This document shows positions 1 through 54,620 of a stretch of DNA of 54,620 bases, piece after piece (the stretch's first letter is position 1; every line of letters begins with the position of its first letter). This stretch comes from Methylophaga sp. (GTDB taxonomy: Bacteria; Pseudomonadota; Gammaproteobacteria; Nitrosococcales; Methylophagaceae): the NCBI GenBank assembly GCA_026988435.1, contig JALSLH010000039.1, positions 1-54,620 of the forward strand. Direction: 5' to 3'. The notes beneath the pieces are model-generated. The model made no database searches. It saw only the letters and a program-made list of their open reading frames with translations, and was not told the origin of the DNA. A program made the position numbers and the translations under genes.

Positions 1-401
1 CATTCTAGTCATGTTGTCGCCACAACAAAAACTAGGAGAAAAAGAATGAGTAGATTTCGTAAATTATCACATGTGGTATGGCATTACCAATATCATATTG
101 TGTGGGTTCCAAAATATAGATATAGAGTATTGAAAGATCGGGTTGGGTTTGAAATATCAAAAACAATTCGTATTTTTGCAGAGAGGCTTGGTTGTGAGGT
201 TGTTGAACTGAATGTTCAGGAAGATCATGTCCATTTGTTGGTCATGGTTCCGCCTAAAGTAGCTATTTCTCAATTGCTTGGAACAATAAAAGGTAAGTCA
301 GCTATCCAGATATTTAAGCAGTTTCCTTACTTGAAAAAGAAACCTTATTGGGGGAACATTTTTGGGCTAAAGGGTATTGTGTTGATACGGTAGGCGTTGA
401 T

Positions 402-688
402 TAGGCGCGCCATCCTACCTCATGAAATACTTGGGACTCCTGTCGCCAAATATTCATTCACATACGGAGCGAATTGAATAAGCCCCAGTACGCCCTGCGT
501 CCGCTTCAACTTCGCACAAAAGCCGCTACGTTAAAGCTACCTCAAATGGCTTGACGGCTGTCGGGATAAAATTCTAGCCTCCCTCGCGCACTGCTATCGC
601 AGTGCACTTCGGATTGGCGAATTTCCCTGTCGCCTACTGCGGACTAAAAATCATCACTTCGCTATCGTTCCGTTTCCCTGATTTTCAG
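402..688. mobile_element. Insertion inside tnpA carrying a dispersed repeat
   Basis: The coding sense of tnpA stops at 401 and resumes at about 691, so roughly 287 bp were gained here. The right 211 bp are a repeat shared with 11209-11374. The left 76 bp (402-477) are not seen in the other copy. No open reading frame with protein-like character is present. It resembles a MITE or REP-like non-autonomous element, but its mobiliser cannot be named. Confidence 0.6.
478..688 (+). repeat. Dispersed non-coding repeat, copy 1 (inside tnpA)
   Basis: This copy shares long blocks with 11209-11374: the opening ATAAGCCCCAGTACGCCCTG, the centre TGGCTTGACGGCTGTCGGG, and the tail from TGCGGACTAAAAATCATCAC to TTTCCCTGATTTT. 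Copy 1 holds about 45 extra bases in the middle, including a hairpin of GCACTGC and GCAGTGC around TATC. The tail can fold because CTAAAAATCA faces TGATTTTCAG. Confidence 0.8.
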
Positions 689-786
689 CAGCAGAAATGA
701 TCCGTAAATATGTAAAGTTTCAAGAGAAAATAGAAAAGGACTTAGAGTCCTAAATTAAGGCATCAAATTAATGATAGGCGGCAATG

Positions 787-811
787 GACTAGCATTCTAA
801 GAGGGCTAGTC
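787..811 (+). repeat. Right-end hairpin of the IS200-type element
   Basis: A perfect 7-bp stem, GACTAGC and GCTAGTC, has an 11-base loop and lies 33 bases past the restored tnpA stop. The position fits the imperfect palindrome that Y1 transposases recognise at the right end. It could also act as a weak terminator. Confidence 0.5.
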
Positions 812-950
812 ATTACACCCTTCTAGGGTTTTTACTTTTTATGTCTATTTCTTGACATAGACACGTTTTATTTCTCTACTTCCTTTTTATGTTTGGCTTG
901 TTACTGTTCTAGGGGGTGTAGTTATTTGTTTTTATTGTATGTTTATAAAG

Positions 951-966
951 TGGTCTTATATTTGCT
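951..966 (+). promoter_or_regulatory. Sigma-54 promoter upstream of flrB
   Basis: TGG at 951-953 and TTGCT at 962-966 place GG and GC exactly ten bases apart, as in the -24/-12 consensus. A transcript would start near 977, 25 bases before the flrB start codon. FlrBC/FleSR operons are sigma-54 dependent in Vibrio and Pseudomonas, which supports the call. The inner positions of the -24 box do not match well. Confidence 0.6.
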
Positions 967-1001
967 TTTATTACTGCATAGTATAGTAATAGGGCGATTT
1001 T

Positions 1002-2198
1002 ATGACGACTTTTACCTCTCCACAAAAAACTGAGAAACTTACCGATGCATTTCGTATCTTTAACCAGCTATCGGAAAACTTAAGTCACTCTTACCAAGGC
1101 CTTGAGCAGCAAGTTGAAAAATTACATCAGGAATTGGCGGCTGCGCGTAGTGAACGCGTAAAGACCTTACTGGAAAAAGAGAAGTTAGCACTACGTTTAC
1201 AGCAAATCTTGGCAGCTTTACCGGCTGCAATTATTGTTCTTGATACTCAAAATCGGGTGGTTGACTGTAATTTGCAGGCGACGGATTTTTTAGCTGAACC
1301 TTTAATTGGACAACTGTGGACAGATGTCGCCATGCGCAGCTTAATTAGCGTATTAGATAATCCTTTAGAGCGTCAATTGTTAAGTGGCTTGCGCGTCAAT
1401 ATGACGTGTAACCGTTTACCGGGAAGCAATGAGCAAGTGATTGTTTTGAGTGATGTCAGCGAAATGAATGCTTTGCAAGAAACGATTAACCAGCAAAAGC
1501 ATTTATCTGCTATGGGGGAAATGGTTGCGAGTATGGCGCATCAAGTCAGAACCCCGCTTTCAACGGCTATTTTATATGCTTCACAAATGTCTAACCCTAA
1601 ACTTACTACGGATAAACAGCAGCGTTTTTCTAAAAAAATTTTAGAGCGATTGCATTATTTGGAGCGTCAAGTGAGTGATATGTTGGTATTTGCAAAAGAA
1701 GGGCGCTTAACGATGGAAGGGTTTTTATTACAAAGTTTACTAGATAATGTCGAAGCAGCAATGAATGATTATGTAGCTGATGGTAAGGTACAATTTAAAG
1801 TATCTAATTATTGCTCGATAGATTTAATGCGAGGTAATGAACATGCATTGCAAGGCGTGTTAATGAATTTATTGACCAATGCGCTAGAATCCATGCCTGA
1901 TGATGGAATACTTAAGCTATTCGTTAAGCAGCAAAATAAGCAAGCCATAGAAATAAGTATTCAAGATAATGGTCGAGGTATAGAACCACAGTATTTGCAG
2001 CGTATTTTTGAGCCATTTTTTACTACCCGTGTTCATGGTACGGGATTAGGATTGGCGGTAGTTGATAGTGTCGTTAAGGCACATGGTGGTCAAGTTTCTT
2101 GTCGATCTAAAGTGGGTGTGGGGACTGAATTTAAATTGTCTCTTCCGTGTATTGAACAAACTTTTCAAGCCGCTATTTCTATGGGAGAAAGCGCATGA
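1002..2198 (+). CDS. flrB: Flagellar two-component sensor histidine kinase FlrB/FleS
   Basis: This is a 398-aa soluble kinase with no membrane segment. It has an N-terminal coiled-coil stretch (about 30-70), a small PAS-like region (70-150), a HisKA domain with the phospho-acceptor H180 in SMAHQVRTPL, and a HATPase domain with N293, the DNGRGIE box (322-328) and TGLGLAVV (347-354). FlrB/FleS phosphorylates FlrC/FleR to switch on mid-class flagellar genes, and here the partner follows with an ATGA overlap. It heads the flagellar cluster behind a sigma-54-like promoter. Gene order and cytosolic architecture support FlrB over NtrB or AtoS. Confidence 0.88.
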   Translation: MTTFTSPQKTEKLTDAFRIFNQLSENLSHSYQGLEQQVEKLHQELAAARSERVKTLLEKEKLALRLQQILAALPAAIIVLDTQNRVVDCNLQATDFLAEPLIGQLWTDVAMRSLISVLDNPLERQLLSGLRVNMTCNRLPGSNEQVIVLSDVSEMNALQETINQQKHLSAMGEMVASMAHQVRTPLSTAILYASQMSNPKLTTDKQQRFSKKILERLHYLERQVSDMLVFAKEGRLTMEGFLLQSLLDNVEAAMNDYVADGKVQFKVSNYCSIDLMRGNEHALQGVLMNLLTNALESMPDDGILKLFVKQQNKQAIEISIQDNGRGIEPQYLQRIFEPFFTTRVHGTGLGLAVVDSVVKAHGGQVSCRSKVGVGTEFKLSLPCIEQTFQAAISMGESA

Positions 2199-3586
2199 AA
2201 CAATATGATGTTTTAGTGGTCGAGGATGATGCCTCGCTTTGTGAAGCCTTATGCGATACTTTAGAAATTGAAGGTTATCGCGTTGTTTCTGCACGTAATG
2301 GCACCGAGGCATTGCTCAAGTTATCTAAAGGTGATTTTAAACTCGTGGTCAGCGATGTGCAGATGCCAGTCATGGATGGCTTGCAATTATTGAATAATAT
2401 ACAAAACCAGTATGTAAGTACGCCGGTATTATTAATGACAGCTTATGGTTCTGTCCCCAAAGCAGTTGAAGCAATTCAAGCGGGCGCTTCAGATTATTTG
2501 GTTAAGCCATTTGATGCAAGTGCTTTAGTAGAAAAGGTAGCTCAATTAATAGTGCAAAACCCAAGTGCAGCTAACGATCATATTGTTGCAGATGGCGCAA
2601 TGCAGCGCTTATATCAATTAGCAGATAAAGTAGCTAAAACGGATGTAACAATCTTAATTCAAGGCGCTAGTGGTGTGGGAAAAGAGGTCTTGGCACAATT
2701 TGTACATCAAAATTCAGGGCATAAAGAGGGGCCTTTTGTTGCTATTAACTGTGCAGCTATTCCAGAAAATATGTTGGAATCAATGCTTTTTGGATATGAA
2801 AAAGGCGCATTTACTGGAGCAGTTCAAGCACTACCAGGTAAATTTGAACTAGCGCAAGGCGGGACTTTATTATTAGATGAGATATCTGAGATGGATTTAG
2901 CATTACAAGCTAAATTATTACGTGTTATTCAAGAAAAAGAAGTTGAGCGACTAGGGAGCCAGAAAAAAATCAAATTAAACGTCAGAATTTTGGCGACAAC
3001 AAATCGTAAATTAAAGCAGTATGTTGAAGAGGGAATGTTTCGTGAAGATTTATATTATCGCCTGAGTGTTTTCCCTTTGATTATTCCTAATTTAGCCGAT
3101 AGAGTTGATGATATTTTGCCGCTGGCAAATGATTTAATGCAGCGCCATTTATCTGCCGGTAAAAAAATGCCGTTATTTAGTGCGCAAGCAATACAAAAAA
3201 TGCAAGCTTACCATTGGCCAGGCAATGTTCGTGAGCTGGAAAATGTTGTGCAACGTGCACTAATTCTGCAGACCGATGATATAATCAATGTAGAAGATTT
3301 AATTTTCGAAGAGGCTATGCAAGTACCGCTTGTCAAACTTGAATCAGTCGTTCCAGAGCTTGTTAATGAACAAGTTAGTGAGGCTCAGCAGGCTAAGTTA
3401 TCTGATATTTCTGAGACTGATCTAGGAACAGGCTTACGTTCAGCAGAAGATAAAATTATTTTAAGTACTTTACAATCATTGCAAGGGAGCCGTAAATTAA
3501 CAGCAGAAAAGCTTGGAGTTAGCCCTAGAACTTTACGTTATAAAATTGCACGCATGAAAGACGATGGAATTGTTATTCCATGTTAA
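2195..3586 (+). CDS. flrC: Sigma-54 dependent flagellar response regulator FlrC/FleR
   Basis: This 463-aa NtrC-type activator has three domains. The receiver (1-115) carries phosphorylatable D54 and the acidic pair E10-D11. The AAA+ domain has Walker A GASGVGKE (157-164), the sigma-54 contact loop GAFTGA (204-209) and Walker B LLLDEI. A C-terminal Fis-type helix-turn-helix lies at about 430-455. The start codon overlaps the flrB stop by 4 bp, so the pair is translationally coupled. FlrC activates sigma-54 promoters of hook-basal-body operons. Two such sites lie downstream, before fliE and fliK, and are likely targets. Confidence 0.92.
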   Translation: MKQYDVLVVEDDASLCEALCDTLEIEGYRVVSARNGTEALLKLSKGDFKLVVSDVQMPVMDGLQLLNNIQNQYVSTPVLLMTAYGSVPKAVEAIQAGASDYLVKPFDASALVEKVAQLIVQNPSAANDHIVADGAMQRLYQLADKVAKTDVTILIQGASGVGKEVLAQFVHQNSGHKEGPFVAINCAAIPENMLESMLFGYEKGAFTGAVQALPGKFELAQGGTLLLDEISEMDLALQAKLLRVIQEKEVERLGSQKKIKLNVRILATTNRKLKQYVEEGMFREDLYYRLSVFPLIIPNLADRVDDILPLANDLMQRHLSAGKKMPLFSAQAIQKMQAYHWPGNVRELENVVQRALILQTDDIINVEDLIFEEAMQVPLVKLESVVPELVNEQVSEAQQAKLSDISETDLGTGLRSAEDKIILSTLQSLQGSRKLTAEKLGVSPRTLRYKIARMKDDGIVIPC

Positions 3587-3603
3587 AATGCTTCACAATT
3601 TTT

Positions 3604-3619
3604 TGGCGTAAAAAATGCT
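3604..3619 (+). promoter_or_regulatory. Sigma-54 promoter of the fliE operon
   Basis: TGGC at 3604-3607 and TGCT at 3616-3619 give GG and GC separated by exactly ten bases. The predicted start at about 3630 lies 29 bases before fliE, in the only gap between flrC and the fliE-J genes. Confidence 0.7.
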
Positions 3620-3658
3620 TGTTGTTTGTTATAGAGATAAGTTGATCAGGATAATACG

Positions 3659-3970
3659 ATGAGTGATATGAATGTAAACCAAGTTTTAGCGCAAATGCGC
3701 TCGATGTCTATAGAGGCCGGAAATAAGCCGGAGCCAGTCGATACAAGTAATGATTTTGCTTCTTTATTAAAACAATCTATAGACAGTGTTAATGCAACTC
3801 AGCAAACTGCAATGAAAATGAGTTCGGATTTTGAGACGGGTGAATCTGATGCGAGTTTAGCGGAAGTCATGGTTTCTTTACAAAAAGCCAGCGTTTCTTT
3901 TCAAGCGATGGTGCAAGTGCGTAATAAGCTCACCGATGCTTATAAAGAAGTCATGAATATGCCAATGTAA
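3659..3970 (+). CDS. fliE: Flagellar hook-basal body protein FliE
   Basis: At 103 aa it has the usual length for FliE, the MS-ring to rod junction protein exported through the flagellar type III apparatus. The C-terminal half carries the recognisable pattern GESDASLAEVMVSLQKA followed by SFQAMVQVRNKLTDAYKEVMNMPM, which matches the conserved C-terminus of the family. It starts the basal-body operon behind a sigma-54-like promoter, 72 bp after flrC, and fliF follows 18 bp later. Confidence 0.93.
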   Translation: MSDMNVNQVLAQMRSMSIEAGNKPEPVDTSNDFASLLKQSIDSVNATQQTAMKMSSDFETGESDASLAEVMVSLQKASVSFQAMVQVRNKLTDAYKEVMNMPM

Positions 3971-3988
3971 TGGCGAAAATAAAATAAC

Positions 3989-5746
3989 ATGAGTGAGCAA
4001 GAGTCGAGCAATAGTTTAGCAAGTACTGCAAGTAACACAGGTAATCAGATGGTCTCTGAGGAACCGGAGACTAAAGCGATACACCCAGCAATGGAAGGGC
4101 TTGTACAAATGACGGTAATCAAGCAAGTAGGCTTGATGCTAGGCTTGGCTTTTAGTGTTGCGATAGGTGTGGCAGTAGTTTTATGGTCGCAAGCACCCAC
4201 TTATGATCTATTGTTCTCTAGTTTAGGTGAGCAAGATGCGTCAGAAATTTTAGAGACCTTAGATAAATTAGATATTCCGTATAAAGTTGATGAGCGCTCA
4301 GGGGCTGTGATGGTCGCTGCGGGTAAAGTAAGAGATATCAAATTAAAATTAGCTGCGGAAGGACTGCCACGTAGCGACAGTTTTGGTTATGAACTACTGG
4401 ATAAGGAAGCGAGTTTTACCACCAGTAAAAGTGTTGAAAACAAACGTTTTCAGCGCGCTTTAGAAGGTGAAATTGCGCGTACCGTCATGACCATACAGAA
4501 TGTAAAATCAGCTCGGGTATTATTAGCTTTACCTAAGCAGTCAGTTTTTGTGCGCAAGCAGAAAAAGCCTAGTGCTTCAGTTATTCTCAATCTATATAGA
4601 GGTCGCGTTTTAGAAAAAGGTCAGATTAATGCCATAGTGCATTTAGTGGCTTCAAGTGTGCCGTTAATGGAAGCGGCTCAAGTTACGGTAGTAGATCAGA
4701 AGGGTAGGCTACTTAGTTCTAAAGATACTAATGCCAATTTAGCCTTAACCAATAAGCAATTTGAATATAAAAAAGAAGTCGAAGACCATTTAATGAGGCG
4801 TATAGAAAATATCCTCATGCCTATTGTGGGTCCTGAAGGTATGCGTGTGCAAATTTCTGCTGAAGTTGATTTTACCGTAACCGAGCAAACTCAGGAGATG
4901 TTTAACCCTGATTTACCAGCATTAAGAAGTGAGCAAACGACTGAAGATGTAAGTACTTTATCTGCTATACAAGGGGTTCCTGGTGCTTTATCTAATCAGC
5001 CACCGCCGGCTGGCGTAGCACCAGAGATAGCTGTAGGCGAAGGTAGTAATTCTACACAAACTCCAACATCATCCAGTAAAGCTGCAACGCGCAATTTTGA
5101 ATTAGATAAAACGATTACGCATTCACGCCTAGCCTCTGGTATTGTGCGCCGCTTATCAGTCGCTGTAGTCGTTGATGATAAACGCGTATTAGCAGCTGAT
5201 GGTTCAGTGAGTACTTTGCCGTTTGCCCAAGAAGATTTGAACCGTCTAACTGAGTTAGTAAAGCGTGCGATTGGCTATGATATGCGCCGCGGTGATGAAG
5301 TTATGTTGACTAACGCCGCCTTTAGAGTACCTGATGAGTTAGAGGCTTTACCTGCAGAACCTTTATGGGAGCAAGCTTGGTTTATTGATTTAATGAAGCA
5401 GCTGGCAGCTGCTTTGGTTGTCTTGTTTATTGTTTTTGGGGTGTTACGCCCAACTATGCGCGGCTTAGTGGCTAAAGAAGAAGAGCCTGAGGAAGAGAAA
5501 GACATTGTTTTGGATGAAAACGGCATTCCAGTTGCTGTACCCATGCGCTATGATGAGGATGGTAATCCTATTCCTGTATCGGCAGATGATGAAGGACAAA
5601 TGTTGTCCTCTGAGACAGAGGATTTATTATTATTAGAAGCCCCTCAAAGTTATGAGAAACGTTTAGAATATGTCAAAAAACTAGTAGATGAAGACCCTAA
5701 ACTGGTCGCACAAGTATTGAAAGGGTGGGTTGATCAAGATGTCTGA
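3989..5746 (+). CDS. fliF: Flagellar MS-ring protein FliF
   Basis: At 585 aa it has two membrane segments (about 46-66 and 466-485) flanking the periplasmic ring-building modules, as in FliF. Ring modules occupy about 68-240, including a conserved ALEGEIARTV-type stretch. The cytoplasmic C-terminus ends in KLVAQVLKGWV, the FliG-binding peptide. Between the second membrane segment and that peptide lies a strongly acidic linker (about 496-560). FliF is the platform for the rotor and export gate. Its last codons overlap the start of fliG, which suggests coupled translation of the two directly interacting proteins. Confidence 0.95.
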   Translation: MSEQESSNSLASTASNTGNQMVSEEPETKAIHPAMEGLVQMTVIKQVGLMLGLAFSVAIGVAVVLWSQAPTYDLLFSSLGEQDASEILETLDKLDIPYKVDERSGAVMVAAGKVRDIKLKLAAEGLPRSDSFGYELLDKEASFTTSKSVENKRFQRALEGEIARTVMTIQNVKSARVLLALPKQSVFVRKQKKPSASVILNLYRGRVLEKGQINAIVHLVASSVPLMEAAQVTVVDQKGRLLSSKDTNANLALTNKQFEYKKEVEDHLMRRIENILMPIVGPEGMRVQISAEVDFTVTEQTQEMFNPDLPALRSEQTTEDVSTLSAIQGVPGALSNQPPPAGVAPEIAVGEGSNSTQTPTSSSKAATRNFELDKTITHSRLASGIVRRLSVAVVVDDKRVLAADGSVSTLPFAQEDLNRLTELVKRAIGYDMRRGDEVMLTNAAFRVPDELEALPAEPLWEQAWFIDLMKQLAAALVVLFIVFGVLRPTMRGLVAKEEEPEEEKDIVLDENGIPVAVPMRYDEDGNPIPVSADDEGQMLSSETEDLLLLEAPQSYEKRLEYVKKLVDEDPKLVAQVLKGWVDQDV

Positions 5747-6746
5747 AAACGTAGAATTAAGCCAAACAGAAAAATCGTCCTTATTGCTTTTGACTTTAGG
5801 GCAGGAGAGGGCAGCAAGTGTTTTAAAAAACATGGGGCCAAAAGAAGTGCAAGCTATTGGTACAACGATGGCAGGTTTGTCTAATATTTCTAATGAAATG
5901 GTTGATAGTGTACTGGAAGAGTTTATTGTTACCATTAAAGATAAAACGGCCTTAGGCGTTGATTCTGATGTGTATATCCGAGATATGTTAACCAATGCCT
6001 TAGGGGCAGATAAAGCAGGTAGCATTATTGATCGAATTTTACTGGGACGTGATAGCAAAGGTATTGATCAGTTAAAATGGATGGATGCCCGTGCAATTGC
6101 AGATTTAGTCCGACTTGAGCACCCACAAATTGTTGCGATTATTTTATCCTTGCTAGATGCTGATCAAGCGGGGGCAGTGTTAGGTTTATTGCCGGAAAAC
6201 ATGCGTTCCGATTTATTAATGCGTATTGCAACTTTAGAGGGCGTTCAGCCTGCAGCATTACGTGAATTGGACGAGATGATGGAGAAACAATTGACAGGTG
6301 GTGAAAATGCTCAATCATCTGCAATTGGAGGTATTGATACAGCAGCTAATATCCTAAATTTTATTGATGGTGCAGTTAGTGAAGCCATGATGGAAGAAAT
6401 TAGCGAAAATGACGCTGAATTAAGTCAAAAAATTCAGGATAAAATGTTTGTTTTCTCTGACCTAATTGAAGTGGATGATCGGGGAATTCAGGCTTTATTA
6501 CGCGAAGTATCGACCGACCAATTATTATTAGCCTTACGCGGTGTGGATGATGGTTTAAAAGAAAAAATCTTTGGCAATATGTCTAAGCGGGCTGCAGAAA
6601 TGTTACGTGATGATTTAGAAGCAGCACCTCCAACTAAACTCAGTGAAGTCGAGCAGGCACAGAAAGATATTCTCAGTATTGCTAGAAGACTAGCAGATGC
6701 CGGTGAAATTGCCTTAGGTAGTGGCGGTGGTGATGACCTCATCTAA
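5739..6746 (+). CDS. fliG: Flagellar motor switch protein FliG
   Basis: FliG forms the rotor face that contacts FliF, FliM and the stator. The protein opens with LSQTEKSSLLLLTLGQE and contains EHPQIVAIIL in the middle domain. The C-terminal torque helix has the charged run around DDRGIQALLREVSTDQLLLAL. I take the ATG at 5739 (335 aa) because AAGGGTGGG lies just upstream and the N-terminus then matches the family; a TTG at 5730 would add three residues. It overlaps fliF by 8 bp and fliH by 14 bp. Confidence 0.95.
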   Translation: MSENVELSQTEKSSLLLLTLGQERAASVLKNMGPKEVQAIGTTMAGLSNISNEMVDSVLEEFIVTIKDKTALGVDSDVYIRDMLTNALGADKAGSIIDRILLGRDSKGIDQLKWMDARAIADLVRLEHPQIVAIILSLLDADQAGAVLGLLPENMRSDLLMRIATLEGVQPAALRELDEMMEKQLTGGENAQSSAIGGIDTAANILNFIDGAVSEAMMEEISENDAELSQKIQDKMFVFSDLIEVDDRGIQALLREVSTDQLLLALRGVDDGLKEKIFGNMSKRAAEMLRDDLEAAPPTKLSEVEQAQKDILSIARRLADAGEIALGSGGGDDLI

Positions 6747-7458
6747 AGGTCGAAATTTCTCTCAAGATGAACTGGATGCTTTAAGTTTATGGGATGTACC
6801 GGATGTGTTAGATCGTCATTCAGAGGACATTAGCTTAGACGATGCAGTATCGCCAGTGATGACTGTTGAGCAGATCGAAATGATGCAAACACAGGCTTAT
6901 GATGAAGCTTTTGCTAAAGGTAAGGAAGAGGGTTACAAGGTTGGCTTTGCTGAGGGGAAAGAGCTTGGTAGAGCAGAAGGTAGAGCAGAAGGTTTAGAGC
7001 AGGGATATGCAGAAAATAAACATTTGTTGCAAGAACAAGTGGCTCGTTTCATTTCCTTGTTAGAGTCCTTAACTGAACCCTTTGCCCAATTAGATGAGCA
7101 AGTAGAACAATCTTTAGCACAACTAGCGATTATTATTGCTAAGCAAGTTGTGCGTCGAGAGCTAAAATTAGATCCTATGCAAATTATTGCAGTAGTTAAA
7201 GAGACCGTCAAAGCTTTGCCGGTGGCTAGGCAGAAAATAACGCTCGCTTTACACCCTGAAGATGCTGAGCTAGTGCGTGCATCTCTTTCTTTAGATGCTG
7301 ATGCACCTGCGTGGGTAATTGAAGAAGATCCATTGCTTACTCGTGGCGGCTGTATTGTATCAACAGAAACATCGCATATTAATGCGACAGTAGAAAATAA
7401 ATTAAATACTATTATTGCGACTGTCCTAGGTGATGAGCGGCAGGGTGATTCGAAATGA
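6733..7458 (+). CDS. fliH: Flagellar assembly protein FliH
   Basis: FliH is the stator-like regulator of the export ATPase FliI. The sequence has an acidic N-terminus, then the family's glycine-spaced helix (about 63-91, EGYKVGFAEGKELGRAEGRA), and a C-terminal domain with AIIIAKQVVRREL and ALHPEDAELV that binds FliI. I place the start at the ATG 6733 (MTSSKGRN), overlapping fliG by 14 bp. An in-frame GTG at 6721 is possible but offers no better ribosome site. It overlaps fliI by 4 bp. Confidence 0.9.
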   Translation: MTSSKGRNFSQDELDALSLWDVPDVLDRHSEDISLDDAVSPVMTVEQIEMMQTQAYDEAFAKGKEEGYKVGFAEGKELGRAEGRAEGLEQGYAENKHLLQEQVARFISLLESLTEPFAQLDEQVEQSLAQLAIIIAKQVVRRELKLDPMQIIAVVKETVKALPVARQKITLALHPEDAELVRASLSLDADAPAWVIEEDPLLTRGGCIVSTETSHINATVENKLNTIIATVLGDERQGDSK

Positions 7459-8813
7459 AGACGCTAATGATTCCTGAGCCGATTCGCACGCAAAAATGGT
7501 TAGAGCGTTTAGTCCCCTATGTACAGCGCGCAGAAATTTGTCCTGAATTAGTCGTTGAAGGTCAGTTATCACGTATGGTGGGGTTAACTTTAGAGGCAGT
7601 GGGCTGCCGTGCTGCAATAGGCTCACGCTGTAAAGTACAAAGTAAGAATGGACAATTTATTGAGGCAGAGGTTGTTGGTTTTGCCGGGGATTGTATTTTT
7701 CTAATGCCTTCAGGAAATCCGCATGGCCTAGAACCTGGCTGTCGAGTTATACCCCTGGGCAGTAATAGTCTAGCGAAAGTGGGGTTTGGTTTGCTAGGCC
7801 GTGTTTTAGATGGCTCAGGTAAACCTTTGGATAATAAAGGGCCATTAAAAACAGAAGCAAAACAATCCATGTCAGGTGAAACGATTAATCCCTTAGCGCG
7901 TAAACCGATCCGCGATACTTTAGATGTCGGCGTGCGGGCAATTAATGCAATTCTCAGTGTTGGGCGTGGCCAGCGTATGGGTTTATTTGCTGGAACCGGG
8001 GTAGGTAAAAGTGTCCTTTTAGGTATGATGACTAAATTTACCAGTGCAGATGTTGTCGTTGTGGGGCTTATTGGTGAACGAGGCCGAGAAGTTAATGAGT
8101 TTGTCCTAAAAATTTTAGGTGAAGAAGGCATGGCGCGAGCCGTTGTTGTGGCTACACCTGCGGATGATCCCCCCTTAATGCGGGTGCATGGTGCGATGTT
8201 AGCAACCAGTATTGCAGAATTTTTTAGAGCACAAGGTTTAGATGTTTTGTTATTAATGGATTCTTTGACTCGGTTTGCGCAAGCACACCGAGAAATTGCT
8301 TTAGCTATTGATGAGCCACCAGCGACTAAAGGTTATCCTCCTTCAGTCTTTGCAAAATTACCTAGCCTCGTTGAGCGTGCAGGAAATGCTGATGAAGGCG
8401 GCGGCTCTATTACCGCTTTTTATACCGTTTTAACGGAAGGCGATGATAATAATGACCCCGTGGCAGATTCTGCGCGAGGTGTTTTAGATGGACATATTGT
8501 ATTATCACGCAGTTTGGCTGAAGCAGGCCACTTTCCAGCTATTGATATAGAGGCTTCTATTAGCCGAGTGATGCCGGATGTGGTTGATGAGCAGCATATG
8601 AACCAAGCGCGAAAGTTGCGCCGATTGTACTCGTTATATCAACAAAACAAAGATTTAATTAGTGTGGGCGCTTACCAGCACGGTTCTGATGCACGCATAG
8701 ATGCAGCAATCGCTAAAAATCCAGAAATACTCGATTTTTTACAACAAAGTATGAATGAGGCAGTTGATATTAGTCGTAGTTTAAGTGAGCTTGATGCACT
8801 TTTGGCTAGCTAA
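7455..8813 (+). CDS. fliI: Flagellum-specific ATPase FliI
   Basis: This 452-aa protein is related to F1-ATPase beta and powers type III export of flagellar subunits. Walker A is GTGVGKS (180-186). The family run VVGLIGERGREVNEF and the Walker B region LLLMDSLTRFAQAHRE follow, with EPPATKGYPPSVFAKLP and the catalytic-site region GSITAFYTVL further on. An N-terminal beta-barrel domain occupies about 20-100. It is read by ATGA overlap with fliH, its direct partner, and is followed 6-9 bp later by fliJ. Confidence 0.96.
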   Translation: MKTLMIPEPIRTQKWLERLVPYVQRAEICPELVVEGQLSRMVGLTLEAVGCRAAIGSRCKVQSKNGQFIEAEVVGFAGDCIFLMPSGNPHGLEPGCRVIPLGSNSLAKVGFGLLGRVLDGSGKPLDNKGPLKTEAKQSMSGETINPLARKPIRDTLDVGVRAINAILSVGRGQRMGLFAGTGVGKSVLLGMMTKFTSADVVVVGLIGERGREVNEFVLKILGEEGMARAVVVATPADDPPLMRVHGAMLATSIAEFFRAQGLDVLLLMDSLTRFAQAHREIALAIDEPPATKGYPPSVFAKLPSLVERAGNADEGGGSITAFYTVLTEGDDNNDPVADSARGVLDGHIVLSRSLAEAGHFPAIDIEASISRVMPDVVDEQHMNQARKLRRLYSLYQQNKDLISVGAYQHGSDARIDAAIAKNPEILDFLQQSMNEAVDISRSLSELDALLAS

Positions 8814-8822
8814 GGGGGAGTG

Positions 8823-9254
8823 GTGAAAAGATCGCAGCGTTTACAGGTGATTGTTGATTTAAAAATGAATCAAGAAAAAAAGCACCTAGAAGCTTTAGGT
8901 AAGCAACAGGATATAAAACATCAAAAAGAAACCCAGTTAAATAGCCTGAAAAACTACCGGCAAGATTACCAAGATAAAAATGAACATCTTGTAAAAAGTG
9001 GCATATCTGTGATGCAGTTAATGGAATTTAGAGCTTTTATGGAAAAAATGAATAAAGCCATAGAAGGGGAAGAGTTAGCACTAAAAATGCTGGATAGCGA
9101 GTTGGAAAGCTTGAGAAATAATTGGGAAGAAGCGCATATGTACACGCAAGGCATGCAGAAAATACAAGGTAAAGCGCGGGTAAGTGAGCAAAAGCAAGAA
9201 GAAAAAAAAGAACAATTAGAAATGGATGATAGAGCTTCCCGGAAAAAACGCTAG
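8823..9254 (+). CDS. fliJ: Flagellar export protein FliJ
   Basis: This small, highly charged protein is predicted to be almost entirely an antiparallel coiled coil, rich in Lys, Glu and Gln, as expected for FliJ, the stalk-like partner of the FliI ring and chaperone escort. Length (143 aa) and position between fliI and fliK agree. Two adjacent GTG codons could start it; 8823 sits better behind the purine run at 8813-8819 than 8820. Sequence conservation in this family is low, so the call leans on context. Confidence 0.85.
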   Translation: MKRSQRLQVIVDLKMNQEKKHLEALGKQQDIKHQKETQLNSLKNYRQDYQDKNEHLVKSGISVMQLMEFRAFMEKMNKAIEGEELALKMLDSELESLRNNWEEAHMYTQGMQKIQGKARVSEQKQEEKKEQLEMDDRASRKKR

Positions 9255-9257
9255 ATA

Positions 9258-9273
9258 TGGCATAAATAGTGCT
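9258..9273 (+). promoter_or_regulatory. Sigma-54 promoter upstream of fliK
   Basis: TGGCA at 9258-9262 and TGCT at 9270-9273 have the exact ten-base spacing between GG and GC. The -24 half matches the consensus better than the other two sites here. The start would be near 9284, 30 bases before fliK. It would let fliK be boosted independently of fliE-J. Confidence 0.65.
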
Positions 9274-9313
9274 ATTCAATATGTGAATAGCCAGAAAAAC
9301 AAAGGAGAGGGGC

Positions 9314-11113
9314 ATGACTGCAAGTGTATTAAATACATTATCACCGGTAGCAACAGTGAGTGACGCGTTAGGTGGGGTAAATAGTGCTCCTAAAATAGCG
9401 GCTGGAGAAGAATTTTCTGCTTCTTTTTTGCAGCAAATAAAAGGCCTGCAGGCTCAAGCGCCCGAAACTACACAACCTAGCAATGTATTAGAAAAAATAG
9501 CAGATTTAATTAAAGGGCAGGGAGGGCAAGATTTTTCCGCTTTACTGGGTGATTCATTACCGCAAATTAAACAGCAAGTGCAAGACATTAACTTAGATGA
9601 AACAATGACAGCGTTAAAAGAGATCTTGGCGCAGTTAGATTCTTTAAATACTGAAAGCTCACTACCTACAGATTTTACGGCAAAATTAGAGTTAGGCGCT
9701 ATGACTGATACTAAAGAAGGAGCTATTCTTGAACAAGGTATACAAAGTTTTGATAATTTAGTGGTTCAAACATCAGTACCTTTACGTGATACTACGGTAG
9801 CTGGCACTGATCCAAGTGCTTTGATTGATGACCAAGCAGATAATACACTTGATTTAGCTTCTAATCTTTCTAACTCATTTACTCAAGCGAATGAGCCAAG
9901 TGTATCATTACCTTTGAGTGATACTAAGGTGGTTAGCACAGATCAAAGCGCTTTAGTTGATGATCAAACCGCAAATACACTTGATTTAGCTTCTAATCTT
10001 TCTAACTCATTTACTCAAGCGAATGAGCCAAGTGTATCACTACCTTTGAGTGATACTAAGGTGGTTAGCACAGATCAAAGCGCTTTAGTTGATGATCAAA
10101 CCGCAAATACACTTGATTTAGCTTCTAATTTCAATAACTCACTCACCCAGACTAATGAGCCAACCGCAATGAAATCTCGTTATGACTCTGATATTGAAGA
10201 GAATCATGAGCAAATTACTCAGGGAGATCCTGTAGACATGCAACCTGAGGCAATTAATATCACGGTACAACAAGCGCAAATTATGAGCGAAACGGATAAT
10301 CAGACGGTAGCGCAAAATGTTCAAGCAGTGATACCGCAACTATTAAAACAAGAAAAAAGCTCTATACAAGATAAAAGCTACGCACAATCTCAGCTCTCTG
10401 GAGAGTTAAGTACTAAAAATGACACTGAAATTAACCTCAAGCAGTTATTAACACGTGAAAAAATAATTAATAAGGACACTGATTTCGCATCACTTGCTAG
10501 TGCTAAAAGAGCAGATAAAATAGTTGACTCAGCTTTATTATCTACCAGCCAGCCTGTTAGTGAGCAAGCTAATAAATTCTCTACAACTGATTTAATCGCA
10601 TTAAGTCGTCAAGTAGAAAGCAGCGGTACTAAACAAGAATTACCACCAATGACGAAGCCATTTAATCACCCTGAATGGAAGCAAGAGTTTAATGAGCGCA
10701 TTATCTGGATGCATAAAAAATCAATTCCTTCTGCGCAATTACGCTTAAATCCGCAAAACTTAGGCCCTATTTCTATACAAATTAACGTCGATAAAGATCA
10801 ACAAGCGAATATCGTATTTACTGCTCAAAATGCAGGTATACGTGACGTGATTGAAGCCTCCATTCCAAAATTACGCGAAATGTTAAATGCGCAGCAAGTT
10901 AACTTAGCAGAGGTAAATGTTTCTCAGCAGCAACAGCAAGGCCAAGGAAGTGCAAGACAAGCAATGCAGGAGGCAATGGCAGAAAACAATAGAAATAATA
11001 CTGGAAACTCTATGGGGTCTTCAGAAATAGAACCTGACGTGAATGATATAGCAGAAGAAATTAACCAAGGACGTGCGTTTTCTAGTAAAGGCTTATTAAG
11101 TATTTACGCTTAA
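9314..11113 (+). CDS. fliK: Flagellar hook-length control protein FliK
   Basis: This 599-aa protein has a long, polar, low-complexity N-terminal ruler region and a conserved C-terminal Flg_hook domain at about 471-545, recognised by AQLRLNPQNLGPISI followed by a helix with VIEASIPKLREML. FliK measures hook length and switches export specificity. The N-terminal part contains a near-exact 44-residue tandem repeat (9776-10160). RBS AGGAG at 9303-9307. It is the last flagellar gene: fliL-fliR, which often follow, are absent and a dispersed repeat sits 95 bp after the stop. Confidence 0.88.
   Translation: MTASVLNTLSPVATVSDALGGVNSAPKIAAGEEFSASFLQQIKGLQAQAPETTQPSNVLEKIADLIKGQGGQDFSALLGDSLPQIKQQVQDINLDETMTALKEILAQLDSLNTESSLPTDFTAKLELGAMTDTKEGAILEQGIQSFDNLVVQTSVPLRDTTVAGTDPSALIDDQADNTLDLASNLSNSFTQANEPSVSLPLSDTKVVSTDQSALVDDQTANTLDLASNLSNSFTQANEPSVSLPLSDTKVVSTDQSALVDDQTANTLDLASNFNNSLTQTNEPTAMKSRYDSDIEENHEQITQGDPVDMQPEAINITVQQAQIMSETDNQTVAQNVQAVIPQLLKQEKSSIQDKSYAQSQLSGELSTKNDTEINLKQLLTREKIINKDTDFASLASAKRADKIVDSALLSTSQPVSEQANKFSTTDLIALSRQVESSGTKQELPPMTKPFNHPEWKQEFNERIIWMHKKSIPSAQLRLNPQNLGPISIQINVDKDQQANIVFTAQNAGIRDVIEASIPKLREMLNAQQVNLAEVNVSQQQQQGQGSARQAMQEAMAENNRNNTGNSMGSSEIEPDVNDIAEEINQGRAFSSKGLLSIYA
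9776..10160 (+). repeat. 132-bp in-frame tandem repeat in fliK
   Basis: Unit boundaries fall at 9827, 9959 and 10091, exactly 132 bp (44 codons) apart. The first two full units differ at only about six bases by eye. A diverged partial copy precedes them and a partial copy follows. Each unit encodes NTLDLASN, TQANEPSVSLPLSDTKV and a STDQSALVDD-like end. The period is a multiple of three, so unit gain or loss changes ruler length without a frameshift. Confidence 0.95.
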
Positions 11114-11147
11114 TAGTCTGATTTGTACTGACACTGACTTTGATCAG

Positions 11148-11164
11148 ACAGTTATCTGTTTTTT
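11148..11164 (+). terminator. Weak terminator-like hairpin after fliK
   Basis: ACAG at 11148-11151 pairs with CTGT at 11156-11159 around TTAT, followed by a T run to 11164. The stem is short, and a longer imperfect pairing of GTCTGA (from about 11115) with TCAGAC (from about 11144) overlaps it. It may end the flagellar transcript. Confidence 0.35.
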
Positions 11165-11208
11165 AAGGTGTTTGTATGGTTATATTTGAACCAGATTTTT
11201 CTGCAATG

Positions 11209-11374
11209 ATAAGCCCCAGTACGCCCTGTGTCCGCTTCACAATGCACAAAATCCACTGCGTTAAAGCTATCTCAAGTGGCTTGACGGCTGTCGGGCTAAC
11301 AACTAGCCAATCCTGTCTCCTACTGCGGACTAAAAATCATCACTTCGCTAGCGCTCCGTTTCCCTGATTTTTAG
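11209..11374 (+). repeat. Dispersed non-coding repeat, copy 2 (after fliK)
   Basis: This is the second copy of the repeat found at 478-688, in the same orientation and 166 bp long. It lacks the central hairpin block of copy 1. Its tail is a perfect 10-bp inverted repeat, CTAAAAATCA facing TGATTTTTAG. The open frame that crosses it is an accident of the repeat and not a gene. Confidence 0.8.
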
Positions 11375-11398
11375 GGATTGTTACAAAAAATAAGTTGC

Positions 11399-11749
11399 TT
11401 ATTTTATGAACGATTTAATTGTATTTAACAATATGGTCAAACGATTAAAAAAACATTTAACTAATTGTCCACCGCTGTGCCTGTACTGCTTTTTAAGGGT
11501 TTTTTTTACTTCCCAAGTCCCTTTGTAGCCTAATGGGAACACCACTAAGTCACCTGCTTTAAAAGTAGTTGAAGGGCCACCGTCTGTAGGTGTCATTTCA
11601 CACTCGCCTTCTAAAATAAGTGCTGTTTCTGTCGTAACGAATTCCCAAGGGAATGAAGATACTTCTTTTTCCCATATTGGCCAATTAGCAACGCCCATTT
11701 TTTTTAGAAGTGCTTCGCTTGGGTTGCTATCAACTGTAATGTCTTTCAT
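11399..11749 (-). CDS. Small cupin-domain protein (EutQ/DUF861-like)
   Basis: The first 90 or so residues form a single small cupin barrel: GVANWPIWEKEVSSFPWEF, ALILEGECEMTP, then FKAGDLVVFPLGYKGTWEV. This matches the short cupins of the DUF861 group, which usually end near KKHYR-F. Here that point is followed by about 25 extra residues rich in Leu, Ile and Lys, so the end may be frameshifted into non-coding sequence. RBS AGGA stands 5-8 bases before the ATG. The substrate is unknown. The metal ligands normally seen in cupins are incomplete. Confidence 0.75.
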   Translation of the reverse strand: MKDITVDSNPSEALLKKMGVANWPIWEKEVSSFPWEFVTTETALILEGECEMTPTDGGPSTTFKAGDLVVFPLGYKGTWEVKKTLKKQYRHSGGQLVKCFFNRLTILLNTIKSFIK

Positions 11750-11879
11750 GTTATTCCTATTGTTGAATATATGCCCAGAATCATAATGGTTTGGGATATG
11801 AGTTTTCCCTAGAATAATTTATGCTTCTAAGGTTTATATTAAATATTATGGACATAACTAAGGGCTGAGTATTTTATAC

Positions 11880-11918
11880 CCCGAAACTGACTTGTCGTTT
11901 TTTCCAGTTTCGGGTTTT
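11880..11918 (+). terminator. Orphan Rho-independent terminator-like hairpin
   Basis: CCCGAAACTG at 11880-11889 pairs perfectly with CAGTTTCGGG at 11905-11914, followed by TTTTA. The stem is strong and the T run short. No annotated plus-strand gene ends nearby, so it could close a small RNA or be a relic. Confidence 0.55.
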
Positions 11919-12077
11919 ATTTCATCCTCAGTAAATTATTTTCTACACCTATGATAAGTTCTGGGGCAAAATTCATTTAATGTTTTGTCGGTTCAAATTT
12001 ATTCGCTCTCTATGTTTAATAGGCTTTTCGATATAGCATAAATTTCAAACCTACGGACATATTAAATTCATAAATTG

Positions 12078-12131
12078 AAAAAAAAAGGCGATTAATAGAA
12101 TGTATTAACATTCAATTAACCGCCTTTTTTT
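12078..12131 (-). terminator. Rho-independent terminator of tmRNA (bidirectional)
   Basis: GGCGATTAAT (12087-12096) faces ATTAACCGCC (12115-12124) with one G-T type mismatch, and the inner part continues as GAATGT facing ACATTC. It is flanked by an A run on the left and a T run on the right, so it can work on both strands. It lies about 40 bases past the tmRNA 3' end. Confidence 0.85.
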
Positions 12132-12172
12132 AGATAAATTATTTTAAATTCGTTTTAAATTAATATGTTAAT

Positions 12173-12550
12173 TGGTGGAGACGGGGGGAATCGAACCCCC
12201 GTCCGCAAGTACTCCGCCTTTGGATCTACATGTTTATTCCGCGCTTTTGATTTAGCTAAAAGCTACCCGTCGGACCAAGATACTTTTAGCGATTTCGATT
12301 GGATTTAGCGTGGCGGGACTCCGAACAAAGTCCTTAACGCGATCTTATGTAGAGTGACTCCTGAGAGTTCCAAAGAACCTATCCGCATAAGCACAGATAG
12401 TCAGGAGAATGGTGCTGTGTTTAAGCAGCTAAAGCCATTGAGTAGTTTTCGTCATTTGCGAATACTTAAGTTTCAGTAGATTTTACGAGGTGTACTGTCC
12501 TCGACATGCACCTAAGGTTTTGTTACCCACGTCGAAACCTAGTCGTCCCC
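12173..12550 (-). ncRNA. ssrA: Transfer-messenger RNA (tmRNA), tag ANDENYSMALAA
   Basis: Read on the minus strand, the RNA begins GGGGACGACTAGGTTTCGACG and ends with a tRNA-like T arm (GGTTCGATTCC) and CGTCTCCACCA. The 5' GGGGACG pairs with the 3' CGTCTCC to close the acceptor stem, with one G-U pair. The resume codon GCA starts a tag frame at 12459 that runs to the stop at 12421 and encodes ANDENYSMALAA. The form is one-piece, 378 nt. It rescues stalled ribosomes together with SmpB. No integrase or att duplication is seen at the 3' end. Confidence 0.97.
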
Positions 12551-12563
12551 TCTGGTATTGACC

Positions 12564-12569
12564 ATTATA
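12564..12569 (-). promoter_or_regulatory. Minus 10 box of the tmRNA promoter
   Basis: On the minus strand a perfect TATAAT stands 13 bases before the first nucleotide of tmRNA. The expected -35 position shows no good TTGACA match. Confidence 0.5.
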
Positions 12570-12600
12570 TAGGATTGTTAGCTAAAGTGGCTATAGAAAT

Positions 12601-12626
12601 TAAATTTTTTCTAAATCTGCCGATAC
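12601..12626 (+). promoter_or_regulatory. Sigma-28 (FliA)-like promoter for the split chemoreceptor
   Basis: TAAATTTT at 12601-12608 and GCCGATAC at 12619-12626 match the two halves of the FliA consensus (TAAAGTTT and GCCGATAA). The spacing is ten instead of eleven bases. The -10 half matches 7 of 8. It lies about 65 bases before the ATG at 12692 of a chemotaxis gene, the usual class of FliA target. Confidence 0.6.
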
Positions 12627-12691
12627 AAGGGCCACTAATATAATAAAATAGTTTATTATTGAGTTTGGATCAATTAACCTGGATAGAGATT

Positions 12692-13222
12692 ATGAAGAAT
12701 AAAGCAACACCCATTAACAAGGAACGCGTTATGAATGTTGACGAGTTTATTGTTTCTAAAACAGATGCCTCAGGACGCCTAACCTATTGTAATCGTATTT
12801 TTATTGATTATGCAGGGTACTCTGAGCATGAGTTATTAGGCCAACAGCATAATATTGTACGTCACCCTGATATGCCACGTTCTGTGTTTCATTTACTTTG
12901 GACAACGATAAAGTCAGGTAATGAATTTTTTGGGTATGTCAAAAATATATCTAAAGATGGTTCATACTACTGGGTTATAGCCAATGTAACGCCTAGTTAT
13001 TCAGGTATGGGGACTGATGCTAAGAATATTATTGGTTTCTTTTCAGTAAGGCGCAAACCAGATCCTGCCAAAATCAGGATTATTGAAGCTATTTATAAAA
13101 AGATGCTTTTAGCTGAAAAGCAGGCAGGCTCGCGTGATGCAATTGCAGCAGGAACAAAGGTATTGATGGATATTGTTAACAAAACAGGAAAAGACTATCG
13201 TGAATTCATTCTTTCTCTTTAA
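12692..13222 (+). CDS. Aer-like PAS sensor, N-terminal half of a split chemoreceptor
   Basis: A single PAS domain (about 20-120) carries the Aer-type signature [10 protein letters not shown] and a YYWV motif, as in redox or oxygen receptors that bind FAD. It resembles the N-terminus of the intact 784-aa receptor at 37147. The frame stops at TAA 13220-13222, exactly where the transmembrane hairpin should begin. That hairpin and the MCP domain continue in the +1 frame. I chose ATG 12692, which gives the family's N-terminus (MKNKATPIN); a TTG at 12659 and an ATG at 12731 with AAGGAA upstream are alternatives. Confidence 0.8.
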
Positions 13223-14693
13223 TGGTAAAAACAGCGTTTTATGGCTCTTGGCTATTCAAATTTTTTTGACGATTGAATCTTTGATAACGCAAGGCATTGA
13301 ACTAACACATATCGTTTCTATTCTTATTGCTTTTATAGTTGTCTTTTTATTTTTTAAGCAATCAAATAGAGAACTGCATATTATCAAGTCTATGTTTAAA
13401 TTAGCTAACAGTATAGAAAAAGGAAAGTTAGAATATCGTATTACGCACATTGATCCTAAATCTGAGCTAGGCCCCATTGCTTGGAATTTAAATGAAGCCT
13501 TAGATCAAATTGAAGCCTATATGCGAGAGGTCAATACCTGCTTTCAATCAGCAGAAAATAATAACTTTTATCGTAAGGCACAAGTTAGTGGTATTAAAGG
13601 AGATTTTTCAGCAGGTTTAGAGAAGGTTGATGTTTCGTTGAAAATAATGGAGCAAAATTATTTTAATACCGTTAGAGATGAGTTGTTTTCTCAATTAGGT
13701 CAAATGAAAACTGAGAACTTATTAAATAGCTTAAATCGTACCCAAGATGATTTATCACGTATTGCTAATGAAATGGAGCAAGTGGAAGGAATTACTAAAC
13801 ACTCTTCAGATATCTCTTCGGCGAGTCAGGCCTCTTTAGGCACAGTCATTGATCAATTAACACAAATTATTACTAAAATTGGCTCGATGAAAGAGTCTTC
13901 ATTAGAACTTAGTCAAAGTAGCAAAGAGATTACGGATGTTACTTCTTTAATTACTAAAATTGCAGATCAAACTAATTTATTAGCACTGAATGCAGCAATT
14001 GAGGCAGCACGAGCAGGTGAACATGGCCGTGGCTTTGCCGTGGTTGCTGATGAAGTTCGTACATTGGCTGAAAATACGAAGTCAGCGACAGCAAAAATCA
14101 ATGCGACTATTGAAAAATTCACTCATGCAACAAAACTCATCGTACAAGATACTGAGGGTATGGCGAGTATGACTGATGATTCTAAAATTGCTATTGGCGA
14201 GTTTGAGAAAAATATCTCTGAAGTGGCTAAAATTTCTTTGGAAACTTATTCTAAGGTTAATATTACCCAGATGATTAGCGAGTTATCTTTAGCAAAAGTT
14301 CAGCAAATGATTTTTGTACAACAAGGGTATAGAGCGGTAGAAACTGGGGTTAATTCTGAAGCGGCTAATGCGGTCAAAGTAGACCATTTGCACTGTAATG
14401 TTGGTGTCTGGTTACAGTCAGGTAAAGGGGCACAAAATTATCAACACTTAGCTGCGTATGCTGAGCTTCAATATCCACATGAAGTGGTGCATAAATGCAT
14501 GGATCTCGCGATGCATTATTTAGCCCAACCGTGGCAAACGAATGTAGACATACAAGCGCAAATTATTGATAACTTTAAAGCGGTTGAAGCGAATAGTTTA
14601 TTAATGAATGAGAAATTTGACTTGTTATTAGAGCAGAAACAGAAATTTGAAGGCGGTACTTCTAACGAAGCAGGTGACGTTGATTTATTTTAA
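13173..14693 (+). CDS. MCP signalling and CZB domains, C-terminal half of the split chemoreceptor
   Basis: The protein has two short membrane segments (about 20-37 and 45-61), a HAMP-like linker, and an MCP coiled coil with hairpin tip [18 protein letters not shown]. At the C-terminus is a chemoreceptor zinc-binding (CZB) domain with [11 protein letters not shown] and YPHEVVHK, giving the His/Cys ligand set. It ends GDVDLF. No good independent start exists: TTG 13173 and GTG 13200 lie inside the preceding gene and lack a ribosome site. I read it as the other half of the PAS gene, joined by frameshift or broken by mutation. Confidence 0.85.
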
Positions 14694-14780
14694 AGAGAAT
14701 TATCAATAGTACTGTTATTTTGTCACTTTGTATTTTTCTGTTAGTATCTTTACTTAGACATTAATTCCTGGGGAGGGGCT

Positions 14781-15014
14781 ATGTCAGAGTGTTCTTTTTG
14801 TGGTGTATTAGAAGAAAATCATTATCCGTTGTGTCATGTGTGTGGCTCAATCCGGTATCCTGTCGAAAAAGATAAAATAACAGGCGAACTAAGCCGCCAC
14901 CAGAAAAAACTAAAACTAACAGCTTCTGTAGCTGCCGCCATAGTTATCCCAGGCGCATTTATTTTTTTGGCGGCAAGTCATATTAATACCAAAATAAAGA
15001 ATCGAAAGCTGTGA
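14781..15014 (+). CDS. Zinc-ribbon single-pass membrane microprotein
   Basis: This 77-aa protein is not recognised as a named family. An N-terminal four-cysteine zinc ribbon (CSFC and CHVC, residues 4-21) is followed by a charged linker with RHQKKLK and one hydrophobic segment (about 48-66). The topology would place the ribbon in the cytoplasm. A strong ribosome site, GGGGAGGGG, stands just before the ATG and argues that it is expressed. It has no close operon partner: 87 bp separate it from the chemoreceptor. Confidence 0.65.
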   Translation: MSECSFCGVLEENHYPLCHVCGSIRYPVEKDKITGELSRHQKKLKLTASVAAAIVIPGAFIFLAASHINTKIKNRKL

Positions 15015-15452
15015 ATATTTAAACTCTTATTTATTCACACAGCCCCTGTCCAGACTATTCATATCTTTGACTTAATAGTATTGAGAGATTGTACAAAAAA
15101 TGGCAGTTTAACTTTTAGCGCAATTACATCACTTCTTTAAAAGCTATATAGATAGCACCGCTTATGTCCCTTTCCCTAAAGATAAAGACAAAAATTGTCA
15201 TCGCTACCCGCTTATAGAGAATGATAGCAAGCCGATGATGGACTAGTGAAAGCGTATGGATGCTGATATGAAGCCGAAGGACTTTATAGGTCATACGGTA
15301 ATCACTGAAATTAAGAGGCTTATAAAGTCTTATGCAAAGTTTTAAATAAATGGCTTGAGTCGCTTCGAAGATATTTCGAGGATTTTTTAAAATGCCTAAC
15401 CGTAAGTGAGGTTGTCGGTGGCTAATTTTTTCACAGCCTCTAAAATATTTTT
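15015..15452. other. Gene-free stretch with a decayed coding remnant
   Basis: The first part can form a hairpin: GCTGTGAATA from 15008 faces TATTCACACAGC ending at 15043. The centre holds the broken frame at 15112-15345. No intact gene and no clear promoter for the following DUF748 gene were found. Confidence 0.5.
15112..15345 (+). pseudogene. Possible remnant of an unknown gene
   Basis: One frame reads as ordinary protein for 44 codons (FFKSYIDSTAYVPFPKDKDK and on) to a TAG at 15244. After TAG-TGA it continues in the same frame for 31 more codons with normal composition (KRMDADMKPKDFIGHTVI) to TAA at 15343. There is no start codon. The family is not recognised. It may be a decayed gene, or chance. 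Confidence 0.25.
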
Positions 15453-18400
15453 ATGGAAATGATGCCTGCCACTTTAATAAAAAAAATTCGTAAACCTATA
15501 TTAATTGTTGCTGGGATAATATCTTTCTATGCATTGTTAGGTTTTGTGGTTTTACCTCATTATATGCAGGAAAAATTACCTGAGCTAATAGAAACGGAAA
15601 CAAGGCGAAAAGTAAAGATCGAGCGTATAGAATTCAATCCATTTTCATTAGAACTGAGCTTACTAAACTTTTCTATACAAGAAAAAAATCCGCAAGATTT
15701 TATTAAATTTGATGAATTTTATATTAATATTCAGGTTTGGAAAAGTATACAAAAAGCAGCATTAGTCATTGCGGAAGTAAGATTGTCTGATCCTTTTGTG
15801 CGTTTGGAGATGTTTAAAGATAGTCGTTACAACTTTAGTGACTTATTAGAAAAAGAGCCAGAAAAGAAGGAGCCTGAGGAGCCTAAAGACATTTTTCCAG
15901 TGATTATTCAGAAGCTGGATATTTATCGCGGAGAAGTTGCGGTGATTGATTCAGCGCATAAAGGTTCAACTATTCATATTATTCAGCCTATAAACTTACA
16001 TCTTGATGATTTTAGCACTTTACTTGGTGAGGCATCTGGACTAGGTTTCTCCATGAAATTGAATTCAGGCGGTCAATTGCAATGGCAGGGTGATTTTGGT
16101 GTTAATCCATTATTTTCTAAAGGATCATTAGCAATAGATGGGGTAAAATTCACTCAAATTTGGCAGTTATTTTTGCAAGATAAGGTGAATTTTAAATGGG
16201 TAGATGGCGCACAGTCCATTAAATTTAATTACGCACTTTCTTATGTTGATGATGCATTTTTATTTAAACTTGCTGATGGCCATTTATTAACTAAAGATTT
16301 AAAGTTTACTGCACTAGATAGCGATAAAACTTTAATTAATATTCCCTATTTTTCCGTTGACGGGTTGAGTTTTGATTTAAATAAACAAGAAATTAATATT
16401 GCTAAGATCGAATCTAAACAGGCTGATTTTGACGTAGGGTTTAATCAGTCTGGAGAACTAAATTATCAAACTATTTTTGCTGGTGATGCCGGACAAAAAG
16501 AGCCTGATAACGTAGTAAAAGAACCAGCGGAACCCAGCAATCCATGGACTATTCAAGTAGCTGATGTTATTTTAAATAGCACACATATCAATTTTACCGA
16601 TAAACGACCTCAAGAAACTGTTTTAATGGAGGTCTCTCGTTTAGATATGGGCTTGAAGAACTATTATTTAAGGACGGATAGCCAGTTACTTATGACGGCT
16701 AATCAGGGCTTTGTAAATTTACAGGCATTTAATTTACATACGGCGAAAGATCCAACATTAGCTCAAGTCCCTAGCGTTAAAATTGATAGCATTGATTTTA
16801 ATTTGCAGAATCAAAGTGTAAAAATTAAGTCAATTAATACAAGTGATGCGTTAATTAAAGCTTGGTTGACTAAAAATGGCACACTCAATTATCAGGAGCT
16901 ATTTGCTACAGCTCAGGTTTCAGAAAGTCATTCTGAGCAAAAATTGATTACTGAAGATGCCCCTAAAAAACCTTGGCTACTCACACTAGATTCATTCAAT
17001 ATAAATAATTACGCCTTACAATTTAAGGATTATACCCAAAAGAAGCCAGTTGACTTAAGCTTATCTGATTTGGATTTTTCTGTTGCGGACTTTAGTACTG
17101 AAAAAGGTACGCGTCTGCCTATTGAACTCAATGCACGATTGAATAAAACGGGAAAAATAAAAGTGACAGGTTCTTCTGTTCTGGAGCCTTTTACGTCAAA
17201 TTTAGATATTAATATAAGCCATATTGAGATGAGAGCATTTGAACCTTATATTAATCAGAGTGCTAAACTGGATATTATAAAAGGGCATATTAATACGCAA
17301 GGAAAACTGCTTATTGCGCACAATAAAAAAGGTGATTTAGGGTTAAATTACAAGGGAAAAATTGCAGTTAAAAAGCTGCATACACGCGATCAGATTTTAC
17401 ACCACGATTTTTTGAAATGGCAGAACTTAGCACTTAATGGTTTCGAGTTTGATTTGCAGCCAATAAAATTAAAAATCAAATCAGTTGATTTAGATCAACC
17501 CTATGCACGAGTAACTATCAAGAAAGATAAAACGGTTAATATTAATGATATTATCGTCATAAAAAGTGTTGATAAGCCAATAAAACAAAAGGCAATAAAG
17601 CAGGAGTCTAATGCGCAATTTGACATAGGTAGCGTTAATATCAAGGGGGGAAGTTCTGACTTTTCGGATTACTCTTTAATTCTGCCTTTTGTAGTGAAAT
17701 TGAATGCTTTAGATGGACAAATAAAGAAAATTTCTTCAAATCAGAAATCTAAAACCCATGTAGATTTAAAAGGTAAAGTGTTTGACTTGTCTCCTGTAGA
17801 GATAAAAGGAGACTTTAATCCAAGTTTAGATGAAATGGATTTAGGGATGCACTTTAAAAGTTTGCCTTTACCATTCATATCGCCTTATATGGTTGAATTG
17901 GCAGGCTATAAAGTTGAAAAAGGTAAAATGTCTGTAGACTTATTGTATCAAATCAAAGATAGGCAGTTAAGTTCGGAAAATAACTTGTTTATTGATCAGC
18001 TTGAGCTAGGAGATAAAGTAGAAAACCCAGAAGCAGTAGATCTTCCGTTGGGGCTAGCCATCGCTTTATTAAAAGATAAAGAGGGTCGAATTATACTTAA
18101 TATGCCCGTTTCTGGAAGTTTGGATAACCCTGAATTTAGTGTCGGGCCTTTAATTTACGATGTGTTCATCAACTTATTAAGCAAGGTGATTGCTTCACCT
18201 TTTGCTGCATTAGGCTCATTCTTAGGGAGTGACGAGGATTTTAGTACAGTAAGCTTTCAGTCGGGAAGTGATGATTTAAGTGCTGAGCAGACAGAAAAAC
18301 TGGATGCTTTATTGAGTGCTTTAGCGGAAAAACCAGAATTAAGTTTAGAAATTAAAGCAGAGTCATATATAAAGCAAGATTGGCCGGCAATGCAAGAACA

Positions 18401-18815
18401 GGCTTTAATGGATCAGCTAAAACAAATACGTGCGGATGAGTTAAAACAACAAGGAAAGCTAGAGTTGGCTGAGTATATTGAGTTATCGGAAGATGAGTAT
18501 AAGCGTTTGTTGGCTGATTTATTTATCCAGTCTTATCCTGAGCTAGCTGAGCGGTCATTATTTGGCACGCCAAAGTTAAAGCATCCTGATATGGGTGAAT
18601 TTGATGTTGTCGCTAAAAATATGTTGCGCAGTATGATTAAGCCAGATAAACATAAGCTTTTTAATTTAGCCGCGACAAGGGCTAGAAATATAGCGCGCTA
18701 TTTGACTCGCGAGGGTGGTATTGCGCAGTCGCGTGTTTTTATTTTAGATGGTGCTGTATTGCCTAAGGCTGAACACGGTGAATTAAAAGCGCAGCTTATT
18801 TTGAAAGTACAGTAA
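15453..18815 (+). CDS. AsmA/TamB-like DUF748 protein
   Basis: At 1120 aa it has one N-terminal membrane anchor (about 14-36) and a long periplasmic part made of repeating beta-rich segments. The N-terminal pattern VKIERIEFNPFSLELSLLNFSI is typical of DUF748 proteins, which are related to AsmA and YhdP, the bridge-like lipid transport proteins of the envelope. The C-terminal 200 residues include FQSGSDDLSAEQTEKLDALL, which resembles the start of an OmpA-like peptidoglycan-binding fold. The phrases ISFPWTIQ-like and PWLLTLDSFNINN recur and mark internal repeats. Substrate and partners are unknown. It stands alone. Confidence 0.8.
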   Translation: MEMMPATLIKKIRKPILIVAGIISFYALLGFVVLPHYMQEKLPELIETETRRKVKIERIEFNPFSLELSLLNFSIQEKNPQDFIKFDEFYINIQVWKSIQKAALVIAEVRLSDPFVRLEMFKDSRYNFSDLLEKEPEKKEPEEPKDIFPVIIQKLDIYRGEVAVIDSAHKGSTIHIIQPINLHLDDFSTLLGEASGLGFSMKLNSGGQLQWQGDFGVNPLFSKGSLAIDGVKFTQIWQLFLQDKVNFKWVDGAQSIKFNYALSYVDDAFLFKLADGHLLTKDLKFTALDSDKTLINIPYFSVDGLSFDLNKQEINIAKIESKQADFDVGFNQSGELNYQTIFAGDAGQKEPDNVVKEPAEPSNPWTIQVADVILNSTHINFTDKRPQETVLMEVSRLDMGLKNYYLRTDSQLLMTANQGFVNLQAFNLHTAKDPTLAQVPSVKIDSIDFNLQNQSVKIKSINTSDALIKAWLTKNGTLNYQELFATAQVSESHSEQKLITEDAPKKPWLLTLDSFNINNYALQFKDYTQKKPVDLSLSDLDFSVADFSTEKGTRLPIELNARLNKTGKIKVTGSSVLEPFTSNLDINISHIEMRAFEPYINQSAKLDIIKGHINTQGKLLIAHNKKGDLGLNYKGKIAVKKLHTRDQILHHDFLKWQNLALNGFEFDLQPIKLKIKSVDLDQPYARVTIKKDKTVNINDIIVIKSVDKPIKQKAIKQESNAQFDIGSVNIKGGSSDFSDYSLILPFVVKLNALDGQIKKISSNQKSKTHVDLKGKVFDLSPVEIKGDFNPSLDEMDLGMHFKSLPLPFISPYMVELAGYKVEKGKMSVDLLYQIKDRQLSSENNLFIDQLELGDKVENPEAVDLPLGLAIALLKDKEGRIILNMPVSGSLDNPEFSVGPLIYDVFINLLSKVIASPFAALGSFLGSDEDFSTVSFQSGSDDLSAEQTEKLDALLSALAEKPELSLEIKAESYIKQDWPAMQEQALMDQLKQIRADELKQQGKLELAEYIELSEDEYKRLLADLFIQSYPELAERSLFGTPKLKHPDMGEFDVVAKNMLRSMIKPDKHKLFNLAATRARNIARYLTREGGIAQSRVFILDGAVLPKAEHGELKAQLILKVQ

Positions 18816-19320
18816 AGCTTACCAGATAAAGCTTGCGTTGAGTGTAGTAAGAATTCAACGTGAAGATCCTTGGCTTGTTTTTGGTATAGAGTGATGATGA
18901 CTTAAACAATATTGGTAAGCAGTATTGATATCTACTTTAAACCTCAAAGGTTCTTCATATACGGACTTCATTGTTACAGATGCTTAACACCACTTTGGTA
19001 TTATCAATAATACTAAAATAAGCGGTGGGTAAAAGGGAGGTAGGATTTTACCCATCCGATTGATTTAATAATAGTTTACTAGGTTTTTGTCTTGGAATGC
19101 GACACCGTTAGATAACAAATATATGCCTGTTAGTGGAAGGTATATATTTATACTGCAAAAAAGAAATTTTAGAAGTAAAAGCTAGGTTAATAATAGATTG
19201 GTTACTTACTATTGTTTCCATATTTGCAGTATTTCTAGGTATTGTACTTAAACTAGCTTCGCATGGGACAGTTAGCCTAAGTACAACCAGATTTCGGTCT
19301 CTATCTATACTTGGAAGTTT
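18816..19320. other. Gene-free stretch between DUF748 gene and trxB
   Basis: No convincing gene is seen. CGTTGA near 18834 faces TCAACG near 18856 and may form a weak hairpin after the DUF748 gene. A 63-codon frame from a GTG at 19133 has one hydrophobic stretch but no ribosome site and no recognisable family. Confidence 0.5.
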
Positions 19321-20397
<1,077 letters not shown>

Positions 20398-20409
20398 TTA
20401 TGCGTGCAA

Positions 20410-23400
20410 TTATGGCTTTCGTAAAGCGTCTGGCGTGGTATTTCGGATGGAATTCCAGACATTTTTACAGTCATTAATGACTAAATATAATGAGGGAATT
20501 AAGACTAAGGTAATCAGTGTGGCAAAGAGAATACCAAAGCCGATGGAAATTGCCATTGGGATTAAGATACGCGCTTGCCGTGAAGTTTCTAGAATCATCG
20601 GCATTAGACCGCCAAATGTGGTTAGAGTTGTTAATATAATGGGACGAAAACGTTGTATGGCGGCAGTTTTTATGACCTCTTTGGGGCTTAGGTGTTGCTG
20701 GTGCTCTAAACCGACAGCCTGACTAATTAACACTAAGGAATCATTAACCACAATACCAGATAGGGCAACGATACCGAGTAAGCTTAATATACTTAAGCCG
20801 TAGCCCATGATTAAGTGTCCGAAAATGGCACCAATTATGCCAAAGGGAATGCTAACAATCACAATGAGCGGTAGTACATAGCTTTTAAAAGGAATGGCGA
20901 GCATGGCGTAAATGGCGAGTATAGCAAAGATAAAACTAAGTTTTAAACTGCCGACACTTTCAGCCATATCGGCTTGTCGTCCTTGAAAGCTATACTGTAG
21001 ATCAGGATATTGTTGAACTAAGTCGGGCAGAGTGCTTTCTGTTAAATCATTAACAATTTCGCCAGCCTGGCTTCTGGGCGTAACATTGGCGGTAATTTGT
21101 ACATTGCGTCGGCCATCGCGGCGTTTAATTTCAGTAAAGGCACGACCTCGGTCTATTTTTACAATTTCATGCAAGGGAATACCGCGACCTTGGTCTGTCC
21201 AAATTAAAAAATCATATAAATCTTGTTCGGATAACCGTTCGTTTTCAGGTAGGCGTACCATCACTTTTATTTCGTTACGCCCACGTTGTTGGCGTAGTAC
21301 TTCGGAGCCGTAAAAGGCATTGCGAACTTGGCGAGCAACTGAGAGCGGGCTTAAACCAAGGCTTTCACCTTCGGGTAGTAATGAAAAATCTAATTGTTGT
21401 TTACCTTGACTCATGCCGTTAGTGACATCTTTAGCCATTGGATAGGTACGGAGTGCTGCTGTGACTTTGATGCTGGCTTGCTCTAATACGCTAATATCAT
21501 GATGGGTGAGTTCTATGGTAATCGCTGAGCCTGAGCCTGGTCCGCCTGAGTCAGATTCAAAGACCAAGCTTTCTACACCAACTAATTCTCCCACCTCGGC
21601 ACGCCAACGTTCACTAAAGCCATCGGTACTCATAATTTTATTGCGAATTTCTGGTGGTGCTAAATAGGTACGAATAGTCGCTTTATGACTCCCATCTTTA
21701 CCTATTTCGGCAAAAATACCTCGGATGAGTTGGTCACCCTGCTCAATTTTGTCGGCACTGCGGCGTGCTGCTGTTACTAAGTAATCAACAATAGCTTGGG
21801 TTTTATCTACTGGTGTTCCATAAGGTAGGCTCATGGTTGCTTGTGCAAAGTCGGATTCAGTTTTAGGGAACATCGACATACCCATACGTCCACTTAAAGC
21901 AAAAGATAGGGTGGTTATTAAAATTGAAAAAGCAATGATAACAGTTAAATAACGATGATTAAGGGTAAGCTCAAGAAAACTACCATAACGGTGTACCACC
22001 CAATGGCGAAAAGCATGGCTAAATTTTTGTTGTTGCCTATGAAGCCAAAGGAACACGCCTGATTTAGGCTGGTCACTGATATGCGCTAAATGTTGCGGTA
22101 AAACAAATAAACTTTCTGCTAATGAAAGTAAAAAAACGATGATAACAACTGTGGGGATCATAAAGAAAATTTTCCCCATTTGACCCGGCATAAAAAATAA
22201 GGGCATAAAGGTCGCTATATTGGTTAAAATACTGAAGGTAACGGGAACCGCCATTTCTTGTGCGCCTTTAATTGCTGCGGTAAGTGCGGGATAACCTTCC
22301 TGTCGATAGTGATAGACATTTTCGCCAATAATAATGGCATCATCAACAACGATTCCTAAAGCAATAATAAAGGCAAATAGTGAGATCATATTTAATGAGA
22401 CACCGAGCGCGGGCAAGATAAGAAAAGAGCCAAGGAAAGCAATCGGAATGCCAGTCATTACCCAAAAGGCTAAACGCAATTCTAAAAATAAAGCTAAGGT
22501 AATAAAAACTAATGTTAAGCCCATAGCGCTGTTGCGTAGTAATAAGTCTATGCGTTGTGCATAAGAGGCGGATGCATCATAACGAATTTCTACCTGTATG
22601 CCTTCGGGTAAATTACTTAGTTTTATTTGTTCTTTAACGGTATCAGATATGCCGATAGGTGTTTGCTGGCCGACACGATAGACTTGCAGCATAATTGCTG
22701 GGACACCATTGTAATTGGCTGAATAATCAGTTTCTTCGTAGCCATCATGAATGGTCGCAATATCACCGAGTAACACAATTCCGCCAGAGGGCGTGGTGAT
22801 AATGGGAAGTTGTGCGAATTGCTGGCCGGTATCTTTACGCTCTTGCATGCGAATTAATATTTCACCTGCTGTACTTTTAATGCTCCCACCCGGTAATTCT
22901 AAGCTGGCATTACGAATCCGTTGTGTAATATCCGCGATAGAAATATGGTAGCGCTGTAAGTTAGCTTGAGAAATTTCAATACTAATTTCCAAGGGGCGAA
23001 CACCGGTAAGATCAATTTGAGTAATATTGTCGGCTTGTAATAATTGTTCGCGAAAATTTTCAGCAAGTTTGTGTAATATTGCTTCTTCAGTACTGCCATA
23101 CAGAACCAGAGAAACTGTTTTACGCTTACTGGCAACGATATTGACTTTAGGATCTTCAGCATCTTCAGGAAGTGTGGTGATGCGATCAATTTCTCGCTGT
23201 ATATCCTGGGCTAATAGATTGATATCGGCATCGGTCATTACATCCACTAAAACAGTGGCATAGCCTTCTTGTGCTGATGAACTGATTTCATCAATACCTT
23301 CTAAGCCTGAGATAGCATCTTCTATAGCAAGAACAATGCCTCGTTCGATTTCTTCAGGGCTAGCGCCTGTATAGGTCGTGCTAATACTGATGGTATCGGT

Positions 23401-23553
23401 GACAAAATCAGGAAACACTTCTTGTTTCATGGTGTTTAAGAATAATAAACCACCGAGAATAAAGGCAGCCATCACTAAATTAGCGGCAACCGGATGAATT
23501 GCCATCCAGCTAACAGGGTCATGTTGATTGATATTCATGCCTTTATTACTCAT
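20410..23553 (-). CDS. RND-family efflux permease
   Basis: This 1047-aa protein has the AcrB-type layout: twelve membrane segments in two halves with two large periplasmic loops. The N-terminus (HPVAANLVMAAFILGG), the paired aspartates in IALGIVVDDAIIIGEN that relay protons, and the second-half GIVALSGIVVNDSLVLI are all present. It works as the inner-membrane pump of a tripartite exporter with the adaptor and outer membrane factor encoded upstream. Its start overlaps the adaptor stop by 8 bp. Substrate cannot be told from sequence; the charged residues of heavy-metal CusA pumps were not recognised. Confidence 0.93.
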   Translation of the reverse strand: MSNKGMNINQHDPVSWMAIHPVAANLVMAAFILGGLLFLNTMKQEVFPDFVTDTISISTTYTGASPEEIERGIVLAIEDAISGLEGIDEISSSAQEGYATVLVDVMTDADINLLAQDIQREIDRITTLPEDAEDPKVNIVASKRKTVSLVLYGSTEEAILHKLAENFREQLLQADNITQIDLTGVRPLEISIEISQANLQRYHISIADITQRIRNASLELPGGSIKSTAGEILIRMQERKDTGQQFAQLPIITTPSGGIVLLGDIATIHDGYEETDYSANYNGVPAIMLQVYRVGQQTPIGISDTVKEQIKLSNLPEGIQVEIRYDASASYAQRIDLLLRNSAMGLTLVFITLALFLELRLAFWVMTGIPIAFLGSFLILPALGVSLNMISLFAFIIALGIVVDDAIIIGENVYHYRQEGYPALTAAIKGAQEMAVPVTFSILTNIATFMPLFFMPGQMGKIFFMIPTVVIIVFLLSLAESLFVLPQHLAHISDQPKSGVFLWLHRQQQKFSHAFRHWVVHRYGSFLELTLNHRYLTVIIAFSILITTLSFALSGRMGMSMFPKTESDFAQATMSLPYGTPVDKTQAIVDYLVTAARRSADKIEQGDQLIRGIFAEIGKDGSHKATIRTYLAPPEIRNKIMSTDGFSERWRAEVGELVGVESLVFESDSGGPGSGSAITIELTHHDISVLEQASIKVTAALRTYPMAKDVTNGMSQGKQQLDFSLLPEGESLGLSPLSVARQVRNAFYGSEVLRQQRGRNEIKVMVRLPENERLSEQDLYDFLIWTDQGRGIPLHEIVKIDRGRAFTEIKRRDGRRNVQITANVTPRSQAGEIVNDLTESTLPDLVQQYPDLQYSFQGRQADMAESVGSLKLSFIFAILAIYAMLAIPFKSYVLPLIVIVSIPFGIIGAIFGHLIMGYGLSILSLLGIVALSGIVVNDSLVLISQAVGLEHQQHLSPKEVIKTAAIQRFRPIILTTLTTFGGLMPMILETSRQARILIPMAISIGFGILFATLITLVLIPSLYLVINDCKNVWNSIRNTTPDALRKP

Positions 23554-24733
23554 GGTTTGTAAGCTTAGTACGTAAAGTCATGCCTTGAACGGGGGTACTT
23601 AAATTGCTACTAATAATGCGTGCATTTTTAGGTATTTGCTCAGCATCAATAAATATTTGATTGTCACTTTTCCAAACGGGGATAATTGTTTTTATTTCTA
23701 AGGTATTTTGTTCGCTAAGTAACCAGAGTTGTATGCCGTTATGTACGACTGAATTGGGGAGGGCGATGACGTTATGCAGCGTGTCACCGGTAATTTGTAC
23801 ACGTACAAAAGAGCCTAAAATTAAGACTGGTGCACCTTTGTTTTTAGCTTGTTGGCTTAGAGGGTCTTTCACTTCAATAATCAATTCGGCTAAACGCCCT
23901 GAGGCTTCTAGTTCTGCTTTTAAGCGTTTAACTGTACCCTCACGTAAGCCTTGTGCTCCCCATGCTGCGCTATGCGTGATGATGGCTTTAGACCCCGCGT
24001 TGCTATTAATACTGGGAATAGCTATTTTGCTTAGTTTGTTGATAGATAGTGAGGCGATGATCCAAAAGCTGTCAATCCCTGCTAATTTAATTAAAGGGGT
24101 TCCTGTAGAAAAGGTTGAAACCCAAGAGCCAATTTGTGCATTTGTTTCTAAAACGATAGCATTAAAAGGCGATACAGTACGTGTGCGACTTAAATCTAAG
24201 CGAGCTTGTGTTAGTGCAGCTTGTGCAGCTTTAATGGCACTTTTTGCTAAGGCAAGATGTGGTTTGCGTAACACTAGGTTTTTACTTTGCTTATCAAGGG
24301 GGGCATTTAATAAGGTAAATTCGCGTTGTGCAATGGCTTGTCGGCCTTGTTCTAGTGTCAGATTAAATTTCGCTTTTTCCAATTCGTTTTCTTTTTGTTG
24401 AACCAGTAATTTATAGTCAGTGGGGTCAAGCTGAATGATCTGCTCGCCTTTCTTTAAAAACTCACCCGGCATAAAATGTGGACTAACAGATGTGACCATA
24501 CCATTAATTCGTGAAGTTAAATTAACTTTTTGGGCAGGTACAACACTCCCCATTGCGGTTATTGTTATGGGGTAATCAATCGCTTGTGCTGGAAAGACTT
24601 TGACTAATGGTGCGACTTTATTGGCATTGACACGCTTTGCTTTAGGTTTATTATTGAGCCAGTAATACGCTAAACTAAAGGTGATGGTTAAAATGACTAG
24701 GGCAGGTAGCCATGATAAAAGACGCTTAAGCAT
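23546..24733 (-). CDS. RND efflux periplasmic adaptor (membrane fusion protein)
   Basis: At 395 aa it has one N-terminal membrane segment (about 6-27), a lipoyl-like half with ITITAMGSVVPAQKVNL, a coiled-coil hairpin (about 95-175), the second lipoyl half TVSPFNAIVLE, and a beta-barrel region. It joins the permease to the outer membrane factor. I chose ATG 24733, preceded by AAGGAAA and overlapping the upstream gene by 8 bp; the frame stays open to 24784 inside that gene. The three genes are tightly overlapped and act as one operon. Confidence 0.92.
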   Translation of the reverse strand: MLKRLLSWLPALVILTITFSLAYYWLNNKPKAKRVNANKVAPLVKVFPAQAIDYPITITAMGSVVPAQKVNLTSRINGMVTSVSPHFMPGEFLKKGEQIIQLDPTDYKLLVQQKENELEKAKFNLTLEQGRQAIAQREFTLLNAPLDKQSKNLVLRKPHLALAKSAIKAAQAALTQARLDLSRTRTVSPFNAIVLETNAQIGSWVSTFSTGTPLIKLAGIDSFWIIASLSINKLSKIAIPSINSNAGSKAIITHSAAWGAQGLREGTVKRLKAELEASGRLAELIIEVKDPLSQQAKNKGAPVLILGSFVRVQITGDTLHNVIALPNSVVHNGIQLWLLSEQNTLEIKTIIPVWKSDNQIFIDAEQIPKNARIISSNLSTPVQGMTLRTKLTNHE

Positions 24734-26123
24734 CGGTATTTTCCTTGTTATTAGCGAGTGTATTAAGTTTCCAACTACCAGCAAGTGCGCGATAGAGTTG
24801 TATGCGGTACTCTAATAATTGGCGTTTGGCTAAAATTTGACTGCGCTCTAGAGATTGTTGACTCACTTGCGTGGTTAAAACACGTAAAAAATCTATCGCG
24901 CCATACATATAGCGGAGTCGAATTTGTAGCGTGGCTTGTTCAGAGAGTTGATGTTGTTTATTTAAGCTAATAATTAATTTCTGCTGTTGATATTCTTGAA
25001 TCAACGCGTCTTCGACTTCCTGAATGGCTTGTTGTAGTGCGGTTGCATAATTGTTTAAGGCTTCTGCAGCAACAGCTCGATTTCTATCAACTTCAGCGAC
25101 ACGTCGTCCACCATCAACAATAGGTAAGATTAAATTACCTGCTAGCGTTGCAATCCAGTTATTAAATAAGGATTGTAAATTGGGTGCTGTGGTATCAATA
25201 CCGACAGATAAGCTCAGTTTGGGAAAGCGATCAGCAATGGCGGCAGCGGTACGCTGATCTGCGGCTTGCACACGAAAATACGCAGAGCGTAGGTCAGGGC
25301 GGCGCTGTATAAGGTCGCTAGTTAATCCAGTTTGAGGTTGTGCGGGTAAGTCAGGTAATTGGTCTTGCTGGGGCAATACGAGCAAAGTAGGTGTATTACC
25401 GGTCAGAATTGCAAGTTGATATTCTAAAAGTTTAATACTAGAGAGTACATTATTTTGGTCGCCTCTTCTGGCTTCCAGTATTTGTTGTTGCTGGAAGACA
25501 TCGGCAGCAGTGGCTTGTCCACCAGCAAAACGTGAAGTAACGATGTCTACATTATCTTTATTAGTCTTAATCTGCTGTTTTAATAAAGCTAATTGGCTGC
25601 GTTGCTCAATTAAGCGGTACCAAGCAATCGCGACTTCAGCAGATAAAGAGATAGCTGCCGTATTTAAGTTTTCTTGGGCAATGCGAACATCTAAGTCTGA
25701 AGCATTTCTATGGGCACGTATCCGCCCCCATAAATCGACTTCATAACTGGCATTCAAGCCTAAACTAAATTGACTTGCATCTGTGTGGGCACTGTAATTT
25801 TGTTGGCCTGTCAGTGCGGCAGTAATACTCGGAATTAAGTCTGCCTTGGTTTTTTTAGCAATCGCTTGTGCTTGCTCAAGGCGGTTGTAAGTCGATAACA
25901 GGCTGAAATTATTACCCAGTGCTGAGTCGATAAGTTGATTGAGTTGTGGGTCATTAAAAGCGAGCCACCAGTATTCTAGATGTGTTGATTTACCCGGTTG
26001 TGAGAATGTTTCGGGAGTTGCTATCGGTGTGGGAATTTTATTTATAGGCATTGCACACGATTGGGCAAGCAGTGCAGTAATGATAATTAAGCGTGGTTTG
26101 ATATCCATATATGCAAAAGACAT
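24726..26123 (-). CDS. Outer membrane efflux lipoprotein, NodT/OprM type
   Basis: This 465-aa TolC-family channel has a lipoprotein signal with lipobox LLAQSC (Cys about residue 23). Two outer membrane efflux repeats follow, with LDASYEVDLWGR-like ASYEVDLWGRIRAHR and the second-half RRPDLRSAYFRVQAADQR. It forms the trimeric exit duct of the RND system below. The first ATG (26123) and a second at 26108 are both possible; neither has a clear ribosome site. It is the first gene of the operon, and 168 bp separate it from mltD upstream. Confidence 0.92.
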   Translation of the reverse strand: MSFAYMDIKPRLIIITALLAQSCAMPINKIPTPIATPETFSQPGKSTHLEYWWLAFNDPQLNQLIDSALGNNFSLLSTYNRLEQAQAIAKKTKADLIPSITAALTGQQNYSAHTDASQFSLGLNASYEVDLWGRIRAHRNASDLDVRIAQENLNTAAISLSAEVAIAWYRLIEQRSQLALLKQQIKTNKDNVDIVTSRFAGGQATAADVFQQQQILEARRGDQNNVLSSIKLLEYQLAILTGNTPTLLVLPQQDQLPDLPAQPQTGLTSDLIQRRPDLRSAYFRVQAADQRTAAAIADRFPKLSLSVGIDTTAPNLQSLFNNWIATLAGNLILPIVDGGRRVAEVDRNRAVAAEALNNYATALQQAIQEVEDALIQEYQQQKLIISLNKQHQLSEQATLQIRLRYMYGAIDFLRVLTTQVSQQSLERSQILAKRQLLEYRIQLYRALAGSWKLNTLANNKENTDA

Positions 26124-26291
26124 TAAATGATGCGAGAGAGTAACAGGTCGTTAGGAATATAGTTATACCTCCTGAAACGTTAGGTGATGTAGCGCTATTG
26201 GTTCTCTCAGGACTGGCAAGGCTAGGGTAGCATGGAATTTTGATTTCTTTTTTCGTAGGATTTATATGTGCTATACGAGACTCACTCCTTA

Positions 26292-27887
26292 TTATGTAGA
26301 GGGTTGCGTGGTATCCACTTTGACCTTTAGTTTTTGTCCTAGTTTTAAGTATTTTCCTAAGCTATTTTTATTCCATTTACGTAAATCAGCGACACGTACA
26401 TTAAATTTTTCTGAAATAGTTGATAAAGAATCACCACGACGTACTGTGTAACGAATAGGTTGAATGACTGACTTTCGTTGGGTATATTTTTTTGTTATCT
26501 TCTTGGCTTTTTTAATGATCAGCTTTTTTCCTAAAGGTAAAGGCGCTTTAAGCCTAATGTGATTCCAACGTGCAATATCTCTGCTATGCAAATCTAGCTT
26601 TCTAGCAATACTCCATAAGCTATCACCTGATTTTACTATGTAAGTCGAGTGTTTATTGCTATGGCTCAGTTGGCTGGCTTGAATAAATGGATTATTACTT
26701 ATTTTACCTTGCGCTAAAGGAATAAGCAGGTAAGTTCCAGCGCGAATTGTATTGTTATTTAAATGATTGACTTCACGAATCACTTTAACTTGAGTGTTAT
26801 AACGGTAAGCAATACGACTTAAACTATCGCCTGAGGTTACTTTGTGACGTTGCCACTTAATGCGGTCTTGATCTGCTAGCGAAGCTAGGTTTTCTTCAAA
26901 AAGATCTACTTTATCAATAGGAATTAATAAACGGTGGGGGCCTTTTGGTGGAGTGTAAGCGCGGTTACAGCCAGGGTTTAATTTAAATAATTCATTTAAT
27001 GAGGTATCAGCAAGCTTAGCAGCTAAAGATAAGTCAAGCTGTGAACCAATATTGACAGCAGAGAAGCGAGGTTTATGATCCAGTTTTATTAAATCGACAC
27101 CATAATGCTTCGCGTTAGCGAATATTTTGGCTAAAGCTAATAATTTAGGAACATAGTGCTCTGTTTCTCTAGGAAGGTCTAAACTCCAAAAATCAGTTGC
27201 TTTATTTTTAGCGCGGTTGCGTTTTATTGCGCGTTTTACATTGCCTTGGCCGGCATTATAGGAGGCGAGGGCGAGTAGCCAATCATGCTCAAATAGTTCG
27301 CCTAGATTTTTCAAGTAACTCGTTGCAGCCTCAGTTGAAGCATAAATATCACGCCTTCCGTCATACCACCAATTCTGTTCTAGGCCATAAATTTTACCTG
27401 TAGAGGGAATAAACTGCCACAATCCTGCAGCACGCGCATGTGAGTAGGCGTGTGCTTTAAAACCACTTTCGATTGCAGGCAATAAAGCAAACTCACCTGG
27501 TAAGCCTTTTGCCTCTACTTCTTTAATAATGGCATATAAATAAGGCTTGGCACGAGCTTGAATCGTTTCAATGTGTTTGGGGTGTGCTAAATACCACGCG
27601 ACAGCCTTATCAATACGGGCATTGTCTTCTTGTGGAATGGCAAAAAGAGAAACTAGGTATTGCCAGCTATCTTTAGGCTGGCTACTAACACCGGTAGCAG
27701 GAGTAAAATCTTCTTGATCGACTAATAAGGTCGATTGCAAAATTGATTGAGGTGCAGGAGAGGCATTAATGATAGCTGGTTCTATACGCAGGTGCGTACT
27801 ATGATCAGTATTTTTTAGACTACAGCCATTAGCGAGTAGTAAGCTCAAAGTTCCGGAAATAATGGCACGTTGCTTAAGTTTGTTCAT
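26292..27887 (-). CDS. mltD: Membrane-bound lytic murein transglycosylase D with three LysM domains
   Basis: This 531-aa lipoprotein has lipobox LANGC (Cys22). The SLT-type catalytic domain spans about 125-260 with E140 in LPAIES, then GLWQFIPSTGKIYGL and ALASYNAGQGNV. Three LysM peptidoglycan-binding repeats follow at about 350-395, 415-460 and 475-520, each starting with a SGDSL or RGDSL motif. It cleaves peptidoglycan glycan strands with formation of anhydro-muropeptides, facing the periplasm. It stands alone on the minus strand. Confidence 0.95.
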   Translation of the reverse strand: MNKLKQRAIISGTLSLLLANGCSLKNTDHSTHLRIEPAIINASPAPQSILQSTLLVDQEDFTPATGVSSQPKDSWQYLVSLFAIPQEDNARIDKAVAWYLAHPKHIETIQARAKPYLYAIIKEVEAKGLPGEFALLPAIESGFKAHAYSHARAAGLWQFIPSTGKIYGLEQNWWYDGRRDIYASTEAATSYLKNLGELFEHDWLLALASYNAGQGNVKRAIKRNRAKNKATDFWSLDLPRETEHYVPKLLALAKIFANAKHYGVDLIKLDHKPRFSAVNIGSQLDLSLAAKLADTSLNELFKLNPGCNRAYTPPKGPHRLLIPIDKVDLFEENLASLADQDRIKWQRHKVTSGDSLSRIAYRYNTQVKVIREVNHLNNNTIRAGTYLLIPLAQGKISNNPFIQASQLSHSNKHSTYIVKSGDSLWSIARKLDLHSRDIARWNHIRLKAPLPLGKKLIIKKAKKITKKYTQRKSVIQPIRYTVRRGDSLSTISEKFNVRVADLRKWNKNSLGKYLKLGQKLKVKVDTTQPST

Positions 27888-28238
27888 AGTCTAATAAGAT
27901 AGCTACTTTTTTATATAAATCTGTCTATTCTACTGCGTTTATAGAAAATTCTTAAAAAATATTATCCGAATTCGCCTTTAATAAGCGAGAGGGCTATTAG
28001 GGCTGTTATTTACCCTTTTTAAAGGGGGCAATAAGGCATTGAAATAGGTTATAAAGGAGAGAAATTGAGCTTAATAATGGGGTTACCCTTTGTAATCATG
28101 TTTAGCTATATAGGCCCATTAGTTTATTTTTTAAGTGTAAAGAATCGAGTCACTCATGCTTTTTTAATTTTAGCATGAATCAAATTGCCTTATAATAGCT
28201 ATTTTAGTTTTTACATTACTATCAATTAGGAATTTAAT
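27888..28238. other. Divergent intergenic region, mltD and MxaD-like gene
   Basis: No coding sequence is seen. TCATGCT at 28154-28160 faces AGCATGA at 28172-28178 around a T-rich loop. A perfect TATAAT lies at 28191-28196, 43 bases before the MxaD-like start codon. No convincing -35 box pairs with it. The inverted repeat could be an operator or an upstream terminator. Confidence 0.5.
28191..28196 (+). promoter_or_regulatory. Minus 10 box for the MxaD-like/YVTN pair
   Basis: A perfect TATAAT lies 43 bases before the ATG and 13 bases after an inverted repeat (28154-28178) that would occupy the -35 zone. That placement suits repressor or activator control. Confidence 0.4.
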
Positions 28239-28835
28239 ATGAAAAAAATATCTTTTCTTGCGTTTTTCTTGTTTTTATTCAGTGCGGTTTCTTACGCACA
28301 TGGCCCCGTTAGAGGGAAAATGACGGCAACTATAGATATTGAAGCGCCCGCTGAAGAGGTTTGGGAGATTATCAAAAATTTTGATGATATGTCATGGCAC
28401 CCTGACATTAAGGTAATAAGTTCTACTGGTGGTAATGAGAAAGGTGCTACACGTGTTTTGTCTGTTGAAGGCGGAGAAATAACTGAGAAGCTAAAAAGCT
28501 ATAGTGATAAAAAAATGTCATATAAGTATAAAATTACGGATATGACTGCGGTAAAAACAATTCAACATTCTGGCCAAGATGAAGTTGTTCCTGTATTACC
28601 AGTTGATAATTATCAAGGTGTGATCACTGTTAAGAAAAAAGGTAATAGCTCTGTTGTTACTTGGGTTGCTACTTATTACCGCGCTTATATGAATAATTAT
28701 CCGCCAGAAGAGTTAAATGAAGAAGCTGCTGATGCTGCTGTGACTGCCGTTTTAACTTCAGGTCTAACAAGTTTATTACATAAATTTGAACCTAACACAT
28801 TATCTACAGCGATTACATTTACTATGAAAAGGTAG
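28239..28835 (+). CDS. MxaD-like periplasmic SRPBCC-domain protein
   Basis: A signal peptide (1-20, cleaved after SYA) is followed by a single SRPBCC/START-fold domain with IEAPAEEVWEIIKNFDDMSWHP and VVTWVATYYRAYMNNYPPEE. The HGP start of the mature form and the WHP and PPEE-LN blocks resemble MxaD, a periplasmic protein encoded in methanol dehydrogenase clusters and reported to help dehydrogenase-cytochrome interaction. No mxaF, xoxF or cytochrome gene lies in this window, so the role is inferred. A YVTN propeller gene follows 96 bp later. Confidence 0.75.
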   Translation: MKKISFLAFFLFLFSAVSYAHGPVRGKMTATIDIEAPAEEVWEIIKNFDDMSWHPDIKVISSTGGNEKGATRVLSVEGGEITEKLKSYSDKKMSYKYKITDMTAVKTIQHSGQDEVVPVLPVDNYQGVITVKKKGNSSVVTWVATYYRAYMNNYPPEELNEEAADAAVTAVLTSGLTSLLHKFEPNTLSTAITFTMKR

Positions 28836-28931
28836 TTTTAATCTGCTCTACCGCTTGTATTTTACTGAGCTGGGCTAGCTTGGCTCAGTAACTCTACATT
28901 TCTTCCTCCCTCCTTCATTAGTGGTTTCTTT

Positions 28932-29900
28932 GTGAATAATCCATACAAAATTGTTTTACATTTCGTTACAGTCTTATGTTTCGTCTATAGCGCTAATGCA
29001 TTAGCACAATCTTATGCTTTTATAACGAATCAATTAGATAACAAGGTAGCTGTTATTGATTTAACAACCAATGAGGTTATTAAATCAATAACCGTTAAAG
29101 GTAAGCCTGTTGGTGTTGCCGTTAACCATGAAAATAATCAAGTTTATATCAGTACACCTCAAGGCGAAGGCTTTACCATTCTTGATGACAATACACTGGA
29201 AGTTATTGATCGAGTTAAAGTCGGGGGCGCGTCAGTTGGAATTGCAGTAAGTCCTGATGGACAGCGTATTTTTGTTGCTGATTGGTATGAAAATACTGTA
29301 TCTATTTTTAATAGTGCTGACTTACATTTAGAAAAGAAAATGACCGTGGGAAAATCACCTTCGGGGCTATCTGTTAGTCACGATAATCGTTGGTTATATG
29401 TCGCTAATCGTATGGATGATTCAATTTCTCAAATTGATTTAGATAAATTAAGGGTTAGAAATACAACGAAAGTAGGTGCTCATCCTTTTGGTATTTGTTT
29501 AGATAATAAAAGGCAACGACTTTATAGTGCTAATGTAGAAAGTAATGATATTTCTGTATTAAGCACCCAAGGTGCTAATTTGAAACGTGTGGCGCGTATA
29601 AAAGTTGGCGGGCGTCCTTATGCTTCAGCTTTGGCACTAGGGGGCAAGTTGTTATTTGTGACCAATCAAGATGATAGTACTGTTTCTGTGATTGATACAA
29701 AAACCTTAACTGAAATTAAGCAAATTGAAGTTGGTGAAAAACCTGAAGGGATAAGCACAAGTACTGATGATCGCCATGTTTATGTCGCTAATTGGTTTGA
29801 TGGAACAGTTTCAGTTATTGATGCGCAAACACTTTCTGTTGTTAAAACAATCAGCGTTGGTGATGGTAGTCGTGCTTTTGGTGATTTTATTAGTCGCTGA
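28932..29900 (+). CDS. Periplasmic YVTN-family beta-propeller protein
   Basis: This 322-aa protein has a signal peptide (1-25, cleaved after ALA) followed by about seven propeller blades. Each blade carries the YVTN-type repeat, seen as VYISTPQG, IFVADWYENTVSIF, LYVANRMDDSISQI, LFVTNQDDSTVSVI and VYVANWFDGTVSVI. Such propellers accompany PQQ-dependent alcohol oxidation systems in several bacteria, which fits the MxaD-like gene before it. The start is a GTG with no clear ribosome site; no internal Met precedes the signal peptide. Ligand unknown. Confidence 0.85.
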   Translation: MNNPYKIVLHFVTVLCFVYSANALAQSYAFITNQLDNKVAVIDLTTNEVIKSITVKGKPVGVAVNHENNQVYISTPQGEGFTILDDNTLEVIDRVKVGGASVGIAVSPDGQRIFVADWYENTVSIFNSADLHLEKKMTVGKSPSGLSVSHDNRWLYVANRMDDSISQIDLDKLRVRNTTKVGAHPFGICLDNKRQRLYSANVESNDISVLSTQGANLKRVARIKVGGRPYASALALGGKLLFVTNQDDSTVSVIDTKTLTEIKQIEVGEKPEGISTSTDDRHVYVANWFDGTVSVIDAQTLSVVKTISVGDGSRAFGDFISR

Positions 29901-29978
29901 GGTATTGCCTTTAAAGGTAGAGCATGACTTTAGCCCACCTTTAAGCAAGCGAAAAATACTATTCATATAGTTACCAAT

Positions 29979-31208
29979 ATGCAGCCACAAGTAGAAATAT
30001 TCTCTCAAGGTGAAGAGCTTATCACCGGTCAAACAGTTGATAGCAATGCGACTTGGTTATCTCAAGAGCTAGTACAAATGGGTTTTATCATCAAGCGTCA
30101 TACGACTGTCGGTGATAATTTATCTGATTTAAAAAAACTATTGCAAGAAATTTCATTACGTACCGACTGTTGTATTAGTACTGGAGGTCTAGGGCCAACA
30201 ACAGATGACTTAACATCTCAAGCTGTTGCTGCAGCTTTTGCTCGACCTTTATCTTTAGACTCGGCAGCATTGGAGAAAATAAGCACTTACTTTTCGGGAC
30301 GTAAGCGGGCTATGGCTGGCACTAACCGTAAACAAGCCTTTTTCCCAGAGGGTGCTGAGCGTATTGATAATGAATGGGGCACTGCACCAGGTTTTGCTTT
30401 ACAAGAAAATCGTTGCTGGTTTGTTTTTCTACCTGGAGTACCATTTGAAATGAAAGCAATGTTTGCTGAGCAAATTACAACAAGATTAAAACAACGCTTT
30501 TCATTGCAAGCAAATCAATTGATCACTTTACGATCTATAGGTATAGGAGAATCTGATTTGCAGGAGAGAATTAATACCGTGCCTTTACCTGATGCCGTTC
30601 AGTTGGGTTTTCGAGCAGGTGCTGATGAAGTTCAAACTAAGTTATTATTCCCCGCAGACACAGATCAGGAGCAAGTTAAACAGCTTGTGCAACAACTTGT
30701 TTCCAATATTGGTGATTATGTTTTTGCCATCGATGGGTTGAACAAGAAACAAGGTTCTCTTGTTGGTGTTATTAATCAGTTAATGCAGCAGCGAGGATTA
30801 ACCTTATCAGTACAGGAGACTGCATCCCAAGGTTTAATCGCTGCTAAATGCATTGGCCAGCCCTGGTTATTGGCATCATCTTTTAGTCAAACACTAGAAC
30901 AGTTAAGTGATAAACTTAGTCTTCAACTGAAGTCTACGGTTAGTTTTAGAATAGCAGAAACTATCGCTCAAAAGATCCAGCAGCAAGAAGGTACTGATTT
31001 GGTGCTAGTTCAGTTGTATCAAGGGGGCGTTGAACAACTTCAGCACAAAGAGCAAAGTATTGTTATTTATAATCTACTATTAACGCCAGAGGGGATTCGG
31101 CGTAGTGAATCTAATATGAATGGTTTGCAACAACGAAAGCAAAATCAATCTGCACTATTAGCCTTGGATTTTTTAAGGCGCTATTTACAAAACAAAGGCG
31201 AATCATAA
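29979..31208 (+). CDS. cinA: CinA-family protein with degenerate deamidase domain
   Basis: The N-terminal domain (about 1-170) is the MoCF-like COG1058 fold with SQGEELITGQTVDSNATWL and CISTGGLGPTTDDLT, linked to ADP-ribose/pyridine nucleotide hydrolysis. The C-terminal domain (about 255-405) should be the NMN deamidase (PncC), but its signature around the catalytic serine, normally AES-TGG, reads QETASQG, and the rest is poorly conserved. I infer that deamidase activity is lost and the protein may resemble the inactive CinA paralogues. It converges on the TauE/SafE gene. Confidence 0.85.
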   Translation: MQPQVEIFSQGEELITGQTVDSNATWLSQELVQMGFIIKRHTTVGDNLSDLKKLLQEISLRTDCCISTGGLGPTTDDLTSQAVAAAFARPLSLDSAALEKISTYFSGRKRAMAGTNRKQAFFPEGAERIDNEWGTAPGFALQENRCWFVFLPGVPFEMKAMFAEQITTRLKQRFSLQANQLITLRSIGIGESDLQERINTVPLPDAVQLGFRAGADEVQTKLLFPADTDQEQVKQLVQQLVSNIGDYVFAIDGLNKKQGSLVGVINQLMQQRGLTLSVQETASQGLIAAKCIGQPWLLASSFSQTLEQLSDKLSLQLKSTVSFRIAETIAQKIQQQEGTDLVLVQLYQGGVEQLQHKEQSIVIYNLLLTPEGIRRSESNMNGLQQRKQNQSALLALDFLRRYLQNKGES

Positions 31209-31215
31209 TGCTATT

Positions 31216-32118
31216 TTAGATTTTATTGCTTTTCGTATGTAGCCAAGCCCACAAGCGATAAACGAGCATAAAAGCAATAACAGAAGATGCGCCTATAATA
31301 AAATCTCGGTTATCTTCAATCAAATCGTGTAATTGCAAGACAATGCTTTGATTAACTTCTTTGTAAAGTAAATAACTGCCTAATAGTAGTACGAAATAGC
31401 CAAAGCCTCGCTTTAAATGATGTGCAGGAATATAGCTTGAAGCATGTGCCCCTGCAAAACTGCCGATAATAGCTAGAATAGTAATCGTTAAAGTCAAGAC
31501 TGGATCAATATCTAAGTGATTAGCATGGCCAGCAAGCGCTGCTGTAGTTTGTAAGGTAATAATAAATAAAGAAGTTCCAATCGCCCCATGAATGGGTAAT
31601 TTAGCGAGATGAGTTAAGGCGGGAACGAGCAGAAATCCTCCTCCAACGCCTACTAAACCTGTCACAATCCCCAAGAAAAAACCATCGAATAAAATAGCCA
31701 GTACAGGTAGTTCTAAAGGGCAAGTAGGTGTGTCCTTTGAATCAGTGCGGGCATCTTTGGGTTGTTTGCTGTTTTTTAAAATCATAGAGAAAGCCGCAAT
31801 CAGCATAACCACGCCTAATAGCACGAGTAATAAAGCGCCAGGAATATAAGCTGTTAAACGTCCTCCTAAAAAAGCCCCGAGCATGCCAGCGCTACCAAAT
31901 ACAGCCCCAGTTTTCCAGCAAACGCGGTCTTTACGAGCATGGTGATATGTTGCAATTAAACTCGTGCAGCCAACGACAAAAAGAGACATGACAATAGCAC
32001 TTTTAGCAGGAATATCGACTAAATAAACTAGCACAGGAACCGTTAATATCGAGCCACCTCCCCCCAATAAGCCCAGTAAAAAGCCAATAATAATGGCGAA
32101 GAAACTAGCTAAAAACAT
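31216..32118 (-). CDS. TauE/SafE (TSUP) family sulfite/organosulfonate exporter
   Basis: This 300-aa integral membrane protein has about eight hydrophobic segments and the duplicated glycine-rich family motif: GFLLGLLGGGGSILTVPVL in the first half and GIVTGLVGVGGGFLLVPAL in the second. TSUP proteins export sulfite, sulfoacetate or similar anions. It is separated by 7 bp from the persulfide dioxygenase gene upstream, so sulfite, the product of that enzyme, is the most likely substrate. An extra C-terminal helix (about 265-295) is also present. Confidence 0.88.
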   Translation of the reverse strand: MFLASFFAIIIGFLLGLLGGGGSILTVPVLVYLVDIPAKSAIVMSLFVVGCTSLIATYHHARKDRVCWKTGAVFGSAGMLGAFLGGRLTAYIPGALLLVLLGVVMLIAAFSMILKNSKQPKDARTDSKDTPTCPLELPVLAILFDGFFLGIVTGLVGVGGGFLLVPALTHLAKLPIHGAIGTSLFIITLQTTAALAGHANHLDIDPVLTLTITILAIIGSFAGAHASSYIPAHHLKRGFGYFVLLLGSYLLYKEVNQSIVLQLHDLIEDNRDFIIGASSVIAFMLVYRLWAWLHTKSNKI

Positions 32119-32125
32119 AAGTTTA

Positions 32126-32842
32126 TTATCCTTGTCTTAGTGGTTCTTGGGACGTTTCTATTTTTCCGCAAGCTTGGTTTGCTGGGAGTGCGGCATCAAT
32201 ATATTTAGGGTAGGGTAAATTTAAATTATTCATAATTTCAATGAATTCAGCGCAAGTTTTTTGCTGCCCTAAACGAGCATTTAATGCTATTTCTTGGGCA
32301 ATATTAGACACCCGTTTGCCATTATAATCATGTCCAGGATAGACTAATGTATCCGCCGGTAGGGTAAACAGCTTTTCGGTGACACTATTATATAAGGTGG
32401 CTGTATCGCCTTGCTGGAAGTCAGTGCGGCCGCAGCCATTAATCAGTAAGGAATCCCCCGTAAACACACGGTCACCAATTAGGTAACTCACACAGCCACT
32501 CGTATGACCTGGTGTGTGTAATATTTTAATTTCAATGCCACCCACTTGCAACACCACCCCATCTGTTACTAAGAGATCAGCACACATAGCGCCTGCGTCC
32601 CTATGAACTATGCTTTTGCTGCTTAGCTGATCACGTAATAAACTAGCACCTGTGACATGATCTGCATGCACATGTGTTTCCAAGGTATAAACAAGCGTCA
32701 GATCTAAGCTCTCAAGTAGCTTGATATAGTGCTTTAATTCTGTTGCAACCGTATCAATTAAGAGCGCTTTTTTACTGACTTCACAAGCGACAAGATAAGT
32801 ATAAGTACAGGTTTCTGGTTCAAAAAGTTGTCTAAAAATCAT
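32126..32842 (-). CDS. Persulfide dioxygenase, ETHE1 type (MBL fold)
   Basis: This 238-aa metallo-beta-lactamase fold protein has the ligand motif THVHADH (H57, H59, D61, H62), H113 in TPGHTSG, D130 in FTGDSL, and H171 in YPGHDYNG. GCGRTDFQQG is the specific signature of ETHE1-like sulfur dioxygenases, which bind one iron and oxidise glutathione persulfide to sulfite. No rhodanese domain is fused. It is the first gene of a two-gene operon with a TSUP exporter, a sulfide-detoxification arrangement. Confidence 0.92.
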   Translation of the reverse strand: MIFRQLFEPETCTYTYLVACEVSKKALLIDTVATELKHYIKLLESLDLTLVYTLETHVHADHVTGASLLRDQLSSKSIVHRDAGAMCADLLVTDGVVLQVGGIEIKILHTPGHTSGCVSYLIGDRVFTGDSLLINGCGRTDFQQGDTATLYNSVTEKLFTLPADTLVYPGHDYNGKRVSNIAQEIALNARLGQQKTCAEFIEIMNNLNLPYPKYIDAALPANQACGKIETSQEPLRQG

Positions 32843-33014
32843 TATTATTTATCCAGTAATATAATCAAATGCTAATTAAAGGTTAGCGATAATAGTGCTT
32901 AATTGCAAGGCAAAGTTTCCACGAATTTATATTGCAAGAGCAGAATTAAATTTAAAAGTGGTAAACTAACTAGATACAACGTTAGTAATATAACTGGATC
33001 ATTTGGAGTAATAA

Positions 33015-33527
33015 ATGCTGAATAAAGTAACCTTAATAGGAAATTTAGGCGCTGACCCTGAAGTACGATATATGCCTACAGGTGGGGCAGTTACCAATAT
33101 TCGTTTGGCGACAACGGAACGCTGGAAAGATAAACAAACGGGTGAGCGTAGAGAAAGTGTTGAATGGCATCGTGTTGTTTTTTTTAATCGCTTGGCAGAA
33201 ATTGCGGGCGAATATTTAAGAAAAGGTAGTCAAGTTTATATAGAGGGGCGCATTCGCACACAAAAATGGCAAGATCAAAGTGGCCAGGATCGTTACACGA
33301 CGGAAATTGTCGCCGCTGAAATGAAAATGTTAGGGAGTCGTTCAGGGGGTACAGCACCTTTGGGTAATCATTCACCTGCGCAGCAACATGCTACAGCACA
33401 AAATACTTCGCCCCCTGCCCAGAGTCAGAGTAATCCGGCCTCTACTCCTGCATCACAATCTCGGCCTATGTCTGAACAACCGCCAGCTGCGGCTTATGAG
33501 GATTTTGATGATGATATTCCTTTTTAG
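33015..33527 (+). CDS. ssb: Single-stranded DNA-binding protein
   Basis: At 170 aa the OB fold occupies about 1-110 ([21 protein letters not shown], then [12 protein letters not shown]). A disordered linker rich in Pro, Ser and Gln follows, and the acidic tip EDFDDDIPF that recruits replication and repair partners ends the protein. RBS GGAG at 33005-33008. A strong terminator follows, so it is a single-gene unit divergent from the persulfide dioxygenase. Confidence 0.97.
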
Positions 33528-33563
33528 GAGACACCTAACACTAATTGTGTAAAAGATATTTAT

Positions 33564-33590
33564 AAGCCTCTATTTATAGGGGCTTTTTTT
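33564..33590 (+). terminator. Rho-independent terminator of ssb
   Basis: AAGCCTCTA and TAGGGGCTT form a hairpin with one G-T pair around a short AT loop, followed by a run of seven T. It stands 37 bases after the ssb stop. Confidence 0.85.
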
Positions 33591-34007
33591 ATGGTGAAAT
33601 GATTTTTTTTGTAAAATTTATATTTGCTGGGGTATTGAAGACTAATTTTATATTTAAAAAAATAAACTAACTATTCTCTATGTTGCTATTCAGAATTCCC
33701 TTCGAATACATACAATACCCAGCTCTAAACCTAGAGAGTAAAGAGAAATATCAAGTTTAATGAGTCAGAATAAAAAATTTTTTCTAAAGAATTTGATGAT
33801 TAAGTCGATAAGTATATAAATAATTTTTTCCTTAAGTCCTTTAAATTTGTGTCGTCAAGCTTGTCATCATCACCTATTTGAATACTAAATCTTATATGTT
33901 TGAATCAAGTCACAATAATAAAGGTTAAAGTTCTTTTTTTGCTGTTCTTTCCTGTATCATTCAAGAAAGTTAAAAAATTATTCATAATATTACCTTAGGA
34001 GAAATAG
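33591..34007. other. Gene-free leader of the chemotaxis cluster
   Basis: No coding sequence is seen. It holds the sigma-28-like promoter at 33785-33811 and would give cheY a 5' untranslated region of about 190 nt. The unusually long AT-rich leader could host post-transcriptional control; no defined riboswitch was recognised. Confidence 0.5.
33785..33811 (+). promoter_or_regulatory. Sigma-28 (FliA) promoter of the chemotaxis cluster
   Basis: TAAAGAAT at 33785-33792, exactly eleven bases, then GTCGATAA at 33804-33811. This matches TAAAGTTT-N11-GCCGATAA at 6 of 8 and 7 of 8 positions with perfect spacing. The start would be near 33818. FliA control of cheY-first operons is common in gammaproteobacteria. 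Confidence 0.75.
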
Positions 34008-34370
34008 ATGGCTAGCATACTAGCAGTTGATGACTCAGCTTCAATGAGACAAATGGTCGCCTTTACTTTAAAAGGCGCTGGTTATACGGTTGTTGATGCT
34101 GTAGATGGTGTAGATGCACTTAATAAAGCAAAAACGCAAAAGTTTGATTGCGTAGTAACTGATGTGAATATGCCAAATATGGATGGAATTACATTAATTA
34201 AAGAGTTAAGAGCCTTACCTAATTACAAGTTTGTCCCTATGTTAATGTTAACGACAGAATCAGGTATGGATAAAAAGCAACAAGGTAAAGCTGCTGGTGC
34301 AACAGGTTGGATCGTTAAACCTTTTAATCCTGACCAACTATTAAAAACGATAAAAAAAGTTTTAGGCTAG
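34008..34370 (+). CDS. cheY: Chemotaxis response regulator CheY
   Basis: This 120-aa stand-alone receiver has the acidic pair D8-D9, phospho-acceptor D52 in VVTDVNMPNMDG, T82 or T83 in MLTTES, and K104 in IVKPFNPDQL. It has no output domain, so it is the diffusible signal that binds the motor switch (FliM) or acts within the array. A strong AGGAG ribosome site precedes it. It is the first gene behind the sigma-28-like promoter, and cheA follows 121 bp later. No cheZ is present to dephosphorylate it. Confidence 0.95.
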   Translation: MASILAVDDSASMRQMVAFTLKGAGYTVVDAVDGVDALNKAKTQKFDCVVTDVNMPNMDGITLIKELRALPNYKFVPMLMLTTESGMDKKQQGKAAGATGWIVKPFNPDQLLKTIKKVLG

Positions 34371-34491
34371 TCAACAATAAGTTTAGGTTTGCATTCTCAA
34401 AGCTTAATAGATAAAGGTTGAGTTATATAGTGATATAAGCAATAAGGTCGGCTGGTATTTTTTACTTAATTTAAAGTATACAGGTTATTCA

Positions 34492-36570
34492 ATGTCAATT
34501 GATATGGCGCAGTTTCACCAGGTTTTCTTCGAAGAAAGTTTTGAAGGCTTGGATATTATGGAGTCAGGATTATTAAACCTGGATATGGGCGATGTTGATT
34601 CTGAAGTTATTAATACAATTTTCAGGGCAGCTCATTCAATAAAAGGCGGTAGCGGAACTTTTGGTTTTACTGCGGTATCGGATTTTACCCATGTGATGGA
34701 AACGCTCTTGGATGAGATGCGTGATGGGCGCAGGCAAATTACTCAAGCGGCTGTTGATGTCTTGCTTGGTTCGGTTGATTGCTTGCGTGAAATGTTGTCG
34801 GCCATACAAGATGAAAATGATATTGATGAGGTTAGTGTCGCAGAGCATAAAAAGGCTTTGGAAATTGAGTTAAATGGTGCAAGTGGTAAGGGTAATTCAC
34901 CAGCTACTCCTGTTGAGTCGCCTGAAACAGTGGTTATTAAGGAGATGGAAAGTGCCACTGAAAGCGGATGGAAGATTTCTTTTTGTCCCCATGCGGATTT
35001 ACTAAAAACAGGTAATGATCCTGTGCGCATGTTTCGAGAGTTATCGGAGCTAGGTGATTTAGAGGTTATTGTTGATTTGCACGGCGTTCCTGCACTCTTT
35101 GAACTGGATCCTGAAGAGTGTCATTTGTCTTGGACTTTGATTCTTAAAGGAAGTGTTAAAAGAGAAGAGATTGATGATATTTTTGATTGGGTTGAAGGTG
35201 AGTGTGATTTATCTATTCAAGAATTAAACTTAGGTGAAGCGTTAGTTAATATGCAACAGACTGAGCCTTCTAGTTTGGTTGAGCAAACAACTCCAAGTGA
35301 CAGTCTAATCACTGAAAATCAGGAAAACCCTGAGCCGAAGAAAAATATTCCAACATCATCTAAACCCGTTCAAGCTAAGGAGAAAAAATCAAAAGGAGCT
35401 GCTTCGACTTCCATTCGAGTAGATACCGGGAAGATAGATACGCTCATTAATATGGTTGGTGAACTGGTTATTACTCAGTCTATGTTGAGCTTAGTCGGCG
35501 AACATTTCTCCCCTGACAAAATCGATCACCTAAAAAATGGCTTAGTGCAATTAGAAAGACACACGCGTGAGTTACAAGAAAGTGTCATGAATATCCGCAT
35601 GCTACCCATCAGCTTTGTATTTAGTCGTTTTCCTCGGCTGGTACATGATTTGAGCACTAAGCTGGATAAAAAAATTGAGTTAAAGTTAGTTGGTGAACAT
35701 ACAGAAGTTGATAAAACAGTTGTTGAACTTATTAGTGATCCGCTGGTTCATTTAGTACGCAATAGTTTGGATCATGGTATTGAAATGCCCGCTGACCGAA
35801 TTGCCGCCGGCAAGCCTGAAGTGGGCTTGATAACCCTAGAAGCTTATCATCGTGGTGGTAATATTGTTATCGAGGTGAAAGATGATGGAAAAGGACTCAA
35901 TAAGGACTTTTTACGTAATAAAGCGATAGAAAAAGGTCTTTTAGATCCTGATGCTGTGTTGACTGATAAGCAGTGCTATGAGCTGATTTTTATGGCTGGA
36001 TTCTCAACGGCAGAAAAAGTAACCGATGTTTCAGGGCGTGGCGTAGGCATGGATGTGGTACGCCGAAATATCCAGTCTTTAGGCGGCAATATTGAGATTA
36101 CATCTAATTTAGGACAGGGTTCAACCATATCAATTAATTTACCTTTAACCTTGGCTATTTTAGATGGTCAGTCTATTGCCGTAGGAGATGAGACATTTAT
36201 TGTGCCACTTGGCTCTATTATTGAGTCCATTAAAATTAACGATAATATGGTTAATCGTGTCGCTGGAAAGGGCGAGACATTTCGTTTGCGTGATGAATAC
36301 CTGCCTATAGTACGAATGCATCATGTTTTTAATGTGAAATCAGCGAAAGCAACTAAATTAACCGAAGGCTTATTAGTTGTTGTCGATGGGCAAGGTGTTC
36401 GCTGTGGCTTATTTGTCGATGATTTATTAGGCCAACAACAAGTGGTTATTAAGTCGCTAGAAGCAAACTATCGGCGTGTGGAGGGGGTATCAAGTGCAAC
36501 GATACTGGGTGATGGTTCAGTTGCGTTAATTTTGGATATTCCTGGTTTAGTACGTTTATCAAATCAGTAA
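34492..36570 (+). CDS. cheA: Chemotaxis histidine kinase CheA
   Basis: This 692-aa protein has the full CheA layout. The Hpt domain carries phospho-acceptor H48 in AAHSIKGGSGTFGF. A regulatory segment (about 165-255) resembles a P2-like domain, followed by a charged linker. Dimerisation (about 305-365) includes IDTLINMVGELVITQSML. The ATPase has LVRNSLDHGIE, DDGKGLN and GRGVGMDVV. A C-terminal CheW-like domain covers about 560-690. It phosphorylates CheY and CheB in receptor arrays with the two CheW proteins encoded downstream. Confidence 0.96.
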   Translation: MSIDMAQFHQVFFEESFEGLDIMESGLLNLDMGDVDSEVINTIFRAAHSIKGGSGTFGFTAVSDFTHVMETLLDEMRDGRRQITQAAVDVLLGSVDCLREMLSAIQDENDIDEVSVAEHKKALEIELNGASGKGNSPATPVESPETVVIKEMESATESGWKISFCPHADLLKTGNDPVRMFRELSELGDLEVIVDLHGVPALFELDPEECHLSWTLILKGSVKREEIDDIFDWVEGECDLSIQELNLGEALVNMQQTEPSSLVEQTTPSDSLITENQENPEPKKNIPTSSKPVQAKEKKSKGAASTSIRVDTGKIDTLINMVGELVITQSMLSLVGEHFSPDKIDHLKNGLVQLERHTRELQESVMNIRMLPISFVFSRFPRLVHDLSTKLDKKIELKLVGEHTEVDKTVVELISDPLVHLVRNSLDHGIEMPADRIAAGKPEVGLITLEAYHRGGNIVIEVKDDGKGLNKDFLRNKAIEKGLLDPDAVLTDKQCYELIFMAGFSTAEKVTDVSGRGVGMDVVRRNIQSLGGNIEITSNLGQGSTISINLPLTLAILDGQSIAVGDETFIVPLGSIIESIKINDNMVNRVAGKGETFRLRDEYLPIVRMHHVFNVKSAKATKLTEGLLVVVDGQGVRCGLFVDDLLGQQQVVIKSLEANYRRVEGVSSATILGDGSVALILDIPGLVRLSNQ

Positions 36571-36582
36571 TACGAAACAGTA

Positions 36583-37104
36583 ATGACTCAAGAAACTGAT
36601 ACACAAGAACTAGAAGAAACTCAGCTTGAGAACTCTATGCAGTTTTTAAGCTTTACTCTGGGTGAAGAAGAATACGGTGTTGATATATTAAGTGTTCAAG
36701 AAATACGCAGTTGGGAGCCTGTTTCTAGAATACCTAATGTACCCAGTTATGAAAAAGGAGTGGTGAATTTACGAGGTGCTATCGTTCCGATTATTGATTT
36801 ACGAGAAAGATTTAACTTAGAGCATTCTGAATATACTAACTTAACCGTTGTGGTTGTTTTGCAGACAATTTTACAAGGTAGAAGTCGTACTATGGGGCTT
36901 GTTGTTGACTCGGTTTCTGATGTCAATAATATTGATCTGCAATCAATTCAAAGTGCGCCTGATTTTGGGACAAAAGTCAGTACCGAGTTTATTAGTGGCT
37001 TAGCATTAGTTGAGGAACGAATGCTAATACTACTCGATGTTAAAAAATTATTGAAATTAGATGGTGTGGACGATGCTGCAGAGGATGATAATGATGAAAG
37101 TTAA
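36583..37104 (+). CDS. cheW: Chemotaxis coupling protein CheW (first copy)
   Basis: At 173 aa the CheW fold is marked by FTLGEEEYGVDILSVQEIRSW, VSRIPNVPSYEKGVVNLRGAIVPIIDLRERF and the closing LILLDVKKLL. An acidic tail follows (about 160-173). It links CheA to receptors. It begins 12 bp after cheA without a visible ribosome site, so coupled translation is likely. A second, different CheW lies downstream at 39595; their N-termini and tails differ. Confidence 0.95.
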   Translation: MTQETDTQELEETQLENSMQFLSFTLGEEEYGVDILSVQEIRSWEPVSRIPNVPSYEKGVVNLRGAIVPIIDLRERFNLEHSEYTNLTVVVVLQTILQGRSRTMGLVVDSVSDVNNIDLQSIQSAPDFGTKVSTEFISGLALVEERMLILLDVKKLLKLDGVDDAAEDDNDES

Positions 37105-37146
37105 ACTGCTTAAATTAACAAAGTTGATTGGTAAGGAGAATGCATA

Positions 37147-39501
37147 GTGAAAGTTAACATGCCTGTGACTGATAATGAAGTCATGATGAAAGATGGGACT
37201 ATTTTAGTAACGCGTACTAATTTAAAAGGCGTTATTACTTATGCCAATGATGCTTTTGTTGAAATAAGTGGATTTTCTTATGATGAATTAATTGGTAAAA
37301 ACCATAATATGGTACGGCACCCAGACATGCCAGCGGTTGCTTTTCAGGATTTATGGGACTCTATTAAGGGGTTGAGACCCTGGACTCAATTGGTTAAAAA
37401 CCGAACTAAATCAGGTGATTATTATTGGGTAGAAGCACATGTTACGCCTGTTTATAAACAAGGGGTTCCTGTTGAATATCTTTCTGTGCGTTATGCACCT
37501 AGCCGTGCACAGGTTAATGAAGCAGATACTTTATATCGAAAATTAAATGACAGTCGCGCGACAACGATTAGACCTGTTGGTTTAGCAAAAGTAATAAAAG
37601 CAATTAAAGAAATTTCGATCAATAAAAAAGCGGGCATTATTGCAGGTGCATTTTTATTACCTAATATTTTTTTAATGAAGCAGTTTTATGGTGCCCAACA
37701 ACTATTACCTCTTGCAATCGTCGCTTTGCTCTCTACTTTAGCTTGTATATTAGGGTATAGGTTGGTACGTGATGTCATAGGCTCCTTGGTTAAAGCGACT
37801 AATATGTGCTATCAAATGACGGATAATAATTTTAGGAATAAGACAGATATTGATCGTAATGATGTAATCGGAGGTTTCAATCGAGCCTTGTATGGCATGC
37901 AAGTTAAATTAAATGCAGACATGGCTTATATGAAACAAACAGGGAGTGAGTCTTTACGTATTAAACAAGCATTAGATAATGTCAGTTCTTGTGTCATGGT
38001 AGCTAATACTAACCTGGAAATCATTTATATGAATGATACCGTGAAAAGTATGTTCAAAAATGCTGAGAAGGATATACAGCAGCAATTACCTAATTTTGAT
38101 GCAGATAAGCTTTTAGGGGCTAATATTGATCAGTTCCATAAAAATCCAGCTCATCAAAGAGGCATGGTGCCTAATTTACAAGATACTTTAACATCGGAAT
38201 TAGTCATTGGCTCACGGCATATGAATTTTGTTGCTAACCCTGTTTTAGATGAGAGCGGAAGTCGAATTGGTACGGTAGTTGAGTGGTTGGATAGAACGCA
38301 TGAAGTTAAGATAGAAAAAGAAATTGAAAATTTAGTGGAAGGCGTTAAAACAGGGAATTTATCTGCTCGGATTGAAATGGCAGATAAAGACGGTTTCTTT
38401 GAAAAGCTAAGTCAAGGAATTAATGAATTAACAGATGGTATTGAAGGCGTTTTTTCTGATATTAATAATACGATGCACAGCATGGCAACAGGTGATTTAT
38501 CAAATAAAATTACTAATGACTATGAGGGGGTTTACGATGACTGTAAAGGCAGTATAAATGCCACGATCGATAAATTAGCGGATACTGTAGGGCAAATAAG
38601 AGAGTCGGCGGATTTTATTAATAATTCCTCACAAGAGATTGCCAGTGGTAATAATAACTTATCTGAGCGTGTAGAAGCGCAAGCGGCGAGTTTGGAAGAA
38701 ACAGCTTCGAGCATGGAGGAACTGACTAGTACCGTTAAAAATAACGCAGATAATGCCCAACAAGCTAATCAGGTAGCGAGTAGTGCTAGAGAATTGGCAG
38801 AAAAAGGTGGCACAGTCGTTATTTCAGCAGTTAATGCAATGGCTGAAATTAATGAAAGTAGTAATAAAATTGCTGAAATTATTGGTGTTATCGATGAAAT
38901 TGCCTTTCAGACGAATTTACTTGCCTTAAATGCTTCCGTTGAAGCAGCAAGGGCAGGTGAGCAAGGGCGTGGATTTTCTGTTGTAGCGACTGAAGTGCGT
39001 AATCTAGCACAACGTAGTGCCGCCGCCGCACGTGAAAGTAAAGAGCTAATTCAAACCAGTATACAAAGAGTACGTACAGGAACTGAGTTCGTTAATGAGA
39101 CAGGTGTATCATTAAATGAAATTGTCGGAGGCGTGAAAAAAGTCGGTGATATTATTTCTGAAATTGCGGCGGCTAGTATTGAGCAGTCTCAAGGAATTGA
39201 ACAAGTTAACCAAGCTGTTTCAGAAATGGACGAAATTACTCAGCAGAATGCCGCTTTAGCTGAAGAAGCTTCAGCAGCAAGTGTATCTATGAGTGACCAA
39301 TCGACTAATATGATTAATCTATTACAATTCTTTAGTTTTAATGGGGCTCCAAGTCCAGTAAATAGAGCCGTTGATCAACAGGTTCCTCCTCCAGTTTCCC
39401 CAAAACCTACTCTGCACAGTATTAATAAATCACAAGCAAAAGACATGGTAGGAAAGTCTTTTGTAGAAACAAGTGAGGATGATGAGTGGGATGAGTTTTA
39501 A
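37147..39501 (+). CDS. Aer-like PAS methyl-accepting chemotaxis protein with EWDEF tail
   Basis: At 784 aa, the Aer-type PAS (about 15-115) has KNHNMVRHPDMP and YYWVEAHVTPVY. Two adjacent membrane segments (about 165-205) form a hairpin with no real periplasmic part. A second PAS (about 280-395) and HAMP-like repeats follow. The MCP coiled coil (about 475-740) carries the tip [22 protein letters not shown]. The last five residues are EWDEF, matching the xWxxF tether that brings CheR or CheB to receptors. The GTG start is set by AAGGAG at 37133-37138. It is likely a redox or oxygen sensor through FAD on the first PAS. Confidence 0.92.
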   Translation: MKVNMPVTDNEVMMKDGTILVTRTNLKGVITYANDAFVEISGFSYDELIGKNHNMVRHPDMPAVAFQDLWDSIKGLRPWTQLVKNRTKSGDYYWVEAHVTPVYKQGVPVEYLSVRYAPSRAQVNEADTLYRKLNDSRATTIRPVGLAKVIKAIKEISINKKAGIIAGAFLLPNIFLMKQFYGAQQLLPLAIVALLSTLACILGYRLVRDVIGSLVKATNMCYQMTDNNFRNKTDIDRNDVIGGFNRALYGMQVKLNADMAYMKQTGSESLRIKQALDNVSSCVMVANTNLEIIYMNDTVKSMFKNAEKDIQQQLPNFDADKLLGANIDQFHKNPAHQRGMVPNLQDTLTSELVIGSRHMNFVANPVLDESGSRIGTVVEWLDRTHEVKIEKEIENLVEGVKTGNLSARIEMADKDGFFEKLSQGINELTDGIEGVFSDINNTMHSMATGDLSNKITNDYEGVYDDCKGSINATIDKLADTVGQIRESADFINNSSQEIASGNNNLSERVEAQAASLEETASSMEELTSTVKNNADNAQQANQVASSARELAEKGGTVVISAVNAMAEINESSNKIAEIIGVIDEIAFQTNLLALNASVEAARAGEQGRGFSVVATEVRNLAQRSAAAARESKELIQTSIQRVRTGTEFVNETGVSLNEIVGGVKKVGDIISEIAAASIEQSQGIEQVNQAVSEMDEITQQNAALAEEASAASVSMSDQSTNMINLLQFFSFNGAPSPVNRAVDQQVPPPVSPKPTLHSINKSQAKDMVGKSFVETSEDDEWDEF

Positions 39502-39594
39502 GCTGATACGCAATAAAATTAAGATAAACAAGTAGTTTGTAAACCGTATGTTTTTACACGCGTAAAACATACAGCTAATGATTAGGAAGTGAAT

Positions 39595-40089
39595 ATGGCT
39601 AACGACGCTATGGGTAATCAATCGAATATGAGCGGACAGTATTTGACTTTTGATTTAGCAGGAGAAATGTATGGCGTTGAAATCTTGAAAGTACAAGAAA
39701 TTCGAGGCTGGGAAAAAGTGCGTAATATTCCTAATGCGCCTGATTATATCAAGGGAGCGCTCAATTTACGCGGAGAAGTCGTCCCTATCATTGATTTACG
39801 CGTACGTTTTGCAATGGAGAATAGAGAGTTCACTCCTGTTACTGTGGTTATTGTTTTATGTGTTGAATCTGAGCAAGGAACTAATGTCATTGGTGTTGTT
39901 GCAGATGCGGTTGCAGATGTTTTAGATATTAAATTAGCAGATATTAAAGAAAAACCAAATTTAGGAAGCAAAATTGATACCCGCTTTATGCGTGGTATTT
40001 ACGTGTATAAACAAAATATGATTATGCTTTTAAATGTCGATAAGCTACTTAACCCAGATGAGTTTGAAGGGCTGCCTAGTTTATTATGA
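39595..40089 (+). CDS. cheW: Chemotaxis coupling protein CheW (second copy)
   Basis: At 164 aa from the ATG at 39595, it has the CheW fold with FDLAGEMYGVEILKVQEIRGW, YIKGALNLRGEVVPIIDLRVRF, and the closing MLLNVDKLL. AGGA stands at 39582-39585, which favours this ATG over the in-frame GTG at 39589. It differs from the first CheW by a short tail without the acid run. Its stop overlaps parA by 4 bp, so it is translated with the ParA-type ATPase and may be the array protein that ATPase senses. Confidence 0.94.
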   Translation: MANDAMGNQSNMSGQYLTFDLAGEMYGVEILKVQEIRGWEKVRNIPNAPDYIKGALNLRGEVVPIIDLRVRFAMENREFTPVTVVIVLCVESEQGTNVIGVVADAVADVLDIKLADIKEKPNLGSKIDTRFMRGIYVYKQNMIMLLNVDKLLNPDEFEGLPSLL

Positions 40090-40847
40090 GTGTTAGAGTG
40101 GTTGCTATTATTAATCAAAAAGGGGGTGTTGGTAAAACGACTACCTCGACGAATCTCACCCATGCTTTAGCTAAAAAAGGCTATAAAGTGACTGTTATTG
40201 ATTTAGATCCGCAAGGACATTTGGCCGTTTCTTTTGGGGTAACATCGCCTCAGATTAGTGGTGTTGATGCAGTGATGTTAGGTGAGAAAAATATTGAGCA
40301 ACAGCTTATTGTCGCTCGTGATAATTTGCAGCTTATTGTTGCTGGTCCGAGGCTACAAGAGATAGAGCAGTTGACCGATGGCGGTGCAAAACGTGGTGAT
40401 TTATTGCGCAAAGCATTGCATGAGAATTTACAAGACCAAGATTTTGTTTTTGTTGATTGTCCACCTTCATCGGGTGTATTGGTCGCAAATGCATTATTTG
40501 TAGCGGATGAGGTTTTAATTCCGATGACGAGTGACTTTTTGGCACTACAAGGTTTGTCGCATTTAGTTGCTACTTTAAAGCGCTTTGAAAGTGCATTAAA
40601 GAAAAAATATAAAATTTCTTTAGTGATGTCTCGCTATGCAACGACAAGACGTATATCTAAAGAAGTTTTAAGTACGATGTTAAAACATTTTCCCAATCAG
40701 GTACTAGCGACTGTTATTCGAGAGGCTTCGGTATTAGCCGAGTGTCCTAGTTTTGGTAAAACAATTTTAGAGTATCGACCTGGAAGCCGTTCAGCACGAG
40801 ATTTTCGTGATTTAGCGAATGCTTTTCTTGAAGGTAAGGTGATGTAA
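40086..40847 (+). CDS. ParA-family ATPase of the chemotaxis cluster (ParC-like)
   Basis: This 253-aa ParA/Soj protein has the deviant Walker A motif KGGVGKTTT (from 12), DLDPQGHLAVSFG, and VDCPPSSGV as Walker B. ParA homologues in che operons (ParC of Vibrio, PpfA of Rhodobacter) position chemoreceptor arrays at poles or through the cell. Here no chromosome ParB or plasmid genes are near, and it overlaps cheW, so an array-positioning role is likely. A ParP-like coupling partner is not evident. The STAS protein that follows without a gap might be its partner, which is an inference. Confidence 0.88.
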   Translation: MSVRVVAIINQKGGVGKTTTSTNLTHALAKKGYKVTVIDLDPQGHLAVSFGVTSPQISGVDAVMLGEKNIEQQLIVARDNLQLIVAGPRLQEIEQLTDGGAKRGDLLRKALHENLQDQDFVFVDCPPSSGVLVANALFVADEVLIPMTSDFLALQGLSHLVATLKRFESALKKKYKISLVMSRYATTRRISKEVLSTMLKHFPNQVLATVIREASVLAECPSFGKTILEYRPGSRSARDFRDLANAFLEGKVM

Positions 40848-41309
40848 ATGACGACAAAAAATAAAGATAGTTTAATTGGTTTTGATCCACTCGCTTGGAT
40901 CAATGATGATGAGTCACCAGCTCAAGAGGAAACCTCAGTAGAACAGGTAGTTGATAGCGCAATAGTTGATAAGCCTGAGAATGAAGATTTAACTACTGAA
41001 ATCAGTGAGTTTATAGATAATTCAAAAATTCTCTTAGAGGATACGCTCAATATTAGTACGGTGACAGAGCTACACAGTCATTTAGTACAAGCTTTACAAG
41101 ATAATGAGTGTTTAGATATTGATGCTGCGAATGTGAATAGTATTGATACTGCAAGTTTACAGTTGTTTGTTGTTTTAAAGCAGGAGGCACTCAAGTTAAA
41201 TAAGGATATTATTTTTGATTTTCCATCGGATAAATTTATAGAAGCGGCTAAACTGCTAGGTATCGATAATATGCTAGGGGTTGATCAGGCTGCTGCTGGT
41301 TTTTTCTGA
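40848..41309 (+). CDS. STAS-domain protein with acidic N-terminal extension
   Basis: At 153 aa, the C-terminal 95 residues form a STAS (SpoIIAA-like) domain with LDIDAANVNSIDTASLQLFVVL and a conserved DKFIEAAKLLGID end. In place of the usual D-S-S phospho-site it reads IDTASL, so Thr or Ser could be the target. The N-terminal 60 residues are acidic and disordered, and begin with a hydrophobic peptide LIGFDPLAWI that looks like a docking motif. It starts directly at the ParA stop. Its role in chemotaxis is not established. Confidence 0.75.
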   Translation: MTTKNKDSLIGFDPLAWINDDESPAQEETSVEQVVDSAIVDKPENEDLTTEISEFIDNSKILLEDTLNISTVTELHSHLVQALQDNECLDIDAANVNSIDTASLQLFVVLKQEALKLNKDIIFDFPSDKFIEAAKLLGIDNMLGVDQAAAGFF

Positions 41310-41339
41310 CCAGAGTACAGCAAAGAAAGGATAAAAACG

Positions 41340-42170
41340 ATGGAAAAACAGCGTGAATTTAACTATACCCGAGCAAATTTTGAAGTACTGAGAGCCATAT
41401 CAAATAGTCATTCTGGCATTATTGTTACAGATGATAAGTTTGATATGTTTTATTCTCGCCTATCAAAGCGTGTAAGAATGCTAGGCTTAAAGGATTTTCA
41501 GGAATATTGCCAGTACTTGAAAAATAACGAAGAACATGAGTTTACAGAGTTTATTAATGCGATTACGACAAATTTAACCGCTTTTTTTCGTGAAAATCAT
41601 CATTTTGAATATGTAAAAAATACGATTATCCCTGAATTACTTAAACGAAATCATATGAGTAGGGAAATTAAGGTATGGTCTGCTGGCTGTTCTACTGGAG
41701 AAGAGCCTTATTCTATCGCGATGACATTATTGGAAAACTTACCTAAGAACTGGAATGTAAAGATTTTGGCCACAGATTTAGATACGAATGTTTTACAAAC
41801 TGCCGCAACAGGTATTTATGGAGATGATCGTGTCAGTGGTTTATCAACAGATCGCTTAAAAAGATGGTTTAAAAAAGGCATTGGCAGGAATGCGAATAAA
41901 GTAAAAGTTAAACCTGAACTGCAAGCCTGCATTCGTTTTAAACAACTTAATTTGATGAATGAATGGCCTATGAAAGGGCATTTTGATTTTATTTTTTGTC
42001 GTAATGTAATTATTTATTTTGATCGAGATACAAAGGAAAAGCTTGTTAATCGTTACAGTACTTTATTATTTACAGGCGCACATTTATTAATTGGTCACTC
42101 GGAGTCTTTACATCAAATTGAGACTGATTTTGATTTAATTGGTAATACTATTTATCGAAAAATAAGATAA
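41340..42170 (+). CDS. cheR: Chemotaxis protein methyltransferase CheR
   Basis: At 276 aa, the N-terminal helical domain (about 1-85) is followed by a SAM-dependent methyltransferase with VWSAGCSTGEEPYSIAM and ILATDLDTNVLQTA. The later motif FDFIFCRNVIIYFD is also diagnostic. It methylates glutamates of MCPs with SAM. RBS AAAGGA at 41326-41331. It can be tethered by the EWDEF tail of the receptor at 37147, which would fit the N-terminal pentapeptide site known in the family. Confidence 0.96.
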   Translation: MEKQREFNYTRANFEVLRAISNSHSGIIVTDDKFDMFYSRLSKRVRMLGLKDFQEYCQYLKNNEEHEFTEFINAITTNLTAFFRENHHFEYVKNTIIPELLKRNHMSREIKVWSAGCSTGEEPYSIAMTLLENLPKNWNVKILATDLDTNVLQTAATGIYGDDRVSGLSTDRLKRWFKKGIGRNANKVKVKPELQACIRFKQLNLMNEWPMKGHFDFIFCRNVIIYFDRDTKEKLVNRYSTLLFTGAHLLIGHSESLHQIETDFDLIGNTIYRKIR

Positions 42171-42225
42171 AAAGCATACAATTTCTCATCACACATGGAC
42201 ACGTTGATGTAGGATACACTAGAAA

Positions 42226-42942
42226 ATGCAGCGCAACATTTACCTTGATTTTTCGAACTTAATTATTCAAACGTCAGTAGATAATGAGACATTACAAAAA
42301 TACGTTATTATGAATGAAAATATAGCCCCCCCTTCAGTTGAAGGGTTTGAGTCAATAAAACGTTACTGGGATAAACAAAATAATATTGTTACTGCCAAAG
42401 TATTACCTGGCGAGTATTATGTAACTAGGGAAAATGAACTTATTACCACTGTCCTGGGTTCTTGTATTTCAGCTTGTATTCGCGATCCTATCTCTGGTAT
42501 AGGTGGTATGAATCATTTTATGCTGCCTGAAACAAGTAAAGCACGTTTACAAGCGGGTGATGAGGCCGTTGTGGGTAATGCTACGCGCTATGGAAATTAT
42601 GCAATGGAACATTTAATTAATATCATTTTATCTAACGGTGGTAAACGAAAAAATCTTGAGGTCAAGCTATTTGGTGGCGGAAAAATTATCCCAACTATGA
42701 GTGATGTGGGAGCAAGAAATATACAGTTTGTATTAGATTATGTCGATGCTGAGGCTTTGCGATTGCTTGCCCAAGATTTAGGCGATATTTATCCACGTAA
42801 AGTGAATTATTACCCCCAGACGGGTAAAGTTAAAATGAAAAAAATTCAAGATATACATAATGAAACGCTTGCTATTAGAGAGAAGCGATACTTTAACAGT
42901 ATTAAAGATATGCCTGTTGAAAGTGATATTGAATTATTTTAA
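42226..42942 (+). CDS. cheD: Chemoreceptor glutamine deamidase CheD
   Basis: The core matches CheD: LPGEYYVTRENELITTVLGSC with the catalytic Cys, GGMNHFMLPE with the catalytic His, then VKLFGGGKIIPTM and AEALRLLAQDLG. It deamidates receptor glutamines. The 28 residues before MNENIAPPSVEGFE are not seen in typical CheD proteins, so the true start may be the ATG at 42310; that site lacks a ribosome signal, while 42226 has AGGA upstream. It ends DIELF, like the MCP tails in this window. Confidence 0.92.
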   Translation: MQRNIYLDFSNLIIQTSVDNETLQKYVIMNENIAPPSVEGFESIKRYWDKQNNIVTAKVLPGEYYVTRENELITTVLGSCISACIRDPISGIGGMNHFMLPETSKARLQAGDEAVVGNATRYGNYAMEHLINIILSNGGKRKNLEVKLFGGGKIIPTMSDVGARNIQFVLDYVDAEALRLLAQDLGDIYPRKVNYYPQTGKVKMKKIQDIHNETLAIREKRYFNSIKDMPVESDIELF

Positions 42943-42955
42943 GGGAATATGTTAG

Positions 42956-44044
42956 ATGGAAAAAATACGCTTATTAATTATTGATGATTCAGCACTTATT
43001 CGTACGATGTTGAGTAAAATATTTGAGTCTTCAGCTGCAATTGAGGTCGTTGGGACTGCTGCAGACCCTATTATCGCCAGAGATAAGATTAAGAAACTAA
43101 AACCTGACGTTTTAACTTTGGATATTGAAATGCCACGCATGGATGGGTTAACTTTTTTGCGTAATTTAATGCGCTTAAGGCCTATGCCGGTGGTTATGAT
43201 TTCGACTCTAACTGAGAAGGGTGCTGAGGTAACTTTAGAAGCCCTATCTATTGGTGCTGTCGATTTTGTTGCTAAGCCAAAAGTAGATGTGGCCAATACA
43301 CTGAATGCCTACGCCGAAGATTTAATTGCAAAAGTTAAAGCAGCAGCTAAAGCAAATATACGATCTGGATCTAGCTCAGTCAGTAATCAAAGCAATCATA
43401 AACAGGCAGCTAATATTTCTACAAAATTAAACATCCAAGATGAACAAGCGACGACTCCGAAAAAACATTTTGTTACTACGGAAAAAATTATTGCTATAGG
43501 TTCATCGACAGGGGGAACAGAAGCAGTTAAAAATGTAGTAAAAGGTTTACCAACAACAACCCCTGCCATTGTTATTACCCAGCATTTACCCATTGCTTTT
43601 AGTGCTTCTTTTGCTAAGCATGTTAATGAGGTAACTGAAATGAAAGCCTGTGTTGCTGAAGAAGGCCAAGTGATTAAGTCAGGGCATATTTATATTGCGC
43701 CAGGAGATAGGCACTTACTCGTGATTAGGCATGGTATACATTATGTCTGTCAGTTAAATGATGGCCCGCTTGTGAATAGGTTTAAGCCTTCTGTGGAAGT
43801 GATGTTTCGTTCCATCGCACAAAATGTTGGCAGTAATGCCATAGGTGTCATGCTTACAGGAATGGGAGCCGATGGTGCTGTGGCCATGAAAGAAATGCGT
43901 GATGCTGGATCAACAAATATCATTCAAGATGAAGCCAGTAGTGTCGTATGGGGTATGCCAGGCGAAGCTTATCGCCAAGGTGCAGCGCATTATGTACAGC
44001 CTCTCGATCAAGTTGCTGCACAAATACTTGCACTCGTTAAATAA
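42956..44044 (+). CDS. cheB: Protein-glutamate methylesterase CheB
   Basis: This 362-aa protein has a receiver domain with D56 in [11 protein letters not shown] and a C-terminal methylesterase with the catalytic triad region. The Ser is in [13 protein letters not shown], the His in ITQHLP, and the Asp in [12 protein letters not shown]. The linker (about 130-175) is rich in Ser, Asn and Lys. It demethylates MCPs when phosphorylated by CheA. It follows cheD by 13 bp and precedes an MCP by 13 bp. Confidence 0.96.
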
Positions 44045-44057
44045 CCTGGAAATTAAA

Positions 44058-45263
44058 ATGTCGCTTCTTTTGAAAAAAATCATTTGGCCTTTTGTGTTCA
44101 CATTAGTTGCTTTGTTTTTACCGCTATTTTTTTCTATAGAAATCTTGTATTGGGTTGTTATTCCAAGTTTATTTGGACTTTTCTGTGTACTTACTTACCA
44201 AGCTCAGCAAGCTAATTTTATAAAGGATGGAGAGCTTGAGGATGAAAATTTTTCTGTAGAAGGGGCAGTTGATCAGTATTTACAGACATTACAGCACTGT
44301 ACCAAACAAGAAGTTATTGATTTTGTTGGTGAGTTAGAACAAGTAAAGCAAGTTGTTTCGGATGCCGTTGTTACTATGTCGAATAGTTTTACTGAAATGC
44401 ATAATCTTTCGGTTCAGCAGGCAAATGCAATGCATTCATTAGTCAATAATTTAGAAAGTAATTCTACTGAAGAAAGTGAAAAAAAATCAGTAAATTTTGA
44501 ACAATTTGCAGAAGAAACTGATGGGGTTTTAGCTTATTTTATCGAGCATATTTTAGAGGTTAGTAAACAAAGCATGGAGATGGTTGCCGTTGTAAGTGAT
44601 GTTGATGAGCATATGAAAAAAATTGTCGTCTTATTGGCTGATGTACAAGGTATTGCGGATCAAACCAATCTATTAGCACTCAATGCGGCGATTGAAGCAG
44701 CAAGAGCAGGAGAGGCTGGACGTGGTTTTGCTGTAGTTGCTGATGAGGTTAGAAATTTATCTAAACATTCTGATAAATTTAGTGAAGAAATCAAGAAGGT
44801 AGTGGGGGAGTCGCGTACAAATATTAATAATGCCAAACAAATGATTGAAAAAATGGCATCAAGAGACATGAATATAGCCATTACTTCCAAATCGCATATT
44901 GACGAGATGATGCGTGACATTGGTACGATGAATGCAAATATGTCGGTACAATTAACGCAAGTATCAGGACTCTCTAGTCAAATGGAGCAAGCAGTTGGAG
45001 GTGCTATTCGAGCTTTACAGTTTGAAGATATGGCACGCCAGCAAATTGAATTTCTACAAAGCAATGTACATCATTTTCAAGCGCTAAGTGACGAAGTTCA
45101 AATCGGCTTAGGGAGCTTTAAAATGTCTGATATTCTTATGCAAAAAAATGAATTAGAATCAGGAGTACAGCGCTTTAAAGATATGCAGGCACTATGGAAA
45201 ATTAAAGAAAAGAAAGCCGTTGTACAGAACACAATGGAAGAAGGTGAAATTGATTTGTTTTAG
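44058..45263 (+). CDS. Membrane-anchored methyl-accepting chemotaxis protein without sensor domain
   Basis: I place the start at ATG 44058 ([16 protein letters not shown] upstream), which gives 401 aa; the frame is open further up into cheB but that part is not protein-like. Two hydrophobic segments (about 7-25 and 29-46) leave only a few residues outside. The cytoplasmic part is a short MCP coiled coil with tip [22 protein letters not shown]. Without a ligand domain it may sense through the membrane or through partners. It ends EGEIDLF. It follows cheB directly. Confidence 0.88.
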
Positions 45264-45377
45264 CCTGTATAGACAAACCTTTTCAGAATCTTCCAACCTA
45301 ATGACAACGTGGAAACCTGATTTTGGGACTATGTACTAACACTAGTTAATAATTAATTAATATTTTAGGGATATAAC

Positions 45378-45683
45378 ATGACAGTTGAAGTTTTATTAAA
45401 TAAAAGTAATAACGAGTTACAAGTAAAAGTTATAGGGCGTTTTGACTTTAGTCTACACCAAGATTTCCGTAAGCTATCAGAGCAGGCTGCAAAAGGTATT
45501 AGCTCAATTAGTATAGATCTTGGCAGAACCGAGTATGTGGATAGCTCCGCTTTAGGTATGCTTTTAGTATTACGTGATAAAGTGGGCAGCCAGCAAAGTG
45601 CGATAAAAATCATCAATGCTTCCCCTGAAGTCAAAAAAATATTGACCATTGCTAATTTTGATAAATTATTTACAGTGATGTAA
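45378..45683 (+). CDS. STAS-domain anti-sigma factor antagonist (HsbA-like)
   Basis: This 101-aa single STAS domain has the phospho-site region EYVDSSALGMLLVLRD, where the Ser after Asp is the expected target. It is followed 19 bp later by a receiver-phosphatase-kinase fusion. Together they form a partner-switching pair like HsbA and HsbR of Pseudomonas aeruginosa, which links FlgM release and c-di-GMP signalling to motility. RBS AGGGA at 45366-45370. A 114-bp gap after the MCP could hold a promoter; none was recognised. Confidence 0.88.
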   Translation: MTVEVLLNKSNNELQVKVIGRFDFSLHQDFRKLSEQAAKGISSISIDLGRTEYVDSSALGMLLVLRDKVGSQQSAIKIINASPEVKKILTIANFDKLFTVM

Positions 45684-45702
45684 GGCAAAAACACCAAAGC
45701 TG

Positions 45703-47403
45703 ATGATATTAGATAAAAAAATACAATATAAATCTAAGATCCTAGTTGCAGATGATAGTAAGCTGCAACGCATATTGTTAGAAAAAATATTCTCCCAAGC
45801 AGGATATAAAATTTTTGTGGCTGAGGATGGAGATGAGGCATTACAACTTTTTAAGAAAGAAAGGCCAGATCTTGTTGTTTTAGATATTCTGATGCCAAAA
45901 ATGAATGGAATTGAGGCAGCGACTAAAATAAAGAAAATTTCAGGTGCTGAGTATGTGCCTATTATTTTTATTACTGGGGATAGTCGTGAGGAATACTTGC
46001 AGTATTGTATAGATGCTGAAGGCGATGATTTTATTTATAAACCAATTAATGAATTGGTATTAAAAGCAAAAGTAAATTCTTTGTTGCGTTTTCGGCAGCT
46101 TTGTCAGAAGCAATATAGCCAAAAGCAACAGCTATTAGAATATCAGCACAAAATGGATCAAGAGCATGAAATTGCCGCAACATTGTATAAAAATATTGTT
46201 CACGCTGGATTTTATGATACACCAGAAGTGAAATATCGCTTATCTCCCATGGCTTTGTTTAATGGTGATATATTTTTGGTGGCTAAATCGCCAGGTAATC
46301 AACTTTATGTTTTATTAGGTGATTTTACAGGGCATGGTTTAGCCGCCTCGGTAGGTGCAGGGCCTGCGGCAGAAATTTTCTATGGTATGACAGAAAAAGG
46401 GTTTGGCTGTAGCGAAATTATTGTTGAAATTAACCGCAAAATGCATAAATTGCTACCTGTTAATATGTTTTTAGCAGCTACGGTTGTGGTTTTTTTTCCG
46501 GATACTAACTCCATGAGCTTGATCACTTGTGGTTTACCCGATCATTATTTATTTAATCATAAGACTAAGCAGTTACAGACTATTATTTCCAAAAACTTAC
46601 CTTTAGGTATTATTGATAGCTTTGTGCCCGACATGCAACATATGCCGATTAGTAAAGATAGCTTTTTGTACTTGTTTACCGATGGTGTTATTGAGGCTGA
46701 AAACACACAAGGTGAGCAGTTTGATGCGCCTAGTGTGATTAACAGTATTGATGGTGATATTGATGGTTATACTGCGGTTTTAAGTGCATTAGATAAGCAT
46801 ACTAAGGGAATGGGGCAGCAAGATGATATTACTTTTGTTGAGTTAAACTGTAATGTTTCAGATGCTCAATGGATGCAAGTAGCAACTAAAGCAACACATA
46901 AAAAGTTACAAGCGCTTTCTTGGAAGGGATCTATGGAGTTCCAGAGTTCCTCCTTACGACATGCTAACCCCGTTCCTGTCGTGATTAATTTAATTATGGA
47001 AATTCAAGGGTTAATTGAGCACCGTGAGTCTATTTTTTTAATTGTTACTGAGTTATTTGCTAATGCTTTAGAGCATGGGTTATTAGAATTGGATTCTAAA
47101 ATGAAACAAAGTGCTGATGGTTTTATGCAATATTATTCAACTCGAGAGGAGAGGCTAGCGCAATTAAGTGATGGCTATATAAAAATGAGTTTTAATCATC
47201 AGCCGACGAAGACAGGTGGAAAATTAGTGATTAGAATGCAAGACTCTGGGCCAGGCTTTGATTTTTCAAAGGTATCATCAGACTTAAAGCAGAATGAACA
47301 AAACTTTGGGCGTGGCATAAGTCTCTTATTTAACTTATGTAAGACAGTTGAGTACAGTGGTAATGGTAATCGTGTGAAAGCAGTTTATGAGTGGACTGCA
47401 TAA
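45703..47403 (+). CDS. Receiver, PP2C phosphatase and HATPase fusion (HsbR-like)
   Basis: This 566-aa protein has three parts. The receiver (about 12-130) carries D61 in LVVLDILMPKMNG. A SpoIIE/RsbU-type PP2C phosphatase (about 180-390) has LLGDFTGHGLAASVGAGPAAE and YLFTDGVIEAEN. The C-terminal GHKL kinase (about 430-566) has FANALEHG and MQDSGPGFDF, as in RsbW. It can both phosphorylate and dephosphorylate the STAS partner under control of receiver phosphorylation, perhaps by CheA. The architecture and partner match HsbR. Confidence 0.9.
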   Translation: MILDKKIQYKSKILVADDSKLQRILLEKIFSQAGYKIFVAEDGDEALQLFKKERPDLVVLDILMPKMNGIEAATKIKKISGAEYVPIIFITGDSREEYLQYCIDAEGDDFIYKPINELVLKAKVNSLLRFRQLCQKQYSQKQQLLEYQHKMDQEHEIAATLYKNIVHAGFYDTPEVKYRLSPMALFNGDIFLVAKSPGNQLYVLLGDFTGHGLAASVGAGPAAEIFYGMTEKGFGCSEIIVEINRKMHKLLPVNMFLAATVVVFFPDTNSMSLITCGLPDHYLFNHKTKQLQTIISKNLPLGIIDSFVPDMQHMPISKDSFLYLFTDGVIEAENTQGEQFDAPSVINSIDGDIDGYTAVLSALDKHTKGMGQQDDITFVELNCNVSDAQWMQVATKATHKKLQALSWKGSMEFQSSSLRHANPVPVVINLIMEIQGLIEHRESIFLIVTELFANALEHGLLELDSKMKQSADGFMQYYSTREERLAQLSDGYIKMSFNHQPTKTGGKLVIRMQDSGPGFDFSKVSSDLKQNEQNFGRGISLLFNLCKTVEYSGNGNRVKAVYEWTA

Positions 47404-47448
47404 AAGCAAATGCGATTGTATTTTATAGGCTAAAAGCTGGGTTAATTA

Positions 47449-48066
47449 ATGAATAAACCGAATCATGCAAAATCTAAATTTGTAGCCGTGGCATCTATTG
47501 CTGCTGAACTAAGTGCTGTTATGCATGTGGCAAAAGAAATTTCCTTGGCGGCTGCCAATGCTAAAGCCATTGCTTTTAGAGCCGGTGAAAAGGCAAAAGG
47601 CTTCCAGCCGATTACTGATTTTATTAATGAGTTGGCTAAAGAAACGATTGAATTAGTTAATGATATCAATGAGCATGCCTTATTACTTTACCAGATGACA
47701 GTTGATGAGCATAGGATGACTGATGCATGCCACTCTTTTGAGACAGTAGTGATATTGGCTGAAGGTGCGCCTTATGCAAGTTCATTAGATAAGTCGGTGG
47801 AACTAGCGCAACAGCGTATGCAGCTTTGTCGTACTCAATTCCGAATACATGTCAATCAACTTTTAGATCAACTCGAAGGCGTTATGCACCCTGCTAGAGC
47901 GGCACGCGTTATTGCCGCTAACTCAAGGATTGAAGCTTCACAAGCAGGGGAGTACTTACAAAGTTTACAAGCCGTAGCAGAAAGTGTTGATAATGCGGCA
48001 CAGGTTATTCATGATAATGTACAGCGTTGCCGGAGCGCATTATCCATTCTTAATATTACAGAATAG
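47449..48066 (+). CDS. Small soluble protein with two degenerate MCP hairpin-tip motifs
   Basis: This 205-aa all-helical protein has no membrane segment and no ligand domain. Residues 33-66 (AANAKAIAFRAGEKAKGF onward) follow the MCP tip pattern [20 protein letters not shown], and residues 152-180 (IAANSRIEASQAGEYLQS) follow it again. The full MCP domain is not present. It lies 45 bp after the HsbR-like gene and 22 bp before the ODP gene. It may be a mini-scaffold that joins the ODP sensor to CheA/CheW. That function is inferred. The family name is not known to me. Confidence 0.65.
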   Translation: MNKPNHAKSKFVAVASIAAELSAVMHVAKEISLAAANAKAIAFRAGEKAKGFQPITDFINELAKETIELVNDINEHALLLYQMTVDEHRMTDACHSFETVVILAEGAPYASSLDKSVELAQQRMQLCRTQFRIHVNQLLDQLEGVMHPARAARVIAANSRIEASQAGEYLQSLQAVAESVDNAAQVIHDNVQRCRSALSILNITE

Positions 48067-48088
48067 TTGCTAAAAGAGATTATTTACT

Positions 48089-48817
48089 ATGAAAATGACT
48101 AAGCTTTACGATGGATCGTACCAATGGATTATGTACGGACGGGATAAAAATAAACCTAGTAATATTATTGATACTAATCAATATATCATTCGCACGGCGA
48201 AGCGTTGCTTAGTGCTTGATCCGGGGGGAGTAGAGTTATTCGCACCGATGTTAGCGGCGGTATTGCATCATGCGCCTGTAGAAGAAATTACCGATTTATT
48301 TGCCTCGCATCAAGACCCGGATATTATTTCGTCCTTAGGGCTTTGGGACCAAGCTTTACCGCACGCAAAACTGCATGCACCTGCCTTGTGGGAAGGGTTT
48401 TTGCGACATTTCGGTTGTGAAACGATTGAATATGTTGGTATTCCTGATAATGGCGGCGTTATTCAATTGGATGGTGCGGATTTAAAAATTATCCCTGCAC
48501 ATTATTTACATTCTTCAGCTAATTTTCATATTTATGACCCAAAAGCAAAAATCCTGATGTCAGGTGATGTAGGCGCGGCATTAGAGGAGGATGGAGCTCC
48601 CATCTTTGTTGATGATTTTAATGCACATGTAGAAAAAATGCGCTTTTTTCATCAGCGTTGGATGCCCTCTAATCAAGCAAAACGTGATTGGATTGACCGA
48701 GTGCGTAAGCTTGATATTGATATTATGGCCCCCCAACATGGGCGGATCTTTAAAGGTGATGATGTGAAGCGATTTTTAGATTGGTTTGAGTCACTACAAG
48801 TAGGAATTGCTGTTTAA
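48089..48817 (+). CDS. ODP-type diiron oxygen-binding protein (MBL fold)
   Basis: This 242-aa metallo-beta-lactamase fold protein is related to flavodiiron proteins but lacks the flavodoxin domain. The metal set appears as H74-Q-D76-P-D78 in ASHQDPDII, H138 in IPAHYLHSS, D160 in MSGDVG and H217 in APQHGRI. The HQDPD pattern and lone MBL domain fit ODP, the diiron oxygen sensor that acts on chemotaxis signalling in Treponema denticola. It is the last gene of the che cluster, after the MCP-like mini-protein. Oxygen sensing here is inferred from family and context; a generic MBL hydrolase is the alternative. Confidence 0.78.
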   Translation: MKMTKLYDGSYQWIMYGRDKNKPSNIIDTNQYIIRTAKRCLVLDPGGVELFAPMLAAVLHHAPVEEITDLFASHQDPDIISSLGLWDQALPHAKLHAPALWEGFLRHFGCETIEYVGIPDNGGVIQLDGADLKIIPAHYLHSSANFHIYDPKAKILMSGDVGAALEEDGAPIFVDDFNAHVEKMRFFHQRWMPSNQAKRDWIDRVRKLDIDIMAPQHGRIFKGDDVKRFLDWFESLQVGIAV

Positions 48818-48935
48818 GTTTTTCGTAGGGCCCTCTTTCATAGAGTCAATTATACTTTTGGGAGTAGTGCTTTAATCTGCCTTTATAGCTGGAAATAGAG
48901 GCTGAATTACTGTTCCCGCTATACCCTATAAAAAA

Positions 48936-51773
48936 CTAATTGGATTTTATGTTTGCTGTAAAAAAGCGTTTTAAGTATTGACCTGTATAGGATGCTTCAA
49001 TGTGAGAAACTTGTTCAGGCGAACCTTCGGCAACGACCATCCCACCCTCATTACCACCTTCTGGCCCTATATCAATCACCCAGTCTGCCGTTTTAATGAC
49101 ATCTAGGTTATGTTCAATCACAATCACTGTATTCCCATGATCACGCAAAGTATGTAGTACATTGAGTAATTGCTGAATATCATGGAAATGTAAGCCTGTC
49201 GTCGGTTCATCAAGTATATAAAGTGTTTTTCCGGTATCGCGTTTAGATAATTCTTTAGCTAATTTAACGCGTTGCGCTTCTCCACCTGATAAGGTGGTCG
49301 CATTCTGCCCCAAGGTAATATAACTTAAACCGACATCTAATAAAGTTTGTAGTTTGCGCGCTAAAGTAGGTACAGGACTAAAGAAGGTATAGGCTTCTTC
49401 GATAGTCATATTTAATATTTCATTAATCGTTTTGCCTTTATAGCGGATCTCTAGCGTTTCACGGTTGTAGCGTTTCCCTGCACAGGTATCGCAATGTACA
49501 AAAACATCAGGTAGAAAGTGCATCTCTACTTTTACTACACCATCACCTTTGCAAGCCTCACAGCGGCCACCTTTGACGTTAAAACTAAAACGACCTGGTG
49601 TGTAGCCGCGAGAACGTGACTCGGGGGTTGCTGCAAAAAGTTCACGTATTGGCGTAAATAACCCCGTATATGTGGCTGGATTTGAGCGCGGAGTACGGCC
49701 AATTGGACTTTGATCTATATCGATAATTTTATCAAATTGCTCCAAGCCCTCGACATCATCACAAGGTGCTGGCAGTGTGGATGCACGGTTAATTGCGCGG
49801 GCAGCATAGCGATATAAAGTATCATTGATTAATGTCGATTTGCCTGAGCCGGAGACACCTGTGACACAAGTTAATAAACCCACTGGAAAGCTGACATCAA
49901 TGTTTTTTAAATTATTCCCCTGCGCATTGCGCACTGTAATAAGGTGCTTTTCATCACGCGGCGTGACCTGCTTAGGTATGCTAATTTCCAGCTTACCTGA
50001 CAAATATTGCCCTGTGATTGATTGTTCATTATTAATTACCTCATCAGGTGTGCCTTGAGCAATAATTTGCCCACCATGAACGCCGGCTCCGGGACCAATA
50101 TCAACCACATATTGTGCAGCACGAATAGCATCCTCATCATGCTCGACTACAATGACTGTATTGCCTAAGTCACGTAGTCTGAATAAAGTTTTCAATAAGC
50201 GCTCATTATCACGTTGATGTAAACCTATAGACGGTTCATCTAAGACATACATAACGCCGACTAAGCCCGCCCCAATTTGACTTGCAAGGCGAATACGTTG
50301 TGCTTCTCCACCAGATAAAGTATCTGCACTACGATCTAGGCTAAGATAATCCAGGCCGACATTGACTAGAAATTCTAATCTTTGTTGAATTTCAGTATTA
50401 ATTTTTTCTGCTATTTCTCCACGTTGACCAGGTAAATCCAGAGCTTGAAAAAATTGTAAAGCTTGCCGAATAGGGAGGTTGGTAATTTCATAGAGCGGTT
50501 TTGACGCGATAAAAACATTTCGTGCCGCTGTATTTAAACGTGAGCCATGGCAGCTAGAACAGGGTTTATTCGTTTGGTATTTGGCTAATTCATCACGTAC
50601 AACTTGTGATTCTGTTTCTTGATAACGGCGCTCCATATTGGCAATAATGCCTTCGAAGCTATGGCGCTTTTTGCGTTTTTTTCCGTTAGCCGTGATAAAA
50701 TTAAAATTTATAGCTTTGCGGCCACTGCCATATAAAATGATATGCTGTATGTTATCACTCAGTTCATTGAAGGGTGTCTCAGGGTCAAAGTCATAGTGCT
50801 CTGCTAGAGAACAAATAAGTTGATAATAATAAGCATTACGCCTATCCCAACCTCTGACAGCACCTGCTGCTAAGCTTATTTCTTTATTATGCACAACCAA
50901 TTCAGGGTCAAAATGCTGTTTAACGCCTAAACCATCACAAGCACTACAAGCACCTTTCGGGTTATTGAAGGAAAAAATACGTGGTTCTAATTCGGTAATG
51001 CTATAACCGCATTTTGAGCAAGCATATTTTTCTGAAAAAACTAACTGTTTTTTCAGGTCATCCATATTCACTGCCGTGGCTATTCCACCCGCAATTCTCA
51101 GAGCTGTTTCAAAAGATTCTGCTAAACGTAGACTCATATCAGGACGGATTTTGAAACGATCAATAATGACTTCGATAGTATGCTTTTTTTTGCCATCTAT
51201 TTCGGGTAGTGCATCGAGCTCATAGACTACGCTGTCAATTCGCACGCGTATAAACCCCTGTGCTTGTAGGTCTTCCAATAGCTGGATATGTTCGCCTTTG
51301 CGCTCATTAACTACAGGCGCTAATAGCATCCAACGCTCATCTTGTTTTTGCTCTAAAACATGATCAACCATTTGGCTAATCGTTTGCGCCTCCAAGGATA
51401 GCCCATGGGTAGGGCAGCAAGGCGTACCTGCTCGAGCATAGAGTAATCTTAGGTAATCATATATTTCAGTGATTGTACCGACGGTCGAGCGAGGGTTATG
51501 TGAGGTAGATTTTTGTTCAATGGAGATTGCAGGGGATAAGCCTTCAATATGGTCGACATCAGGTTTTTCCATCATAGATAAAAACTGACGCGCGTAGGCA
51601 GATAAAGATTCTACGTAACGCCTTTGGCCTTCAGCATAAATAGTATCGAATGCAAGCGATGATTTTCCTGAGCCAGATAAACCAGTAATCACGATTAATG
51701 AATCTCTAGGTAAGTCAAGATCAATATTTTTTAAATTATGCGTTCTTGCACCACGAATGCTGATTGTATCCAT
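48936..51773 (-). CDS. uvrA: Excinuclease ABC subunit A
   Basis: This 945-aa protein has two ABC ATPase modules, each split by insertions. Walker A motifs are GLSGSGKSS (about 32) and GVSGSGKST (about 640). Both signature motifs read LSGGEAQR. Zinc-binding cysteines appear in CSKCGYS with CSACDGLG, and in CEACKGDG with [10 protein letters not shown]. The insertion domain that contacts UvrB is present. It recognises helix distortion in nucleotide excision repair. It is read alone on the minus strand and ends 118 bp from the ODP gene. Confidence 0.98.
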
Positions 51774-51805
51774 TGGGGATTATAAATAAGGAAGGGGAAG
51801 TAAGA

Positions 51806-51838
51806 GGCTCTTATCCACAGTTGTTATGGATAAGAGTC
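51806..51838. terminator. Inverted repeat between galU and uvrA
   Basis: CTCTTATCCA at 51808-51817 faces TGGATAAGAG at 51827-51836 with perfect pairing and a short loop, extended by a few more pairs. It lies after galU on the minus strand. No strong T run follows on either strand, so termination would be weak; it could also be an attenuator for uvrA. Confidence 0.5.
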
Positions 51839-51852
51839 TATATCTACGTAAT

Positions 51853-52743
51853 TTATTTGGTATATTTTTTAGCTAAGGTTTTAAGGTAATCTAGAAAGTC
51901 ATCTTTTAATTCTTCATGTAATAACGCTTGCTCAACTGTGGCCATTAAAAAACCTAATTTAGCACCACAGTCATAACGTTTTCCTTCAAACTCATAAGCA
52001 AGCACTTTTTCTTTGGCTAATAATGAAGCAATCGCATCGGTTAATTGAATTTCATTTCCAGCACCTCTACCTGTATTTTCAATTTCGGCAAAAATAGCAG
52101 GTGTCAAAATATACCGACCAATAACGCCTAAATTAGTTGGAGCCACATCAGGTTTTGGCTTTTCAACGATAGATTGCACTTCACCAATTTTATCATTGTC
52201 AGTGTTCGTGGTTTTTACGATACCATATTTGTCAGTTTCATTTGGGTCAACACGTTCTACAGCAAGAAGTGAATGAGGTGTTTTAGTAAATTGTTGGGTC
52301 ATTTGTGCTATACACCCGCGCTTGCCATCCTCTACCAAATCGTCGGCTAAAAGAACAGCAAAAGGCTCATCACCAACAACAGGTTTTGCACATAATACCG
52401 CATGACCTAAACCTAAGGCTTCGGACTGGCGTATAAAGATACAGGAAACGTGAGAGGGTAGAATATTTCTAACCATATCTAATACTCGAAGCTTATTTTT
52501 TGCCTCAAGCTCTTTTTCAAGTTCATAAGATTTATCAAAATGATCGGGAATAGCACGTTTGTTGCGCCCAGTGACAAAAATCATAGTATCAATTCCCGCG
52601 GCTACTGCTTCTTCCACGGCATATTGAATCAGAGGCTTATCAACGATAGGTAGCATTTCTTTTGGGCTAGCCTTTGTTGCAGGTAGGAAACGAGTGCCTA
52701 AGCCTGCAACAGGAAAAACAGCTTTTGTAATTTTTTGCGTCAT
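51853..52743 (-). CDS. galU: UTP-glucose-1-phosphate uridylyltransferase
   Basis: This 296-aa nucleotidyltransferase makes UDP-glucose from UTP and glucose 1-phosphate for envelope polysaccharides and trehalose or glycogen-type pathways. The nucleotide-binding start [20 protein letters not shown] is intact, as are [27 protein letters not shown] and the [10 protein letters not shown] region. Length is typical. RBS AGGAA stands before the ATG. It is 79 bp from uvrA and 63 bp from cysN, all on the minus strand. Confidence 0.96.
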
Positions 52744-52806
52744 ATATCAGTTCCTTATAGGAGTAATAGGGCATTAATATATCCCCATTACATTGGCGCT
52801 ACTTTA

Positions 52807-54426
52807 TTAGTGAATAATGTTTTTATCTTTCAAGGCTAAATGAATGTCATCAGCAGATAAGGTGTCGGTATCAAAACTTAAATCACTGTCTGAGTCTGCC
52901 GTACAAATGCAAATTAATCCCGCCTGTTTAACGACCGTAATTGCTTCTTCTAAATGAGACGTTAATACGATTGTGGCATGGCCATTATCAAATAGTTTTC
53001 TTTCTAATTGATAAGCGACAGAGTCTTTATTTTTCCCTGTTAAGGCAATAGAAACTGCTTTTTGAGCAAATCGCGCTGCACGCTCTTCAGATGATACATG
53101 GCTTAATTCCAGCTCTGAACTAGAACCTGTAATCATACCAGCGCCAACAGTAACATTGGTCAGGCGGTCGATAATAATAAAGGACCCTGTGCCTTTGCTA
53201 CGATGATAAGCATCAAATACGACAGGCGCATTGACTGAAACGGTACACAGGCCAATTTCATTGAGCTGTAGTTTTTTAGCATCATGATGCTCAAGGGTGT
53301 TGACATCAATGCGGTGCTGAATATTCGTAATTGAACCTGAAACGCTACGTGTTGCCAGTTTTAAAATATATTGTTTGCTGGGGGTCAGTGCACTCTCTGC
53401 CATCCAGACGATATTGGCATCAAATTTATCAGCAACGCTGGGTAGATTGTCGCTACTGACAATCGTATCGCCACGACTAATGTCAATTTCATCATCCAAA
53501 GTTAAAGTAATGGCCTGGGGTGGGAATGCTTGTTCTAATTCGCCATCGAAAGTAACAATAGATTTGATTGTGCTGGTTTTTCCAGAGGGTAAGACAGTAA
53601 TTTTATCGCCTTTATGGAAAATACCAGCAGCCACCGTACCGCAGAAGCCTCGGAAATTGAGGTTAGGCCGGTTGACATATTGCACTGGAAAGCGTGGGTC
53701 CTGGAAATTTTCATCCCCCGCAATTTCTACTGTTTCCAGTGTTTCCATCATGGTTTTACCCGTGTACCATGGCATTTTTTCACTTTTATTGACGACATTA
53801 TCCCCATCTAAAGCGGACAGAGGAATAAAGTGAATATCATTTAAACCATCAAGATTATTCACAAAATCCAAATAATCCGTTTTAATTTTTTCGTAGGTTG
53901 CTTTGCTGTAATCGACCAGGTCCATTTTATTGATAGCCACAACGATATGTTTAAGACCTAATAAAGAAGCGATAAAGCTATGGCGTTTGGTTTGTGTTTG
54001 CACCCCATAACGGGCATCAATTAAGATTACGGCTAAGTCACAGGTCGAAGCCCCCGTCGCCATATTGCGTGTGTATTGCTCATGCCCTGGGGTGTCAGCA
54101 ATAATAAATTTTCGTGTTGAAGTCGAGAAGTAGCGATAAGCCACATCAATTGTAATACCTTGCTCGCGTTCTGCTTGCAAGCCATCAACTAATAAGGCTA
54201 AATCAATTTTCCCAGCGCCGGTAGTACCTGATTTAACGCTGTCAGATTGCACAGCGGCTAACTGGTCTTCATAAATCATTTTAGAGTCGTACAGCAAACG
54301 CCCGATAAGCGTACTTTTGCCGTCATCAACATTACCGCAGGTTAAAAAACGTAATAATTCTTTGCGTTCGTGTTGAGCTAAGTAAGCGTCTATATCGCTA
54401 CTAATAAGATCTGATTGGTGTGACAT
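52807..54426 (-). CDS. cysN: Sulfate adenylyltransferase subunit 1 (GTPase CysN) with an odd C-terminal tail
   Basis: The GTPase domain has the P-loop GNVDDGKST (31-39), [11 protein letters not shown] and NKMD, followed by the EF-Tu-like beta domains (about 240-430). It drives CysD in APS synthesis from sulfate. CysN usually ends near 470 residues. Here 95 residues (about 445-539) follow, with [20 protein letters not shown] where an APS kinase would carry its P-loop, so the tail looks like a decayed CysC domain. A cysD gene lies 51 bp upstream, so this is the CysDN pair. Confidence 0.93.
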
Positions 54427-54477
54427 GGTGTTATTTTCCTAAAAATGAGATTAAACGAAATCGAGAAGTGTTAATGA

Positions 54478-54620
54478 TTAAAAATACCCTTCGCGTTTTT
54501 TCTGTTCCATCGAGCCTGCTGAATCATGGTCAATCAATCGACCTTGACGCTCAGACGTTGTGGTTAATAACATTTCTTGAATAATTTCAGGTAGCGTTGT
54601 TGCGCTTGATTCCACCGCCC
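54478..54620 (-). CDS. cysD: Sulfate adenylyltransferase subunit 2, C-terminal part
   Basis: The window edge cuts the gene; 46 C-terminal residues are visible. They read [29 protein letters not shown] and end [10 protein letters not shown], the conserved CysD tail. CysD is the catalytic subunit of ATP sulfurylase. The stop is at 54480-54478, 51 bp before cysN on the same strand. Confidence 0.93.

Follow-up and report, generated by a model that had tools for sequence, protein, structure and literature searches.

The 205-aa protein that we call DT, for double tip, and the oxygen-binding diiron protein (ODP) encoded just downstream of it are proposed to form one sensory module, an oxygen/iron input adaptor for CheA, a reading to which we assign a probability of about 50%. 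This reading draws on the identity of the ODP, the homology of DT to MCP tips, a predicted four-helix model, the linkage of the two genes in 79 of 80 loci (the best 80 of 172 relatives), the placement of the DT-linked ODPs in one clade, and the che genes of the neighbourhood.

The DT and ODP genes close a chemosensory cluster

The window, meaning the whole stretch of 54,620 nucleotides that was analysed, lies on contig C39 of a methanotroph-type genome assembly of 2.57 Mb and 95 contigs. The original prediction, an ODP lying 22 bp past a 205-aa gene within a che neighbourhood, was confirmed: DT (47449-48066, + strand; proposed single-chain MCP-tip pseudo-dimer) and the 242-aa ODP (48089-48817, + strand) are both intact open reading frames separated by that distance, and they close a + strand cluster that before the pair occupies 34008-47403, with cheY first and a receiver-SpoIIE-HATPase gene last. 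The first long gene past the ODP is on the opposite strand. The cluster order is cheY, cheA, cheW, PAS-MCP, cheW, parA-like, STAS-like, cheR, cheD, cheB, MCP, STAS and receiver-SpoIIE-HATPase, where the last two genes, the second MCP, the MCP domains and the CheW domains, including that of cheA, were named by profile and the remaining names were assigned by eye from the sequence. The MCP that follows cheB has an N-terminal hydrophobic stretch. When gene order alone is compared, the cluster resembles the published F7 stage 1 order, which reads anti-sigma antagonist, cheY, cheA, two cheW, aer2-like, cheR, cheD, cheB and, at its end, mcpA-like, anti-sigma antagonist and serine phosphatase (PMC7184735). 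The parA-like and STAS-like genes are extra in the window and, unlike in the F7 stage 1 order, no antagonist gene was seen directly before cheY. The F7 stage 1 account mentions neither DT nor ODP in its section 10, and it states the role of F7 in stage 1 and 2 organisms as unclear (PMC7184735).

Besides the DTs, the same genome encodes 13 domains that pass the MCPsignal cut-off. It also has 14 CheW domains, of which four lie in open frames long enough for CheA, an assignment made by length and domain. A further MCP signalling domain is found in the window outside the che cluster, at 13887-14339, within a 508-codon open frame. Among the matches listed for the 205-aa protein, the closest named relative belongs to the methanotrophic Bathymodiolus puteoserpentis endosymbiont (99% over the 205 residues); a MAG comes next, and Methyloprofundus after it.

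The ODP and its conserved motifs

That the last gene encodes an ODP-type diiron protein with no flavodoxin domain had been anticipated, and the profile searches agree. The Pfam family PF19583 matches it with an E-value of 2.5e-70 and 236.8 bits, against a curated cut-off of 27.2, which places it in the family, and the solved ODPs 6qrq and 6qnm match it over almost the full length at E 4.4e-62 and 5e-55. Its HQDPD, PxH, SGD and PQHG motifs align with those of both solved proteins. The HQDPD motif comprises residues 74-78 (48308-48322, + strand), and alignment and motif positions indicate H138 (48500), D160 (48566) and H217 (48737) as further presumed ligands; together these correspond to the diiron ligand motifs HxDxD, H, D and H expected of the family. 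Neither Pfam nor sequence searches detected a flavodoxin, rubredoxin or other additional domain in the 242 residues. The protein belongs to the MBL superfamily and is weakly similar to flavorubredoxin (E 2.7e-4). By analogy with its solved relatives, the window ODP probably binds oxygen at the diiron site.

Several other arrangements of ODP genes were observed. Three loci of the group without DT (L072, L114 and L115) have tandem ODP genes, and in two others the ODP domain lies within open frames of 1586 codons (L094, G241:C1) and 633 codons (L033), which may be fusions or chance read-through. In genomes of the same phylum but outside the class (family f208), ODPs (L214-L219, L221-L230 and L235; 42-46% identity) are flanked, wherever both sides are available, by two small genes that look Roadblock-like by eye, and such a gene is also upstream of some gammaproteobacterial ODPs (L068, L101, L104 and L106). 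These Roadblock-flanked ODPs, as named by eye, are a second kind of ODP module.

Both halves of DT are related to MCP tips

The claim that the 205-aa protein holds two degenerate copies of the MCP hairpin tip held up in several comparisons. The window DT matches the Pfam MCPsignal family (PF00015) in two stretches at E 4.2e-6 and 27.1 bits, below the curated 34.6. Among four further DTs tested with PF00015 one, of subfamily B, passes with 46.2 bits in two stretches, and the second DT of the window's own genome has two matches that jointly reach 38.1 bits, over the cut-off. We then ran on 45 DTs a profile derived solely from 21 full-length MCPs, with no DT included. In this set of 45 sequences it detects in the window DT a first copy at residues 14-91 (iE 4.7e-10) and a second one at residues 127-190 (iE 1.3e-3). 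At iE 0.01, copy 1 is recovered in 16/18 DTs of subfamily A (that of the window), 10/10 of B, 4/6 of C and 2/2 of D, and copy 2 in 8/18, 10/10, 0/6 and 0/2, respectively; in subfamily B the iE of copy 2 is at most 4.2e-4 in all ten. Nine further DTs gave six with copy 1 only, one with copy 2 only, one with both and one with neither; the last, L037, was taken as a DT by position and family profile and has no significant MCP tip with the MCP-only profile. Among 2250 shuffled sequences, a soft control in that heptads are destroyed too, 3 reached iE 0.01, 15 reached 0.1 and 168 reached 1, so the E-values of this profile are a few-fold too good.

Profile-profile comparison with MCPs gave probabilities for halves 1 and 2 of 95% and 77% in subfamily A, 96% and 94% in B, and 95% and 48% in C. 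Across subfamilies, the first halves match one another at 92-95% and the second halves at 89-94%, and therefore the double layout predates the split of the subfamilies. Taken at the sequence level, both halves of DT are homologous to MCP hairpin tips. A chance likeness of a helical protein to MCP tips was considered and ruled out by the MCP-only profile with its shuffles, by the profile-profile match of the halves and by the agreement of the turns, since the aligned tips and the modelled turns coincide roughly, within about 5 residues. The motif of the methylation bundle was found in 1/45 DTs, but in only 3/21 of the MCPs themselves. The top-scoring solved relatives of tip copy 1 include PDB 3g67 and 4jpb (E 7.3e-6 to 1.4e-5), presumably the Thermotoga soluble receptor TM14. 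This receptor has one hairpin per chain, unlike DT.

Predicted fold and conservation of DT

The AlphaFold2 model of DT, calculated with 51 relatives (pLDDT 86.6, pTM 0.77), consists of four helices at residues 4-49, 52-103, 110-163 and 167-203, and the shapes closest to it are single-chain four-helix bundles. The up-down-up-down order of the helices implies that the turns near residues 50 and 165 share one end of the bundle. As modelled, DT has the topology of an MCP dimer tip whose two subunits are connected at their base. Tip copy 1 (residues 30-70; 47536-47658, + strand), with its modelled turn at residues 50-51, is the most conserved part of DT; tip copy 2 (residues 145-185; 47881-48003, + strand) has its modelled turn at residues 164-166, and the link between the hairpins (residues 104-109; 47758-47775, + strand) is poorly conserved. 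In 18 subfamily A DTs the conservation is 0.70 for tip 1, 0.57 for tip 2, 0.50-0.51 for the arms of hairpin 1, and 0.33-0.39 for the arms of hairpin 2 and for the base. Neither the sequence nor the predicted model of DT shows a membrane or sensor part, in agreement with the soluble helical hairpins that had been expected. With helices of only 37-54 residues there is no room for a sensor, a HAMP domain or a long methylation bundle, and for lack of the latter DT would be an adaptor without adaptation of its own. Two outcomes that would have refuted the original prediction were not observed: the profile search did find a relation to MCP tips, and the predicted fold is one of helical hairpins.

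Tip residues and CheW contacts

To compare the tips with a characterized receptor, DT residues were mapped on the MCP profile and given Tsr numbers set by motif; in Tsr the contacts to CheW are reported as E402, R404 and R394 (PMC6954272). In copy 1 of subfamily A, N381 is N in 16/16 mapped sequences, E385 is I, V or M, R388 is R in 14/18, F396 is F in 18/18, V398 is P in 18/18, E402 is F in 16/18 and R404 is mostly D. In copy 2 of the same subfamily E385 is E in 11/11 mapped sequences, E391 is E in 10/11, F396 is L in 9/9 and, among 10 listed sequences, R388 is R in 6, while among mapped sequences E402 is mostly N, S or T and R404 mostly E or D. In subfamily A, other residues stand in place of the CheW contacts E402 and R404 in copy 1 as well as in copy 2, which makes docking through the standard contacts unlikely there. 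In subfamily B, whose members are close relatives, copy 1 has lost E385 and retains R388 (10/10), copy 2 has lost R388 and retains E385 (10/10), the E402 position holds D in the first copy and M in the second, and R404 is kept only in copy 2. Subfamily C retains R404 in 5/5 and E402 in 3/5 of its first copies.

The two copies are unequal: copy 1 retains the G and F of the tip, and copy 2 retains the E of the EAxxAGE motif and not the F. In MCP dimers the two subunits are described as having different jobs, and the division of residues between the copies, as read from the alignment, fits a dimer with differently tasked subunits (PMC4692393).

DT is linked to a single clade of ODPs

The neighbour analysis across genomes foreseen in the original prediction revealed a lasting link between DT and ODP. 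Relatives of DT were scanned for with 13 subfamily A proteins as queries, one tip 1 peptide pattern being required, and the best 80 of 172 were analysed, 68 of which are titled as Methylococcales genera or families or as methanotrophic symbionts. A same-strand ODP follows DT in 79 of these best 80, within 240 bp in 78 and at 388 bp in one (L139); in the 80th locus (L185) the contig ends 157 bp past DT. In 76 of the 78 loci where the gap was measured it spans 13-98 bp; the two exceptions have 192 and 388 bp. Over 369 genomes of the class, the subfamily A profile matched a DT in 22, with 22/22 beside an ODP, and the subfamily C profile in 10, with 10/10 beside an ODP, one of these partial; together the A and C profiles found DT in 30/369 genomes, and ODP is present in 78/369. 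In these searches at most 8 candidates were scored per genome, and profiles A1 and A3 were themselves built from DTs found beside ODPs. Of the places in the class-wide ODP listing all were retrieved save 23 (22 weaker and one cut by a contig end), and of those in a second listing all save 16 weaker ones.

An ODP tree of 138 rows (51 with DT, 83 without, 2 undecidable and 2 solved) was built with a quick method. The 51 DT-linked ODPs of the 134 classified proteobacterial ones form one clade on one branch, with an SH-aLRT of 99 and one label change; no DT-less ODP falls inside it and both solved ODPs fall outside. Of the 51 rows, 39 came through ODP searches and 12 through DT searches, 7 of these 12 from one earlier DT search and 5 hand-chosen from the scan above, and the tree contains the near-copies L131 of L090 and L212 of L037. 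The link between DT and ODP is lasting and has a single origin on the tree. In a simple pattern count, the DT-linked ODPs of the tree show HxDxD in 51/51, PxHG in 51/51, SGD in 47/51 and PxHxxHS in 37/51.

The window's own genome contains a second, divergent DT-ODP pair, of subfamily B, on contig C86. One break in the linkage was seen, in G016 (L207, G016:C34, 4284-5148), where an intact subfamily B DT is accompanied by an ODP without most of its middle; here the sensor was lost and the partner kept. Two genomes, G073 and G266, each have a subfamily A pair and a subfamily C pair.

Che genes around the DT-ODP pairs

At least one of the core genes cheA, cheW, cheR, cheB and cheD is present within the available flank in 58/80 DT loci (best 80 of 172). 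Considering only the 41 of these with both 10-kb flanks, 29 have a core che gene and 12 have none, 10 of the 12 being titled Methylomonas. In Methylotuvimicrobium buryatense 5G (L131) the che cluster encloses the pair, whereas a Methylomonas pair such as L151 lies away from che genes. The class-wide survey by subfamily, with 1.5-4 kb available per side, shows che genes for 6/7 subfamily C pairs, three of them in the full order CheA-MCP-CheW-DT-ODP-CheR-CheD-CheB, and for 2/2 subfamily D pairs, in the order CheY-CheA-DT-ODP-MCP-CheW. Besides the window there are 19 subfamily A pairs; 17 have no che gene (1.5-4 kb per side), L060 has only a SpoIIE-type gene and L090 has the che cluster. For subfamily B, neither the 28.7-kb contig C86 nor the surroundings of L205-L207 yielded a che gene. 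The remaining outcome that would have refuted the original prediction, homologues with neither diiron ligands nor che neighbours, was observed only in part: the ligand motifs are retained, but many pairs have no che gene in the surveyed flanks. By these counts the DT-ODP pair forms the unit rather than the cluster, so that CheA would often have to be acted on in trans.

Proposed function and alternative explanations

In the proposed mechanism, ODP would bind oxygen at its diiron site, depend on iron and change shape, and would pass this change to DT. DT would be a natural single-chain MCP dimer tip, with two hairpins in one four-helix bundle and both tips at the same end, which inserts into the CheA/CheW baseplate or binds beside it and biases CheA. 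The tips would be specialised, and subfamily A DTs should engage the array by a changed surface, because the usual CheW contacts are gone. We infer the contacts of DT with ODP and with the array (CheA/CheW), as well as the effect on CheA. In the case of T. denticola, an ODP pairs with an MCP homologue that has no membrane or sensor part and is able to modulate CheA, and CheA in the arrays turns clearly visible and ordered in cells without ODP (PMC7666581). A review describes the interaction of ODP with its cognate receptors as conformation-dependent (PMC6978683). More tentatively, DT could be a covalent pseudo-dimer of receptor tips that share the work of the two MCP subunits, and subfamily A, being off the CheW contacts, could represent an array adaptor of a new class, a tip insert that fits according to the oxygen state of the ODP. 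The basis for this would be that in subfamilies A and B the E385-type residue survives in copy 2 but not in copy 1, and that the R388-type residue survives in copy 1 and is missing from copy 2 of B and, in part, of A.

What counts against the adaptor is the replacement of E402 and R404 in subfamily A, the 12/41 fully flanked loci with no core che gene, and the lack of a che gene in the surveyed flanks of 17/19 other subfamily A pairs and in the stretches covered for subfamily B. These points speak for DT being instead a dedicated ODP partner with tip surfaces remade for ODP or something else, the output of the pair not being CheA but, for example, the receiver/SpoIIE-type phosphatase next door, whose gene (receiver-SpoIIE-HATPase) is directly upstream in the window. 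We consider this the main alternative, possible but doubtful, given that a core che gene is present in 58/80 loci (best 80 of 172), that 8/9 pairs of subfamilies C and D are surrounded by che genes, with R404 in 5/5 and E402 in 3/5 of the first copies of C, and that pairs far from che genes could act on CheA in trans. DT could also be an ordinary short soluble chemoreceptor that dimerises with a second DT, like TDE2496, its half 2 being a decayed arm. The failure of copy 2 to reach iE 0.01 in most of subfamily A (8/18 reach it) and in all of C and D (0/8), together with the known T. denticola partner being a sensorless MCP homologue, points that way; still, copy 2 is clear in subfamily B (10/10, iE at most 4.2e-4) and conserved in A, the second halves of different subfamilies align with one another at 89-94%, and the predicted model fills four helices within one chain, which renders this explanation unlikely.

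Another option in the original prediction was that DT acts as a decoy, in competition with the receptors for CheA/CheW. A tip-like protein with no sensor would suit such a role, but the decoy has no specific support: the CheW contacts are lost in subfamily A, and a steady pairing with a metalloprotein is unexpected for a plain decoy. We regard it as very improbable. Even less credence is given to the ODP being an enzyme of the oxygen, NO or peroxide reductase type that DT recruits for protection: membership of the MBL superfamily and the weak similarity to flavorubredoxin (E 2.7e-4) would agree with it, but the protein has no flavodoxin or rubredoxin part, its solved relatives are named oxygen-binding, and a role in sensing oxygen has been reported for that of T. 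denticola (PMC7666581). The oxygen/iron input adaptor for CheA is the explanation we hold most likely.

Comparison with known systems

Two signalling domains in one protein, as in DT, are also found in DosM-type receptors of Vibrio. These are large receptors with signalling domains at both ends, whereas the tips of DT share one end of a short bundle. A close parallel is the T. denticola pair TDE2498/TDE2496, which has an ODP of the same Pfam family and an MCP-related partner without membrane or sensor part, the genes being coupled. DT differs, as far as TDE2496 is known by description, in being one chain of about 205 aa with two tips, and the DT-linked ODPs form their own clade, apart from the solved ODPs. 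Rhodospirillum centenum and others have natural soluble single-chain MCP signalling domains with two units per chain, as in DT, likened to it here by description; section 26 of PMC4692393 mentions no ODP for them. The engineered single-chain Tsr~Tsr is a covalent receptor dimer, as DT would be, but an artificial and full-length serine receptor (PMC4692393).

The original prediction that no family of this layout had been described stands in part. An ODP with a sensorless receptor is already known (PMC7666581, PMC7319448 and PMC6978683), and so are natural single-chain MCP signalling domains (PMC4692393). We found in the literature no description of an ODP clade tied to a double-tip chain of about 205 aa, some genes of which may be included in a 2019 survey (Muok). 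As far as searched, this clade with its double-tip partner appears to be new, as does the window's subfamily without the CheW-contact residues of MCPs. Oxygen input to the chemosensory systems of methanotrophs is of interest because methane use needs oxygen, and bacteriohemerythrins near chemotaxis genes have been pointed to in a methanotroph context (PMC12607906). A soluble two-gene unit of sensor and tip would be a very small receptor input and, with two MCP-like subunits of different sequence in one chain, would provide a natural test of the role that is necessary for each subunit of the dimer.
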